Below are positions 1 through 64,000 of a DNA stretch of 64,000 nt, in pieces. The translations under genes were made by a program, and so were the position numbers. The stretch covers positions 692,001 through 756,000 of the forward strand of contig NZ_LR134378.1 of the NCBI RefSeq assembly GCF_900637555.1, given 5' to 3'. The DNA is from Lautropia mirabilis. Its GTDB lineage: Bacteria > Pseudomonadota > Gammaproteobacteria > Burkholderiales > Burkholderiaceae_E. A model generated the notes under the pieces. The model was given only the letters and a program-made list of their open reading frames with translations, was not told the DNA's origin and did not search any database. How positions within the stretch are numbered: the stretch's first letter is position 1; each line of letters starts with the position of its first letter.

Positions 1-1069
1 AGGCAAACTGGTATTTGTGGATCTTCTCCACCTCGGTGGCCAGGTCGCGGCCGTCCTGCTCCAGCCGGTTCATGTTGATCGTGATGACATTGATCGACCC
101 GGTGGCCACCCCGCCTGCGCCCAGTGTGTACGAGAAGGTACGATCTTCGATGGCGTTGCGCAGCCGGCAGCACGATGCCAGTGAATCCGGGTTGTCCGAC
201 AGATACACGAAGAAGGAATTGCCCTCGGCCAGCTCGCCAGCCATGGCATCGGCAAACGCACCGTCACGGCAGGTGCCGTTTTCGGTCAGCATGGCCACCG
301 TCACCACGGGGAAGGTGAGGATAGCGCGGCTGCGCTCCTCATTGAACCACTTCAGGAAGAAGGTTTGCAGACGTGCCACGCTCGGCCAGTTGGGCCGGTC
401 GAAGTCCGGAAAGACGAAATCCCCGAACATGGCATCGAAATAATACTGGTCATAGATCGAGATGTTCCAGAAGGCACTCTGGTAGCCGCGGGCTGCGGCG
501 GGCTGGTTGATGCTGTAGACCACCTGCTGCAGGTGGTTGGCGATCTCGTCTGCGTGGGTCTCCAGATAGTCGTCGCCGAAATCCTTGCGGGCAAAGTGAT
601 CGAAATAGGTCAGAAATTCCACGGTCGCCACCGCACCGGCAAACTGCGCACTGATGGCAAACACCAGATTGATGAACGAGCCACAGAACGAGGCCAGATG
701 CTGGGGTGCCTTCGACTCACCGCCCAGCCGTGTCAGCCCGTCCAGCAGAAAGGGATACAGCGTGACGGAGACGCAGTAGGGCTTGAGGCTGGTTTCATCG
801 TGCACGTAGATTTCATGCGCCTCGATCTGGCGCAGATATTCATCTGCCGTCTCCTGGTCGAAGACCTCGGCAATCTTGCGTGACACCAGCGTGCGGTTGA
901 TCTGCACGACGAAATCCTTCATCAGCTCGGTTTCCATCGTGGCGATGTTCTTTTGCGTCACATTGGCATTGGCATCCAGGCGGGAGCCGTCGGCCGCATT
1001 GTGGGCGCGGATATAGTCCTGGATGAACTGGAGCTTGCCGTTGAGCTGAGGAGGAGAGAGGCGGATCAT
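1..1069 (-). CDS. nrdD: Anaerobic (class III) ribonucleoside-triphosphate reductase, N-terminal part
   Basis: Reduces ribonucleoside triphosphates to deoxyribonucleotides without oxygen, using a glycyl radical installed by NrdG. About 356 codons are visible and the gene runs off the left edge, so the C-terminal glycyl-radical loop and zinc site are not seen. The frame opens MIRLSPPQLNGKLQFIQDYI at 1069 and stays open to base 1. Recognisable NrdD segments include NVTQKNIATMETE near the start, EIYVHDE in the middle and LTENGTC toward the edge. The minus-strand sequence before the ATG reads ggagaaacaacc, which contains a ribosome-binding site. It lies 118 bp downstream of nrdG on the same strand, so the two are probably co-transcribed from the NrdR-box promoter upstream of nrdG. 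Confidence 0.9.
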   Translation of the reverse strand, partial: MIRLSPPQLNGKLQFIQDYIRAHNAADGSRLDANANVTQKNIATMETELMKDFVVQINRTLVSRKIAEVFDQETADEYLRQIEAHEIYVHDETSLKPYCVSVTLYPFLLDGLTRLGGESKAPQHLASFCGSFINLVFAISAQFAGAVATVEFLTYFDHFARKDFGDDYLETHADEIANHLQQVVYSINQPAAARGYQSAFWNISIYDQYYFDAMFGDFVFPDFDRPNWPSVARLQTFFLKWFNEERSRAILTFPVVTVAMLTENGTCRDGAFADAMAGELAEGNSFFVYLSDNPDSLASCCRLRNAIEDRTFSYTLGAGGVATGSINVITINMNRLEQDGRDLATEVEKIHKYQFA

Positions 1070-1187
1070 GGTTGTTTCTCCAGAAGGCGTGGTGACAGGG
1101 GCTATCGCAGCTGCCCGTGAGGCATGACGAAAAGGCATGACGAAAGGGGGCATCCGTCATGGGAGACGGGTCATGCCGGGAGGCAGG

Positions 1188-1715
1188 TCATGCGGCGAGC
1201 GCAGAAACGGCATGGATCGGAATGCGTCTGGGGGCCGGTTTCTCGTCGTGGACGAACAGGTGGTTCAGGTTCTTCTGCGTGCGCAGGTCGGTGAAGCGCT
1301 GGTTGGTCCGGGGGCTTTCCAGTCCCCCCAGTTCTGCACGCCAGCGGCCCGTTTTCAGGTAGGTGAGATACGGGATGATGTCTCCCGATACGGCTTCCAG
1401 CTCCTCACGTTCCAGCCCCGTATAGAGGCAGGTCCTGAGGCCGGCGCGAACGACCACTTCCAGCATGCGCCGAAGCTCGCCGGGCACCCACTCTCCCCCC
1501 ATAAACAGCACGCAGCTGATCAGCCCGCGATAGCGCTGCAGGCGCCCGGCCAGATGGCTTTCGGTCAGTACCGTGCCCTGTCCGGCCTTCCAGCTGTCGG
1601 CACTGTGGCAGCCCTGGCAGCGCAGCGGGCAGCCCGAGAACAGAAAGGCCAGCGATACCTCGTTGGGCACTTCCTGCCAGACGATCTGTTCCACCGAAAA
1701 ACGAAGCTGCTGCAT
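1188..1715 (-). CDS. nrdG: Anaerobic ribonucleoside-triphosphate reductase activating protein
   Basis: Radical-SAM enzyme that generates the glycyl radical on NrdD. The 175-residue product has the radical-SAM cysteine cluster as CPLRCQGC (Cys29, Cys33, Cys36), which binds the [4Fe-4S] cluster reducing S-adenosylmethionine. NrdG proteins are usually about 155-200 residues, so this is full length. It is first in the pair, with nrdD 118 bp downstream; many genomes have the opposite order. The start at 1715 is preceded by GGTGAG, which falls inside an inverted repeat described separately. An NrdR box lies about 50 bp upstream, which points to deoxynucleotide-responsive repression. Confidence 0.93.
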   Translation of the reverse strand: MQQLRFSVEQIVWQEVPNEVSLAFLFSGCPLRCQGCHSADSWKAGQGTVLTESHLAGRLQRYRGLISCVLFMGGEWVPGELRRMLEVVVRAGLRTCLYTGLEREELEAVSGDIIPYLTYLKTGRWRAELGGLESPRTNQRFTDLRTQKNLNHLFVHDEKPAPRRIPIHAVSALAA

Positions 1716-1716
1716 G

Positions 1717-1752
1717 ACTCACCACGTGTCGACACGACCAGTAGTGGTGAGT
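1717..1752 (-). promoter_or_regulatory. Nested inverted repeat covering the nrdG ribosome-binding site
   Basis: Nine-base arms (1717-1725 and 1744-1752) are perfect complements around an 18-base loop. The left arm and start of the loop also form a perfect 12-bp palindrome, CGTGTCGACACG (1725-1736). On the minus-strand transcript one arm contains the likely Shine-Dalgarno GGTGAG of nrdG, so folding would hide it. Whether this acts at the RNA level or as a DNA operator cannot be told from sequence. Confidence 0.5.
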
Positions 1753-1762
1753 AGAACATATA

Positions 1763-1778
1763 ACACTAGATATAGTGT
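1763..1778. promoter_or_regulatory. NrdR box upstream of nrdG
   Basis: ACACTAGATATAGTGT is a near-perfect palindrome and fits the known NrdR box pattern (ACAC, AT-rich centre, GTGT). NrdR represses ribonucleotide reductase genes when dATP/ATP is high. Boxes often come in pairs about 31 bp apart centre to centre; I see only one clear box here. Confidence 0.8.
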
Positions 1779-1886
1779 TTTATTTGTAGAATAAACGCCA
1801 TTGTCATGATAGCAATAAACTATTGATCCGTGAGCACGACCGTACGGGCCATGCAGGCCTGCGGTGGAGCTTTAGCCTCATCACTC

Positions 1887-2082
1887 GTGCATGCGTATTC
1901 GGTGCTGCCCTTCGTGCTGCTGCTGTGAGGCCGATAGCGGTACCGGAAATTTCGTGAAGATTGCCCAGCGCATCGCGGTCAAGATCACCTTCGATCCGGA
2001 CCAGAAGGAATTGGCCCGCCTCTCGCCGGGGATGTCGGTCGAGGCCCGGCTGGATACGCAGCAGGCGGGACAGCAGCGGTAG
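1887..2082 (+). pseudogene. Remnant of an EmrA/HlyD-type membrane fusion protein (3' end)
   Basis: The last 50 or so codons, GTGNFVKIAQRIAVKITFDP and then a SPGMSVEARLDT-type end, match the C-terminal beta-barrel region of EmrA-like periplasmic adaptors of multidrug exporters. Just upstream a different frame reads AYSVLP, which in family members directly precedes this segment, so the remnant also carries a frameshift. No 5' portion is present and there is no partner transporter nearby. It ends tail to tail with the hipA remnant. Confidence 0.6.
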
Positions 2083-2084
2083 GG

Positions 2085-2767
2085 TCAGCCCAGCAGTGTG
2101 GCGGCGGCTTCCATCTGCTCGTGCTCGAATGCTGCAGAAAAATCACCCAGCTCAGCAGTCCTGAGGCCGACTTCGGGACTGAGCGCAACCTTTTCCACTG
2201 CCTGACGGCCTGATGGACCTCTCCCAGAATCTGGCGCGCCTGTTGCTCATTCAGGGAGAACCAGGCAGCACGGGCCATCAGCATGTGGATGTCGGTGATG
2301 GGGTCGTCTTCTTCGGAAAGCCAGGTTTTTGATTCACGTTCCCGGTCTGGAAATGGATTGATGTCGAAGGCGGGAGCAAGGCGCCAGTGGCCGTTGTCGA
2401 CGTGCAGAAAGCCATGATTCTGCAGATGGTCGTCGACGTTGGTGATCAGCAGGTTGAAGAGAATCCGGCGCCACAGCTGCTGAATGTCGGCAGTAGGGTT
2501 CTTTGCATGGGTATGCATGGCATCGACCAGTTCGGTGTAGCTGCGGTCTTCTTCTCGCGAGGTCTGCAGCAAGGTGGCGGCAGACTGGTAGGGAATGCGT
2601 GTGTCGTCTGCGCCCCGGTCAAAGCGGCGAATGACGGCAATGGGGGTTTCGCCCAGCAGGACGATGCGGGCGGGCGCTGCAGGAATACCGGCCTTTTCTG
2701 CCAGTTTCAGGGCCAGCACCTCACCCCGGGTAACGCTACGGGTATCGCCGATGCTAGGGCGACCAGC
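2085..2767 (-). pseudogene. HipA-like serine/threonine kinase, 5'-truncated and frameshifted
   Basis: HipA kinases phosphorylate glutamyl-tRNA synthetase in hipBA toxin-antitoxin systems. The kinase-domain motifs are clear: TRSVTRGEVLALKLAEKAGI, VIRRFDR, LLITNVDDHLQNHGFLH and FDINPFPD. Two lesions break it. Homology stops abruptly at the upstream end near 2760, so the N-terminal domain and start are gone. Near the C-terminus the frame shifts at the run of four T (2191-2194): one more base there would restore a HipA-type ending (GLRTAELGDFSAAFEHEQME) with a stop at 2085. No hipB-like gene is adjacent. Confidence 0.8.
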
Positions 2768-2806
2768 GGCACGGCGTCGGTTCCGGGTGTGGTGTCCGGA
2801 CAGGGC

Positions 2807-3031
2807 ATGGCGCCTGTGCAGGGCGCATCGGGTAGCTTGTCTGGCGCAGCCGGCCATCCAGCATCGGTGGCGGCGCTGGAAGTGCTTACGCCCGAGCAGG
2901 CGGCGCAGCTGCTGAGCGTGTCGGTGGAGGATGTGCTGGCCAGCATCCAGTCGGGTGAGCTGAAGGCGCGGCGCATCGGCACGGCCTATCGCATTGCACG
3001 GTCGGCCCTGGACGAGTTCCTGCGTGGCTGA
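2807..3031 (+). CDS. Small helix-turn-helix (excisionase-type) DNA-binding protein
   Basis: The visible domain is EVLTPEQAAQLLSVSVEDVL followed by a GELKARRIGTAYRIARSALDEFL-type wing, the pattern of excisionase/MerR-like HTH_17 domains. ATG at 2807 gives 74 residues with a Ser/Gly/Ala-rich N-terminal tail. The frame stays open upstream into the broken hipA junction, so the N-terminus may itself be truncated. The stop overlaps the probable GTG start (3024) of the next gene by eight bases, which suggests translational coupling and a shared function. Target unknown. Confidence 0.6.
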   Translation: MAPVQGASGSLSGAAGHPASVAALEVLTPEQAAQLLSVSVEDVLASIQSGELKARRIGTAYRIARSALDEFLRG

Positions 3032-4442
3032 GGCATCGCAATCGGCATCCCCGGCGGGCACGGCCGACGGTCGGCCCTGTCCGGAATGTGGTGGACACCT
3101 GGAATGGAGTGCTGCCCGCCAGGCCCTCGCGTGTCCCTACTGCGGCACCGTGATGGCGACGGTTTCCGGACAGGGCCGGGTGGATGGAAAGAGGGATGAC
3201 AGGGCAGGCGATGCCAGTGGTGACAGGGTGGGAGGAAGTTCCACTCCTGTTGGTGATGGCGCGCGTGCTGTGGGTGCGACGGAAGCTGCGGGGAATGTGG
3301 GCGCGGCGGGTATGTCGACCGAGAAAAGAACGGCGGATCGCCGGGAGGGTGTTGCGGTTACCATGCCCGGACCCGGATCTGGGGTTGAGGTGGTCTCTGC
3401 CGCTGGCGCTTTTGGGCATTCAGCCCAGGACAGGTCGCTGGTGCAGGAAGCCGAGGCGTTGTTTGGTCGCGGGGTGCCGGACCATCATGCGCTGTACGAG
3501 CAGGACCTGGAAGCAGCGCTGCGCAATCCTGCCAACCTTCGCAACTGGGGGGCGGCGCGGCACGAGGTGAAGTGCCAGAACTGTCATGCCATCTCGGTCT
3601 TCGTGAATGGCAAGGTGGCCGATCGCTGTGATTTCTGCGGGTCGCCGGCCATCGTGACGCATGAGGAAATGCGTGATGCGATCACGCCGCAGAGCCTGCT
3701 GCCGTTTCGCATCAGCGAAAGCCAGGTGCGTGATGTGCTGCGCACCTGGTATCGGTCCCGCTGGTTTGCACCGAACCGCTTGAAGCGGGCTGCTGCAACC
3801 GACACGCTGAAGGGCATCTATCTGCCGTACTGGACCTTCGATGCCCGGGCGCATTCACGCTGGCAGGCAGAATCGGGGCGCTATTACTACACCACCGAAA
3901 CGGTGCGTGGAACCGATGGCCGGCTGGAGACGCGTCGCGTGCAGCATGTTCAATGGACACCATCCTTCGGTGAACTGGAACATTGGTTTGATGACGAACT
4001 GGTTCCAGGCACGGTGGGCATCCATGGAAAGCTTCTGAAGCGCATCGAGCCCTTTCCGACGACGACCGATCTGAAGGCCTATTCACCGGACTATGTGCGG
4101 GGCTGGACGGTGGAGCACTATCAGGTGGATCTGCGCGAGGCCACCACGCAGGGACGGCAGCAGATGCAGCTGAGCATGGAAGCGTTGTGCAGCCGCGAGG
4201 TGCCGGGTGATACCCATCGCAATCTGCGGGTGGAGACGCGTTTTGACGACTGCACCTTCAAGCATGTGCTGGTGCCGGTCTGGCTGGTGCGCTACGACTA
4301 TGGCGCCCGAAATTTTCAGGTGCTGGTGAATGGCTACACCGGCAAGGTGTCGGGTGAACAGCCCTGGAGCTGGGTGAAGATTGCACTGGCGGTGCTGCTG
4401 GTGCTGGCTGTGCTCGCAGGGCTGTCGATGCTGGATCGCTGA
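3024..4442 (+). CDS. Double zinc-ribbon protein with C-terminal membrane anchor
   Basis: Function unknown; family members are often misnamed as a primosomal N' helicase because of their zinc ribbons. Two CxxC pairs form a first ribbon near the N-terminus (CPEC and CPYC), then a Gly/Ala/Thr-rich linker of about 80 residues, then a second ribbon (CQNC and CDFC), a conserved soluble region (LPFRISESQVRDVL, YLPYWTFDA) and one C-terminal transmembrane helix ending in SMLDR. GTG at 3024 overlaps the preceding HTH stop; an in-frame ATG at 2994 is the alternative. The last 165 bp are duplicated downstream at 5230-5394. Confidence 0.75.
   Translation: MAEASQSASPAGTADGRPCPECGGHLEWSAARQALACPYCGTVMATVSGQGRVDGKRDDRAGDASGDRVGGSSTPVGDGARAVGATEAAGNVGAAGMSTEKRTADRREGVAVTMPGPGSGVEVVSAAGAFGHSAQDRSLVQEAEALFGRGVPDHHALYEQDLEAALRNPANLRNWGAARHEVKCQNCHAISVFVNGKVADRCDFCGSPAIVTHEEMRDAITPQSLLPFRISESQVRDVLRTWYRSRWFAPNRLKRAAATDTLKGIYLPYWTFDARAHSRWQAESGRYYYTTETVRGTDGRLETRRVQHVQWTPSFGELEHWFDDELVPGTVGIHGKLLKRIEPFPTTTDLKAYSPDYVRGWTVEHYQVDLREATTQGRQQMQLSMEALCSREVPGDTHRNLRVETRFDDCTFKHVLVPVWLVRYDYGARNFQVLVNGYTGKVSGEQPWSWVKIALAVLLVLAVLAGLSMLDR
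4278..4442 (+). repeat. Direct repeat copy 1 (3' end of the zinc-ribbon gene)
   Basis: These 165 bp recur at 5230-5394 with about five differences. Copy 1 is the functional end of the zinc-ribbon gene. Confidence 0.95.
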
Positions 4443-4445
4443 ACC
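4434..4445. repeat. 12-bp direct repeat, left of the vapBC segment
   Basis: GATCGCTGAACC spans the stop codon of the zinc-ribbon gene and recurs exactly at 5192-5203, on the other side of the vapBC segment. It looks like a target-site duplication or a recombination footprint. Confidence 0.7.
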
Positions 4446-4510
4446 TGACTTGTTCGGGCCGATAGCCGTTTGGGTGGGGTAGGCTCAAATCTGCGGGGCA
4501 GGGAGAATGC

Positions 4511-4918
4511 TCATGGCTCGACCCAATCCTGCCAATTCAGGTCTTCGATCCTGGCGAACTCCCGGCTGTTATGGGTGACCAGTGTTGCGCCGGCGCTCAG
4601 GGCATGACAGGCAATCCAGAGATCGTTGTTGCCAATGGGTCTGCCTTGCCTTTTCAGTGTTTCGGCCCAATGGCCATAGTGGATGCAGGTATTCTCATCT
4701 GGATACAGGATCTGGATCCGCTGGGTGATCCTGCGTATGTTGTCGTGGGATTTCTTCCTGTCACGACTGCCTTCTGCACCTTGGAGCAGCTCTCCATAGG
4801 TGACGAAACTCATCACGATCCTGTCGTGGGGAGCAAGAGAGGAGATTTTCCTGGCTACGCTCTCTGGCCGGTTCTTCATCAGATAGATGATGATGTTGGT
4901 ATCCAGCATGTAGATCAT
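4511..4918 (-). CDS. vapC: VapC-type PIN-domain toxin
   Basis: PIN-domain endoribonuclease toxin of a type II toxin-antitoxin pair. The 135-residue protein has the acidic active-site set: Asp6 (MLDTN), Glu43 (YGELLQG), Asp99 (NDLWIA) and the C-terminal THN/S motif near 115-118. Length and order match plasmid-type VapC/MvpT-like toxins that act on initiator tRNA; the target is inferred from family only. The start overlaps the vapB stop by four bases (ATGA), so synthesis is coupled to the antitoxin. The pair sits between two copies of an unrelated gene's 3' end, which points to insertion. Confidence 0.93.
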   Translation of the reverse strand: MIYMLDTNIIIYLMKNRPESVARKISSLAPHDRIVMSFVTYGELLQGAEGSRDRKKSHDNIRRITQRIQILYPDENTCIHYGHWAETLKRQGRPIGNNDLWIACHALSAGATLVTHNSREFARIEDLNWQDWVEP

Positions 4919-5151
4919 AGTGGATCCCGGTCCTGAGGCGGCGTCATGTCCCTGTCTTCGAGCGCCTGGATGAAAGACTCATCGAAGCCGGAGAACAGGT
5001 CCAGGAAAGCTTCTCCCTTGTCAATGACAGGGCGCAGGATGAGGTCGCCGTTCTCTGCCCTCATGATTTCCACCGTGTCTCCGTCAAGGCGGAAGTCGAC
5101 TGGAATCCGGACGGCCTGGCTGTTTCCGCTCTGGAATACCTTGGTCAGCAT
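4915..5151 (-). CDS. vapB: VapB-type antitoxin (AbrB/MazE fold)
   Basis: Antitoxin that binds VapC and represses its own operon. MLTKVFQSGNSQAVRIPVDF is the typical swapped-hairpin AbrB N-terminus; the acidic C-terminal half (LDLFSGFDESFIQALEDRD) would wrap the toxin. I chose the ATG at 5151 because family members begin with MLTKVF; an in-frame ATG at 5169 would add six residues that overlap the operator palindrome. Overlaps vapC by four bases. Confidence 0.92.
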   Translation of the reverse strand: MLTKVFQSGNSQAVRIPVDFRLDGDTVEIMRAENGDLILRPVIDKGEAFLDLFSGFDESFIQALEDRDMTPPQDRDPL

Positions 5152-5159
5152 GGCGTGTA

Positions 5160-5183
5160 TATACATCAAGTTGATGATGTATA
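5160..5183. promoter_or_regulatory. Palindromic operator of vapBC
   Basis: TATACATCA (5160-5168) and its exact complement TGATGTATA (5175-5183) flank a six-base spacer immediately upstream of vapB. Position and symmetry fit a VapB/VapBC autoregulatory site. Confidence 0.7.
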
Positions 5184-5191
5184 AACTAGCA

Positions 5192-5203
5192 GATCGCTGA
5201 ACC
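5192..5203. repeat. 12-bp direct repeat, right of the vapBC segment
   Basis: Second exact copy of GATCGCTGAACC (first at 4434-4445). The 746 bp between the copies hold vapBC and its operator and nothing else obvious. Confidence 0.7.
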
Positions 5204-5205
5204 GC

Positions 5206-5394
5206 ATGTCAATGCACACTGACCAGGCTGTCTGGCTGGTGCGCCATGACTATGGCGCCCGAAATTTTCAGGTGCTGGTGAATGGCTACACCGGCAAGGT
5301 GTCGGGTGAACAGCCCTGGAGCTGGGTGAAGATTGCACTGGCGGTGTTGCTGGTGCTGGCCGTGCTCGCAGGGCTGTCGATGCTGGATCGATGA
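5206..5394 (+). pseudogene. Duplicated 3' end of the zinc-ribbon membrane protein gene
   Basis: From 5230 the sequence repeats the last 165 bp of the gene ending at 4442, including the membrane helix and the SMLDR terminus. An in-frame ATG at 5206 could give a 62-residue protein with one transmembrane segment, but there is no clear ribosome-binding site and no independent domain. Best read as a duplication fragment separated from its parent by the vapBC segment. Confidence 0.75.
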
Positions 5395-5398
5395 AGGG

Positions 5399-6460
5399 TC
5401 AGGCCGCCTTGTCCAGCGTGGCCATATCGATGACGAAGCGGTACTTCACGTCGCTCCTGAGCATGCGCTCGTAGGCGTCGTTGATGCTGGCCATGTCGAT
5501 GATCTCCACGTCGGCGGTGATGTTGTGCTCACCGCAGAAATCCAGCAGTTCCTGGGTTTCCTTGATGCCGCCGATGACGGAGCCGGCCACAGCGCGTCGC
5601 CCCATGATCAGCGGAACGGTGTTGATCATGGATTCCAGGTTGCCCAGAAGGCCGACGAAGACCAGCGTGCCATCCAGCTTGAGCGTGGGGATGTAGGGCT
5701 GGATGTCGTGGGTGTACGGCACCGTGTCGATGATCAGGTCGAACTGGTAGCCCGCCCCTTTCATCTGCTCTGCATCGGTGGAGATGATGACGTGGTGCGC
5801 GCCCAGGCGGCGGGCATCGTCGCTCTTGCCGGGCGAGCGCGAGAACAGGGTGACTTCGGCTCCCAGGGCCTTGGCCAGCTTGATGGCCATGTGGCCCAGA
5901 CCACCCAGGCCCACCACGGCGACCTTGCTGCCCTTGCCCACGTTCCAGTGACGCAGTGGCGACCACGTGGTGATGCCGGCGCACAGGATGGGCGGCACGC
6001 CCTTCGTGTCGAGGTTTTCGGGTACGCGCAGCACGAAGGCATCGCTCACGGTGATGCTGTTGGAGTAGCCGCCGTAGGTGGGCATGCCGTCGTGGCGGTC
6101 CTTGCTGTCGTAGGTGAAGGTGGGGCGGTTCTCGCAGTACTGCTCCAGGTCATGGTGGCAGGGCTCGCACTGGCGGCACGAATCCACCATGCAGCCCACA
6201 CCGACCAGATCACCCGGCTTGAAGCGGGTGACATCCTTGCCGACGCTGCGCACGCGGCCGACGATCTCGTGGCCCGGCACGACGGGGTAGGTGGTGCCGC
6301 CCCAGTCGTTGCGGGCGGTGTGCAGGTCACTGTGGCAGACGCCGGAGTAGAGGATGTCGATGACGACATCGTCCGGCCGGGGATCGCGTCGCTCGAAGCG
6401 GAAGGGGACCAGGGGCTTGTCGGCTGCGTGGGCGGCATAGCCGTGGACGTGCTGGGTCAT
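5399..6460 (-). CDS. Zinc-dependent NAD(P)H alcohol dehydrogenase (YahK/cinnamyl type)
   Basis: Interconverts aldehydes and alcohols with NAD(P)H. Catalytic zinc ligands are visible as Cys42 (GVCHSDLH) and His64 (VPGHE); the structural zinc has its four cysteines at about 95, 98, 101 and 109. The Rossmann motif GLGGLGHMAIKLAKALGAE follows in the second half. Length 353, usual for the family. ATG at 6460 was preferred over one 13 codons upstream because AGGAGAG lies just before it. Substrate cannot be told; broad aldehyde reduction is likely. Confidence 0.9.
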   Translation of the reverse strand: MTQHVHGYAAHAADKPLVPFRFERRDPRPDDVVIDILYSGVCHSDLHTARNDWGGTTYPVVPGHEIVGRVRSVGKDVTRFKPGDLVGVGCMVDSCRQCEPCHHDLEQYCENRPTFTYDSKDRHDGMPTYGGYSNSITVSDAFVLRVPENLDTKGVPPILCAGITTWSPLRHWNVGKGSKVAVVGLGGLGHMAIKLAKALGAEVTLFSRSPGKSDDARRLGAHHVIISTDAEQMKGAGYQFDLIIDTVPYTHDIQPYIPTLKLDGTLVFVGLLGNLESMINTVPLIMGRRAVAGSVIGGIKETQELLDFCGEHNITADVEIIDMASINDAYERMLRSDVKYRFVIDMATLDKAA

Positions 6461-6483
6461 GGACGTTCTCTCCTGGGGGTTGG

Positions 6484-7443
6484 CTACAGTCGTTCCCACG
6501 TCTGTGGTCCCGACACCCAGAACATGGTACCGCCTTCGCTCGGATCGACCGGGGAGTAGTATCTGCGTTCGTCCTGTATCTCGACGCGGTCGAAATTCAG
6601 GGCCTTGCCGAAGGCCCAGGTGACGGGGACATGCCAGACCTGGCAGATTGTGCGGTCGACGTAAGCGACCTTGTTTTCCCAGCAGAGCTTGACCTGTCGG
6701 GGCTCTTCGCCTTTCCTGACGCTGAGTTCGTAGCGACCGTCACTGCTGTAATAGGTCTGTATGGCGGCATCGAATGGCACGGTATCCGTGCGGGCTATGG
6801 GCCGGGCGGATGCGGCTTCGAGCTCGTATTCCCTGGGTCCCCTGAGGGGGGTGTCCTGCTCGACATGCATCATGTTGCCGAGGACGATGCCGGTATCGTT
6901 CACCTGGATGGGCACGGAGGCATAGCTGCCCATGAAGCCGGCCGGGATGCGGCCCTCGGGCAGGTTGGGGTTAAAGCCCCGCAGGTCGGATTGGAGGGTG
7001 TACTGGAAGTTGCTGCGTGCCAGCAGGAAATGGCCATCCGGTGTCCGGTCGGTGTTTTGGCCATTGTCCGTCTGGTGGCCCTGAAAGGCGGAGATAACCG
7101 GCCAGGCGGGGTCCGGATTTTCCTGACGTTTCCAGGTGGTCATGTAGGCGGGGTATGCGTCAGAGACTTCCGGCAGAGGGACGTTGCCGTTGGCATTCGG
7201 CATGGAGAGCCCCAGCAGGGTGTGCATCAGTTCGCCGCTGATGCCCTGATCGGACAGGGGTTGTCCGGTCGTTGTGGTGTTGCCCGGGGGTTCTGTTGCT
7301 GTCTGGCCATCCGTCGTGGAGATGATGCTCTGGGCAAGGACGCTGCTGGCCGCCAACCCGATAGCCACGGCAAGGACATGACGGAAGGAACGAAGGGAAA
7401 TGCCCGGCAAGGCAGGCCGTGATGCGGATGCACTCTGGTTCAT
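6484..7443 (-). CDS. Secreted protein of unknown function, paralogue of the lipoprotein at 20.4 kb
   Basis: Not recognised. ATG at 7443 follows AGGAAAG and gives 319 residues. A signal peptide (VLAVAIGLAASSVLAQS, cleavage after VLA) suggests export. The C-terminal third matches the lipoprotein encoded at 20451-21623: both have a PFD motif, then VKLC/VRLC, then R-x-x-C-x-x-W, then an acidic D(D/E)R segment. The two cysteines in LC and xxCxxW may form a disulfide. No enzymatic motif is visible. The two genes are about 13 kb apart on opposite strands. Confidence 0.7.
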   Translation of the reverse strand: MNQSASASRPALPGISLRSFRHVLAVAIGLAASSVLAQSIISTTDGQTATEPPGNTTTTGQPLSDQGISGELMHTLLGLSMPNANGNVPLPEVSDAYPAYMTTWKRQENPDPAWPVISAFQGHQTDNGQNTDRTPDGHFLLARSNFQYTLQSDLRGFNPNLPEGRIPAGFMGSYASVPIQVNDTGIVLGNMMHVEQDTPLRGPREYELEAASARPIARTDTVPFDAAIQTYYSSDGRYELSVRKGEEPRQVKLCWENKVAYVDRTICQVWHVPVTWAFGKALNFDRVEIQDERRYYSPVDPSEGGTMFWVSGPQTWERL

Positions 7444-7755
7444 GGTGTCTTTCCTGGTGGGGCACTGTTGCCCGTGTTGAGGAAAGCTTGCGCAAGTCTT
7501 CGCAGTCATCGCATTGCCGGAATGGGCGCACGACGGCAAATGTCGCCTTTTCCTGAACCCCGTTCCGTGGTGCGTCGCTTGGGGGACTTGTTCGGACTTT
7601 CCTCGGGGATGCTAAGGAAAGACGTGAGGGGGTCATGTGTCGGGCATGTTCGGCATGGGCCGGAACATGTCATCGTGTGAACGGTCATGTCCCGACCCAC
7701 CAGAATGGGCAGTGAAGCGAGGTGCTTCTGTAACGCGAGGGTTGAAGATCGTTAC
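7444..7755. other. Intergenic region between pdxH and the secreted protein gene
   Basis: No convincing gene. An imperfect inverted repeat (CATGTTC ... GAACATG, about 7646-7671) could be a terminator for pdxH or a regulator site. The right half must hold the end of the pdxH transcript and the left half the promoter of the secreted protein gene; I see no strong consensus promoter. Confidence 0.4.
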
Positions 7756-8397
7756 TCAGGGCGAGAGCCGTTCGCGGATCCAGTGGCCGTTTTCCAGCCG
7801 GTACTGGATGCGGTCGTGCAGGCGGCTGGGACGGCCCTGCCAGAATTCCACCAGGCGGGGCGTGACGACGTAGCCGCCCCAGTGCGGGGGGCGGGGAACG
7901 TGCAGCGGGTGCCGGGCGCCGACCAGGGCGGCACGGGCCATCAGGTCGGCCTTGCTGGAGAGGACCTCGCTCTGGTGGCTGGCCCAGGCGCCGATGCGGC
8001 TGGTGTAGGGGCGGGAATCGAAGTAGGCGTCGGATTCGGCTTCGGGCAGCTTGTCGATGCTGCCTTCCACACGCACCTGACGCTCCAGTTCGGGCCAGAA
8101 GAAGGTGAGCGCGACGTAGGGGTGCAGGGCGATGGCACGGCCCTTGCGGCTCTGATAGTTGGTGAAGAAGACGAAGCCCTGGTCGTTGACTTCCTTCAGC
8201 AGCACGATGCGGGCGTTGGGGTGGCCGTGTTCGTCGACGGTGGCGACGTTCATGGCGGTGGGTTCATGGACCTGGGCATGCATGGCGGCATCCAGCCAGG
8301 TGCGGAACTGTTCCAGCGGCTGGCTGGCGCAGTCGGTCTCGGACAATTCCTGCCGGCAGTAGTCCTGGCGGATGTCGTGCAGATCCAGTTTGCTCAT
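7756..8397 (-). CDS. pdxH: Pyridoxamine/pyridoxine 5'-phosphate oxidase
   Basis: FMN enzyme that oxidises pyridoxamine or pyridoxine phosphate to pyridoxal phosphate, the last step of vitamin B6 synthesis and salvage. The 213-residue protein is full length. Diagnostic stretches are [20 protein letters not shown], the FMN-contacting RIVLLKEV and [13 protein letters not shown], and the C-terminal [20 protein letters not shown] with a terminal RERLSP. AGGAGACTTCC precedes the start. Monocistronic by appearance. Confidence 0.96.
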
Positions 8398-8479
8398 GGA
8401 AGTCTCCTTGATGGCAGGCCAATATTCTGCCCTGAACGGGCGTCTGCGTCCGCCTGTCCGGATGCGCGGTGCATGAAGA

Positions 8480-8515
8480 AGGCCGGCCGTGAGGGTGTCT
8501 CCTCACGGCCGGCCT
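8480..8515 (-). terminator. Terminator downstream of betT
   Basis: Perfect 15-bp arms (8480-8494 and 8501-8515) with a six-base loop, about 70 bp past the betT stop. Both flanks are only mildly T-rich, so it may act in both directions. Confidence 0.75.
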
Positions 8516-8583
8516 GTTCCCGAGGGTGCCGCCCCGAAGGGCAGTCGCATCGGTTTGCTGCAGGGATGCGCTTCTGCGTGGAC

Positions 8584-10650
8584 TCAGCGCTCCAGGTGCA
8601 GGAACTGCATGTGGCGCTCATACTGGTTCAGGATGTCGCCGATGATCTGTTCGCGGGTGTAGCCGACCAGATCGTATTCCTGGCTGCCTTCGCGCAGGAA
8701 GACCTCGGCACGCCAGTAGCGCTCGTGGTGCTTGTCGGATTCCAGGTTGCTGGCCTGGTTCATGGCAAATACCGGCATCAGGGCCGAGACGGGTTTCACC
8801 TGATAAAGGAAATCCACTTCCTCGCCATGCAGCACCTCGAAGGTGAGGCTCTGGTCTTCCTCGTTGCGGATGACGGTGGTCTGCACGCCCTGCTTGTTCA
8901 GTTCGGCACAGACATCCTGCATGGCGGGTTCCAGCGTGCCGGCCATGAAGCGCAGCACCGCCTTGCGCGTGGGGAAGTTCAGGATGCGGTTCAGGCGGTC
9001 ACGCCAGCTGTGCTGCGGGTTCAGCGCGGGCGGTGCCATGTCGAAGGTGCTGGCCTTGCGGCGGTTGCCCTCCTGGCGCAGGCTGTAGGCCATGGCCACC
9101 ATGTAGATGAAGAGCACCAGCGAGAACGGCAGGCCGGCCGCGACCGAGACCGATTGCAGGGCCGAGAAGCCTCCTGAGAACAGTAGCCCCAGCGTGATGA
9201 GGCCGGTGGCGGCCGCCCAGAAGAGGCGCAGCCAGATGGGGGCGTCGTCGCCCGACGAGAGTCCCTTGCTGGACAGGTTGGCCAGCACCAGCGCCCCTGA
9301 ATCGGCCGAGGTGACGAAGAAGATCAGGCCGATGATGACCGAGACGCTGGACCAGATGGCTGGATGGGCGTAGTGCTCGAAGAGGACAAAGAGGCCCATG
9401 GCCGGACTCTCGATGGCGGTCTTGGCCAGGGTCGGATCGGTGGCGGCGTGGAAGATGCCGCTGTTGCCGAAGATGGAGAACCAGGCAAAGATGAAGCCCA
9501 GCGGGATGAACATCACGCCGAAGACGAATTCGCGCAGGGTGCGGCCGCGCGAGATGCGGGCGATGAACAGCCCCACGAACGGGGCCCAGGCCACCCACCA
9601 GGCCCAGAAGAAGATGGTCCAGGTGGATTTCCAGGTGGCGCCCTTCGCGCCTTCGTAGGCGTAGGTCTCGAAGGTCTTGACCGGCAGCATCTCGAAGTAG
9701 TCGCCGATGTTCTGCACCATGGCGTTGAGCAGGAACTGCGTGGGGCCGGAGAACAGCAGGGCGATGACCAGCAGGATGGCGGTCAGCATGTTGAACTCGG
9801 ACAGCCGGCGCACGCCCTTGTCGACGCCGGACATGGCCGAGGCGGCCGCCGTGACGGTGACGATGATGATGATGACGGCCTGGGTGAACTTCGTGGTCTC
9901 GATGCCGAAGACGTGGGCCAGGCCGGCGTTGGCCTGCAGCACACCGATGCCCAGGCTGGTGGCCAGGCCCAGCAGCGTGCAGACCACGCCGAAGATGTCG
10001 ACGCTGTGGCCCAGCCAGCCGTCGGCCCGCTTCTGGCCGAACACGGGCACGAGCGCCGAGCGCAGCGCCAGCGGCAGGTTGTGGCGGTAGGCGAAGTAGG
10101 CCAGTGCCATGCCGATGAGCGCGTAGATGCCCCAGCCGTGCAGGCCCCAGTGCAGGAAGGTCTGCGCCAGGGCGGCCCGGGCGGCCAGGGGCGTGCCGCC
10201 CTGGCCGGTGACCGGTGTGAGATAGTGGGTCAGCGGTTCGGAGACGCCGAAGAAGAGCAGGTCGATGCCGATACCCGCGGAGAACAGCATGGCGGCCCAG
10301 GCCAGGTACGGGAAGTCGGGCTTCTCGTGGTCCTGACCCAGCTTGATGTCGCCGTACTTGGACATGCCCACGTACAGCGAGAAGATGCCGTAGGCGGCGA
10401 CGATCAGCATGTAGTACCAGCCGAAGCGGTCGGACACCCAGGCCATGGCGTGGCCTAGCACCTGTTCGCTGATGCCGGGAAAGGCCAGGGTGAAGCCGAT
10501 CAGCGCGAGGGTGAGCAGTGCCGAGACCGTGAAGACGATGCGGTGGATGGTGGCGGGCGTGTCGGCCGTGCCGTTGATGACGGTCGTCGTGGCCGTGCTG
10601 CCGGTGTCCTGACCAGGCGGATGCTGCGCAGATGAGGAGTGCTGTTGCAT
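8584..10650 (-). CDS. betT: BCCT-family choline/betaine transporter
   Basis: Inner-membrane proton- or sodium-driven importer of choline or related quaternary ammonium compounds. The BCCT signature is clear in the middle (WTIFFWAWWVAWAPFVGLFI, then ARISRGRTLREF), among about twelve hydrophobic segments. The C-terminal cytoplasmic tail of roughly 160 residues matches the long osmosensory tail of BetT rather than short BCCT members. ATG at 10650 has GGAGGACAAGG before it; an upstream in-frame start would run into betA. It lies 13 bp downstream of betA, so betB-betA-betT probably form one transcript that brings in choline and oxidises it. Confidence 0.92.
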   Translation of the reverse strand: MQQHSSSAQHPPGQDTGSTATTTVINGTADTPATIHRIVFTVSALLTLALIGFTLAFPGISEQVLGHAMAWVSDRFGWYYMLIVAAYGIFSLYVGMSKYGDIKLGQDHEKPDFPYLAWAAMLFSAGIGIDLLFFGVSEPLTHYLTPVTGQGGTPLAARAALAQTFLHWGLHGWGIYALIGMALAYFAYRHNLPLALRSALVPVFGQKRADGWLGHSVDIFGVVCTLLGLATSLGIGVLQANAGLAHVFGIETTKFTQAVIIIIVTVTAAASAMSGVDKGVRRLSEFNMLTAILLVIALLFSGPTQFLLNAMVQNIGDYFEMLPVKTFETYAYEGAKGATWKSTWTIFFWAWWVAWAPFVGLFIARISRGRTLREFVFGVMFIPLGFIFAWFSIFGNSGIFHAATDPTLAKTAIESPAMGLFVLFEHYAHPAIWSSVSVIIGLIFFVTSADSGALVLANLSSKGLSSGDDAPIWLRLFWAAATGLITLGLLFSGGFSALQSVSVAAGLPFSLVLFIYMVAMAYSLRQEGNRRKASTFDMAPPALNPQHSWRDRLNRILNFPTRKAVLRFMAGTLEPAMQDVCAELNKQGVQTTVIRNEEDQSLTFEVLHGEEVDFLYQVKPVSALMPVFAMNQASNLESDKHHERYWRAEVFLREGSQEYDLVGYTREQIIGDILNQYERHMQFLHLER

Positions 10651-10663
10651 GCCTTGTCCTCCC

Positions 10664-12349
10664 TCAGGCCCGGACGGGCTTGCCGCGCACGGGGGCGCCG
10701 TTGGCCTGGTAGTAGGGGGCATCGGACGGCGGCAGGGGATCGCGGCCGCGGATCCGGTCGGCGATCTTCTCGGCGATCATGATGGTGGTGGCGTTGAGGT
10801 TGCCGGTGATGATGTTTGGCATGATCGAGGCATCCACCACGCGCAGCCCTTCCAGCCCGTGGACCCGTCCCTGGCCGTCCACCACGGCGTCGTTGCCTTC
10901 GCCCATGGCACAGGTGCAGGAGGGGTGGTAGGCGGTCTCGGCATGCTGCCGGACATAGGCGTCCAGCTCGGCGTCGCTCTGCAGGTCGTCGGTGGGGGTG
11001 ATGGCCTTGCCCCGGAACCCATCCAGCGCCGGCTGGCGGAAGATGTCGCGGGTGATGCGGATGGCGGCCCGGAACTCTTCCCAGTCCTGCGGGTGGGACA
11101 TGTAGTTGAAGAGGATGCTGGGGTGTTCCTGCGGGTTGGTGCTGGTGATGCGCACGCGGCCGCGGCTGGGTGAGCGCATGGAGCCGACGTGAGCCTGGAA
11201 GCTGTGGGCCTTGGAGGCGTTGCGGCCGTCGTAGCGCACCGCGATGGGCAGGAAGTGGTACTGGATGTTGGGCCAGGTGAACTTCTCATCGCTGCGGATG
11301 AAGCCGCCGGCCTCGAAGTGGTTGGTGGCGCCCAGGCCGGTGCCCTTGAACATCCATTCGACGCCGATGGGGGGCTTGTTGTACCAGAGGTTGGCCGGTG
11401 CGATGGACACGGGCTGCAGGCACTCGTACTGCATGTAGAGTTCGAGGTGATCCTGCAGGTTGTTGCCCACGCCCGGCAGGTCCAGGATCTCCTTCACGCC
11501 GGCTTCCTTGAGCCATTCGCCGGGGCCCACACCTGAGCGCTGCAGGATCTGCGGCGAGGCAATGGCGCCCCCGCACAGGAGGACCTCGCGGCTGGCGTGG
11601 GCCGTCTGGAAGGCGCCGCCATCGATCTGGTAGCGCACGCCCACGGCGCGGGTACCTTCGAAGACGATGGTGTCGACCAGGGCGCGGGACTGGATGACGA
11701 GGCCGCTGCGCTCACGGGCCATGTCCAGGTAGCCGCGGGCCGTGGAGGCACGCCGGCCCTGGCGGGTGACGAAACGGTCCATCGGGCCGAAGCCTTCCTG
11801 CTGGTAGCCGTTGAGGTCGTCGGTGCGCGGGTAGCCGGCCTGCACGCCGGCCTCGATCATGGCCTCGAAGAGCGGGTTGGTGGCGGGTTTGGCCGTGGTC
11901 ACTTCGATGGGGCCGTGGCCGCCGTGGTAGGCGTTGGGGCCGATGTCCCGGCATTCGGCCTTGCGGAAGTAGGGCAGCACGTCGTGGTAGCGCCAGTCGG
12001 CCAGGCCGTCCTTCTTCGCCCAGTGGTCGAAGTCCAGGGCGTTGCCACGGATGTAGCACATGCCGTTGATCAGTGACGAGCCGCCCAGGCCCTTGCCCCG
12101 GCCACAGTCCATGCGGCGGTTGTCCATATGGGGCTCGGGATCGGTCTTGTAGCCCCAGTTGTAGGTGGTGCCCTGCAGCGGCATGGCCAGTGCAGCCGGC
12201 ATCTGGGTCCGGAAGTCCAGGCGGTAGTCGGGCAGGCCCGCTTCCAGCAGCAGGACGCGGACATTCGCATCTTCGGTCAGGCGGGCCGCCAGGACGTTGC
12301 CGGCCGAGCCGGCACCGATGATGATGTAGTCGTAAGTGGATTGAGCCAT
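10664..12349 (-). CDS. betA: Choline dehydrogenase (GMC oxidoreductase)
   Basis: Membrane-associated FAD enzyme that oxidises choline to betaine aldehyde, and partly on to glycine betaine. The 561-residue product has the FAD-binding GxGxxG at the N-terminus ([17 protein letters not shown]), GMC signature 1 ([17 protein letters not shown]), signature 2 ([18 protein letters not shown]) and the catalytic-His region [11 protein letters not shown], with the closing [15 protein letters not shown]. Length is typical of BetA. Lies between betB and betT in one orientation. Confidence 0.95.
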
Positions 12350-12529
12350 GGAAAGAGCGTGTTAAGTCGGAAGGAATAGGCCGCATGCAGGCACGGCAGT
12401 GCCTTGCCATTGATGAAATGCGGGCGACAGAACAAGTGAGCGCTTGCTCCGGAATTTTCTGGAGCGAGCCGGGCCAAGCCTGCGGCAGGCGTCTGCGTCA
12501 CAGGCTGGCTGGAGATCCGCGGGGCGGAC

Positions 12530-13996
12530 CTAGTTGAAGACCGACACGAAGTCGCCCAGTTCGACCTGGACCGACTTGGTCTGCGTGTAGTGCATCAGCG
12601 TCTGGAGGCCGTTCTCGCGGCCGATGCCGGACTGCTTGTAGCCGCCCACCGGCATCTGGGCGGGGGATTCGCCCCAGGTGTTGAGCCAGCAGATGCCGGC
12701 CTCCAGCTGGCCGATGACGCGGTGGGCGCGTTTCAGGTCTGGCGTGACCAGACCGGCAGCCAGACCGTAGGGCGTGCGGTTGGCGCGCTCGATGACCTCG
12801 GCCTCGGTCTCGAAGGACAGGATGCTCATGACCGGCCCGAAGATCTCTTCCTGCACGATCTTCATGTCGTCACGGCAGTCGGTGAAGACGGTGGGGGCCA
12901 CGAAGGCGCCCTGGGCCAGGGCGCCGGTCTCGATCCGGTGGCCACCGCAGAGCAGGCGGGCGCCCTGTTCCTTGCCGGATTCAATGTAAGTGAGCACTTT
13001 CTTCATGTGCGGGAAACTGACCAGCGGACCGAAGTTCGTGCTGTCTTCCAGCGGGTGGCCGATCCGGATGCGGGCGACGCGGGCCAGCACGGCCTCCTCG
13101 AAGCGCGACTTGAGCGCGGCGTGGACGAAGACGCGGGTGCCGTTGGTGCAGACCTGGCCGCTGCTGTAGAAGTTGGCCATCATGGCGATGTCGGCGGCCA
13201 GGTCGATGTCGGCGTCCTCGAAGACGATGAGCGGGGACTTGCCGCCCAGCTCCATGGTGACGTCCTTGAGCGACGAGGCCGCGGCGCTGGCCATCACCTT
13301 CTTGCCGGTGGCCACGCCGCCGGTGAAGGAGATCTTGGCGATGTCGGGATGCTGGCTGAGCGCCTGGCCCACCCGCCAGTCGCCCTGCACCACGTTGAAG
13401 ACGCCGGCCGGCAGGCCCGCTTCCAGGAAGATCTCGGCCAGATGGGGCGCCGACAGCGGCGTGACCTCGCTGGGCTTGAAGATCATGGCGTTGCCGGCGG
13501 CCAGTGCGGGGGCTGCCTTCCACATGGCGATCTGGATGGGGTAGTTCCAGGCGCCGATGCCGGCCACCACGCCCAGCGGTTCCTGGCGCGTGTAGACGAA
13601 GCTGGTGGGGCGCAGCGGGATCTGGCGGCCCTCGATGGCCACGGCCAGACCTGCGTAGTACTCGATCACGTCGGCGCCGGTGACGATGTCCACGGCCCGG
13701 GTCTCGGACAGGGGCTTGCCGGTATCGCGGCTTTCCAGCTCGGCCAGTTCGTGATTGGCGGCGCGCAGCAGTTCGACGGCGCGATTGAGGATGCGGGCCC
13801 GCTCGACCGGGGTGAGGGTGGCCCAGGCCTGCTGGCCCCGCCGGGCGCTGGCCACGGCGTCGTCGATGTCGGCATCGGTGGCCGCCTGGACTTCGGCCAG
13901 CACCTCGCCCGTGGCGGGGTCGATGGTCTCGAAGCGCTCGGCATCGGCGCGTTCGGGAATGTAACGGCCATCGATGAAGGAAGTAAGCAGAGGCAT
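12530..13996 (-). CDS. betB: Betaine aldehyde dehydrogenase
   Basis: NAD(P)-dependent aldehyde dehydrogenase that makes the osmoprotectant glycine betaine from betaine aldehyde. Visible motifs are the Rossmann-side [34 protein letters not shown], the catalytic-Glu motif [18 protein letters not shown] and the catalytic cysteine in [13 protein letters not shown]. Length is 488, standard. I chose ATG at 13996 ([14 protein letters not shown]) as in homologues rather than the longer frame from 14065. First gene of the betB-betA-betT run; no betI repressor is adjacent. Confidence 0.95.
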
Positions 13997-14324
13997 GGCA
14001 ATGTCTTGAAGAACTGTTCGGGTAACGGTAATTTGCCGGCAAACAATATCAATTGCAGACAACATGCTCTCATTGTCTTTGATTTGCCTGCATCGCGCAG
14101 GATTACCCCTTCATTGCCGTCGGTTGGTCGGGGTTTGCCCGGGGGTGATCGGCCTGAAAGGGGCTCTGTCCCTGACATGGCGGGAGGAGAAGGGCTGCGC
14201 GTCGTACAATGGCGGGTTTGCAGCGCCGCGGCACCGTGAGGGTGGCCGGGTGGTAGCCCGGATTGCCTGCCGTCGTGGCGGGTGCTCCAATCCGGGGTTT
14301 TCAGGTTTCAAGACGGGTCTCATC
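13997..14324. other. Divergent promoter region between betB and the amino-acid ABC transporter
   Basis: No gene supported. The 60 bp next to betB are relatively AT-rich (about 14020-14085) and include GCCGGCAAA and a CAATATCAATTG palindrome-like stretch, a plausible site for the betB promoter and a regulator. The rest is GC-rich. Confidence 0.4.
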
Positions 14325-15092
14325 ATGAATCTTTTGCGTTCGGTCCTGGCAGGTGTGTGTGTGGCGCTGGCGGCGTCGGGTGTCCAGGCTCGGTCCTGGG
14401 CGGACATCGAGAAGAGCGGCACGCTGATCGCGGCCACCGGCGGCGATCTCAAGCCCTTCAACTACTTCGAGGGCAAGCAGCTCACCGGCTTCGAGGTGGA
14501 GCTGACCGACGCCATCGCCAGGAAGCTGGGCCTGAAGGTGGAGTGGAAGGTGCTGAGCTTCGACTCGCTGCTGGCCGGCCTGCAGCGTGACCGCTGGGAT
14601 CTAGCCATCTCGTCGCACGGCATCACCGAGGAGCGCGCCAAGGTGGTGGACTTCACCAACCCGCACTACTGTGGCGGCGCCACCATCGTCTCGAAGGATG
14701 GCAAGGTGGCCAAGGCGGCCGACCTGGCCGGCAAGACCGTGGCGGTGCAGACCGGCACCACTTATCTGGAGCGGCTGCGCAAGATGGACGGCATCGGCTC
14801 GGTGCGCAACTTCCCGCTGGACCGCGATGCGCGTGCAGCCACCGTCAGCGGCCGGGCCGACGCCTGGGTGACGGACAAGTTCGTGGCCATGGAGGCCATC
14901 AAGCTGGTGCCGGATTCGGGTCTGAAGCAGGGCGAGATCCTCTTCCCCGAGAGAATGGCCGGGGCCATGAGCAAGGGCAACACCGAACTGGTCAAGGCCT
15001 TCAACAAGGGCCTGGCCGAGGTGATGGTCGACGGCACCTACGAGAAGCTGTCGAAGAAATACTTCGACCAGGACATCCGCTGCAAGGACTGA
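14325..15092 (+). CDS. Amino-acid ABC transporter, periplasmic substrate-binding protein
   Basis: Family 3 solute-binding protein that captures a polar amino acid in the periplasm. A signal peptide (MNLLRSVLAGVCVALAASG, cleavage after VQA) precedes the mature domain. Family hallmarks are GFEVELTDAIARKLGLKVEW, the LLAGLQRDRWDLAISSHGIT region and ADLAGKTVAVQTGTTYLE. The C-terminus has two nearby cysteine-bearing positions only at IRCKD. ATG at 14325 is chosen because the signal peptide starts there. Permease and ATPase genes follow, so this is a three-gene uptake operon; the substrate (glutamine, arginine or similar) is not resolved. Confidence 0.9.
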   Translation: MNLLRSVLAGVCVALAASGVQARSWADIEKSGTLIAATGGDLKPFNYFEGKQLTGFEVELTDAIARKLGLKVEWKVLSFDSLLAGLQRDRWDLAISSHGITEERAKVVDFTNPHYCGGATIVSKDGKVAKAADLAGKTVAVQTGTTYLERLRKMDGIGSVRNFPLDRDARAATVSGRADAWVTDKFVAMEAIKLVPDSGLKQGEILFPERMAGAMSKGNTELVKAFNKGLAEVMVDGTYEKLSKKYFDQDIRCKD

Positions 15093-15157
15093 GCCTGTCC
15101 CCGGTACCAGGTCTCTGACTACACTCCCCCTCACCTTCTGCCGGTGTTCCCCCCATC

Positions 15158-15946
15158 ATGATGTTCTTTCTTTCCCGGTGGCCAGCAGGCTGGTCCCGAC
15201 AGAGCCGCTGTAGCCTGGCCATTGCGCTGGGTGTGGTCCTGTTGCTGCTGCTGATGTGCTTCATCGACATCCCGCTCTCGAGGATGCCGGAACCGATCGC
15301 CGAGAATGCGGAACTGTTTGCCGAAGGCAGCCGGATCACGGTCTATCTGACGCTGGTCTCCGGGGTGGCCGGCCTGGTGCTGGGGGTGCTGGGGGCACTG
15401 GGGCGGCTGTCGCGCATCCCGCCCATCCGCTGGATCGCTTCCTTCTACATCTGGGTCATCCGCGGCACGCCGCTGCTGGTGCAGGTGCTGTTCGTCTTTC
15501 TGGCTCTGCCCGAGCTGCTGCCCTGGCTCAAGCTGGATGACTTCACCTCGGCCTGCGTGGCGCTGGCCTTCAACGCGGGGGCCTACAACGCCGAGTCCAT
15601 CCGTGCGGGCCTGCTGGCCGTGCCGCGCGGCCAGACCGAGGCGGCCCGCTCGTTGGGGCTGTCGAACTGGCACACCTTCTGGGACGTGATCTTCCCGCAG
15701 GCCTTCAAGATTGCCCTGCCGCCGCTGGTGAACAACTTCATCGCGCTGCTGAAGGATTCGTCGCTGGCCTATGCCATCGGCGTGGTGGAGCTGACCAACG
15801 TGGCCAACCGCATCCAGTCCTCCACCTTCCAGCCCATTCCGCCGCTGGTCACGGCAGCAGTCATCTACCTGCTGCTGACCACCGTGCTCACGCAGATTTC
15901 CACCGCCGTGGAACACCGGATGGACGTGGAGGGTCGCCAGAAATGA
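15158..15946 (+). CDS. Amino-acid ABC transporter permease
   Basis: Inner-membrane HisM/GlnP-type permease. The EAA loop that docks the ATPase is visible as [20 protein letters not shown], and the family segment [20 protein letters not shown] precedes it. About five to six hydrophobic segments in 262 residues. A single permease gene suggests a homodimer. It overlaps the ATPase gene start by four bases (ATGA). Confidence 0.93.
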
Positions 15947-16716
15947 GCCAGGCAGACATGAACCAGGACAAGCGTGCCGGCAACCCCCTGATCGAGGTGA
16001 GCCACGTCAGCAAGTGCTTTGGCGAGCATCAGGTGCTGACCGACGTGACGGCGGGTTTCAACGCCGGTGAGGTGGCCGTGATCGTGGGTGCCTCCGGCTC
16101 GGGCAAGAGCACCTTCCTGCGGATGCTGAACCGGCTGGAGCGGCACGATGCCGGCCGCATCGTCATCGACGGCATCGAGGTCGATGACGACCGTCAGCGG
16201 CTGGAAGCCCTGCGCAAGGAAGTGGGCATGGTGTTCCAGCAGTTCAACCTGTTCTCGCACCTGTCGGTGCTGGACAACCTCACGCTGGCGCCGCGTCGCG
16301 TGCGCAAGCTCTCGCGCGAGGAGGCCCGTGAACGGGCCATGGCGCTGCTGACCCGCGTGGGCCTGGAAGACCATGCCCACAAGTACCCGCACGCGCTCTC
16401 GGGCGGTCAGCAGCAGCGCGTGGCCATTGCCCGCGCGCTGGCCATGCAACCGCGCGTGATGCTCTTTGATGAGCCCACCTCGGCACTGGATCCGGAAATG
16501 GTGAAGGAAGTGCTGGACGTGATGCGCCAGCTGGCCGATTCCGGCATGACCATGCTGGTGGTGACGCACGAGATGGGCTTTGCCCGCGAGGTGGCCGACC
16601 GCGTGCTGTTCTTCGATGATGGCCGCATCGCCTTCGAGGCGCCGCCCGCCGACTTCTTCGGCGGCCGGCACGACAACGCCCGCGTCAAGGCTTTCCTGAG
16701 TCGCGTGGCGCACTGA
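15943..16716 (+). CDS. Amino-acid ABC transporter ATP-binding protein
   Basis: Powers the permease by ATP hydrolysis. Walker [10 protein letters not shown] (about 49-57), Q-loop in MVFQQFNLF, signature LSGGQQQR, Walker [13 protein letters not shown] and the switch His in [15 protein letters not shown] are all present, the GlnQ/HisP pattern. Length 257. Its last 32 bases overlap the 3' end of the convergent NmrA-like gene. Confidence 0.95.
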
Positions 16717-17584
16717 CAGCCGCGGGGCTGTTGGCCATTTCCGTCACTACCTGCTCGAAGGTAAGGGGCTCCCGGCCGATGAGCCGGGGCAGGTCCTGCG
16801 TGACCTGGGCCAGTTCGCCCTTGGCAATGGCCGTATAGGTGGAGACCCAGGCCTCGATCTCCCAGTCCGGGGTATCGGGGTAGGCCGCCCTGCGGCTGGC
16901 AAAGGCCTCGGCAATGGTCTCGTTGTGAAACCGGTGGGGCTTGCCGGTGCAGGTGGTGAGGATGCGGGCAATGTCCTCCATGCTCAGCGACTGGTTGCCG
17001 GTGAGGGTGTAGGTGCGCCCCTGGTGCTGCGTGCCGCCAGCGGCGATATCGGCCATGATGTTGGCGACCGCCTGGGCAGCATCGCGCTGGGCGACACAGG
17101 CCACCCGCCCCTGCTCTGCAGGACCGCAGATCACGCCCTCGGCATCGGCCAGCCGGGCCATCAGCTCGCTGTAGAAGTTGTCGCGCACGAAGGTGTGCTT
17201 CATGGTCGAGCGGCGGATGGCTTCTTCGGTGATCGCGTGGGTACGCGCCAGCGTGAAGGTGCTGTCGGGCCGTGCCTCGGCAAAGGACAGGTACACCAGA
17301 TGCTGGATGCCGGCGGCCTGGGCGGCGCGCACCAGGGTGAGATGTTCCTGTTCGCGCGTGGGGCTTTCGGCGGCCGAGACCATGAAGAGCGCATCGACGC
17401 CCTGCAGGGCCTCGCGGGCCAGCTCGAAATCACCGTAGCTGAAGGGGCGCGGCTCGCAGCCGGGCAGCCTGGGGGCGCGGGACGGATTGCGCAGCGGCAG
17501 GATCAGGGGCAGGCCCTGGTCGCTCAGCAGGCGGGCGACCTGTCCGCCGATATGGCCGGTGGCGCCGGTGATGGCCAGTTGCAT
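16685..17584 (-). CDS. NmrA-like NAD(P)-binding oxidoreductase
   Basis: Atypical short-chain dehydrogenase fold. The nucleotide-binding motif is at the very N-terminus ([16 protein letters not shown]). The following [13 protein letters not shown] and [11 protein letters not shown] stretches match NmrA/QOR2-type proteins, which reduce quinones or sense NADP. Length 299 is typical. Substrate unknown. Monocistronic, convergent with the ABC operon, overlapping it by 32 bp. Confidence 0.85.
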
Positions 17585-17703
17585 GTCGTTTCTCCTGGAT
17601 GAGCCCTGGAAGAACCATCATGCCAGAAGGAAGGGCGGGACGGCAGCGAAGCCCCCCGGGCGGCCGTCAGATAGTGTCGCGCTCGATGGGTGAGCGTCTC
17701 GGC

Positions 17704-17725
17704 CTCGGGGGCTCACTTGCCCGAG
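17704..17725 (-). terminator. Possible weak terminator of the FUSC gene
   Basis: CTCGGG and CCCGAG arms with a ten-base loop lie just past the stop of the FUSC gene on the minus strand; no T-run follows. Confidence 0.35.
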
Positions 17726-17731
17726 CAGCCC

Positions 17732-19975
17732 TCAGGCAGCGTCGCACTCGACCAGGTGCTGCCCCGCGCTCCAGTCCAGGATCTGCAGCACGCGCGAGGC
17801 GTCGTCGCGGATCTGGATGGCGATGTTGGTGGAGGCATCCAGCCGGCGCAGCAGCCAGGGGGTGATCTCGGTCTCGAAGGGATCGGGCAGGATCACCTGA
17901 TCGCTGAGGGTGCTGGCGGCGGTGCTGTCGTTGAGCGGGGCGATGGGCAGGGATCCCAGCTTGCGCTCGATGCGTTCGATTGCGTTTTCCAGGGCGGCGG
18001 TGGCTTCGGGCAGGTTCAGGCGGTCGCGACGCAGCACCAGAAGCGCCTTCACGGCGCTGAGCTGGGCCAGCAGCTGGTAGCAGTGCACCTGCATGTATTG
18101 CAGGGCCTCGATGGGCGGGCGAACGGCGCGCGGTTCGGACAGGGAGCGCTGGGTGGCCTGCACCAGGGCCGACAGGCTGTCGAAGGCCTCGCGGCGCGCC
18201 AGGCGCCATTCCAGCTCGGGGGTGTCCTCGACGCTCTTGAGCTGTTCGGGGTCCAGCGCTAGCTTGGCATGGCGGATCTGGGCATCGATGGTGCGTTGCA
18301 CGACGGCCGGAATCTGGCCGCGTTCCCACGAGGGCAGGATGTACGCAAAGGCCCAGGCGATGACGGCGCCCAGCAGGGTGTCGGCCATGCGCTCGAAGAG
18401 GGTGAACGTGGCGTGGCTGCTGTCGCCGTAGGCCAGCATGTAGGCCTGGATGAGGCCCAGCGTGGTGCCGGCCACGGAGGTGACGAGATAGCGGCGCTGG
18501 GCAAAGCCATGGGCGGCCCCCTGGGCCACCGTCATGACGACGAGCAGCACGATGCTGGCCGGATGCAGTCCCAGCAGGCCCATGGTGAGCAGGCATCCCA
18601 CCAGGGTGCCGGCTACGCGCTGGTTGCGGCGCTCCAGCGTCTGCGACAGGCTGCCTCGCAGCACGACGGCGATGGTGAGCAGGATCCAGTAGTCGTGCAG
18701 GCCGCCCCAGGGCAGGTTGATGGAGACGGCATAGCCCGTGCCCATGGCCAGCGCGGCGCGGATGGCGTGGCGCATCTGCGGGGTCTTCCAGCCCCAGACC
18801 GAGAAGAAGGGTGCCCACGACCAGGCAGTGGGGCTGACGAACATCTGCCAGTTGGCGCGCACGATGGCCAGGTTGGGCATCTGCTCGCCGCGGGCGGTGC
18901 GTGACAGGCGCAGGATCTCGTCGTTGATGTGACCGATGCGGTGAGCGATGCCGCGCACCAGCATGGCCGGGGTGGGCCCCAGGCTGAAGCCGTCCTGTTC
19001 GTAGTCGTGGGTGGAGCGGATGGTGGCGATGCGGGTGCGGCGGTCGATGGCGGGGCGGGGGCGGTAGCCCAGGAAGAGCGCGTCGGCCAGGGCATCCACC
19101 TCGTCGGCCAGCTCATCGAGCACCGAGCGCATCTGGGCCAGGGCGTGGCGGTGACGCGGGTGGGTGCGCAGGCCATCCAGATCCAGCTCACTGGCCAGCA
19201 GCTGGTCGCGGATGTCGATGACGATGACCAGCATGCCGGCAATGCGCTGGCGGAACGGGGTGCGGGGTGATTCCAGCACGATGTCGCGGGTGGCCTGCAT
19301 CTGGTCGGCCAGCGCGGCCTGGGCCTTCAGCAGCTGGCTCAGCAGCGCCTCGCACTCATCCGTGTCACAGGCGCGCTGGTGGCGGAACTGGCGTGCCTCG
19401 GTGCGGATCAGGTCGGCCAGCGAGATCAGCACGTCAGCCATGGCCAGCGCGCGGTAGCGGGCGTTGAGCGCCAGGTTGGCCAGCGTGGCCCAGATGACGT
19501 AGAGACCGGCGCCGATACTGAAATAGAGCGTGCTCTGAAGGGCCGCACTTTCGGCTCCGGGCCGGTGGCTGGCGATGGAGAAGATGGCCGTGAACATCAT
19601 GCCCATGGCCACCGGAATGCCCCGTTTGCCCCAGGCCATGGCCAGGAAGGCCAGGAACGAGAAGAACGTGAGGAAGATGCCCAGTTCCAGGTGCCGGCCG
19701 TTGAGCAGCTGGACGATGTAGAACACGGGCACACCGGCGATGAAGGGCAGCATCATCGTGCGCAGCTTGCCCCGGCGCGGCGCGGCCACGTCCGGCGGCG
19801 TGACGGCGATGACGCCGACGGTGGCGAGCGAGGCCGCATAGGCGCCCAGCCAGTTCTCGACGATGAGCGATATCACCAGCAGTCCCAGACAGGCGGTGAT
19901 GCCATTGGTGATGTAGTGGCTGAGCAGGACGCGCAGGAAGGCGCGGGTGCGGGGGGAGAACTTCAGGGGACGCAT
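17732..19975 (-). CDS. FUSC/YccS-family inner-membrane efflux-type protein
   Basis: A 747-residue membrane protein with two hydrophobic blocks: residues about 15-190 and about 390-530, each followed by a long soluble stretch. This is the FUSC layout of aromatic-acid exporters such as AaeB and of YccS. The second block carries the conserved WGGLHDYWILLTIAVVLRGS and QRVAGTLVGCLL segments. Start MRPLKFSPRTR at 19975. No AaeA-type adaptor is adjacent, so a YccS-like role of unknown substrate is likelier. Confidence 0.85.
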   Translation of the reverse strand: MRPLKFSPRTRAFLRVLLSHYITNGITACLGLLVISLIVENWLGAYAASLATVGVIAVTPPDVAAPRRGKLRTMMLPFIAGVPVFYIVQLLNGRHLELGIFLTFFSFLAFLAMAWGKRGIPVAMGMMFTAIFSIASHRPGAESAALQSTLYFSIGAGLYVIWATLANLALNARYRALAMADVLISLADLIRTEARQFRHQRACDTDECEALLSQLLKAQAALADQMQATRDIVLESPRTPFRQRIAGMLVIVIDIRDQLLASELDLDGLRTHPRHRHALAQMRSVLDELADEVDALADALFLGYRPRPAIDRRTRIATIRSTHDYEQDGFSLGPTPAMLVRGIAHRIGHINDEILRLSRTARGEQMPNLAIVRANWQMFVSPTAWSWAPFFSVWGWKTPQMRHAIRAALAMGTGYAVSINLPWGGLHDYWILLTIAVVLRGSLSQTLERRNQRVAGTLVGCLLTMGLLGLHPASIVLLVVMTVAQGAAHGFAQRRYLVTSVAGTTLGLIQAYMLAYGDSSHATFTLFERMADTLLGAVIAWAFAYILPSWERGQIPAVVQRTIDAQIRHAKLALDPEQLKSVEDTPELEWRLARREAFDSLSALVQATQRSLSEPRAVRPPIEALQYMQVHCYQLLAQLSAVKALLVLRRDRLNLPEATAALENAIERIERKLGSLPIAPLNDSTAASTLSDQVILPDPFETEITPWLLRRLDASTNIAIQIRDDASRVLQILDWSAGQHLVECDAA

Positions 19976-20450
19976 GGTGAACTTCAGGGCCGGCCGCTGG
20001 GGCAGTCGGAGCGTGCGGGCGGCAGTGCTGCCGTCGCAGGCAGGAATGGCACCTTATTCTGCATGGTGTGCGGCCTGGCGCCAACCGGCGGGAGATGGTC
20101 GGCATGCGGGCGTGGTGCCCAGGGTGCCGTGGCTTCAGAAAGCGCCGGGTGTGGATGCTGCCGTGTCAGGGGCTGCGGTGTCTGGCGGGTCAGCGTGGTT
20201 CATCGGGCAGTGGGTGTTCTGCGGCGCAAACCGACGGATTGGACTTCATGTTCCGACCAGGAATGAGCCGCATGGATTCACTTTCTGCACGTTTTGCCAT
20301 GGTTTATTGGGGGGACGCGAAACAGTTTCATTCATCATGAATCACCTGTATCGGTGACTGTTCCTTATGCTGAAAAAGCCGTGTTGCCGCCGGGCCTGAA
20401 CCGGGCGATGCGGCGCCATTCATGGAAATGTCATGAGGAGAGTCGGACAG
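19976..20450. other. Divergent intergenic region, FUSC gene and lipoprotein gene
   Basis: No supported gene in 475 bp. The right part (20270-20450) is lower in GC and contains CAGGTG...-type short hairpins and CATTCATCATGAATC, so the lipoprotein promoter probably lies there. The left part is GC-rich and featureless to my reading. Confidence 0.4.
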
Positions 20451-21623
20451 ATGACCGGGAACAAGCAGGGTCTTTGGATAGGAGCAGCAGTGCTGGTGTC
20501 ACTGCTGGCCGCCTGTGGCGGTGACAGCGCAAATGACGGTGCAGCGCAATCGGGTGCCGAGGTGAAGCAGCTGAAGGCAGAGCAGGCTGACGGCAATGCG
20601 CAGGCGCCAGGCCGTGGCACGGATGGGGCTGCATCGGCAGCGGCAGCCGATGCGGCTGCGCCTGTAGCGCAAGGGGCCGCAAACGAGGCGGCGGGTCAGC
20701 AGGAGGCTGCGAAGGCGGACACCGGAGTGACGGAGCACGGGATCCGCGGGGAAGTTGCAGCCGATCTTCTGGTTCAGAACAACACGTTCCGGGATTATGA
20801 CGACCCGACCATGGAGCGAACACAGGTCATGGCCTTTTCCGATCCGGGGCTGCCGCTTTCTGGCCCGCCGCCGGAAGGCAAACCCCTGGACGCATCCTCC
20901 AAGGCACCGAATGTGTTTGCCCACCAATATACGCAAAAAAAGATCGAGGATATTGATGGCAGCACGGATGTGGATGGCACGCACCAGATCAGACTGGGGT
21001 CCCAGAGCATCCTGCGTCCCGAAAAGCTCCAGGAATTTCCGGGAGGCTATGAGCCCCTGGCTTCGATCATGGGGGTGACGCTCGATGAAAGCTCTTTTGC
21101 CTGGTCGTATGGCGCAGCCTGGTTTTCCCCGGCTTCCGGGATTCGGGAAGGGAAGTTGCTGATGCGACTGGAACGAAGGGCGGTCGTCAGGAACATTGCC
21201 TATCAGGAGCTTGAGGACGGCTCGTGGAAGGTCCCGCTCACCAGCGACAGGACCTATGACGTGAAATATGGAGAGATCATTCCATTCGATACCGTACTGC
21301 AGCACTGGAAGGATGCTGAAGGCAACTTCACGGAACTGCTCTTTCTGAAGGGAAGGCGCAAAGGAGAAGTCCGACTGTGCACGAATACGGCGGTCAAGGG
21401 CTTCCGGCGTCTGACCTGCAATATCTGGGGAGTGAACTCGTATGCGCCGGAGGATCTGGGAACCTATGTGGTGGATGATCGTTCCTTCCACCAGAAGGGG
21501 GCGGGCCTGAGGTACTGGGAGTCGGCGCTGCCAGGTACGAACGCCGCAGAGCAACCGGCGGCCGGCCAGCAGGCAGCGGCGCAGGGTGCTGGTGCCGAAC
21601 AACCGCAGGCTGCTGCGCAGTAA
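20451..21623 (+). CDS. Putative lipoprotein, paralogue of the secreted protein at 6.5 kb
   Basis: Not recognised. N-terminal signal with lipobox LLAAC, so probably anchored in a membrane by lipidated Cys. An Ala/Gly/Gln/Asp-rich linker follows to about residue 85, then a folded domain of about 270 residues and a second Ala/Gln-rich tail of about 30. The C-terminal half of the domain shares IPFD, VRLC, R-x-x-C-x-x-W-x-V and VDDRS with the secreted protein encoded at 6484-7443. ATG at 20451 follows GAGGAG at good distance; another ATG lies 18 bases upstream. Confidence 0.7.
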   Translation: MTGNKQGLWIGAAVLVSLLAACGGDSANDGAAQSGAEVKQLKAEQADGNAQAPGRGTDGAASAAAADAAAPVAQGAANEAAGQQEAAKADTGVTEHGIRGEVAADLLVQNNTFRDYDDPTMERTQVMAFSDPGLPLSGPPPEGKPLDASSKAPNVFAHQYTQKKIEDIDGSTDVDGTHQIRLGSQSILRPEKLQEFPGGYEPLASIMGVTLDESSFAWSYGAAWFSPASGIREGKLLMRLERRAVVRNIAYQELEDGSWKVPLTSDRTYDVKYGEIIPFDTVLQHWKDAEGNFTELLFLKGRRKGEVRLCTNTAVKGFRRLTCNIWGVNSYAPEDLGTYVVDDRSFHQKGAGLRYWESALPGTNAAEQPAAGQQAAAQGAGAEQPQAAAQ

Positions 21624-21646
21624 GACCGACTGCGTCTTCATGAGGG

Positions 21647-21669
21647 CCAGGGACCTTCGTGATCCCTGG
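21647..21669 (+). terminator. Hairpin just past the lipoprotein gene
   Basis: CCAGGGA (21647-21653) pairs with TCCCTGG (21663-21669) around a nine-base loop, 24 bp after the stop. No T-run; may act together with the larger hairpin at 21723. Confidence 0.4.
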
Positions 21670-21722
21670 CAGCCTGGGTTGCTGGGTTGCCGTGCAGCTG
21701 TGCAGCTGGGGTTTGTCCATGG

Positions 21723-21762
21723 GGAAGGAACGGATCGTCCTGCGGGATGATCCGGTCCTTCC
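21723..21762 (+). terminator. Strong hairpin downstream of the lipoprotein gene
   Basis: Eighteen-base arms (21723-21740 and 21745-21762) match at 16 positions with a four-base loop, followed by CCCTTGCGCTTT. Likely transcript end between the lipoprotein and hydrolase genes. Confidence 0.6.
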
Positions 21763-21853
21763 CTTGCGCTTTGGGCAGGGAGACGCCATCTGTGCGCAGT
21801 GTGCTGCCGTTGTGGCAGCATGACGGCTTTTTCACCTGCCACGGGAAGACATC

Positions 21854-22612
21854 ATGGCCATTGCCCATATCCTCAAGCCGGCGCCGGAAGGCGGCGCTGC
21901 CCAGCTGTTTCTGCTGTTCTGCGATGCCGGTCAGTCCTGGCAGGAGATGACGCCTCTGGGTGAGGCGCTGGGCAAGGCCTTTGGTTCAGCGGCCATCGTG
22001 GCGCTGCAGGGGCCGCACGCCGTGGGTGAAGATCATGGCTGGCTGGAGCCGGTGGGTGAGACGCAGGCCGGGGCAACGGACACGCCCATGGAAGGCCGTG
22101 CGCTGCTGACGGCCTGGGAAGATGAGGCGCTGGCAGGGGCTATCGAGGCAGCACTGCCGGGCTGTATCGGCAGCATCCGTAGCTGGCAGGCGCAGATGAA
22201 GGTGCTGCCCGAGGCCACGGCACTGATCGGTGTGGGCGAAGGGGCCACGATGGCGCTGGCGGCCGCGATGGCGTCAGCCGGTGACGGACATCCGGTCTGC
22301 GGTCGCGTGAGCACTGTGGGAGGACGTTTCGGGCCGGTGCCTGATGCCGTGTCACCGACGCTGGTGCTGCATCTGGTGCATGGCAAGGCGGACCAGAGCG
22401 TGCATTTCCGTCATTCGGTGAAGACGGCCGAGGACCTGGTCAAGCGTGATGCGGACGTGATGGCCGATATCGTGCCGCATGAGGGCCATGCATTGAGTGC
22501 CGAGCTGGTGGGCTGGCTGGTGGACCGTCTGCAGTCACGGGTGCCGCGTCATCTGTGGCAGGCCGCCATGCGCGTGCAGGGCGCCGAGCCGGGCGGGGAC
22601 AGCTGCGGCTGA
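21854..22612 (+). CDS. YpfH-like alpha/beta hydrolase lacking the nucleophile serine
   Basis: Related along its length to E. coli YpfH and other small carboxylesterases: a LFLLFCDAG segment at 18-26, ATALIGVGEGATMAL at 121-135 and the C-terminal LHLVHGKADQSV and PHEGHALS segments that hold the acid and histidine. The nucleophile elbow should read G-x-S-x-G, but here it is GVGEG (126-130), so the serine is Gly128. The oxyanion-loop HG is also replaced (CD). Asp and His positions remain. The protein is therefore probably not a classic serine esterase. A short Gly-rich tail ends the protein. Confidence 0.75.
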   Translation: MAIAHILKPAPEGGAAQLFLLFCDAGQSWQEMTPLGEALGKAFGSAAIVALQGPHAVGEDHGWLEPVGETQAGATDTPMEGRALLTAWEDEALAGAIEAALPGCIGSIRSWQAQMKVLPEATALIGVGEGATMALAAAMASAGDGHPVCGRVSTVGGRFGPVPDAVSPTLVLHLVHGKADQSVHFRHSVKTAEDLVKRDADVMADIVPHEGHALSAELVGWLVDRLQSRVPRHLWQAAMRVQGAEPGGDSCG

Positions 22613-22622
22613 GGGGCTGGCG

Positions 22623-22668
22623 AAAAAAGGGCCAGTCATCCGTGCAGTGGATGATCTGGCCCTTGGTT
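22623..22668. terminator. Bidirectional terminator between the hydrolase gene and putP
   Basis: Arms 22627-22641 and 22649-22664 pair with one bulge. On the minus strand the hairpin is followed by six T, a good rho-independent terminator for putP; on the plus strand CTTGGTTTG follows. Confidence 0.75.
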
Positions 22669-22685
22669 TGAAGAGAAGGCTTCGC

Positions 22686-24206
22686 TTAGCCGTGCTCACG
22701 CACGTCGGTTTCCACTTCGTCGAAGGTCTGGCGGATGCTGGCCGAGGGCGGCGGCGAGATCAGGCTGAAGATGACGACGGCGAGGGTCGAGAGCAGGAAG
22801 CCCGGGATGATCTCGTAGACGGTATCGAGCACGGGCATGCCCAGGGCGGCCCAGCTGGTCTTCTTCCAGATGATGACGGTGAGGGCACCGACGATCATGC
22901 CGGCCAGTGCGCCGTTGCGGGTCATGCGCGGCCACATCAGCGACAGCAGCACGACGGGGCCGAAGGCGGCACCGAAGCCGGCCCAGGCGTAGCTGACCAG
23001 GCCCAGCACTTCGCTGTTGGGGTCGGAGGCCAGCCAGATGGCGACGACGGAGACCAGCAGCACCATGGCGCGGCCGACCCAGACCAGTTCATGGTCGGAG
23101 GCGCCGCGGCGCAGGAAGGTCTTGTAGAGGTCCTGGGTGAGGGCGCTGGAGCAGACGAGCAGCTGGCAGGACAGGGTGCTCATGACGGCAGCCAGGATGG
23201 CGGCCAGCAGCAGGCCGGCGATCCAGGGGTTGAACAGCAGCCGGGAGATCTCGACGAAGACGGTCTCGTTGTTGGCGGCCACGGTGTTGGGGATTTCGGG
23301 GTGGCTGCCGAAGTAGGCGATGCCGAAGAAGCCGACGCCGACCGAGCCGAACAGGCACAGGAACATCCAGATCATGCCGATGCGGCGGGCGTTGGGGATG
23401 GTGTGGAGCGATTCGGCGGCCATGAAGCGCACGAGGATGTGCGGCTGGCCGAAGTAGCCCAGACCCCAGGCGGCCAGCGAGAGGATGGCCAGGGTGTCGA
23501 GGTCGCCCATCAGGCTGGTGGCACCGGGCTTGATCTGTTCGACGAGCTGGATGCTCTCGGTGACACCGCCCTGGTTGTAGATGACCATCAGCGGGGCGAG
23601 GATCAGTGCGCCGATCATCAGTGACGCCTGGATGGTGTCGGTCCAGCTGACGGCCAGGAAGCCGCCGATGAAGACGTAGGCGATGGTGCACAGGGCGCCG
23701 ACCCAGAGGGCGACGCTGTAGGGCATGCCGAACATGCTCTCGAAGAGGCGGGCGCCGGCCACGACACCGGAGGCGCAGTACAGGGTGAAGAAGACGAGGA
23801 TGACCACCGCCGTGAAGATGCGCAGCAGGTTGCTGTGGTCCTCGAAGCGGTTGGTGAAGTAGTCGGGCATGGTGAGGGCGTTGCCGACCTTCTCGGTGTA
23901 GACGCGCAGGCGCCCGGCCACGAAGTACCAGTTGAGCCAGGCGCCGATGCACAGGCCGATGGCGATCCATGATTCGGACAGGCCGCTGGCGTAGACGGCG
24001 CCAGGCAGGCCCATCAGCAGCCAGCCACTCATGTCGGAGGCGCCGGCCGACAGGGCGGTGACGAAGCTGCCCAGGCTGCGTCCGCCCAGGATGTAGTCGG
24101 ACAGGTTGCTGGTGGCCCGGTAGCCCAGCCAGCCGATCAGCAGCATGGCAACCAGGTAGATGGCAAACATGATGGTGGTTGCCGTATCTGCGGGGGTCAT
24201 GGTCAT
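22686..24206 (-). CDS. putP: Sodium/proline symporter
   Basis: Inner-membrane SSS-family importer of proline with Na+. A 506-residue protein with about thirteen hydrophobic segments. Family markers include SDYILGGRSLGSFVTALSAG, ASDMSGWLLMGLPGAVYASG, the AWGLGYFGQPHILVRFMA segment and a MSTLSCQLLVCSSALTQDLY stretch. Start at 24206 (MTMTPADTATTIM) after AAGGAGACGG. Sits alone; divergent from copA. Import of proline complements the betaine genes 9 kb away as osmoprotection, by inference. Confidence 0.94.
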   Translation of the reverse strand: MTMTPADTATTIMFAIYLVAMLLIGWLGYRATSNLSDYILGGRSLGSFVTALSAGASDMSGWLLMGLPGAVYASGLSESWIAIGLCIGAWLNWYFVAGRLRVYTEKVGNALTMPDYFTNRFEDHSNLLRIFTAVVILVFFTLYCASGVVAGARLFESMFGMPYSVALWVGALCTIAYVFIGGFLAVSWTDTIQASLMIGALILAPLMVIYNQGGVTESIQLVEQIKPGATSLMGDLDTLAILSLAAWGLGYFGQPHILVRFMAAESLHTIPNARRIGMIWMFLCLFGSVGVGFFGIAYFGSHPEIPNTVAANNETVFVEISRLLFNPWIAGLLLAAILAAVMSTLSCQLLVCSSALTQDLYKTFLRRGASDHELVWVGRAMVLLVSVVAIWLASDPNSEVLGLVSYAWAGFGAAFGPVVLLSLMWPRMTRNGALAGMIVGALTVIIWKKTSWAALGMPVLDTVYEIIPGFLLSTLAVVIFSLISPPPSASIRQTFDEVETDVREHG

Positions 24207-24418
24207 GGACCGTCTCCTTGTATCGGATGGATAGATGCCGGCGGAAAGGCCGGGCAGATCCGGAGGGTCGGCCGCGGGATGGGGCCGTAGGGATCTGCCG
24301 GATTGTCGTCAGGATGGACAGGGGAGGGCATCCTGCACGAAAACGCTGGCAAGGTGGCGGATTCTACGCGCAAGGTGTCATGGGACCACTGATGGAATGG
24401 TTATTGATTGCAGGGGCA

Positions 24419-24449
24419 TTGACCTTCCCACGATGGGAAGGTTTATGCT
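24419..24449 (+). promoter_or_regulatory. CueR-controlled promoter of copA
   Basis: The -35 is TTGACC (24419-24424) and the -10 TATGCT (24444-24449), separated by 19 bp, the stretched spacing of MerR-family promoters. The spacer holds ACCTTCC-N7-GGAAGGT (24422-24442), a perfect CueR dyad. The copA ATG follows 43 bp after the -10. Confidence 0.93.
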
Positions 24450-24491
24450 TGGAGGCTCCAGCAAGGCCGTGAAACGGCAAGGAAATGGATC

Positions 24492-27095
<2,604 letters not shown>

Positions 27096-27221
27096 GCTGA
27101 TGGGCAGGGACGGTCTCCGGGTGGGTAGGCCAGACGTGTCGGGTCCATACCGCTTTGGCGGAACATCGGGCGTGTGGCTGCCCGTGTTCGCGGGCCGTTC
27201 AGGCCATGACGGGAGAGCGCG

Positions 27222-27626
27222 ATGAACATCGGTGAAGCGGCCCGGGCCTCGGGCGTGTCGGCCAAGATGATCCGCTACTACGAGCAGGTGGGGCTGATCC
27301 CGGCCCCCCTGCGGCTGGCGTCGGGCTACCGGGCGTATTCGGAGAAGGACGTGCACCGGCTGCGCTTTGTGCGGCGCGCGCGTGACCTGGGCTTTGCGGT
27401 GGACGAGATCCAGACGCTGCTGGACCTGTGGAACGACCGGTCCCGCCACAGTGCGGACGTGAAGCGGATTGCCCGCGGGCATATCGAGGACCTTCAGCAG
27501 CGCATTGCCAGCCTGCAGCAAATGGTGGACACACTGCAGACGCTGATGGATTGCTGCGCGGGGGACGAGCGGCCGGATTGCCCGATTCTGGTGGGGTTGG
27601 AGAGGGGGGCGGATTGTAGCGGTTGA
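27222..27626 (+). CDS. cueR: Copper-responsive MerR-family regulator
   Basis: Binds the dyad in the copA promoter and activates it when Cu(I) is bound. N-terminal HTH (MNIGEAARASGVSAKMIRYY, then EQVGLIP), a long dimerisation helix, and a C-terminal metal loop with the two ligand cysteines spaced C-x7-C (CAGDERPDC), followed by PIL, as in CueR. Length 134. GAGAGCG precedes the start. Confidence 0.94.
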   Translation: MNIGEAARASGVSAKMIRYYEQVGLIPAPLRLASGYRAYSEKDVHRLRFVRRARDLGFAVDEIQTLLDLWNDRSRHSADVKRIARGHIEDLQQRIASLQQMVDTLQTLMDCCAGDERPDCPILVGLERGADCSG

Positions 27627-27674
27627 AAATTGAGGCTAGGATCTGCTTGAAGTATTTGTGGCCTGTGCAAGGGG

Positions 27675-27965
27675 GTGAATGTGGCGTCTCCAGAAATACC
27701 AAGCACCGGGACAAAAGATCCTTGGTTGATTTATGTTATTTTGTCAACGTGTTTTCCTTTCTTGTTGACTGTTTCCTCGTTCATGCCCGGTCATCTGGGT
27801 GAGATCAGCATTCGTTCTGCCTTTTTATCGATCGGTATCGTTGTTGTGGCTGTTGTTGTGGCGATCATGGCAAGACGGGGAAGGATTGATGTGCCTCTCT
27901 GGGCCATCATGTTGATAGCGCCATGTTTGGTAGCTATTGTTTTATTCGGCAGAATGTTCTTGTGA
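27675..27965 (+). CDS. Small integral membrane protein, unknown
   Basis: Not recognised. Up to 96 residues with three hydrophobic segments (about 17-38, 48-65, 72-92) and short polar loops. The frame opens at GTG 27675; GTG at 27681 has a better-placed AAGGGGG before it. Base composition is clearly poorer in GC than copA and cueR, as in the following 2.5 kb, suggesting acquired DNA. Confidence 0.55.
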   Translation: MNVASPEIPSTGTKDPWLIYVILSTCFPFLLTVSSFMPGHLGEISIRSAFLSIGIVVVAVVVAIMARRGRIDVPLWAIMLIAPCLVAIVLFGRMFL

Positions 27966-28155
27966 GTCCCCAGTGTGACGCTTGTGGGGGTCTTGTGGCA
28001 CATTCATTCTTCTAGGGGGCTGTTATATAAAGGCTCCTGCTCGCAAAGCTTGTTCAATGGAAGATCGGGGGCTATGTTCGATTATCACTTCCGGGTTGTT
28101 TTAATGGGTTTCAATGTGAGTCGATGAAAAGCATGGCCACCAAGAATCTGATTTC
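27966..28155. other. Low-GC intergenic stretch
   Basis: No gene supported. It contains CTGTTATATAAAGGC, which could supply a -10 for a plus-strand transcript, but no partner gene starts near it. Confidence 0.3.
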
Positions 28156-28347
28156 TCACAATATCCGGTTGATTATTGGGATGATAAAGAGTAACAGAAT
28201 GATGATGGTGGCCATGAAAGCAAGGTCTTCGCCGCCCCCGGGCAGCTCCTTGAAAATGGTTTTCATGAAGAATTTTTTCATGAGAACGCTCATTGGTACG
28301 ACGAAGGCGCAGAGAGCCAGTATTTTTGTGAGATATCCATGTTCCAT
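28156..28347 (-). CDS. Small membrane protein, unknown
   Basis: Sixty-three residues from ATG 28347, which follows AGGAAG. Two hydrophobic segments (about 8-21 and 43-63) flank a basic MKKFFMKTIFKEL loop. Not recognised. Possibly co-transcribed with the short RelE-like fragment just upstream (28374-28514). Confidence 0.5.
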   Translation of the reverse strand: MEHGYLTKILALCAFVVPMSVLMKKFFMKTIFKELPGGGEDLAFMATIIILLLFIIPIINRIL

Positions 28348-28373
28348 GGGAAAGTTCTTCCTGGTGGTTGCGC

Positions 28374-28514
28374 TCAATCGATGATATCTGAATAGTCGAT
28401 GTTTGTGCCGGCGGAGAACACGGCAACGATGATGATTATGCCGAACTCGCGGCGAAAGTAGGCCAGTATCTCGCGCAGTTGGCTACCAGCCAGATCCGAG
28501 TAAACGACCTTCAT
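28374..28514 (-). pseudogene. Truncated RelE/ParE-type toxin fragment
   Basis: A 46-codon frame begins MKVVYSDLAGSQLREILAYF then RREFG, the usual first helices of a ParE/RelE toxin. After that the sequence turns hydrophobic (IIIIVAVFSA) and ends, so the catalytic beta-sheet is absent. Family toxins are about 90-100 residues. Either a remnant or an unrelated peptide that happens to resemble the family. Confidence 0.35.
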
Positions 28515-28589
28515 TCTCTTTCGGAGTTGTGCTTTTGACGCGGGTTCCCATGGGTTGACGGATTATTGTCAGCCGTGACATACTGCATC

Positions 28590-28889
28590 ATGGCTGATAT
28601 CAAGATATCCGATGAGTCTCATCACATCTCGGACAAGCGAGGCAATGGTCAGTTGCGTCGTGAGGTGTGGGTGGATTCCCGGACAGGGCTTGTGACCCGT
28701 TACAACCTTGCCTACATCAATCACCGGATTTATCCGCGGGACAACGGTCGGGTCATAGGGTACGACAATGCTCACGATGGACATCATCGTCATGTCTTTG
28801 GCGTTGTCGAGCCTGTCGAGTACACCACTTTTGAGTCCATCGAAGAGCGTTTTCAGCAGGATTGGATCGCCCTGAGGAAGCCCAAATGA
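28590..28889 (+). CDS. TumE-type toxin of a TumE/TumA toxin-antitoxin pair
   Basis: The C-terminal half matches the TumE family (DUF6516): VIGYDNAHDGHHRHVFGVVE then an EYTTFESIEERFQQD-type ending. Family members share the YDN...HHRH signature; the histidines are candidate active-site residues by analogy with other ribonuclease toxins, which is inference. ATG at 28590 gives 99 residues. Its stop overlaps the ATG of the HTH antitoxin by four bases. Toxin-first order is typical for this family as I recall it. Confidence 0.78.
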   Translation: MADIKISDESHHISDKRGNGQLRREVWVDSRTGLVTRYNLAYINHRIYPRDNGRVIGYDNAHDGHHRHVFGVVEPVEYTTFESIEERFQQDWIALRKPK

Positions 28890-29260
28890 CCCATGTCGTT
28901 ATCAAGACCGGAACAGAAGACGAGTTCTTCGCCAGAGGGCGGCAACTGGCCCGTAGTGCTGATCGTGGCGAGCGGCTGCCTGAACAGCGCATTCTCAGTT
29001 TTGAGGATCCCGAAGACCTGATGAAGCTGTTGACGGCTGCCAGGCTCAATCTGTTTCGTGCAGTCAAGGAGGCCCCTGGTTCAATTACGGACATTGCTGT
29101 ACGGCTTCATCGGGATCGCAGCGCGGTCAAGCGAGATATCGATGAGCTTGCCAAGGCGGGGTTGGTTACGCTTGAAGATAAGCCATTCCCGGGGCATGGA
29201 CGCAGGAAAGAGGTTCGTGTGGTCGCCGAGCGCTTCAGCCTGCATGCTGATATCGTCTGA
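28886..29260 (+). CDS. TumA-type HTH antitoxin
   Basis: Likely antitoxin and autorepressor of the upstream TumE toxin. Residues after about 45 (FEDPEDLMKLLTAARLNLFR) lead into a winged helix (ITDIAVRLHRDRSAVKRDID, then ELAKAGLVTLED), the arrangement of TumA/MarR-like antitoxins. 124 residues from the ATG that overlaps the toxin stop (ATGA). A basic GHGRRKEVRVV stretch lies in the wing. Confidence 0.78.
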   Translation: MTHVVIKTGTEDEFFARGRQLARSADRGERLPEQRILSFEDPEDLMKLLTAARLNLFRAVKEAPGSITDIAVRLHRDRSAVKRDIDELAKAGLVTLEDKPFPGHGRRKEVRVVAERFSLHADIV

Positions 29261-29289
29261 TCTTGTCTTGAAGAGCGCTCGATTACCTT

Positions 29290-29766
29290 TCAGCGCAGCA
29301 GATTGACCAGCGCCTTTCCTCGCGCGTCCCGGTAGATATCGAAGTCGGCATCGATGCTGATGATGCGGTGAATGCCGAGCCGTGCGGCGGCTTCGGCGAT
29401 GGAGGCGTCGGCCAGGTCCAGGGGCAGGCTGGCGAAACGCTGGGCGATGCGGTGGACGGCTGGAAGGCTCGTGTCGGTGGGGATGTCCACCTGGACAGCG
29501 CCGCGTTCGATCCACAGCAGGAAGTCCAGGGCGGCCTGGTTATGGATGCGACGGGCCAGCAGGGCGCAGACTTCGGTCAGTACGGGCCAGGTGGTGATGA
29601 GGCGGACTGCGGGATGCGTTTCCAGCCAGTGTCGCACGGGCAGGTGCCAGTGGTCCGCTGCGTTGAACAGGGCCAGCAGGGGGCCCGGGTCGACCAGGAC
29701 GGGGCCCTCGACGGGGGCTGGCCACCGAAGTGGGGGCTCTGCGACTTTCTGTTCTGACATCTTCAT
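29290..29766 (-). CDS. PIN-domain toxin (VapC-like)
   Basis: Second PIN-domain toxin in the window, not closely related to the one at 4.5 kb. Acidic residues are in VLVDPGPLLALFN, LTEVCALLARR, LDLADASIAEAAARLG and ISIDADFD. Length 158. The start overlaps the antitoxin stop by four bases (ATGA). Convergent with tumA, 30 bp away. Endoribonuclease activity is inferred from the family. Confidence 0.88.
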   Translation of the reverse strand: MKMSEQKVAEPPLRWPAPVEGPVLVDPGPLLALFNAADHWHLPVRHWLETHPAVRLITTWPVLTEVCALLARRIHNQAALDFLLWIERGAVQVDIPTDTSLPAVHRIAQRFASLPLDLADASIAEAAARLGIHRIISIDADFDIYRDARGKALVNLLR

Positions 29767-30020
29767 TGCCCCTTGCGGTGTTTCTCTTCCCAGGCATCGG
29801 CCAGATGGCGGCGGCGTTCGGCGGACAGATCGGCCGGGCCGGCATGGCGGCCAAACAGGTCTGCGCCGAGGCTGAAGGCGGAGGCCCTGGGGGGCGGTAC
29901 GTTCTGCAGGTAGGCGCTGAGCGCGTCGCGCATCAGCTCGCTGATGGAGCGGCCTTCCTGGGTGCTGCGCTGGCGCAGCTGATGTTCCAGTTCGGGAGGC
30001 AGCTTGACGGTGGTGGTCAT
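29763..30020 (-). CDS. Ribbon-helix-helix antitoxin
   Basis: MTTTVKLPPELEHQLRQRST followed by EGRSISELMRDAL is the ribbon-helix-helix (CopG/Arc) DNA-binding domain. The C-terminal half (SAERRRHLADAWEEKHRKG) would contact the PIN toxin encoded immediately downstream. I chose ATG at 30020; four extra codons upstream would extend into the big inverted repeat. Its operator is probably part of that repeat. Confidence 0.87.
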   Translation of the reverse strand: MTTTVKLPPELEHQLRQRSTQEGRSISELMRDALSAYLQNVPPPRASAFSLGADLFGRHAGPADLSAERRRHLADAWEEKHRKGQ

Positions 30021-30027
30021 GGCGACA

Positions 30028-30082
30028 TGCATTCAGATGACTAGGGTAATACGAATGGTATTACCCTAGTCATCTGAATGCA
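30028..30082. repeat. Perfect inverted repeat, 25-bp arms, before the RHH antitoxin gene
   Basis: Arms 30028-30052 and 30058-30082 are exact reverse complements around GAATG. Each arm contains GTAATAC/GTATTAC and CTAG. It lies between the antitoxin start (30020) and the next gene's stop (30097). It could be the RHH operator, a terminator for the upstream gene, or a small mobile-element relic. GC content is well below that of neighbours. Confidence 0.9.
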
Positions 30083-30096
30083 AGAAGGGCGTTTCC

Positions 30097-30315
30097 TCAG
30101 CGCTGGAGGGGCTTGTCCGGGGGCAATGGCTGCCTGTTTTCATCTTCGTCCAAGCGCCGGGAAAGTTCTTCAAACGTGAGTCGACCGCCGATTTCTTCGG
30201 CTAATGTAATCTGTTCCATCATGAACGTTTTAAACGGCCGGTTATCGTCGGCAGACTGAAAAGCCCGGATCTTCGCCAGTAACGGATGACGCATTTTGAA
30301 CCTCTGTTTCGTCAC
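30097..30315 (-). CDS. Small charged protein, unknown
   Basis: Seventy-two residues (or 65 from the second Met), rich in Lys, Arg, Glu and Asp, with FKTFMMEQITLAEEIGGRLT in the middle. No recognised domain; size and charge would fit an antitoxin or a small regulator but nothing supports either. It lies upstream of the 25-bp inverted repeat on the same strand as the RHH/PIN pair. Confidence 0.45.
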   Translation of the reverse strand: MTKQRFKMRHPLLAKIRAFQSADDNRPFKTFMMEQITLAEEIGGRLTFEELSRRLDEDENRQPLPPDKPLQR

Positions 30316-30382
30316 TCACTGCGCTCCCGTCCGAAGTTAGTGCCTCGGCCGATGGCGTGCTTGGCCGGGTGCAGAAAATGAA

Positions 30383-30420
30383 CAGGGCCGGCCCCTTCGT
30401 GGTTGAAGGAACCGGCCCTG
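30383..30420 (-). terminator. Second hairpin after the TonB receptor gene
   Basis: CAGGGCCGG (30383-30391) pairs with CCGGCCCTG (30412-30420), with an inner CTTC/GAAG pairing; TTCATTTTCT follows on the minus strand. Confidence 0.65.
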
Positions 30421-30434
30421 GGTCGGCGGGGTCA

Positions 30435-30457
30435 GTGACTGGAGGTTTTCCAGTCAC
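30435..30457 (-). terminator. Hairpin directly after the TonB receptor stop
   Basis: GTGACTGGA (30435-30443) and TCCAGTCAC (30449-30457) form a nine-base-pair stem with a five-base loop, 13 bp past the stop. No T-run. Confidence 0.55.
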
Positions 30458-30469
30458 GGTCACCTTGCC

Positions 30470-32443
30470 TTACCGCGGCGAGTACGACACGCCCAGCATC
30501 ACGGTGCGCGGCTGCTGGTTGTAGTAGCGCCAGCTGGCGTTGCTGCGGTTGCCGAGGTTGTAGACGTCGGCGTGGGCTGTCAGCTCGGGGGAGACGCGCC
30601 AGGACGAGCGCAGGTTGACGAGCAGGCCGCCACCGACGCGCCGCTGGTTGGCTTCGTCGGAGAAGTGGCGGTTGTTCAGCACCACGTCGGCGCCCACGCT
30701 GTACTCGTCGAAGCTGTAGTCCACCTGGCCGCTGAAGGTGCGCTTGGCGACGTGCGGCAGCACGCGGCCGGTGGCGCTGTTCTTGGGATTGACCAGGTCG
30801 AGGTTGGCCTGCCAGCTCAGTCCCTCAACCAGCTGGCCGGGGGCGTTTTCCTGGCCGAGGGAGAGGGCGATGCCGGTGATGGTGGTGCGGCCGACGTTGG
30901 TGATGGCGCAGTTGGCGGCTCCGGTGCAGTCGCCGATGGTGGTGAGGCGGTCACGCACGCGGCTGCGGTAGACGATGGCCTTGGCGTAGGTGGCCTGGTC
31001 GGGCTGCCAGTAGGCGCCGGCGTCGACGGTCTGGTTGCGCTGCTGTTTCAGGCGGGCATTTTCCGGGCTGGCGTAGTAGTCGGCCAGGTCGGGCATGCGG
31101 TAGCCGGTGTTGAGGTTGCCCACGACGCGCAGGTTGTCGGCCAGCCGGTAGCCATAGCCCACCTGGTGGCTGAAGGTCTTCTTGTAGCGGTTGCTGTCGT
31201 CCAGACGCAGGGCCACGTTGAGCTGGTGCGGGCCGTATTCGCCCACGGCGTTGCCGGTAAGCGCATGGGTGGTGCGGGTGGGCGAGGACAGGCCGGTGGT
31301 GTCGTAGCTTTCTTCCAGCCGTTCGGCGCCGACGCGGGCCAGGACTTCAGGGGTGACCTGCTGGGTGGCACCCAGGCCGTATTCACGCAGGCGGGTCTTG
31401 TCCCAGGTGGCGACGTTGTTGGTGTAGTTCCAGGTGTTGCTGATGCTGCTCTGGCCGAACTTGGCGTCCAGTCGGGTGTTCGGGCTGAGCTGGTGGTCGG
31501 CGCGCAAGCCGGTCAGTTCCAGGCGCTTCTTGGCGGCCAGGGCGGTGTTGCCGCCATAGGTGCCGTCGAAGTCGGCGTTGACGGTGTTGCGCATGGCCAC
31601 GACGGTGACGTTCGTGGCGGTGGAGAGGCGGGCGTCGAGGCGACCGGAGAGGTTGTCGCGCTTCCAGCTGTCCTGGTCGTCCTGGTGGCCGGGGTAGTCA
31701 CGGGCGGTGGCGTCGAAGCCGTCGCCGCGCTCGCGGCCCACGTCGAGGGTGCCGGTGATCTGTTCATTGCCGCCCGAGACGCGGCCGCGCATCTGCATGT
31801 AGCCGCGGCCGCCGATGCCGGCTTCGCCGCTGACGCGGGTCTTGGGACCGGCACGGTCGGACAGGTACTGCATCACGCCGCCGCCGGCATTCTGGCCGTA
31901 GACGCCCGAGGCGGGGCCACGCAGGATTTCGGTGCGGCTGCCATAGGCCATGGGCAGCAGCGAGAAGTCGGCGCCACTGGCGGGGCTGACGCGGAAGCCG
32001 TCGATCAGGACGAGGGTGTCCTGCAGGGCATTGCCGCGGATGGCCAGGCCGCCGAAGGAGCCGGGGGTGCCTTGCGAGCGGGCCTGGATGCTGCCCAGGG
32101 CCTCGAAGGGCGTGAGCTGGCTGGCGTTGCGCTGGGCGTGGTAGGTGGGCAGCACGACGACATCACTGGTCAGCGTGTCGATGGCGGTGGGCATGTTGGC
32201 GGCGGTGACCATCCGGGCGCCGTGGTGCGGGGCGGCGGGTTTTGCCGCGGCCCTGGATGCCGGTGCAGCCTGCGGGGTGTTGCGTTGCAGGTTGTAGTGA
32301 CGTCCCTGGTGGTTCTGCTGGCCGGCGTGAGCGGGGCGAGCGGTACGGGCGTGGTCCGAGGCGGTTTGCGCCATGGCGGCCGGGATGGCTGCCAGGGAGA
32401 AGGCTGCGGCAACGGCCGCAGCACAGGTGCTTCGCTTGAACAT
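30470..32443 (-). CDS. TonB-dependent outer-membrane receptor (BtuB-like)
   Basis: Outer-membrane ligand-gated channel for siderophores, haem or cobalamin, energised by TonB. Signal peptide residues 1-25 (AIPAAMAQ). The plug domain shows GLAIRGNALQDTLVLIDGFR and TEILRGPASGVYGQNAGGGV, and the barrel fills the rest to 657 residues. The last strand ends in VSYSPR, not the usual terminal Phe or Trp of barrel proteins. A Gln/Ala/His-rich region (about 26-80) separates the signal from the plug. I looked for a cobalamin riboswitch upstream and did not find one, so the ligand is open. Confidence 0.88.
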   Translation of the reverse strand: MFKRSTCAAAVAAAFSLAAIPAAMAQTASDHARTARPAHAGQQNHQGRHYNLQRNTPQAAPASRAAAKPAAPHHGARMVTAANMPTAIDTLTSDVVVLPTYHAQRNASQLTPFEALGSIQARSQGTPGSFGGLAIRGNALQDTLVLIDGFRVSPASGADFSLLPMAYGSRTEILRGPASGVYGQNAGGGVMQYLSDRAGPKTRVSGEAGIGGRGYMQMRGRVSGGNEQITGTLDVGRERGDGFDATARDYPGHQDDQDSWKRDNLSGRLDARLSTATNVTVVAMRNTVNADFDGTYGGNTALAAKKRLELTGLRADHQLSPNTRLDAKFGQSSISNTWNYTNNVATWDKTRLREYGLGATQQVTPEVLARVGAERLEESYDTTGLSSPTRTTHALTGNAVGEYGPHQLNVALRLDDSNRYKKTFSHQVGYGYRLADNLRVVGNLNTGYRMPDLADYYASPENARLKQQRNQTVDAGAYWQPDQATYAKAIVYRSRVRDRLTTIGDCTGAANCAITNVGRTTITGIALSLGQENAPGQLVEGLSWQANLDLVNPKNSATGRVLPHVAKRTFSGQVDYSFDEYSVGADVVLNNRHFSDEANQRRVGGGLLVNLRSSWRVSPELTAHADVYNLGNRSNASWRYYNQQPRTVMLGVSYSPR

Positions 32444-32519
32444 GGGTTTCTCCGAAAGGTGCAGCCGGCGGGGTGTACGTCGCCGGGGCGCAACAGTGTC
32501 GTTTCGCCTGCAGTTTAGG

Positions 32520-32547
32520 CCGCCGTCTGTCGGCCGACAAACGGCGG
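32520..32547 (-). terminator. Palindromic hairpin between glycosyltransferase and TonB receptor genes
   Basis: CCGCCGT and ACGGCGG arms enclose GTCGGCCGAC, itself a palindrome. It lies downstream of the glycosyltransferase gene on the minus strand; terminator or regulatory site. Confidence 0.5.
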
Positions 32548-32658
32548 GTCACAATGTGTGGCTTTGAGGGCAACGGCCTGCCGCGTTGTTTTGCGGGATG
32601 CGGCGGGATGTAACGGCCTCGTGCAAGGCCGAAAACGGGCAGGCGTGCGGCCGCAGGC

Positions 32659-33774
32659 TCAGCCCTGGCGGGCGGCCGCGATGGCCTGGTGCACCTGTTG
32701 CAGGACGGTGTCCACCTCGGGCCAGGGGTGGTGCTGGATGAGGGTGACGTGAGGGCCGAGGGCGCGGTAGCGGCTGGCGTCGGTGGGGCCCAGGACGGAG
32801 ACGAGGCGAGCGCCGACGGCGGCAGCCAGGTGACCGGGGCCCGTGTCGTTGGCCACGACCACGGCGCTGTGGGCCAGCAGGGCGGCGTAGACATCCAGGG
32901 GGACGCCGGCCAGGGTCTGGGCATCGGGGTAGTCGGTGCGGGCCTGGATGGTTTCCGGCCCCGGGCCGGGCATGAGCAGTACCGGCAGTTCGGGGACGAG
33001 TTGCCGGCACAGGGTGGGAAAGCCGGGCCAGGCCTTGCTGGCGCCTTTCAGGGTGCCGGTGGCAAAGGGCACCAGGCAGGCGTAGGGCAGGATGTGTGGC
33101 TGGCCGTTGTCGGTGTCCTGCACCAGGCCCTGCTGGCGCAGCAGTTTCAGGGCGGCGGCCCGGACATCATCGGTCAGGGGGAGTGTGGGCCAGTCCATGG
33201 GGGTGGCCTGGGAAGCCGGGGCCTGCCTTGCGGCCGGGGCGGCGCTTCCATTCGGGGTGGAGCGGCCATCAGCCGCCGGGTGGGCGGATGGCATGGCGCT
33301 GGACGGGGGCGCTGCCGTGCGGGCATCCAGACCGTCGGGCCGGCCGGAGGTGAGGGGGCCGGCGACGTTCCAGAAGCGCTGGCTTTCATGCAGCGGCTGT
33401 GTGGGCCGGGCAACGGGGTGGGTGAGGAACCAGCCTCGGCCGTCCTGGCGGTAGCCGACGGTGTTGAGCCCGGCCAGCCAGGCATCCAGGGCGCTGGAGA
33501 AGGAGTTGGTGAGCAGCAGGGTGTTGAGGCGCTTGTCGAAATCCGCGTCGAGGGTGCGGACATCCCGGGCCAGGCCGCGCAGCAGGCGGGCCCGTTCGCG
33601 CAGGGGGCCAGGCAGGGTATGCACGGGCCAGCCGCAGCCGGCCAGCAGGGGGACAGCCCAGCGCTTGCCTACCAGTTGCAGCGCGTAGCCGTGATGATGC
33701 AGGTGCCAGAGGGTGGGCAGGCTCATGACGACATCGCCGACCCAGTTCGGCAGACGAACGATGAGTGGTCGCAT
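32659..33774 (-). CDS. Glycosyltransferase family 9 (heptosyltransferase-like)
   Basis: Family 9 enzymes add heptose to lipopolysaccharide core. N-terminus MRPLIVRLPNWVGDVVMSLP is the WaaF/WaaC signature; the C-terminal domain has VVVANDTGPGHLAAAVGARL and SVLGPTDASRY. About 55 residues rich in Ala, Pro and Ser (GRSTPNGSAAPAARQAPASQ) interrupt the region between the two domains. ATG at 33774 is chosen because the signature starts there. Divergent from a DUF4254 gene. Confidence 0.85.
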   Translation of the reverse strand: MRPLIVRLPNWVGDVVMSLPTLWHLHHHGYALQLVGKRWAVPLLAGCGWPVHTLPGPLRERARLLRGLARDVRTLDADFDKRLNTLLLTNSFSSALDAWLAGLNTVGYRQDGRGWFLTHPVARPTQPLHESQRFWNVAGPLTSGRPDGLDARTAAPPSSAMPSAHPAADGRSTPNGSAAPAARQAPASQATPMDWPTLPLTDDVRAAALKLLRQQGLVQDTDNGQPHILPYACLVPFATGTLKGASKAWPGFPTLCRQLVPELPVLLMPGPGPETIQARTDYPDAQTLAGVPLDVYAALLAHSAVVVANDTGPGHLAAAVGARLVSVLGPTDASRYRALGPHVTLIQHHPWPEVDTVLQQVHQAIAAARQG

Positions 33775-33820
33775 TTGTGGATAATTCAGTGATCTTCCAC
33801 CGATTATGGAGTGAAACGAG

Positions 33821-34522
33821 ATGCAGGGTGCAGACAACCAGAGTCGTCGGGTGCTGAACGGTGCAGCGGTGATTGCCTTCCATCAGCAGTGTCTGGCGCT
33901 GCCGGGCTGGCCCAAGGCGGGCGTGGCGCCGGATGGCCATGCGCTGGACCAGGCGCCGGCCACGGACGATACGCAGGTGCTGTTGTGGCACTGGGTGGGC
34001 AACAACCACCGCTTCAACAGCCTGCTGTGGGACGAGGAGGATCTGGCGCGGCGTACCCGCGTTTCGGCCGAGGAGATTGCCGGCAACAAGCGGGCCATCG
34101 ACGGCTACAACCAGGCGCGCAATGACGCCACCGAGCGGGTGGACGAGCTGCTGCTGCTGGGGCTGGGTCTGGTGGATCCGTCGTCGGTGGGCGGTGATTC
34201 GCCGGTGAGCCTGGCGGGCCAGGGGGCGCGGATGAACAGCGAGACGGCCGGCAGCATCATCGACCGGATGTCGATCATGGCGCTGAAGGTGCGGGCGATG
34301 AAGGCGCAGACCGAGCGCACCGATGTGGACGAGGCGCATCGGGAGTCCTCGCGGGCCCGGCTGGCACGGCTGGAAACGCAGCGCGACGATCTGGGCCGCT
34401 GCCTGGATGAGCTGATGGCCGACTGCCGTGCCGGCAAGGCCTATTTCAAGGTGTACCGCCAGTTCAAGATGTACAACGACCCGGCGTTCAACCCGGCGCT
34501 GGTGGCCGAGCGCGGCGCCTGA
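33821..34522 (+). CDS. DUF4254 family protein
   Basis: A 233-residue, mainly helical soluble protein. The segment FNSLLWDEEDLARR, then KRAIDGYNQARNDATERVDE and GSIIDRMSIMALKVRAM, matches DUF4254 as I know it. The family often lies beside lipopolysaccharide glycosyltransferases, as here with the divergent family 9 gene 46 bp away. Biochemical role unknown. Confidence 0.75.
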   Translation: MQGADNQSRRVLNGAAVIAFHQQCLALPGWPKAGVAPDGHALDQAPATDDTQVLLWHWVGNNHRFNSLLWDEEDLARRTRVSAEEIAGNKRAIDGYNQARNDATERVDELLLLGLGLVDPSSVGGDSPVSLAGQGARMNSETAGSIIDRMSIMALKVRAMKAQTERTDVDEAHRESSRARLARLETQRDDLGRCLDELMADCRAGKAYFKVYRQFKMYNDPAFNPALVAERGA

Positions 34523-34534
34523 GCGGAGACGATC

Positions 34535-34768
34535 ATGGCTTCATCGGATACGAAACCGGCGTCAGAAGGGACTTCGATGCCGCAGGTGCATGCGGAGCGG
34601 GCCGGGCATCCGGCGCGGGAGGATCGGCCCACGACCACACCGCATGCGATCCTCAATGCGCCGCGCCGTCGCCGTATCCGGGTGCGGCTGGTGGACATGG
34701 CCATCGCTTCGGTGGCCTGCCTCTTCCTGCTGGTGCAGTTCCTGCCCGGGGTGAGGTCTAAGGGCTGA
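34535..34768 (+). CDS. Small protein with one C-terminal membrane helix
   Basis: Seventy-seven residues: a polar N-terminal half, an Arg-rich patch (APRRRRIRVRL), then one transmembrane helix (MAIASVACLFLLVQFLPG). It starts 12 bp after the DUF4254 stop, so probably the same transcript. Its last 11 bases overlap the convergent glycosylase gene. Not recognised. Confidence 0.5.
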   Translation: MASSDTKPASEGTSMPQVHAERAGHPAREDRPTTTPHAILNAPRRRRIRVRLVDMAIASVACLFLLVQFLPGVRSKG

Positions 34769-35363
34769 GAAACGGGCTTAGTACCGAGAGCCAGCGCTCA
34801 CTTTTCTGATCCAGGTTCAGGCTGGCGTAGGCCGGGCTGGTGGAGGGCAGTACCACGGTCTGGTAGCCCAGTGACTGAAAGAATGCCTGCTGGCGACCTG
34901 CATGCTGGCCGTTGAAGCCGATCAGCTGCAGGTGGGGCAGGCGTGCCAGCAGGGGCTGGAATTCGTTGCCCAGGGCCTCGCGGATGGCGCTGTCCAGGCT
35001 GCCCTGACGCTGGCAGCGACCCACGGTGTCCCAGAGGGCGATGCGGTGGCGGCGCAGCAGGGCCAGTCGCGCCTCGTAGGGCAGCGCGGCCGTGGGCTCG
35101 CCCGTCAGCCGGCCCATGATGGGCCAGAACTGGTTGCGCGGGTGGGCGTAGTAGGCCCGGGCCGCCAGGGAGGCATTGCCGGGAAAGCTGCCCAGCAGCA
35201 GGATGCGTGCGTCTTCACGCCAGACCGGGGGCAGGCCCTGGTGGGGTGGGGCGGCCGTGTCGCCGCTGTGCCTTGCCCCTGCCGGGGCGGGGGTGGGTCG
35301 GCTGTCGGGGTTGCGGCCTGGCCCATGAGAGGGTGCCGATGGCGGTGCAGGCGTGTTGCTCAT
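34758..35363 (-). CDS. DNA-deoxyinosine (hypoxanthine) glycosylase, uracil-DNA glycosylase superfamily
   Basis: Removes deaminated purines from DNA. ILLLGSFPGNASLAARAYYA then HPRNQFWPIMGRL is the family 6 uracil-DNA glycosylase pattern, and the later VVLPSTSPAYASLN is its second motif. ATG at 35363 gives 201 residues, with a Pro/Ala-rich 45-residue head before the domain. The longer frame upstream runs through the repeat region and is rejected. Confidence 0.88.
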   Translation of the reverse strand: MSNTPAPPSAPSHGPGRNPDSRPTPAPAGARHSGDTAAPPHQGLPPVWREDARILLLGSFPGNASLAARAYYAHPRNQFWPIMGRLTGEPTAALPYEARLALLRRHRIALWDTVGRCQRQGSLDSAIREALGNEFQPLLARLPHLQLIGFNGQHAGRQQAFFQSLGYQTVVLPSTSPAYASLNLDQKSERWLSVLSPFLSP

Positions 35364-35412
35364 GCACGGATTATCGCGCCTGATAGGCCTGTGGGCTGAT
35401 GAAGGCTCGTTC

Positions 35413-35497
35413 GGGCTGCGGGCTGTGGGCTGCAGGTTGCAGGTTGCAGCAGCGCCTGTGCGGGGCCTGTTTTCTTCTGAGTGGAGCCTGTTTTCTT
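35413..35497. repeat. Short tandem and direct repeats before the patatin gene
   Basis: A GGGCTG-type and GCAGGTT-type tandem run (35413-35453), followed by GCCTGTTTTCTT twice (35465-35476 and 35486-35497, 21 bp apart). Likely slippage-prone and probably variable between strains. Confidence 0.75.
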
Positions 35498-35604
35498 TCG
35501 TGGGCATCTGTTGCCTTGGGGTGCGCATGGCTGGCCTGGCGGGGGGCCGACGGTAGAATGGGAGAGGGCCCGACTGTGGGCCGGGCAACTACTGGATCGA
35601 TTGC

Positions 35605-36912
35605 ATGTTTGACAAGGTGGTCTTTGCGGGTGGCGGGCATCGTTGCTGGTGGCAGGCGGGCTTCTGGGAAGTCCTGCGCGCCGAGATCGAGCTGCGCCCG
35701 CGCGTCATCGGGGCAACCTCGATGGGCGCCTTCATGGCTTGCCTGGTCCATGCCAATGACAGCCGGCGTGCGCTGGCCTGGTACGAGCGTGAGCTGGCCG
35801 GGGTGCGCACCAACATCGCCTGGCTCAATCTGTTTCGCAAGGATGCGCCGCTGTTCCGTCAGGGGGGCATCTATCGCAAGTCCATGCGGGCGGTGCTGGG
35901 GGGTGAGCATTTCCGGCAGCTGCTGTGGGCCGCGCCCGAGATCCGCATTGGCTGCGCGCTGCCGCCGCCCACGCTGACCGAGCGTCAGTTGCGGAGGGTG
36001 AGCTGGCGCGAATACCGGCGTGACGCACGGCTGATGCCGGCCGCACTGCATGCCCGGTCCGAGCGCACGGCGATGTTCGTGCCGCATGTGAAGCGCCTGC
36101 AGGACTGCCGTACCGAGCGGGAGCTGTTCGATCTGCTGCAGGCCGCCAGTGCCTTGCCGCCGCTGGTGCCGCCGGTGGAGCTGGATGGTGTGCCGGCCTG
36201 TTCGGGCAGTCTGGTGGATCCGGTGCCGGTGGATCTGGTGGCCGATGTGCCGGGTCAGACGCTGGTGCTGACCACGCGCACCTACAACCGCAAGACCCCG
36301 GTCTTTGCGCTGGAAGGTCGCCTCTACGTGCAGCCGTCCGTTCCGCTGCCGGTGGGCAGTTGGGATTTCACGTCGCCCCAGCGTTTTCTGAAGGCCTACG
36401 AGCAGGGACGGGTGGATGCCGAGTCCTTCCTGAAGCTGTTTGGCCTGGGGGCTTTCCGGCCCGAGGCGCAGTTTGGCGGGGCGCTGCTGGTCGGTACCGG
36501 CTGGACAGAGGCGCCCGACGCAGAGGACAACGCCGAGGCGGCTGAAAACGGTATGACGGCCGAGGAGGCAACGTCGGAGGGTGAAGTGGCCGCCGAACGT
36601 TCTGCAGATGCGGATGCGGATGCGGTGGCCGAGGCCGCTACGGGCACGGCCGATGAGGCGGAAACGGACAGGGCACTGCCGGCCGGACGCGCCGATGGTG
36701 CCGGGGCCGATGAGGCGACGTGGTCACCGGACGAAGGGGCCGACCTGCCGGTGGGGATCGGCAACGACCGGGAGTCGCAGACCGCTGCCCAAGCCGCCTG
36801 GGAAGACGAGATCGATGATGATCCGCTCACGTTGAGCGACGATCGCACCGTGGGCGAGCCTCACGACAAGCTTTTCGAGCGCGCCCGGCGGGCACGGGAA
36901 GAGGGCCGATAG
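35605..36912 (+). CDS. Patatin-like protein with altered catalytic motifs and acidic tail
   Basis: The first 290 residues have the patatin fold pattern: oxyanion loop GGGHRC near 9-14 and nucleophile region GATSMGA (Ser39). Two departures: the first Gly of G-x-S-x-G is Ala37, and the Asp of the DGG dyad motif is missing, since the region reads ACSGSLVDPVPV with Ser where Asp is expected. The final 130 residues are acidic and Ala-rich, low complexity. Phospholipase activity is doubtful. Start at 35605 (MFDKVVFAGGG). Confidence 0.7.
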   Translation: MFDKVVFAGGGHRCWWQAGFWEVLRAEIELRPRVIGATSMGAFMACLVHANDSRRALAWYERELAGVRTNIAWLNLFRKDAPLFRQGGIYRKSMRAVLGGEHFRQLLWAAPEIRIGCALPPPTLTERQLRRVSWREYRRDARLMPAALHARSERTAMFVPHVKRLQDCRTERELFDLLQAASALPPLVPPVELDGVPACSGSLVDPVPVDLVADVPGQTLVLTTRTYNRKTPVFALEGRLYVQPSVPLPVGSWDFTSPQRFLKAYEQGRVDAESFLKLFGLGAFRPEAQFGGALLVGTGWTEAPDAEDNAEAAENGMTAEEATSEGEVAAERSADADADAVAEAATGTADEAETDRALPAGRADGAGADEATWSPDEGADLPVGIGNDRESQTAAQAAWEDEIDDDPLTLSDDRTVGEPHDKLFERARRAREEGR

Positions 36913-36931
36913 ACGGCACCTGGAGAATGGG

Positions 36932-37108
36932 TCAGTCGGCGCGGCGGGCAGCCACCAGCATGCCGCCGCCCAGCAGCATGAGCAGCCAGGCCAGCAGGGT
37001 GCCGGCAATGGAGGAGCGTACGATGGCGGAGGCCGAAACCAGGGCACCGGCGGCCAGCAGGCAGCGGGCGGTGGTGAGGGTACGCTGGGCAGGGGTGGAT
37101 GCGGACAT
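36932..37108 (-). CDS. Small membrane protein, unknown
   Basis: Fifty-eight residues from ATG 37108 (MSASTPAQRTL), with two hydrophobic stretches (about 15-32 and 36-54). Convergent with the patatin gene, 19 bp apart, and just downstream of tRNA-Arg. Not recognised. Confidence 0.45.
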   Translation of the reverse strand: MSASTPAQRTLTTARCLLAAGALVSASAIVRSSIAGTLLAWLLMLLGGGMLVAARRAD

Positions 37109-37132
37109 GAAGGCCCCACCAAGAAGGGGAAG

Positions 37133-37208
37133 TGGCGCGCCCGGCACGAATCGAACGTGCGACCCTTGGCTTCGGAGGCCAATACTCTATCCCCTGAGCT
37201 ACGGGCGC
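37133..37208 (-). tRNA. tRNA-Arg (anticodon CCG)
   Basis: All arms fold: acceptor GCGCCCG/CGGGCGC, anticodon stem TTGGC/GCCAA with loop CTCCGAA (anticodon CCG), T-stem GCACG/CGTGC with loop TTCGATT, and an encoded 3' CCA at 37133-37135. It reads CGG codons. Confidence 0.97.
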
Positions 37209-37550
37209 GCTGAGCTTTTGAAGAATACAGCTTTTCCGGATGGGCGTCCAGTGCTGGCGGCCAGGGGAAGGCGGGCTATCCCTGTTTCAGGTTCAGGCGG
37301 CTTGCGTGATCTTTGGCCGCTGCCGAGGAAGCGTGCCGGGCCGTGCGCATTCTCTGTCCCGAGGGAGGCCATGACGCCGTCTGGCGGGCCGCTCTGGCCG
37401 GGAGCTGATCCTGATCAACACGGCCAGTAGGGTTTTGCTCTATAAAAACGCGATTCATCATGGGTGCCGGCCCTGATCGACCTGCCGCAGGCAGGAATGC
37501 GGTGCCGTGCCCGGATACCTGGAATCTATCGAAAGCAGCGCGGAGCATTC
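37209..37550. other. Intergenic region between tRNA-Arg and the cytochrome gene
   Basis: No gene supported in 342 bp. TATAAA at about 37441 may be the -10 of the cytochrome gene; the left part must hold the tRNA promoter. A tRNA flank can serve as an integration site, but I see no integrase or repeated tRNA end. Confidence 0.4.
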
Positions 37551-38081
37551 ATGGCCAATAACACCCCTGCCGGCAAGCAGACCGGCGAGAAGATGCGGTT
37601 CTTCAAGTCGAACACCCAGCTGGTCGTGGTGGTGACGACGGCACTGGTCCTGCCGGTCGTCATCATTTCGGCGATGATCGGGGCGTCCGGCAGCCGCCCG
37701 CGCGCGACCGACGACATGTCCTCTGAAGTCATCGAGGCACGCATCCGTCCGGTGGCCGGCTTCGAGCTGCAGGAAATGAAGAAGGGCGGCCCGGCCCGGA
37801 CCGGTGAGGAAGTGTTCAAGGGCGTGTGCACGGGCTGCCATACGGCGGGCGTTTCGGGCGCGCCCAAGTTTGGCGACAAGGCCGCCTGGGCGCCGCGCAT
37901 CGCGCAGGGTCTGGACACGCTGCTGCAGTCGGCCACGAAGGGCAAGAACGCCATGCCGCCGCAGGCGGGTGGCGAGTACTCCGATCAGGAGGTCGCCAAC
38001 GCGGTGGTCTACATGGCCAACGAGGGCGGTGCCAACTTCGAGGCACCCAAGCTGGAAGAGAAGAAAGAAGGCGACGAGTAA
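37551..38081 (+). CDS. Membrane-anchored cytochrome c5-type protein
   Basis: Periplasmic electron carrier held by one N-terminal helix (VVVVTTALVLPVVIISAMIG). One haem c site CTGCH near residue 99 and the axial Met in NAMPPQAG. A charged tail (EEKKEGDE) ends the protein. Length 176. ATG at 37551 follows GGAG. Partner oxidase not in the window. A clear terminator follows. Confidence 0.9.
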   Translation: MANNTPAGKQTGEKMRFFKSNTQLVVVVTTALVLPVVIISAMIGASGSRPRATDDMSSEVIEARIRPVAGFELQEMKKGGPARTGEEVFKGVCTGCHTAGVSGAPKFGDKAAWAPRIAQGLDTLLQSATKGKNAMPPQAGGEYSDQEVANAVVYMANEGGANFEAPKLEEKKEGDE

Positions 38082-38100
38082 GTCACCACTTTCTTCTCAG

Positions 38101-38145
38101 CGCCCCATTCGTGCAGGTTCCGGCCTGCAGGAATGGGGCGTTTCC
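38101..38145. terminator. Terminator after the cytochrome gene
   Basis: CGCCCCATTC (38101-38110) pairs with GAATGGGGCG (38131-38140), with a further TGCAGG/CCTGCA pairing inside; TTTCCCTTTC follows. Also close to the rep stop, so possibly bidirectional. Confidence 0.75.
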
Positions 38146-38148
38146 CTT

Positions 38149-40182
38149 TCAGCTGGGAACGGCGCCCCGCTGCTCCAGCATGGCACGCAGCGCTGCCAGC
38201 TTCTTGCGGGCCTCGTCGGCCGAGACGGGGACGTTGCGCGTCCCTTCGGCTTCCAGCTGCATCTCGGTGATGAAGCGCGAGGGCTGGCAGTCCACCATCT
38301 CGCGGGCGCGCTTGCGCTGGCGGCACCATGAGAGCGTGAGGCTCTTGCGGGCGCGGGTGATGGCGACATACATCAGCCGTCGCTCTTCTTCCAGGCGTTC
38401 GGCGTCGATCTTCTCGCGGTCCACGGGCGAGCCGTTCACGTCGTCCAGGCCGTCATCCTCGCGGCCGGCGTGGGGCATGATGCCTTCTTCCACGCCGATC
38501 AGGAAGACGTGCGGGTACTCCAGCCCCTTGCTGGCGTGGACGGTGGACAGGCGCACGGCGTCGCCGTCCTCGTCGCGGCCTTCCAGGCGGGTCACCAGCG
38601 AGATGTGCTGGGCCATGTCCACCAGCGTCTTGCCGTCATCGTCGGCGCGCTTGCCGATCCAGTCACGGAATTCGCAGACGTACTGCCAGCGGGTGGTGGC
38701 GCTGCGCTCGTCGCCCTGTTCGGACAGGTAGGCCTGGTAGTCGATGGCGCTGATCAGCGCATCCAGCACGGTGGAGGCCGGTTCGCGCTCGGCACGCCAT
38801 TTCAGGCGGTTGATGAAGTCGCCAAAGACGCGCAGCGGATGCAGCTGGCGATCGGACAGGCGGCTTTCCACGCCGGCCTCGAACATGGCCTGGAACAGGC
38901 TGATGTCGCGCTCGCCGGCGTATTCGCCCAGCAGCTTGAGGGTCTGCGGACCGATGCCGCGTCGAGGCGTGGTGGCGGCGCGGATGAAGGCCGGATCGTC
39001 GTCGTCGTTGGCCAGCAGGCGCAGGTAGGCACACAGGTCCTTGATCTCGGCACGGTCGAAGAACGACTGGCCGCCGGAGATCTGATAGGGGATGTGCTCT
39101 TTGCGCAGCATCTGCTCGATGACCCGCGCCTGGTGGTTGCCGCGGTAGAGCACGGCGAAGTCCGACCATTTCAGACGCTTCTCGAAGCGGGCTGCCTGGA
39201 TGCGCTTGACGACGGTTTCGGCTTCGTCCTCGTCGTCGTCGCAGGGCAGTACCTTGAGCGGATCGCCCTCGCCCAGGGCTGACCACAGCGTCTTGGTGTA
39301 GAGCTTGGGGTTCTTGGCGATGAGGGTGTTGGCCGCGTGCAGGATGGTGCGGGTGGAGCGGTAGTTCTGCTCCAGCTTGATGACGGTGAGGTTGGGAAAG
39401 TCCTGCCCCAGGCGCTTGAGGTTTTCCAGCGAGGCGCCGCGCCAGCCGTAGATGGACTGGTCGTCGTCGCCCACGGCGGTGAGGCCCGTGCGGTTGCCCA
39501 CCAGCTCCTTCAGGAGCGCGTACTGCGCCACGTTGGTGTCCTGGTACTCGTCCACCAGGAAGTAGCGCAGCTTTTCCTGCCAGAGGCGGCGGGCTTCCTC
39601 GTCCTGGCGCAGCAGCTTGAGCGGCAGGCGGATCAGGTCGTCGAAGTCGACGGCCTGGTAGCCCTCCAGCGTGGCCTGGTACTCCATGTAGGCGCGGGCG
39701 ATGCGCAGCTCGCTCTCGCCGCGGGCTTCCTTGAGCGCCGTCTCGGGCTCGACCATGGCGTTCTTCCACAGCGAGATGCGCGTGGCGGCCAGCCGAATGA
39801 GCTTGCGGTCGGTGGTCTGCAAAAGCTGCGCCAGCAGGCCGGCACAGTCGTCGCTGTCGAAAATCGAGAACGAGGGCTTGAGTCCGATGCCCCGGCCGCT
39901 GGTGCGCAGCATCTTCATGCCCAGCGAGTGGAAGGTGGAGATGGTCGGACGTTCGGAGGCGGGGAGCTTGCGCTGCTGGGCGAAGCGCTCGGCCATTTCG
40001 GCCGCCGCCTTGTTGGTGAAGGTGATGGCCGCAATGGCCCGGCCGGTGAAACCGGCATCGATCAGGTGCAGGAGCTTGGCGGTGATGACGCGGGTCTTGC
40101 CCGAGCCGGCGCCGGCAATGACCAGGCTGGGGCCGTCCAGGTGCTTGACGGCCTGGGCCTGTGCGGGATTGAGTTCAGCCAC
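38149..40182 (-). CDS. rep: ATP-dependent DNA helicase Rep
   Basis: Superfamily 1A 3'-5' helicase that clears proteins ahead of replication forks. Motifs in order: LNPAQAQAV, Walker A AGAGSGKT, TFTNKAA, TFHSLGMKMLR, DEYQDTN, VGDDDQSIYGWRGA, LEQNYRS, and near the end STVHASKGLEYPHVFL and RRLMYVAITRA. 677 residues. I chose GTG at 40182, since homologues start just before LNPQQ; a longer frame to 40251 would add a Pro/Cys-rich head with no homology. Confidence 0.94.
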   Translation of the reverse strand: MAELNPAQAQAVKHLDGPSLVIAGAGSGKTRVITAKLLHLIDAGFTGRAIAAITFTNKAAAEMAERFAQQRKLPASERPTISTFHSLGMKMLRTSGRGIGLKPSFSIFDSDDCAGLLAQLLQTTDRKLIRLAATRISLWKNAMVEPETALKEARGESELRIARAYMEYQATLEGYQAVDFDDLIRLPLKLLRQDEEARRLWQEKLRYFLVDEYQDTNVAQYALLKELVGNRTGLTAVGDDDQSIYGWRGASLENLKRLGQDFPNLTVIKLEQNYRSTRTILHAANTLIAKNPKLYTKTLWSALGEGDPLKVLPCDDDEDEAETVVKRIQAARFEKRLKWSDFAVLYRGNHQARVIEQMLRKEHIPYQISGGQSFFDRAEIKDLCAYLRLLANDDDDPAFIRAATTPRRGIGPQTLKLLGEYAGERDISLFQAMFEAGVESRLSDRQLHPLRVFGDFINRLKWRAEREPASTVLDALISAIDYQAYLSEQGDERSATTRWQYVCEFRDWIGKRADDDGKTLVDMAQHISLVTRLEGRDEDGDAVRLSTVHASKGLEYPHVFLIGVEEGIMPHAGREDDGLDDVNGSPVDREKIDAERLEEERRLMYVAITRARKSLTLSWCRQRKRAREMVDCQPSRFITEMQLEAEGTRNVPVSADEARKKLAALRAMLEQRGAVPS

Positions 40183-40424
40183 GGTTGGGGAATGAGGACA
40201 GCAGGCAGGTCGGGCAGGACGGGGAACAAGGCAGGCGATGCCGGGAAGCAATATTGCAAGTGAGTGCTCACCTACAATATGCAGGGGGTCTGGGAGCCCG
40301 CTTCGGCGAGGCCGGTGTCCGCGTCTTCATCCGACGGGAAGGGGGGGCTATTATCGGACGAATCGGCCGCGGACGTCTGTCGCAATGGTGAGTTCATGCA
40401 ACGGGTGTTGCGACGGCGGCTGCG

Positions 40425-43142
<2,718 letters not shown>

Positions 43143-44990
43143 GGCAGAAGATCGGACGTGAAGGGGATGAACAGGTAGCGCGTCGCGCCGGCCGAGGATG
43201 GCACGGTGTGCGAGGTTGGGGTGTCGATATTGTGCCGCAGGGGGCCAAGCCTGACGGCGCGGGGCTGCATGTGGTGGCGTGCTCGCGTGTGTCTGCGGGT
43301 GTGGCGATGAGACGACGACCAGGTTTCCGCGGGCTGTCGCCTCAATACGGGGTGGGGTTGATGGCCCGCATCGGAGTTTCCACGTCGAGATCAGGCGCTT
43401 TCATGAAGTGGTTTGAAAGAATGCACCGTAACCAATTGATATATAAGGGCATCGATGTTTATACACAAAAACTGTGGATAACTCTGTGAGAAAAGTGGGG
43501 CAATCGCCCCCAAACCCGCATGGCGCCTAGGAAAGGGGTTCTTTGCCCAGAAATACACCAAAGAAAAAGGTCTTTTGAATCAATGACTTGAAGAAAAGGT
43601 TTCTCGATTTGCACAACACCCATCGGTTGTGGCAGCACGATCGTCGTTCTGTGCATAACCACGAAAAAGCGTGCTTCTCAGGTTAGGGAGCACTCGCCTA
43701 CGCGCCAAGGCTCGACTCTTCTACTGCTATCGAAGTCTGAAAGCCGATTGGTTACAGGCGGTGGATGCGTGGCGACGAACGGCGCCAGGGAAGAAGGGAT
43801 GCATGCGCGTGCACATCCGTGAATGGGGGTGATGGCTGGCGGCCTGCGTGCAACAGTGACGCATTCCGAATGGTGTGGGTGGAGGGCATCCGGTTAGGGG
43901 GCTGGATGGTGAGTTCAGATGTGGGGGGGGACGATGCGTCGTGTAACCGGGGTTATCGGCATGCCGTTCATCGGTACTCGGGGGCGTCCCTGCGCAGCGG
44001 GTATCTCTCTGGGATTTCCGTGACTGAACAGGAATCGTTCTCTGCCTGTTGACAAGTCCAGCGACTTGGCGGCGCCTGAAGCCGTACTTAAGGGATGCAA
44101 AGGTGACAGGCCGGTTACCGTTCATCGGTCGGGAGATGTGCGCTTTTTCACAGAATCAGTGGATAAGTATGTGAACTCGGTCCGGTCAAGCCAGGAAGAT
44201 CCAGTGTTCATGCGGGTCTTGAGGGTGTTGCCTAAATTTTGACCTGGGGAGATGCCATGCCCGACAGACGGTCGGTTGGCGTGAGTTTTTGTTACGAAAA
44301 CAGCGTGAGAAAGGCCCGAAGTTGTGCACAAAAACAGTGGATAACTCTGTGGGATCTCCATTCGCAACCGGCGCAAGTCCACTGTTGATGCGGGTTTTCC
44401 GGGATTGCCGTTTTTTTGGACGGGCTTGGCAACTGTTCCACCCAGGGCAAGAGTGAAGCCGACCAGTGGTCGACAGCCGTCGCTTGAACGGCAGACAGGG
44501 GACCCGTCAACGGTCGCCGGACGTGGGTTATTTCACAGAATCAGTGGATAAGTGTGTGGGAAGGGGAGGGGTAAGCCCGCCGAGGCCTGTATCCATGCGG
44601 GATGGGCAGGGGCTGCCTGAATTTTGGGCATATGGATTTCCCACGTTCATGGCCCGAAAGACGCGTTGTCTGGATGACACAGGAAGGCCTGGTTGCGCAG
44701 ATCAGGGGAGTTTTCTGTGGATAACTTTGTGAGGACAAATCCCGGCGGACTTGTCAAATCGAGGGCCTGTCATCTTTTCCAGCGATGCGGCAAGCCAACA
44801 ATGGATATATTTCCTTATAAAACAATGAGATGGGTGTGCTTTGGCGGCTGGGGGCTGACAAGCCCCTGGTAACTGCCCAGGGTGTCTTTCTGTGGATAAC
44901 TTTATGGATAAGTGAAAAAGACTCCGCGCTGCAAAGACTTCCGTCAGGCATGAACGCCCGATGAGAAAGGCGGGCCCACTCGCTGGGGGC
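43143..44990. other. Non-coding DnaA-box array, candidate replication origin or DnaA-binding locus
   Basis: Eight 9-mers match TTATCCACA or one-mismatch variants, all reading TGTGGATAA-like on the plus strand: 43473, 43650, 44158, 44336, 44543, 44716, 44891 and 44903 (first bases). Three are perfect (43473, 44716, 44891). Most neighbours are 173-207 bp apart, inside degenerate direct repeats; in three units ATGCGGG begins exactly 52 bases after the box start. An AT-rich stretch (43425-43470) could be an unwinding element. No gene is supported. DnaA binding is inferred from the boxes; origin activity is only one of the possible roles. Confidence 0.7.
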
Positions 44991-45015
44991 AAAAAAAGGG
45001 CGGCTGTCGCCGCCC
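44991..45015 (-). terminator. Rho-independent terminator of gluP
   Basis: GGGCGG (44998-45003) pairs with CCGCCC (45010-45015); on the minus strand seven T follow. It also closes the DnaA-box region. Confidence 0.85.
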
Positions 45016-45096
45016 GATGCCTGGTTCAGATCAGACCAGGCTTGCCATGCTGTCCTGAGCCGCTGGAAGGCCCTTGCAAGGCGCTTTCCATCAACT

Positions 45097-45125
45097 GGCG
45101 GGGATTCCTGCAAGGAATCCCCGCC
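45097..45125 (-). terminator. Perfect hairpin immediately after gluP
   Basis: Twelve-base arms (45097-45108 and 45114-45125) around TGCAA, 35 bp past the stop, with no T-run. May stabilise the mRNA end or act with the terminator at 44991. Confidence 0.6.
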
Positions 45126-45159
45126 AACCGGTCAGGACGGTCTTCTCAGCCGCGTTTCA

Positions 45160-46443
45160 TCAGTCCTTCACACGGTGACCGAACAGGCCGAAGTAGACGA
45201 TGTAGCAGTAGCAAGCCGCCGCCACCCAGAACGAGGGCAGCAGGCCCACCGTGTCAGCCACGACGCCCTGGAACAGCGGCACGATGGCGCCCCCGACGAT
45301 GGCCGTGGCCAGCATGCCCGAGGCCTGGCTGGTGTGCCGCCCCAGGCCACGCGTGGCCAGCGAGAAGATGGTCGGGAACATGATGGAGTTGAAGAAGCCG
45401 CAGGCCAGCAGGCAGTACATGGCCACGTGCCCGCCCTGCGCGATGGCCAGCGAGATCAGCAGCACGTTCATCATGGCGTTGAACGACAGGTAGATCCCCG
45501 GCCGGATGATGTTGAGCAGGTAGCTGCCCAGGAAGCGGCCCACCATTGCGCCGCCCCAGTAGTAGGTCAGGTAATGGGCGGCCGTGGCTTCCTTCAGGCC
45601 AGCCACTTCCGGCAGACCCATCACGCTCACCAGCAGGCTGCCGATGGCCACTTCGGCACCCACGTAACAGAAGATGCCCAGGGTACCCAGCTTCAGGTGG
45701 CGATACTGCCAGGCGCCGGTGCGCTCGTCATGCGCATGGGCCGAGACCTCCTGCGCGATCTTCTCTGCGGCCGGCAGCCGGATGAAGAACACGGTGATGG
45801 CCAGCAGGATCAGGATGCCCGCCAGAATCAGGTACGGCTCCTGCACGGACGCCGCTTGCCCCGCCTGGTACTTGGCCAGGTCTGCCTCACTCATCTGCGA
45901 CAGCCTTTCCGGGGACATGATCTCGGTGCTGAGAATGAAGAGGGCGCCGATGGAGGGTGCCACGGTGGTGCCCAGCGAGTTGAAGGCCTGCACCAGCGTC
46001 AGGGTGCGCGCTTCCTTGCCCGGTGCGCTCAGCAGCGTCACGTAGGGGTTGCCGGAGACCTGCAGCAGCGTCACGCCGCTGGCCAGAATGAAGAGGGCCC
46101 CCAGAAAGATGGGATAGGACTTGGAGCCTGCTGCCGGATAGAACAGCAGGCAGCCCGTCGCGGCGATCAGAAAGCCGCCGATCACCCCGTTCTTGTAGCC
46201 CAGGCGCGAGATGAACTTGCCGAAGGGAATGGAGGTGATGGCGTAGGCCGTGAAGAAGCAGAACTGAACCAGCAACGCCTGCGCGTAGTTCAGCGAGAAG
46301 ACTTCCTTCAGGTGGGGCACCAGGATGTCGTTCATGCAGGTGATGAAACCCATCATGAAGAACAGACTGGTGAGGACGGTGAGGGCCTGGTTACTGTTCT
46401 GATGCGTGCCTGCTGGTGGCGCCGCAGTGTGAATGGTTGCCAT
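45160..46443 (-). CDS. gluP: Sugar:proton symporter of the FucP/GluP family
   Basis: Major facilitator importer of glucose, galactose or fucose. The N-terminus LTSLFFMMGFITCMNDILVP then HLKEVF is the family signature; later ASGVTLLQVSGNPYVTLL and the C-terminal ATAIVGGAIVPLFQGVVAD fit too. Twelve hydrophobic segments in 427 residues. It lies 88 bp downstream of glk on the same strand, so glucose is the likely substrate. Confidence 0.92.
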   Translation of the reverse strand: MATIHTAAPPAGTHQNSNQALTVLTSLFFMMGFITCMNDILVPHLKEVFSLNYAQALLVQFCFFTAYAITSIPFGKFISRLGYKNGVIGGFLIAATGCLLFYPAAGSKSYPIFLGALFILASGVTLLQVSGNPYVTLLSAPGKEARTLTLVQAFNSLGTTVAPSIGALFILSTEIMSPERLSQMSEADLAKYQAGQAASVQEPYLILAGILILLAITVFFIRLPAAEKIAQEVSAHAHDERTGAWQYRHLKLGTLGIFCYVGAEVAIGSLLVSVMGLPEVAGLKEATAAHYLTYYWGGAMVGRFLGSYLLNIIRPGIYLSFNAMMNVLLISLAIAQGGHVAMYCLLACGFFNSIMFPTIFSLATRGLGRHTSQASGMLATAIVGGAIVPLFQGVVADTVGLLPSFWVAAACYCYIVYFGLFGHRVKD

Positions 46444-46531
46444 GGACGGATCCTCGGTTGGTGGGCGGGGGAGGGACGGGGCTCCGAGGATCCCTTCAGG
46501 ATGAACAGGATCCCCGGATGCCAGCCCTCAA

Positions 46532-47524
46532 TCAGGCGTCGACCTGATTGGACAGGGCGACGGCAGCACCGATCAGACCCGGGTTCTGGGCCAGCACGAT
46601 GTAGACCGGAATGACGGCCAGGTAGCCTTCGAAACGGCCTTTGCTCTCGAAGCGGTTGCGGAACGGCGAGGTGACGAAATAATCGATGAATCGACGGATG
46701 ATGCCGCCGCACAGATAGACGCCGCCCCGGGCACCCAGCGTCAGGGCCAGGTTGGACGAGACGGTGCCCAGCATGGCGCAGAAGATGTCCAGGCTCAGGC
46801 GAGCGAGCGGCGAAGAGCCGCTGAGCGCCTGTTTGCTGATCTCTGCCGCACTGAGCGGCGGCCGCTCGATGCCTTCGCGGTCGGCCAGCGCTTCATAGAT
46901 GAGGGACAGGCCCGCGCCCGACAGGAAGCGCTCGGCCGAGACGTGGCCGTGCTTGCGGTTGGCGTACTGCCAGATGTGGATTTCGGTATGGTCGAACGGG
47001 CTGAAGCTGACGTGTCCGCCTTCGCCCGCCAGCGCGGTATATCCGCCCCGGCCGTTGGGGATGAGGCCCGAGACGCCCAGACCTGTGCCCGGGCCGATGA
47101 CGGCGATGGGGGCGTCTTCCACGGGGGCGGCGCCACCCACCTGCAGCAGCTCGCGCTTGGGCAGGTGGGGAATGGCAAGTGCCTGCGCCGTGAAGTCGTT
47201 CAGCAGGATCAGGGTGTCCAGTTCCAGCGCCTGCCGGGTCGTCTCGATGGAAAAGGCCCAGTGGTGATTGGTCATCTGCACCCAGTCGCCGATGATGGGG
47301 TTGGCGATGGCAATGGCCGCGTGCTTGATGAGGGGCTGACCGGCTTTCTCCAGATAGGCGCGGATGGCAGCGTGCAGGCTGTCGTAGTCCTTAGTGGGCA
47401 GGGTCTCGATGTGCTCCAGCTCAAGCGGGGAAACTTCCAGTGCAAATCGGGCGTTGGTTCCGCCGACATCGGCAACCAGGCGGGGCCAGTTGCCGTCTTT
47501 CTTGCTGGGTTTGGAAGTGGCCAT
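46532..47524 (-). CDS. glk: Glucokinase
   Basis: Phosphorylates glucose with ATP. Phosphate-1 motif [14 protein letters not shown], catalytic Asp in [13 protein letters not shown], the [13 protein letters not shown] loop, [12 protein letters not shown], and [13 protein letters not shown] near the end. 330 residues. ATG at 47524 follows AAGGAG; the longer frame is rejected. Forms a two-gene unit with gluP. A transcript upstream in the same direction ends at the hemE terminator. Confidence 0.95.
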
Positions 47525-47856
47525 GAAAACGCTCCTTGTTTCTTCTGTACGCGAGGTTTCGAGAGGGCGCGGCGGCCATCGGCCGCGATGCCTGCTGGTT
47601 CTGGCGAGGCGACCCGTGAGGAATGAGGGGGTAACGGGCAGCACGCAGGTCTGCCGCCTGTCGGCTGAAAGTGTCGTTGGGCACTTTCCATTTGACAGAC
47701 GGTTACGTTCGATTATGCGGCAGTTTCATGGGGGCCGCGCTGCTATTCCGCACAGTTAGTTTGGTGTTGGAAAGTGCTGTCGATCGGCGTGTTGTATCGC
47801 CTGCGAATGGACGCGTGCACGCCTGCCCGATGGCGGCATGTGGGCATGTGGACATG
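47525..47856. other. Intergenic region between hemE and glk
   Basis: No gene supported. The AT-richer stretch 47690-47790 (CATTTGACAGACGG, GATTATGCGG) probably holds the glk-gluP promoter. The hemE terminator lies at its right edge. Confidence 0.4.
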
Positions 47857-47880
47857 AAAAAGCCCGCGTGGTGCGGGCTT
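47857..47880 (-). terminator. Terminator of the atp-hemE transcript
   Basis: AGCCCGC (47861-47867) pairs with GCGGGCT (47873-47879), extended by A/T pairs; on the minus strand five T follow. Lies about 22 bp past the hemE stop. Confidence 0.9.
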
Positions 47881-47901
47881 TCTGCTGAAGGTGAGAGCGG
47901 A

Positions 47902-49011
47902 TCAGGCGAAGGGCGAGCGCCGCAGCTTGCGGCTGTGCTCGTGGACCGTTTCGACCAGTACCGAGACGTGCTCGGGGGGCGTGAACTGCGAGATGCCATG
48001 CCCCAGGTTGAAGACGTGGCCCCGACCCGTGTTGGCTGCACCGTAACTGTCCAGCGTGCGGACGACCTGTTCACGCACCTGCTCAGGCGAGGTGAGCAGC
48101 GCCATGGGATCAAGGTTGCCCTGCAGCACGCAGGTGGGCCCCACGCGCTTGCGGGCGGTGGCCAGGTTCATCGTCCAGTCGATGCCGATGGCATCGGCAC
48201 CACTGGCGGCCAGGGCCTCCAGCCAGGGGGCGCCGCCCTTGGTGAACAGGATGGTGGGGACGCTTTCCAGAACCGTCTCGCCTTTCTCGTTGCGTTCCTT
48301 GCGGTACGGGGTGAGCTCGGACAGGATGCGGCGCATGTAGGCCAGCGAGAAGCGCTGGTAGGGTCCGTCGGCCAGGATGCCGCCCCAGGTGTCGAAGATC
48401 ATGACCGCCTGGGCGCCGGCTTCGATCTGGGCATTCAGGTAGTTCGTGACGGCCCGCGCATTGATTTCCAGCACCCGGTGCAGCAGGTCGGGACGCTGGT
48501 ACATCATCGTCTTGATGGTGTGGAAGTCGGTGCCGCCCCGGCCTTCGACCATGTAGCAGGCCAGCGTCCAGGGGCTGCCGGCAAAGCCGATCAGCGGAAC
48601 GCGGCCATCCAGGGCCTGGCGGATGGTGCGGACGGCGTCCAGCACGTAGCGCAGCTCCTGGGTCGGATCCGGCGCGAAGAGCGCCTTCACGTCGTCCTCG
48701 TGCCGGATGGTCCTCTCGAAACGGGGGCCTTCCCCCTGCTGGAAGCTCAGCCCCAGGTTCATCGCATCCGGAATGGTCAGGATGTCGGAGAACAGGATGG
48801 CGGCATCCAGCGGAAAGCGCGCCAGAGGCTGAAGCGTCACCTCGCAGGCCAGCTCGGGCGTCTTGCACAACGCCATGAAGCTGCCCGCCCGGGCGCGCGT
48901 GGCGTTGTACTCGGGCAGGTAGCGCCCGGCCTGACGCATGAGCCACACCGGCGTGTAGTCGGTGACCTGGCCCCGCAGGGCGCGAAGGAAGGTGTCGTTC
49001 TTCGTGGACAA
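47902..49011 (-). CDS. hemE: Uroporphyrinogen decarboxylase
   Basis: Removes four acetate carboxyls of uroporphyrinogen III to give coproporphyrinogen III in haem synthesis. [17 protein letters not shown] is the substrate-binding signature and [19 protein letters not shown] the second. 369 residues, full length. The best start is TTG at 49011, only two bases after the atpC stop; homologues begin at this point and no ATG or GTG is available. Translation is therefore probably coupled to atpC, and it shares the ATP synthase transcript up to the terminator at 47857. Confidence 0.94.
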
Positions 49012-49013
49012 AA

Positions 49014-49430
49014 TCAGCGTGACCGATATCTGCGAATGGTTTGGATCTGGGCGGTGACCGCCGCCAGTTCGGAGTGGGCACGTGCCAGGTCCATCTTGGA
49101 CTTGGCGTTGGTGAGCGCTTCTTCAGCCGCACGACGGGCCTCGTTGGCACGCGCCTCGTCGAGGTCGTTGCCGCGGATGGCGGTGTCGGCCAGGACGGTG
49201 ACCAGGTTCGGCTGGATCTCCAGGATGCCACCGGCAACGAAGATCAGTTCGTCGCGGTTCTCGCCCGGCACCCGGATGCGCACCGCACCGGCCTTGATGC
49301 GGGTGATCAGCGGGGTATGGTTGGGATAGACACCAAGCTCACCGACCTCACCGGGCAGCACGACGAATTCGGCTTCTCCGGAAAAGATCGACTCCTCGGC
49401 GCTGACCACTTCGACTTGAATCGTGTTCAT
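49014..49430 (-). CDS. atpC: ATP synthase F1 epsilon subunit
   Basis: Central-stalk subunit that couples rotation and restrains ATP hydrolysis. [20 protein letters not shown] starts the beta-sandwich; [19 protein letters not shown] is the family core, and a C-terminal helical pair follows. 138 residues. ATG at 49430 preferred to one 16 codons upstream. The 173-bp gap to atpD is unusually long for this operon. Confidence 0.95.
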
Positions 49431-49603
49431 GACGTATGGGTTCTCGCGGGTCAGGTGGGACGATGTGACTGAGGACATGCGGGATGCTTCAACTTGCGCC
49501 GAAGGCCGACGGCTTTTGAAAGCCAGGGCCGCCGTAGGCGCATCTGACGCATCCGCTGCATGTTCTAGTCAGCCGACATCGCCATTTTCATCGAGGTGGC
49601 TGC

Positions 49604-51076
<1,473 letters not shown>

Positions 51077-51946
51077 TCAGACGGCCGCAGCGCCGCCGAC
51101 GATTTCACTGAGTTCCTGCGTGATGGCTGCCTGCCGTGCCTTGTTGTAGGACAGCTGCAGCTCGTTGATGATCTTCTTGGCGTTGTCCGAGGCAGCCTTC
51201 ATGGCCACCACCCGGGCACTGTGCTCGGAGGCCATGTTCTCGGCCAGCGCCTGGTAGATCAGTGCCTCGATGTAGCGCACCATCAGTTCGTCCAGCACCG
51301 CCTTCGGGTTGGGCTCGTAGAGATAGTCCCAGGAGTAGCCCGGATCAGGACGGTCGAGCTTGCCCTCGGGCAGCGGCAGCAGCTGCTCCACGACCGGCGT
51401 CTGCGTCATGGTGTTCACGAAGCGGGTGTAGGCCAGGTACACCGCATCGATCTCGCCTTTCAGGAAGTCGTCGATCTGGACCTTGATGATCGGGACCAGC
51501 TTCTCGATGCGCGGCGTGTCGCCGGGCTGCACAAGCTGCGAGACGATCTTCACCCCGGCACGGTACATGAAACCCATGCCCTTGGAGCCGATGGTGGTGG
51601 CCTGCACGTCGGCACCCTGGGCGTGAAGCTCCTGCATCTTGTGGGTCACAGCCCGGAAGATGTTGGTGTTCAGACCGCCGCACAGCCCCTTGTCGCTGGT
51701 CACCAGAATGATGCCGGCCTTCTTCACCTTCTCACGCTTCTGCATGAACGGGTGGACGTACTCGGGGTTGGCGTTGGACAGGTGCGCCGTGATGTCGCGG
51801 ATCTTCTCTGCGTAGGGCCGGGCCTGCCGCATCCGGTCCTGTGCCTTGCGCATTTTCGATACCGAGACCATTTCCATGGCCTTTGTGATCTTTTGCGTGT
51901 TCTTGACGCTCTTGATCTGGTTTCGGATCTCTTTGCTGCTTGCCAT
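51077..51946 (-). CDS. atpG: ATP synthase F1 gamma subunit
   Basis: Rotor shaft of F1. N-terminal [20 protein letters not shown] then [15 protein letters not shown] is the conserved coiled-coil helix, and [15 protein letters not shown] the end. 289 residues. In order between atpA and atpD. Confidence 0.97.
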
Positions 51947-52020
51947 AGTGGAGAAACTCGTTGGCGCGCCGCTTGCGCGGCGCGCGGTTCAGCCCGCAGG
52001 CTGGGGGACGAAGACGTTCT

Positions 52021-53562
52021 TCAGAATGCGCCGTTCTGCTTGAAGTCCTTCAGGACTTCGTGCATCTTGGCCTCGACATCCTTGTTGAATGCCTTGTCGC
52101 GTTCCAGCTGGGCCACGAAGTCGGGATACTTCGTCTGCACGTAGTCGTGCATGGCCTTGTCGGCGGCCAGCACCTTCTCCACGGGGATGTCTTCGTAGTA
52201 GTGGTTGTCGGCGGCGAACAGCGTCAGCGCCTGCTGCCAGACCTGCAGCGGGGCGTACTGGGCCTGCTTCATCAGCTCGGTCACCAGACGGCCATGGTCC
52301 AGCTGCTTGCGGGTGCTCTCTTCCAGGTCGGAAGCGAACTGCGCGAACGCAGCCAGTTCACGATACTGGGCCAGCGCGATACGCGAGCCACCGGCCAGCT
52401 TCTTGATCAGGCCCGTCTGAGCGGCACCACCCACCCGCGACACCGAGATACCCGGGTTCACGGCAGGACGGATACCGGCGTTGAACAGGTCGGTTTCCAG
52501 GAAGATCTGGCCGTCGGTAATGGAGATGACGTTGGTGGGCACGAAGGCCGACACGTCACCTGCCTGGGTCTCGATGATCGGCAGGGCAGTCAGCGAGCCG
52601 GTCTTGCCTTTCACTTCACCCTTGGTGAAGTTCTCGACGTATTCCTCGTTCACGCGGGCAGCGCGCTCGAGCAGACGCGAGTGCAGGTAGAAGACGTCAC
52701 CCGGGTAGGCTTCGCGGCCCGGCGGGCGGCGCAGCAGCAGCGACACCTGACGATAGGCCCAGGCCTGCTTGGTCAGGTCATCATAGATGATCAGGGCATC
52801 CTGGCCGCGGTCACGGAAGTACTCACCCATCGTGCAGCCGGCGTAGGGAGCCAGGTACTGCATGGCGGCGGACTCGGAAGCGGTCGCAGCCACGACGATG
52901 GTGTATTCCATCGCGCCGAACTCTTCCAGCTTGCGCACCACGTTGGCGATGGTGGAGGCCTTCTGGCCGATCGCCACGTAGATACAGATCAGGTCCTTGC
53001 CCTTCTGGTTGATGATGGTGTCGATGGCCACGGCCGTCTTGCCAGTCTGGCGGTCGCCGATGATCAGCTCACGCTGGCCCCGGCCGATGGGCACCATGGC
53101 ATCGATGGACTTCAGACCGGTCTGCACCGGCTGGGACACCGACTGACGGGCGATGACGCCAGGCGCCACCTTCTCGATCACGTCGGTTTCCTTGGCGTTG
53201 ATCGGGCCCTTGCCGTCGATGGGCTGACCCAGCGTGTTCACCACGCGGCCAATCAGCTCGGGGCCGACGGGCACTTCCAGAATGCGGCCGGTGGTCTTGA
53301 CGACGTCGCCTTCGGAGATGCTCTCGTATTCACCGAGGATCACCGCGCCGACCGAGTCTCGCTCGAGGTTCAGCGCCAGGCCGTAGACGTTGCCCGGGAA
53401 CTCGATCATCTCGCCCTGCATCACGTTGGAGAGACCGTGGATCCGGCAGATGCCGTCGGTGACCGAGATGACCGTGCCCTGGTTCCGGGAGTCAGCCGAG
53501 ACCTCAAGGTTCTGGATCTTGCTTTTGAGCAGTTCGCTGATTTCAGCGGGATTGAGCTGCAT
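52021..53562 (-). CDS. atpA: ATP synthase F1 alpha subunit
   Basis: Non-catalytic nucleotide-binding subunit of the F1 hexamer. [20 protein letters not shown] start, Walker [10 protein letters not shown], and the [18 protein letters not shown] signature. 513 residues, standard. Confidence 0.98.
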
Positions 53563-53574
53563 GAAGGGAACTCC

Positions 53575-54108
53575 TTATTTCGTCAGGGACGCGGCCAGCT
53601 GGGAGAGCTTGCCACGCACGGATGCGTCAATGACTTCGTCGCCTATCTGGATGGAGACGCCGCCAATCAATTCGGGGTTTACGGTGGTGGTGGCCTTGAT
53701 ACCCTTGCCGAAGCGCTTCTTGAGCGTGTCGACGATGGCGGCCTTCTGGGCGTCGGTCAGCTCGAAGGCCGACTCGATGGTCGCCTCCAGCACGTTCTCG
53801 TGCCGGTCACGGCTCTGTTCGAACAGGGCGGCGATGTCGGGCAGCTGGGCAAGGCGGCCGTTGTCGGCCAGGACCTGCACGAAGTTCTTCTGATGCTTGT
53901 CCAGCTTGCCGGCGGCTTCGGAAACGATGGCGGCAGCCTGGGCGCGGTCGATGTTGGGATTATCCAGAAGCTCGGTGGCGACGTCAGCCTTCATGACGGT
54001 GGCCAGGCGCGAGAGTGCGCCCGACCATTCCTTCACTTTCTTGGTTTCTGCCGCGAGCTTGAATGCCGCCTCCGCATAGGGACGGGCAATGGTCAGTGCT
54101 TCCGCCAT
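53575..54108 (-). CDS. atpH: ATP synthase F1 delta subunit
   Basis: Peripheral-stalk cap joining F1 to the b subunits. MAEALTIARPYAEAAFKLA start and the C-terminal NPELIGGVSIQIGDEVIDAS motif are typical. 177 residues; 12 bp before atpA. Confidence 0.96.
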   Translation of the reverse strand: MAEALTIARPYAEAAFKLAAETKKVKEWSGALSRLATVMKADVATELLDNPNIDRAQAAAIVSEAAGKLDKHQKNFVQVLADNGRLAQLPDIAALFEQSRDRHENVLEATIESAFELTDAQKAAIVDTLKKRFGKGIKATTTVNPELIGGVSIQIGDEVIDASVRGKLSQLAASLTK

Positions 54109-54119
54109 GGTTCTTGGGC

Positions 54120-54593
54120 TTAGCGCAGCTCGTTTTTCAGGTTGGACAACAGATCGGCGTGTTGCTTGGCGTCGATCTCCCGCTTGAGGATGCGCTCGGC
54201 ACCGCTGACGGCCAGTTGGGCGACCTGATCACGCAGCTGGTCGCGGGCACGCTCGGCAGCCAGTGTGGCTTCCTCGGCGGCGGACTTCTGGGCGGCGGCA
54301 ATGATGCGAGCAGCCTCGGCACGTGCCTGGTCGATGAGTTCGGCAGCCTGCTTGTCAGCGCTGGCGCGGACTTCGACCGCAGTGGCGCGAGCCTTCTGCA
54401 TTTCCTGTTCGACCCGTTTCTCGGTGGCCTGCAGCTCCGCCTTGGCCTGGTCGGCAGCTGCCAGACCGGCTGCGATCTTCTTGCTGCGTTCATCCAGTGC
54501 CGCAGTGATGGGCGGCCAGATGAACTTGGCGGTGAACCACCAGAGCGCCAGGAAGATGAAGCATTGAACGATGATCGTGGCGTTGATGTACAC
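54120..54593 (-). CDS. atpF: ATP synthase Fo b subunit
   Basis: Peripheral stalk. One N-terminal membrane helix (IIVQCFIFLALWWFTAKFIW then PPI) followed by a long Ala/Glu/Lys/Arg coiled coil. 157 residues; begins MYINATI. In order between atpE and atpH. Confidence 0.96.
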   Translation of the reverse strand: MYINATIIVQCFIFLALWWFTAKFIWPPITAALDERSKKIAAGLAAADQAKAELQATEKRVEQEMQKARATAVEVRASADKQAAELIDQARAEAARIIAAAQKSAAEEATLAAERARDQLRDQVAQLAVSGAERILKREIDAKQHADLLSNLKNELR

Positions 54594-54695
54594 GCGAGAT
54601 TCTCCGTATCAACTATTGATACCTAAAGCGGCATGGTGGCTGCCTCGTGGCAGCCACCGTCTGCCTGCTTCTCTCAATCTACCGTTCCGATGGTG

Positions 54696-55055
<360 letters not shown>

Positions 55056-55066
55056 TTACACGCCGC

Positions 55067-55924
55067 TCAGTGAGCGTCGTGGGCCTGACCCAGGTAGATC
55101 AGGGTAAGCATCATGAAGATGAAGCCCTGAAGCACGATGATCAGGATGTGGAAGATGGCCCAGATGAGACCCAGTACGAAGTGCAGGCCGGCACCCCACC
55201 AGGTGGCCAGGGCGCCCAGCAGGGCCAGCAGCATGAACACCATCTCGCCGGCAAACATGTTGCCGAACAACCGCATGCCGAGGGACACGGTCTTGGAGAG
55301 GTACTCGATGATCTGCATGGCGAAGTTGCAGACCCAGAGGATGGGCTTGAAGATGAGGCCGATGCCGCTGTTGCCACCCGAGCCGAACGGGGCGGAGACC
55401 AGCTCACCGAAGAAGTGGGCCTTCTTGATCTTGACGCCGTAGTAGAGCGAGGCCAGCAGCACGACGATGGACATGGCCAGCGTGGCGTTCAGGTCCGCCG
55501 TGGGCAGGATGCGCTGATAGTGGGAGATGCCCAGGCCGGAGACGATGGCGGGCACTAGGTCGACCGGAACCAGGTCGAGGGTGTTCATGAAGACGATCCA
55601 GACGAAGACCGTCAGCGCCAGCGGGGCGATGTAGCGGATGTCGCCGTGGATGATGGAGCGGGCCTGTTCGTTGACGTATTCGACCAGGAACTCGATGGCC
55701 CCCACGAAGCGGTTGGGCACACCGCTGTTGACGCGGCGGGCGACCATCCACATCAGGCCGCAGGCCAGGACACCCATCAGGACGGACCAGAAGATGGTGT
55801 CGTAGTTGATGATGGAGAAGTCGACGATGGCCTTCTGCGGATGACCCGAAGAGTTGGCACTACCGAGGTGGTGAACGATGTATTCGGCCGCGTTTGCGGG
55901 GCCATGTGTGCCTTCTGTCGCCAT
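55067..55924 (-). CDS. atpB: ATP synthase Fo a subunit
   Basis: Stator channel for protons. The essential arginine is in SLGMRLFGNMFAGEMVF, and the last two helices include WAIFHILIIVLQGFIFMMLT then LIYLGQA. 285 residues. Between atpI and atpE. Confidence 0.97.
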   Translation of the reverse strand: MATEGTHGPANAAEYIVHHLGSANSSGHPQKAIVDFSIINYDTIFWSVLMGVLACGLMWMVARRVNSGVPNRFVGAIEFLVEYVNEQARSIIHGDIRYIAPLALTVFVWIVFMNTLDLVPVDLVPAIVSGLGISHYQRILPTADLNATLAMSIVVLLASLYYGVKIKKAHFFGELVSAPFGSGGNSGIGLIFKPILWVCNFAMQIIEYLSKTVSLGMRLFGNMFAGEMVFMLLALLGALATWWGAGLHFVLGLIWAIFHILIIVLQGFIFMMLTLIYLGQAHDAH

Positions 55925-55945
55925 CTTGGTGTGGGGGTAAGTGTT

Positions 55946-56494
55946 TCAGGAACCAGGCCTGGTGTCGCTCTGGACACCCTGCTCGGCATGGATTCGATTC
56001 TCGCGGCGTCGGGAAAGGGCCATCAGCCACGGGGCATGCAAGGCGGTGATGATACCCAACAGCAATGCTTCCCAATGTGCCGGCGTCAGCCATCTGACGA
56101 TAGCCATCAGGCAAAACAATGTCAAGGCAAGCTTGAGGAACTCCCCCAGCAGGAAGGCCGCAACGAATGCCTGCGACGACTGTCGTCCTGCCCGTGCAAG
56201 CAGACGGGCAAACAGCACATTGGGAACCGCGCAGGCCAGCCCACCAAGCAGGATGTCCCGGGCGCCCGGAGTGCCCCAGTACAGACTGCCGAGCGCAGCG
56301 ACCACGATCACCAGCACGATCTGCAGGCTGACGGTTTTCAGCATTCTACCCAGCCCCTTCGAAGATCGGGAAACGCCTCCTCTGCGTTCCCCGGTGCGCC
56401 CGCGCATTGACGGACCGAGCTGCCTTGCCCGATTCGCTTCACGGAGAGGGTGCGTGGGTGTGCGCCCACCTGCAAACGAACGAAGAAGCTGCAT
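55946..56494 (-). CDS. atpI: ATP synthase assembly protein AtpI-like
   Basis: Small membrane protein at the head of the atp operon, thought to help c-ring assembly or magnesium uptake. Four hydrophobic segments from about residue 53. The start is uncertain: ATG at 56494 gives 182 residues with a basic N-terminal tail, while ATG at 56344 (MLKTVSLQIVLV) gives a core closer to other AtpI proteins. Confidence 0.82.
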   Translation of the reverse strand: MQLLRSFAGGRTPTHPLREANRARQLGPSMRGRTGERRGGVSRSSKGLGRMLKTVSLQIVLVIVVAALGSLYWGTPGARDILLGGLACAVPNVLFARLLARAGRQSSQAFVAAFLLGEFLKLALTLFCLMAIVRWLTPAHWEALLLGIITALHAPWLMALSRRRENRIHAEQGVQSDTRPGS

Positions 56495-56724
56495 TCCCTA
56501 ATGCCTGCACGAGTATAGGGGGTACTACGATGCCGGTCAAAACGGCAGCGTATTAAGCTGAATGAGGGTTTTCCCGAGGAACGATCAGGGTGTCATTCAT
56601 AATTCTGAATTACAGCCGTCCTGAGGGATGCTCGCCTGAGGTCGCTGAGGCGTGTTTTCTGCGGACTCCGTCGGTAACGGCAACGAAGTCCGTAATTACG
56701 TGATTCAACGGCGTTTGTGTGCGC

Positions 56725-57681
56725 TCACTCCTGAGTCACGGTGTCCAGCCGCAGTCGCTCCAGCAGCCCCGAGAAAGCGTCGTTGCTGGAGAAGTGGATG
56801 ACCAGCTTGCCGCGGCCGTTGGCCTTGCTGATGATCTCGACCGTCGTGTTCAGGTGGTCGGCAATGCGCTCACGCAGACGGGCCACGTCGCGGTCGGTCA
56901 CCGCGTCGGCCGCTCGCTTCTGGTTGGCCTTGGCCAGACCCTTGTTCTCCTCCAGCTTCTGGCTGACCAGGCGTTCCGTCTCGCGCACGGAAAGACGGCG
57001 CTGCACCACCAGGTGCGCCATCAGGATCTGCTCGGCCCGGTCCAGCGAGAGCAGGGCGCGGGCGTGGCCCATCTCGATGTCACCGGCCAGCAGCATGGTC
57101 TGGACCGTGTCGGCCAGGTTGAGCAGACGCAGCAGGTTGGAGGTGGCGCTGCGCGAGCGGCCGATGGCCTGGGCGGCCTGTTCGTGGGTGTAGTGGAACT
57201 CGTCGATGAGACGCTGGATGGCACTGGCTTCTTCCAGCGGGTTCAGGTCCTCGCGCTGGATGTTCTCGATCAGGGCCAGGGCCAGGGCGTTCTCGTCGCT
57301 GACTTCCTTGATGATGACCGGCACCGTCTCGAGCTGGGCGAGCGCCGCGGCACGGAAGCGCCGTTCGCCGGCGATGATCTCGTAACGCCCATTGTCGATG
57401 GGGCGGATCACCAGGGGCTGCAGCAAACCATGCTCATGGATCGAGTCCGCCAGCTCCTGCAGGGCGGATTCGTCCATGCGGGTGCGGGGCTGATAGCGCC
57501 CGGCCTGCAGCAGGTTCAGGGGCATCTCGCGGATGCCTTCCTCGGCGGGGGCGGCCGGACTGGAGGAGACCGCAACCGGTTGCGGGGCAACCGGGGCAGG
57601 AGTCTCATCCAGCATCGGGCCATCGCCCCCCAGCAGTGAATCCAGACCGCGACCGAGGCCGCCCTTGGCTTTCTTGCTCAT
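56725..57681 (-). CDS. parB: Chromosome partition protein ParB
   Basis: CTP-switch clamp that loads at parS and spreads. N-terminal GLGRGLDSLLG (ParA contact), the CTPase motif ENIQREDLNPLEEA with GERRFRA before it, the HTH QAAQAIGRSRSATSNLLRLL, and a C-terminal dimer domain. 318 residues. ParA lies upstream with a 94-bp gap. Confidence 0.97.
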   Translation of the reverse strand: MSKKAKGGLGRGLDSLLGGDGPMLDETPAPVAPQPVAVSSSPAAPAEEGIREMPLNLLQAGRYQPRTRMDESALQELADSIHEHGLLQPLVIRPIDNGRYEIIAGERRFRAAALAQLETVPVIIKEVSDENALALALIENIQREDLNPLEEASAIQRLIDEFHYTHEQAAQAIGRSRSATSNLLRLLNLADTVQTMLLAGDIEMGHARALLSLDRAEQILMAHLVVQRRLSVRETERLVSQKLEENKGLAKANQKRAADAVTDRDVARLRERIADHLNTTVEIISKANGRGKLVIHFSSNDAFSGLLERLRLDTVTQE

Positions 57682-57775
57682 GCCTTGCTTTCCTTGGAAT
57701 GTTCTCGTGTGTTCTGGGCACCAGGCGTCGGGGCATGGGATGCGCCCGGCCTGGCTTCAAGGTTCTTGTGTGGGA

Positions 57776-58768
57776 TCAGCCGGCGTTGGCCTGGCTCTCT
57801 TCGGTGTGACTGTCGGCTGGGGTTTCGCTGGCATGGCCCGACGCGCTTCCGTTCGTGGTGGACGGGTGCTGCGCCTCGGCGGTCTCATCCGCCTGAGTGG
57901 GGGCGTTCGTGGATCCGGCCGGTGCGTGAGATGCGTCCCGCGCCTGGGGGGCTGCCTGCTGTCCGGCGCGCGCCTGCGCAGCAGACTTCATCTGGGCCAC
58001 ATAGGCGGGGGTGCGTTCGATCAGCTCGGAGGCAAAGTCCAGATAGCCCAGCGCGCCGCGCGAACCCGGGTCGAAACGAACGCCCGGCAGGCCATGGCTG
58101 GGGGCTTCGGCCAGACGGATGTTGCGCGGGATGACCGCCTTGAACACCTTCTCCTTGAAGTGCTCTTCCAGCTGGGCCGAGACCTGCTGCGCCAGCGTGA
58201 TCCGGCTGTCGTACATCACGCGCAGGATGCCCATGATCTTGATCTCCGGATTGAAGTTGGCGTGCACTTTCCGGATGGTTCCCACCAGGTCGCTCAGACC
58301 CTCCAGCGCGTAGTACTCGCACTGCATCGGGATGATCACGCCCTGGGCAGCGCACAGGCCGTTCAGGGTCAGTAGCGACAGCGACGGCGGCGAGTCGATC
58401 AGGATGTAATCGTAGTCAGCGCTCACTTGATCCAGCGCGTCCCGAAGGCGGCGCTCGCGCCGGTCCAGCTCGACCAGCTCCACTTCAGCGCCCGCCAGCT
58501 CGCGGTTGGCGGGCAGCAGGTAGTAGCCGCCGGCGTCCGAGCGCTGACGGGCCTCGGTCACGGTCGCTTCCCCGATCAGCACGTCATAGACGGACAGGGA
58601 CAGGCGGCGCTTGTCGATGCCGCTGCCCATGGTGGCGTTGCCCTGGGGGTCCAGGTCGACCAGCAGGGTCCGTTTGCCCAGCTGGGAGAGGGCGGCAGCC
58701 AGGTTCACTGAGGTCGTCGTCTTGCCGACCCCGCCTTTCTGGTTCGCAATGGTCAGAATGAGCGTCAC
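57776..58768 (-). CDS. parA: Chromosome partition ATPase ParA
   Basis: Deviant-Walker ATPase that moves ParB-parS complexes. ANQKGGVGKTTTSVNLAAAL has the signature lysine; LVDLDPQGNATMG and LIDSPPSLSLLTLNGL follow. The first 265 residues are the usual Soj. A further tail of about 65 Ala/Ser/Thr/Glu-rich residues has no counterpart in most homologues. Its start overlaps the rsmG stop by four bases. Confidence 0.97.
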   Translation of the reverse strand: MTLILTIANQKGGVGKTTTSVNLAAALSQLGKRTLLVDLDPQGNATMGSGIDKRRLSLSVYDVLIGEATVTEARQRSDAGGYYLLPANRELAGAEVELVELDRRERRLRDALDQVSADYDYILIDSPPSLSLLTLNGLCAAQGVIIPMQCEYYALEGLSDLVGTIRKVHANFNPEIKIMGILRVMYDSRITLAQQVSAQLEEHFKEKVFKAVIPRNIRLAEAPSHGLPGVRFDPGSRGALGYLDFASELIERTPAYVAQMKSAAQARAGQQAAPQARDASHAPAGSTNAPTQADETAEAQHPSTTNGSASGHASETPADSHTEESQANAG

Positions 58769-59790
58769 TGGGGTCTCCGTCGGTTGGGTTGTGCGGATGG
58801 GGGCAGGGAAGAGGAGGGGGTGCCGGTTGCAGGCGAATGGCTGGCTGTCGGTGACGTGGTCCGCGTCAGCGCGCTCGCCGCGGTACCGGAGCCTGGAGGG
58901 CTGGGAGGCTTAGCGGCTGCCGGTTGTGCAGCGTCTGGCGCAGGCGTGTTTCCGGCCAGGCTCAGGATGGCCAGGTTGCGCTGCACGCTCAGGTTGATCG
59001 TCGGCAGCGGCTCCACGGCTTGCAACATGATGCTTTCCGGAAGCGCCTGCTGTTCCTCGGACAGTCGCAGCGACTTCATGGCAAAGAGAAGTGAGTCCCT
59101 GCTCATGTAGGGCTCGCACAGTGCGGCGAAACGCCCCAGTGCGGTGAAGGCGCGGCAGATGAAGTGTGGCGGGCTGATCAGGCTGCGCAGTGCGGGGTGA
59201 TCCACGGCCTCCTCGGCCGGGCGCGGCATGGTACGGGAGGCAGGTTCCTCGGCTGAGGGGTCTGCGCCGGAATCAGCCGGCGTCGAGACGGCCCCATCCC
59301 TGCCCTTTCGAGGGAGCGGGTCTGCTCGCAGCAGGCTTTCCAGATCCTCGATCTTGCCCGCCAGCACGGTGGCGTTCTTCAAGCCGAGTGTGAGCACTGA
59401 CTGACGAAGGAAGGCGACCTTCTTGCCCACCGGCTCCACCAGATAGATGGGCCGCTGTGGCTGGACGATGGCCAACAGGATGCCGGGAAAGCCGGCCCCG
59501 GTGCCCACGTCCACGAGCGCCTCTTCCGGCCGCGGCAGGTAGCGCTCCAGCACCGGCACGATGGCCAGGCTGTCCAGCAGATGCTCGTCGATGAGGTGGG
59601 CGCTGTCGCTGTTGCCCAGCAGGTTGAAGGTGCGGTTCCACTGCTTCAGCAGCCTGGCCCATTGCACCACCTTGGCAAAGGCGGTCTCGTCCAGCGTCAC
59701 GGACAGGCGCTGCAGGCCCTCCTGCAGGCGCTGCGTGTCAGCGTCTGCCCAGGTGGTGTCCGAACGCTGGGCGGGGGCGCGGCGCTTCAT
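58765..59790 (-). CDS. rsmG: 16S rRNA (G527-N7) methyltransferase RsmG with extra segments
   Basis: Methylates G527 of 16S rRNA; loss gives low-level streptomycin resistance. SAM-binding [17 protein letters not shown] and the nearby [15 protein letters not shown] are intact. At 341 residues it is about 110-130 longer than usual: about 60 residues ([15 protein letters not shown]... region) interrupt the fold before [12 protein letters not shown], and about 65 Pro/Ser/Thr-rich residues follow the natural end. Overlaps mnmG and parA by four bases on each side. Confidence 0.94.
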
Positions 59791-61829
59791 GCCGAGTCTC
59801 CCTGGGGCTGGGAAGCGGCTGCGTCAGAGGTAGACGCTTCAGGCTGGGTTGGCGTGCGCTGCTCCGTGGCGCTCGCGACCTTCCGGCGCTTCTTCAGATG
59901 CACCAGCAGCAGGGATACCGCTGCCGGGGTCATGCCGGGTATGCGTCCTGCCTGCCCGATGGTCTGCGGCCGTTGGGCGATGAGCTTCTGCCGCACCTCG
60001 TTCGAGAGGCCGGAGATCTGCGTGTAGTCCAGATCGGCCGGAATCGGCGTGGCTTCCTGCTGGGCCATGCGCTGCACTTCGAGCTTCTGCCGATCGATGT
60101 AGCCTTGGTACTTGATCTGGATCTCGACCTGTTCGGCCACGCGGGGATCTGCCTGAACCTCGGCAAACTCCTCCGGCATCAGGCTTGCCAGCTGGGCCAG
60201 CGAGACATCCGGGCGCTTCAGAAGATCATGAAGTGAGTGTTTACTTGTGCCATTCTGGCCTTGGGGAGCAGCAGGTGCTTGTGGCGCTGATGGCGAGGCG
60301 CCTTGGGCCTCCTCTGCAGCCTGTGTCGTGCCTTGGGGCGTCTGCAGGCGTGCCAGAACCTGAGGATTGGCGAGTGTGGCACGCATGTGGGCAATCTCGC
60401 GTTCAATAGCCTCCTGCTTGGAAGTGAACGCTTGCCAACGAACATCGTCCACGCAGCCCATCTGCCGTCCCAGCTCGGTCAGTCGCAGATCGGCATTGTC
60501 CTCGCGCAGGCTCAGGCGATACTCGGCCCGGCTGGTGAACATCCGGTAGGGTTCCTGCACGCCCTGGGTGAGCAGGTCGTCCAGCATGACGCCCATGTAG
60601 GCCTGATCGCGGCGGGGCACCCAGGGCTCCTTGCCCTGAACCTGGCGCGCAGCATTCAGGCCAGCCAGCAGGCCCTGCGCGGCGGCTTCCTCGTAACCGG
60701 TCGTGCCGTTGATCTGGCCTGCGAAGAACAGACCCTGAATCTGCCGGGTTTCCAGGCCGGGCTTCAGTCCGCGAGGATCGAAGTAGTCGTACTCGATGGC
60801 GTAGCCGGGGCGCAGGATGTGCGCCTTCTCCAGACCGACCATGGAGTGCACGACGGCCAGCTGTGTGTCGAAAGGCAGGCTGGTGGAGATGCCGTTGGGG
60901 TAGATCTCGTGTGTCTGGAGCCCTTCGGGCTCCAGGTAGATCTGGTGTGAATCCTTGTCCGCGAAACGGTGGATCTTGTCCTCGATGGAGGGGCAATAGC
61001 GGGGCCCCACGCCTTCGATGACGCCGGTGAAGAGCGGCGAACGATCCAGCGCCTGGCGGATGATCTCGTGCGTGCGCGCGTTGGTGTGCGTGATCCAGCA
61101 CGGCAGCTGCCGCGGGTGCTGGTCGGCGCATCCGATGAACGAGAATACGGGCACCGGATCCAGATCACCCGGCTGGATGCCCAGCCGGCTGTAATCGATG
61201 GTCTTGCCGTCGATACGAGGAGGCGTGCCGGTCTTGAGACGCCCCTGGGGCAGGGCCAGCTCACGCAAGCGGGCTGCCAGCGTCTTGGCCGAAGGATCGG
61301 CTGCACGCCCGGCCTCGTAATTATCCAGCCCGACATGCACCTTGCCATTCAGGAAGGTACCTGCGGTCAGCACGACGGCCTTGGCTCTGAACTGGATGCC
61401 AAGCTGCGTGATGACACCCACCACGCGATCACCTTCCAGCAGCAGGTCATCCACCGCCTGCTGGAAGAGGGTCATATTGGGTTGGTTCTCCAGTGCCTGG
61501 CGGATAGCCTGGCGATACAGGACGCGGTCTGCCTGGGCGCGCGTGGCTCGAACCGCGGGGCCCTTGCTGGCATTGAGAATCCGGAACTGGATACCGGCGT
61601 GATCGGTGGCAACGGCCATGACGCCGCCCAGCGCATCGACTTCCTTGACGAGATGCCCCTTGCCGATCCCACCAATGGACGGGTTGCAGGACATCTGACC
61701 CAAGGTGTCAAGATTGTGGCTTAAAAGCAACGTTTTTGCGCCAGTGCGCGCCGCGACCAGGCTGGCTTCCGTTCCAGCGTGGCCCCCGCCAACGACGATG
61801 ACGTCGAAGATTTCAGGGTGAGTGCTCAT
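59787..61829 (-). CDS. mnmG: tRNA uridine-5-carboxymethylaminomethyl modification enzyme MnmG
   Basis: FAD enzyme that, with MnmE, modifies the wobble uridine of several tRNAs. [14 protein letters not shown] (FAD motif), [20 protein letters not shown], and [15 protein letters not shown] are visible. 680 residues versus about 630: an Ala/Pro/Gln-rich insert lies near 505-540 and a short tail at the end. First gene of mnmG-rsmG-parA-parB; parS lies 49 bp upstream of its start. Confidence 0.97.
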
Positions 61830-61877
61830 GCGCCATTATAGATCGCGCGCCCTCATTTTGTGCCCGGTTTCGTGCGT

Positions 61878-61893
61878 TGTTTCACGTGAAACA
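61878..61893. promoter_or_regulatory. parS centromere site
   Basis: TGTTTCACGTGAAACA is the exact 16-bp bacterial parS palindrome, bound by ParB. It lies just upstream of mnmG. Only one copy is in the window. Confidence 0.97.
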
Positions 61894-63234
61894 GCGATTC
61901 TTTTTCGGTTTCACGGGGTTCGGGCACGGAAATTGCAGGGACTGGACGGCTAATCGCTGTGTTGAGCTGCAGGGTGGAGCTCAACGCAGGCAAACATGCG
62001 CTCAGCCCACCGGGCAGGAGATGGTCCGCTCTGTGAAGCCGCGGACATCGTCGGAGAGGGCTCTCAGGGAGGAAGAGCATGATGGGTTGCGGCGGACGGC
62101 TGGGGCTGGAGGCTCTTCGTGCGAACCTTGATGACCTTGCGCGCGGCCGGCTGCGGGTTTACCGGTCAAAAGAGGTGGGGCACAGAGGCTGCCGTGGTGC
62201 CACGACCGTAAGCTGCCATGCATTAGCACGACTGTGACGCAGGATGCAGCCGCTGGACCGTGAGAATGGCGGGTGGAAAGTGTGCTCGCCAGCAGCGACT
62301 CATAGCAGGCTGGTGGAATGAGGGCTTGATACCGATGAGGGAAAGTCATGTCTGACGCCATATGATTGACTGGGCTGTGCTTGGCTCGTGACTAACGAAG
62401 TACAGGGTAGACGAACTGAATCTGTTCGTTCAGTAACGTCGACTTATGATGAGGGGGCGCTGACGAGGGAAGTGCTGGAGCGACGTTCAGAACCGGGCTT
62501 TGATGGAGTGGAGTGCTGAGGACCGCTCAGTCAGTGTCAAAGCGTTCTGGCTGACATAACACGCCGGGAACACGCGTGAGGTGGTTCCAGGAGCACGTTT
62601 CAAGACGTCGACCTTGACTACGAAAGGACTAGTGGTGGCCAACGAGGAAATCTGTGCGCGCGTCATGTATATGTCCCAGTCGGGATATAGTGGGTAATAG
62701 TGGGTATGGGAAGGCTAGGAGCACCAAGTAGAAGGCGGTATAACCCAGGCTATTGGGGAAAAGAGCGGGAGGTCAGATACCTCCGCACCCGAATGGTAAG
62801 ACCTGCAGCGCGCCGCTGCATGTTAAGTATGCTGAGTCGGTGTTCGCTCAACCCTTGCCAATAGGCGTGCTTAATCCCTAAGCTTGCCATGTTGGCTTAA
62901 GTGGTCATCGGGTCGCCTGCGGGAGCTACGACGCTTCAGCGTTGGGCTCGATTCCACGCGCTGACCATGGAAGATGTTCTGGTCCCCACAAAATGCGTAA
63001 TAGCGAAGAGCTTTGACGAGAAATAGGCTTAAATGCCTGCCTGTATTACTCACTGCAATCCATGGGACGAGATGTTGGAAGAATCAGCCTGTGTATGCCA
63101 AGCTACTCAAGCCCCCATGAATTACGCAAAGAGGGTTGTCCGGGAGTTGCGTCAGAGACGGGTAGGGTGCCAGGGCGACACGTTTCACGTATCCTTTGAG
63201 CCTGTCACCTTGCCGCCCACGCATGAAGGGCCAT
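61894..63234. other. Long non-coding region between parS/mnmG and rarD
   Basis: 1.34 kb with no convincing gene on either strand and lower GC than its surroundings. I see no DnaA box. It contains two adjacent perfect hairpins (62768-62784 and 62804-62820), a TAGTGGGTA tandem near 62690-62705, and few long open frames. The position upstream of mnmG is where E. coli has its origin. Confidence 0.6.
62768..62820. ncRNA. Possible structured RNA: two adjacent hairpins
   Basis: GGAGGT/ACCTCC with a five-base loop (62768-62784) and TGCAGCG/CGCTGCA with a three-base loop (62804-62820) lie 19 bases apart in non-coding DNA. This would be compatible with a small RNA, but the orientation and promoter are not clear. 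Confidence 0.25.
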
Positions 63235-64000
63235 TTACTTTGCTGCTCGTGCAGCTCGTTGTGCGGTGAATATCCCGAACAGGTAGAGTGCGACGCCCGC
63301 CCAGACCCAGACATATCCTATGAAGCGTGAGAGCTGGAAGCTTTCATGGAACACCAGCAGTCCCAGCAGGAACTGCATGGTGGGAGACATGTATTGGATC
63401 ATTCCAAGATTGCTGAGACTGATGCGACGGGCAGCTGCCGCAAAGAAGAGCAAAGGAATGGTTGTCGCCGCGCCGGAACCAATCATCACCATCAAGGGAA
63501 GGGTCGATAGATCTCCCAGAGAGACGAGTTTATTCAGATGTCCCTGATAAACCAGGTAGATAGCTGCCAGAGGCAACATCAGGAGAGTCTCCATGGCCAT
63601 CCCGGTCAATGCATCCAAAGGAGCAAGCTTCCTGATGAGTCCGTAGACGCCAAAGCTCAATGTCAGCAGTAGCGCGACCCATGGAATGGAGCCCGCGGGA
63701 ATGGCCAGCCACAGAATGCCAACCAGAACCAGGGCAACTGCAACCATCTGAGGCTTGTTCAGACGTTCGCTGAAGAATATGCGTCCCAACAATACGTTGA
63801 ATAGCGGGTTAATGAAGTATCCCAGGCTCGCGTCCAGGACGTGCCCGTTGGTGACTGCCCACAGGTAGACCAACCAGTTGATGGATATGGATGCTGCTGA
63901 ACCTGCGAGCATGAACAGAAGGCGAGGATTGCCAAATACCGCGTACAGGTTCTTCAGCTTTCCAGTGCCGATGATAAGGAGCGCCGAGAACAACGCTGAC
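63235..64000 (-). CDS. rarD: RarD/EamA-family transporter, 5' end outside the window
   Basis: Ten-helix inner-membrane drug/metabolite exporter family. INWLVYLWAVTNGHVLDASL then GYFINPLFNVLLG is the RarD core; SFGVYGLIRK and TTIPLLFFAAAARRISLSNL follow. The frame is open to base 64000 with SALFSALLIIG, so about 40 N-terminal residues lie beyond the edge. Function of RarD itself is uncertain. Confidence 0.9.
   Translation of the reverse strand, partial: SALFSALLIIGTGKLKNLYAVFGNPRLLFMLAGSAASISINWLVYLWAVTNGHVLDASLGYFINPLFNVLLGRIFFSERLNKPQMVAVALVLVGILWLAIPAGSIPWVALLLTLSFGVYGLIRKLAPLDALTGMAMETLLMLPLAAIYLVYQGHLNKLVSLGDLSTLPLMVMIGSGAATTIPLLFFAAAARRISLSNLGMIQYMSPTMQFLLGLLVFHESFQLSRFIGYVWVWAGVALYLFGIFTAQRAARAAK

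Follow-up and report, generated by a model that had tools for sequence, protein, structure and literature searches.

What is a dense array of DnaA boxes doing in a 2-kb intergenic stretch of the Lautropia mirabilis chromosome, with the replication-restart gene priA (minus strand) on its left and a gene for a gluP-type sugar transporter (minus strand) on its right? Such an array could start replication, hold DnaA, reactivate it or control a neighbouring gene. The window analysed here is the whole 64-kb stretch (bases 692,001-756,000) of a 3.17-Mb chromosome that forms a single contig. An initial annotation of its letters had read the array either as an origin or as a DnaA-binding locus of the datA or DARS sort, grown by tandem duplication. 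In bacteria oriC usually adjoins dnaA/dnaN.

The DnaA-reactivating sequences (DARS), which recharge ADP-DnaA to ATP-DnaA and raise initiation, have so far been studied in Escherichia coli and its close kin. Their cores are defined by three boxes with the same spacing in both sites, box I being opposite to boxes II and III (PMC5742627). In E. coli, DnaA-ADP bound to the head-to-head boxes I and II releases ADP, as described in PMC8682772, and DARS2 is activated by IHF bound at a fixed distance and on a fixed face of the helix (PMC8682772, PMC4245941). Strong transcription through DARS is reported to be detrimental to it (PMC5010248).

Results

The DnaA-box array and its surroundings

The eight DnaA-box 9-mers of the initial annotation are where it placed them, all in one orientation, and its spacings between them are correct as numbers. 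ATGCGGG does begin 52 bases past three of the boxes, and CACA(A/G)AA does precede four. The reading of the latter motif, and of the S-T-N-T-R-T-G extension that follows most boxes, had to be revised: both are present but are really parts of further DnaA boxes, I and III. Likewise the single orientation holds for the eight, but opposite-facing boxes also exist, a perfect TTATACACA at 43459 and another at 44144. The 508-bp gap had been counted as about three units; this did not stand, the relatives having 317 to 538 bp there and, in that interval, no box (at most one mismatch) besides box I of the next unit.

The window contains 11 copies of TGTGGATAA with at most one mismatch, 4.56 being expected from shuffled sequence, and nine of the 11 fall inside 43459-44911 (1.45 kb), for which the chance is about 3e-15 in an interval picked post hoc. 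Perfect matches to TTWTNCACA show little excess in the genome as a whole (32, vs 24 for the backwards pattern); six of the 32 are in the array and four near dnaA. When 32 boxes were placed at random, never more than three fell within 1.5 kb (20,000 trials). The DnaA-box array is thereby confirmed as real.

The start of priA lies about 317 bp from the left core. Its product has 905 amino acids; the family match breaks after residue 460 and the alignments to relatives break around residues 160-220 and 718-830, so PriA seems to contain extra stretches. On the other side a terminator-like hairpin with a T-run separates the transporter gene from the array (Table 1), one of six terminator-like sites found in the stretch where 1.9 were expected. 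Judged from the sequence, the array thus lies in an intergenic stretch behind such a hairpin, and a DARS is expected in a little-transcribed place. The alpha subunit of IHF is encoded in the same genome.

Two other readings of the repeats were tried and rejected. Folding of 19 middle units as a structured RNA gave -0.55 kcal/mol, three pairs and no compensatory changes, and a search of the whole window with Rfam at gathering thresholds returned tRNA only. The 2-kb interval was also compared by blastn with 72,556 plasmid records in search of a plasmid-borne relative, and nothing matched.

Table 1 Features of the array and its neighbours (window coordinates; offsets counted from box II)
Feature	Position	Strand	Details
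priA, replication-restart helicase	40425..43142	-	NF004067, 779.5 bits, cut-off 763
IHF consensus, inverted, 44 bp left of box II	43429..43441	-	0 mismatches
Left (priA-proximal) DARS-type core	43459..43493	+	box I TTATACACA 43459-43467, box II 43473-43481, box III 43485-43493; 1 mismatch over three boxes
IHF consensus AATCAATGACTTG, +105	43578..43590	+	0 mismatches; one of two perfect IHF sites in 64 kb
Distal DnaA box TTATGCACA, box II orientation, +177	43650..43658	-	
20-mer GTTAGGGAGCACTCGCCTAC 3' of distal box, partial dyad symmetry	43682..43701	+	well conserved in the eight left elements of the genus
Middle unit 1: core 44144-44178 and accessory region (ATGCGG +52, TTGCC +70)	44144..44252	+	no IHF match; accessory z 4.5, register 0
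Middle unit 2: core 44322-44356 and accessory region	44322..44430	+	no IHF match; accessory z 2.9, best register -1
Middle unit 3: core 44529-44563 and accessory region	44529..44637	+	no IHF match; accessory z 4.5, register 0
Right half-element, lacking box I: double boxes at 44716-44736 and 44891-44899/44903-44911 with an AT-rich stretch between them	44716..44911	+	
Intrinsic-terminator-like hairpin and T-run, 3' of the transporter gene	44998..45015	-	7 G-C pairs
gluP-type MFS sugar transporter gene, right bound of the array	45160..46443	-	TIGR01272, 331.3 bits, cut-off 202.55

Geometry of the core

The main unit is a module of three boxes in which box I faces the other two (box I >, 5 bp, < box II, 3 bp, < box III; 9-5-9-3-9). 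Both strands being read, its approximate form is TTNTNCACA - 5 bp - NGTGGATAA - 3 bp - TGTGNNNNN. A scan limited to 5 mismatches over the 27 bases found four such cores in the window (1, 4, 4 and 5 mismatches) and none in 320,020 bp sampled elsewhere in the same genome; the same scan found two to seven cores in each of seven other members of the genus. In all four window cores box I is opposite to boxes II and III, and the spacing of 5 and 3 bp is identical to that of DARS1 (L157:1108) and DARS2 (L155:1136) of E. coli MG1655. An IHF site of the DARS2 type, at a set distance from the core, accompanies the left element only.

In the middle units of the window the last base of box II is mismatched (TTATCCACT) and box III, with 2-3 mismatches, is weak, for which reason these units may bind DnaA poorly. 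Most middle units carry imperfect boxes, TTATCCACC/T, facing in several of them TTCTGCACA, which together make a fair dyad.

The array across the genus

The array interval was matched in seven of the eight other genomes of the genus, the eighth being an assembly of about 720 contigs, and in none of 32 further genomes. The order rep-priA-array-gluP-glk is kept where the contigs permit it to be read, with hemE and the atp genes beyond in most; one genome (G008) has a second gluP-like gene after glk. Comparison of the interval in related genomes, proposed in the initial annotation as a check of the repeat number, thus gave an array that recurs in the genus with two to seven cores per genome.

Its plan consists of a left element (core and distal box at +177), two to five middle cores, usually spaced 150-220 bp apart (a wider gap occurs in G008, 331 bp, and in G004, 731 bp), and a right half-element. 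The latter has no box I and consists of two boxes at a distance of 175-176 bp, with a second box or box-like 9-mer after each. An IHF site with at most one mismatch is present at +105 in all eight left elements, and an inverted one at -44/-45 in seven of the eight; outside the genus the inverted site was seen in one of 20 elements, at -43. The right elements have an IHF-like site at +104/+105 in six of nine copies, the window's own copy being without it, and all 28 middle units lack an IHF match at +105. The 28 middle units and nine right elements compared here and below were hand-picked from box matches.

A few further observations were made on these elements. A LexA-like motif, CTGT-N8-ACAG, stands at +51/+52 of the right half-element (44767-44782 in the window); it is perfect in three of the nine copies and has one mismatch in two more, the window's own included. 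In G001 a second array lies 3' of priA (L137, 11540-12213) and the left element is doubled. Pairs of TTATCCACA in one orientation, 187-188 bp apart, occur elsewhere in three genomes (G002:C2:1489551/1489738, G007:C61:66860/67048 and G008:C10:185183/185371).

All five middle units of G006 find their best match in the unit of the same rank in G007. The mean identity of units is 0.495 within a genome vs 0.486 between genomes. Growth by tandem duplication, as put forward in the initial annotation, is therefore likely but not recent: the units are no more alike within than between genomes, on which ground recent tandem duplication or gene conversion was rejected, and since middle units pair by position between species, the duplication predates these species.

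Accessory sequence beside the core

A matrix was built from positions +22 to +94 past box II of 48 elements outside the genus, a stretch that holds no DnaA-box position of the core, and its z-scores were computed against the 64-kb window, also when units of other genomes and the E. coli sites were scored. On the left elements of the genus this outside matrix scored best at the exact register in all eight (z 4.4-5.3). Among the middle units 22 of 28 were best at register 0, three more at -1 and three failed, while the nine right elements gave z values of 0.6-1.8 and none was best at register 0. This result identifies most middle units as copies of the element that stop short of the IHF site, rather than as stray boxes. 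Three middle units (G001b_357, G004_1864 and G003_801) carry an alternative accessory sequence, CTTAATTA at about +45, and represent a subtype that the outside matrix does not match.

A second matrix was made from 24 of the 28 middle units, the four that aligned poorly being left out. E. coli DARS1 was best at register 0 with this middle-unit matrix (19 of 30,076 E. coli windows scored as high) and also with the outside matrix, which for the two E. coli sites was used in a version that included the box III tail, absent from the version applied to the genus. For DARS2 the middle-unit matrix gave a weaker signal, with 362 of 30,076 windows as high and register 0 the best locally, and the outside matrix peaked one base off, where it was higher than for DARS1. 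A CATGCGG...TTGCC stretch seen 5' of the E. coli DARS1 core was set aside by eye, its distance to the core being different, and the scoring used the accessory region on the 3' side.

The element upstream of priA outside the genus

Loci of priA were taken as the best 80 of 591 candidates by similarity to the PriA of the window, a ranking because of which the sample leans to Betaproteobacteria; many are metagenome assemblies. A core was found upstream of priA in 20 of these best 80 loci when both strands were scanned, in Beta- and Gammaproteobacteria that include Noviherbaspirillum, Gallionellaceae, Dyella, Luteibacter and Rhodanobacter. The 80 loci were then surveyed for further parts of the element together with seven genomes of the genus (the own one included and G003 left out, its contig being cut), only the strand opposite priA being scanned within 1.5 kb, and some loci offering little upstream sequence. 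Under these thresholds 27 of the 87 loci have a core on the strand opposite priA. A distal DnaA box in box II orientation (at most one mismatch) lies at +176 to +202 in all 27 (20/20 outside the genus), and an IHF consensus on the same strand (at most one mismatch) at +104 to +109 in 21 (14/20 outside the genus); neither feature had been used in picking the 27 loci.

The N-terminus of priA could be located in 58 of the 80 loci, and the 57 of them with 700 bp or more of upstream sequence served, on both strands, as a control of the box spacing. Twelve of these 57 upstream regions have the spacer pair (5,3) on the strand opposite priA and none has it on the other; none of the other 116 spacer pairs exceeded four loci on either strand.

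In wider samples the strict three-box pattern was found in 167 of 399 genomes of the order (four of the genus among them) and the reversed pattern in none. Class-wide, a strict pattern of a box II/III pair with IHF at the same offset was found in 102 of 369 genomes (the own one included) and the reversed control in none. A strict pattern based on the unit dyad occurred in one of 65 genomes of the family outside the genus. Reading of 30 loci from the order showed priA within 1.5 kb in six (three of the genus), and of 30 loci from the class nine adjoin priA (the own one included), one adjoins uvrB and 20 have none of the eight genes sought. The gene priA is a common neighbour of these sites, not the sole one.

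Among the eight order loci with named flanking frames four have xseA, the gene for the large subunit of exonuclease VII, beside them; in L165, L166, L169 and L175, which represent other families of that order, it has DARS-type cores within 1.5 kb. Core clusters exist outside the genus, since L165 has three cores and L166 and L169 two each. In a class genome (L209) a box II/III pair and an IHF site are found upstream of uvrB, oriented to that gene as DARS1 is in E. coli. A core lies 3' of priA in L144 (G012), which belongs to another genus of the family.

Position relative to the origin

The genome has one strong match to DnaA, at 653.7 kb and about 81 kb from the array, and a second match at 1.32 Mb with 23.8 bits; the initial annotation was right that dnaA is not nearby. 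The cumulative GC skew computed over 184 contiguous kb has a broad minimum, lowest at about 660 kb beside dnaA. Between 612 and 676 kb the skew stays weak and mixed, then it is positive through the array (735.5-736.9 kb) and beyond, except in one 4-kb bin near 780 kb. Of twenty 10-kb samples most have negative skew on the left side and positive skew on the right, with a flip back near 2.2-2.3 Mb; the exceptions were 1.65 Mb (negative) and 1.01 and 2.61 Mb (near zero). Beside dnaA the interval 660001-680000 (G000:C1) combines low G+C (0.54-0.60) with flat skew and is perhaps an island near the origin.

The array lies 42-94 kb from dnaA in all five genomes that have both on one contig (G006 has a second strong DnaA match on another contig), so it has not recently moved off an origin. 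DnaA boxes, IHF sites and AT-rich stretches do co-occur here as in an origin; with the skew minimum by dnaA about 80 kb off, positive skew on both sides of the array and a distance of this order in all five genomes, we find the suggestion that it is a replication origin, main or auxiliary, hardly credible. The annotation had itself doubted an origin on the ground that the minus-strand atp operon would meet a fork leaving the array head-on. This argument carries little weight, because by skew the whole window belongs to one replichore and atp is head-on to the fork from the dnaA region anyway.

Discussion

The locus is probably a cluster of DARS-type modules, and we read it best as an old priA-linked DARS-type element that was multiplied in this genus, with reactivation of DnaA as the function that we infer from its sequence. 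The expectation of a DnaA-box locus of the titration or reactivation sort built from related units was thus borne out; datA and DARS had been named together, and of that pair the reactivation class is retained, as the three-box geometry selects DARS. On the E. coli model, DnaA-ADP would bind boxes I and II in head-to-head fashion, a partner occupying box III, and would release its ADP, after which apo-DnaA would leave and rebind ATP. By its IHF site at +105 the left element would be DARS2-like, and bending by IHF would bring the distal box to the core. The middle units would have to be of the DARS1 type, since none of the 28 has an IHF match there, and these IHF-less cores would act like DARS1. 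The hairpin at 45015-44998 would shield the array from transcription of the transporter gene. The copies, lying close to oriC, would be doubled early in each round and provide a strong, dosage-dependent supply of ATP-DnaA; an occupied array would also hold DnaA. Many copies near oriC are no obvious optimum, because in E. coli the relocation of DARS1 very close to oriC raised the origin concentration, with a fitness cost suspected by the authors; cells with an extra DARS2 near oriC were like wild type according to the same source (PMC5010248).

Titration remains the main rival. The array would then only hold DnaA near the origin, like the Bacillus subtilis clusters or datA in its titration role, and would exchange no nucleotide. 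This would agree with the array being the densest cluster of perfect boxes in the genome, situated near oriC, and the concentration of E. coli boxes near oriC is likewise read as titration in PMC12371093. A fixed head-to-head pair, a fixed IHF offset and an accessory sequence are not required for titration, yet all of these recur across the class, and we consider titration unlikely as the whole explanation. It is improbable, too, that the boxes form a DnaA-controlled promoter region that mainly couples transcription of priA to the state of DnaA, even though the element is found upstream of priA in one orientation in many genera. The distance from the core to the priA start, approximate because the starts were extrapolated from alignment to the PriA of the window, runs from about 9 to 583 bp (883 bp for the farther copy in G001), whereas the spacing of core, IHF site and distal box varies little. 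Cores of a similar kind are also found beside xseA and uvrB, and a different genus of the family has one 3' of priA; a search for sigma-70-like promoters at 43100-45200 found none, which weighs little in itself. That the boxes are sites of a dimeric regulator and resemble DnaA boxes by chance is very improbable: the dyad of most middle units would suit such a protein in itself, but the left unit has perfect DnaA boxes and shares its accessory sequence with the middle units, and the geometry is identical to that of known DnaA sites.

Beyond the reading as a DARS-type cluster, we put forward a broader proposal that is tentative and somewhat more doubtful than not. The composite of DARS core, IHF site at +104 to +109 and DnaA box at +176 to +202 may be an ancestral cell-cycle switch of Beta- and Gammaproteobacteria that sits upstream of priA; DARS1 and DARS2 of E. 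coli would then be displaced or divergent forms of it. In this genus the composite may have grown into a chain, with cores mostly 150-220 bp apart and every core acting as distal box for the one beside it. Such a chain would be a cooperative reactivator of several modules close to oriC, and the half-element at its end may have the opposite effect, in the manner of datA.

Among the open-licence papers searched we found none that describes a DARS linked to priA or an array of DARS sites. According to one source the DARS2 core is restricted to gamma-proteobacterial relatives of E. coli (PMC4245941); a later review mentions DARS-like sequences in many proteobacteria (PMC10380432), and single elements may therefore have been noticed before. 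What we would call new is the array and the composite signature. A rigid signature of core, IHF site and distal box by priA in two large groups would make DARS-type sites findable by sequence alone. The natural amplification series, from one core to several, offers a test of how copy number and closeness to oriC set the timing of initiation, and bears on whether regeneration of ATP-DnaA or titration dominates outside the enterobacteria. The neighbours of these sites, uvrB and mutH in E. coli and priA and xseA for the array and its relatives, are all genes of DNA repair or restart, a pattern that calls for explanation.

Comparison with known systems

In four stretches fetched from MG1655 the same scan found exactly two cores, DARS1 between bioD and uvrB (TTATCCACT-5-TGTGGATAA-3-TGTGTATTA) and DARS2 upstream of mutH (TTATTCACC-5-TGTGGATAG-3-TGTGAAGAA). 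The double boxes listed for the DnaA ChIP-seq peaks at both sites in PMC11317965, including its Table 1, are their box II/III pairs spaced by 3 bp.

DARS2 shares with the array cores the order and spacing I-5-II-3-III. Its IHF matches, each with one mismatch, are at +79 (minus) and +95 (plus) from box II, the latter about one helical turn away from the +105 of the left element, and its neighbour is mutH where that of the left element is priA. The perfect boxes beyond its core are further off or in another orientation, unlike those of the array. The activity of DARS2 needs Fis sites (FBS2-3) according to PMC4245941, whereas the left element is likened to it by core and IHF site alone. DARS1 has no match to the IHF consensus near its core, as is the case for the middle units; it is present in a single copy and has ACGCGG/TTGGC where the middle units have ATGCGG/TTGCC.

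The defining activity of datA is hydrolysis of DnaA-ATP on groups of boxes bound by IHF. Like the array, datA has an IHF site together with DnaA boxes at a distance from oriC (PMC4585315), but the MG1655 stretch fetched for datA gave no head-to-head core in the same scan, and the right half-element is the only part of the array that could resemble it. The DnaA-box clusters of B. subtilis likewise lie outside oriC and influence initiation; DARS loci and IHF are described as absent from that organism in PMC13220808, the source for both statements, whereas the array keeps a set spacing.
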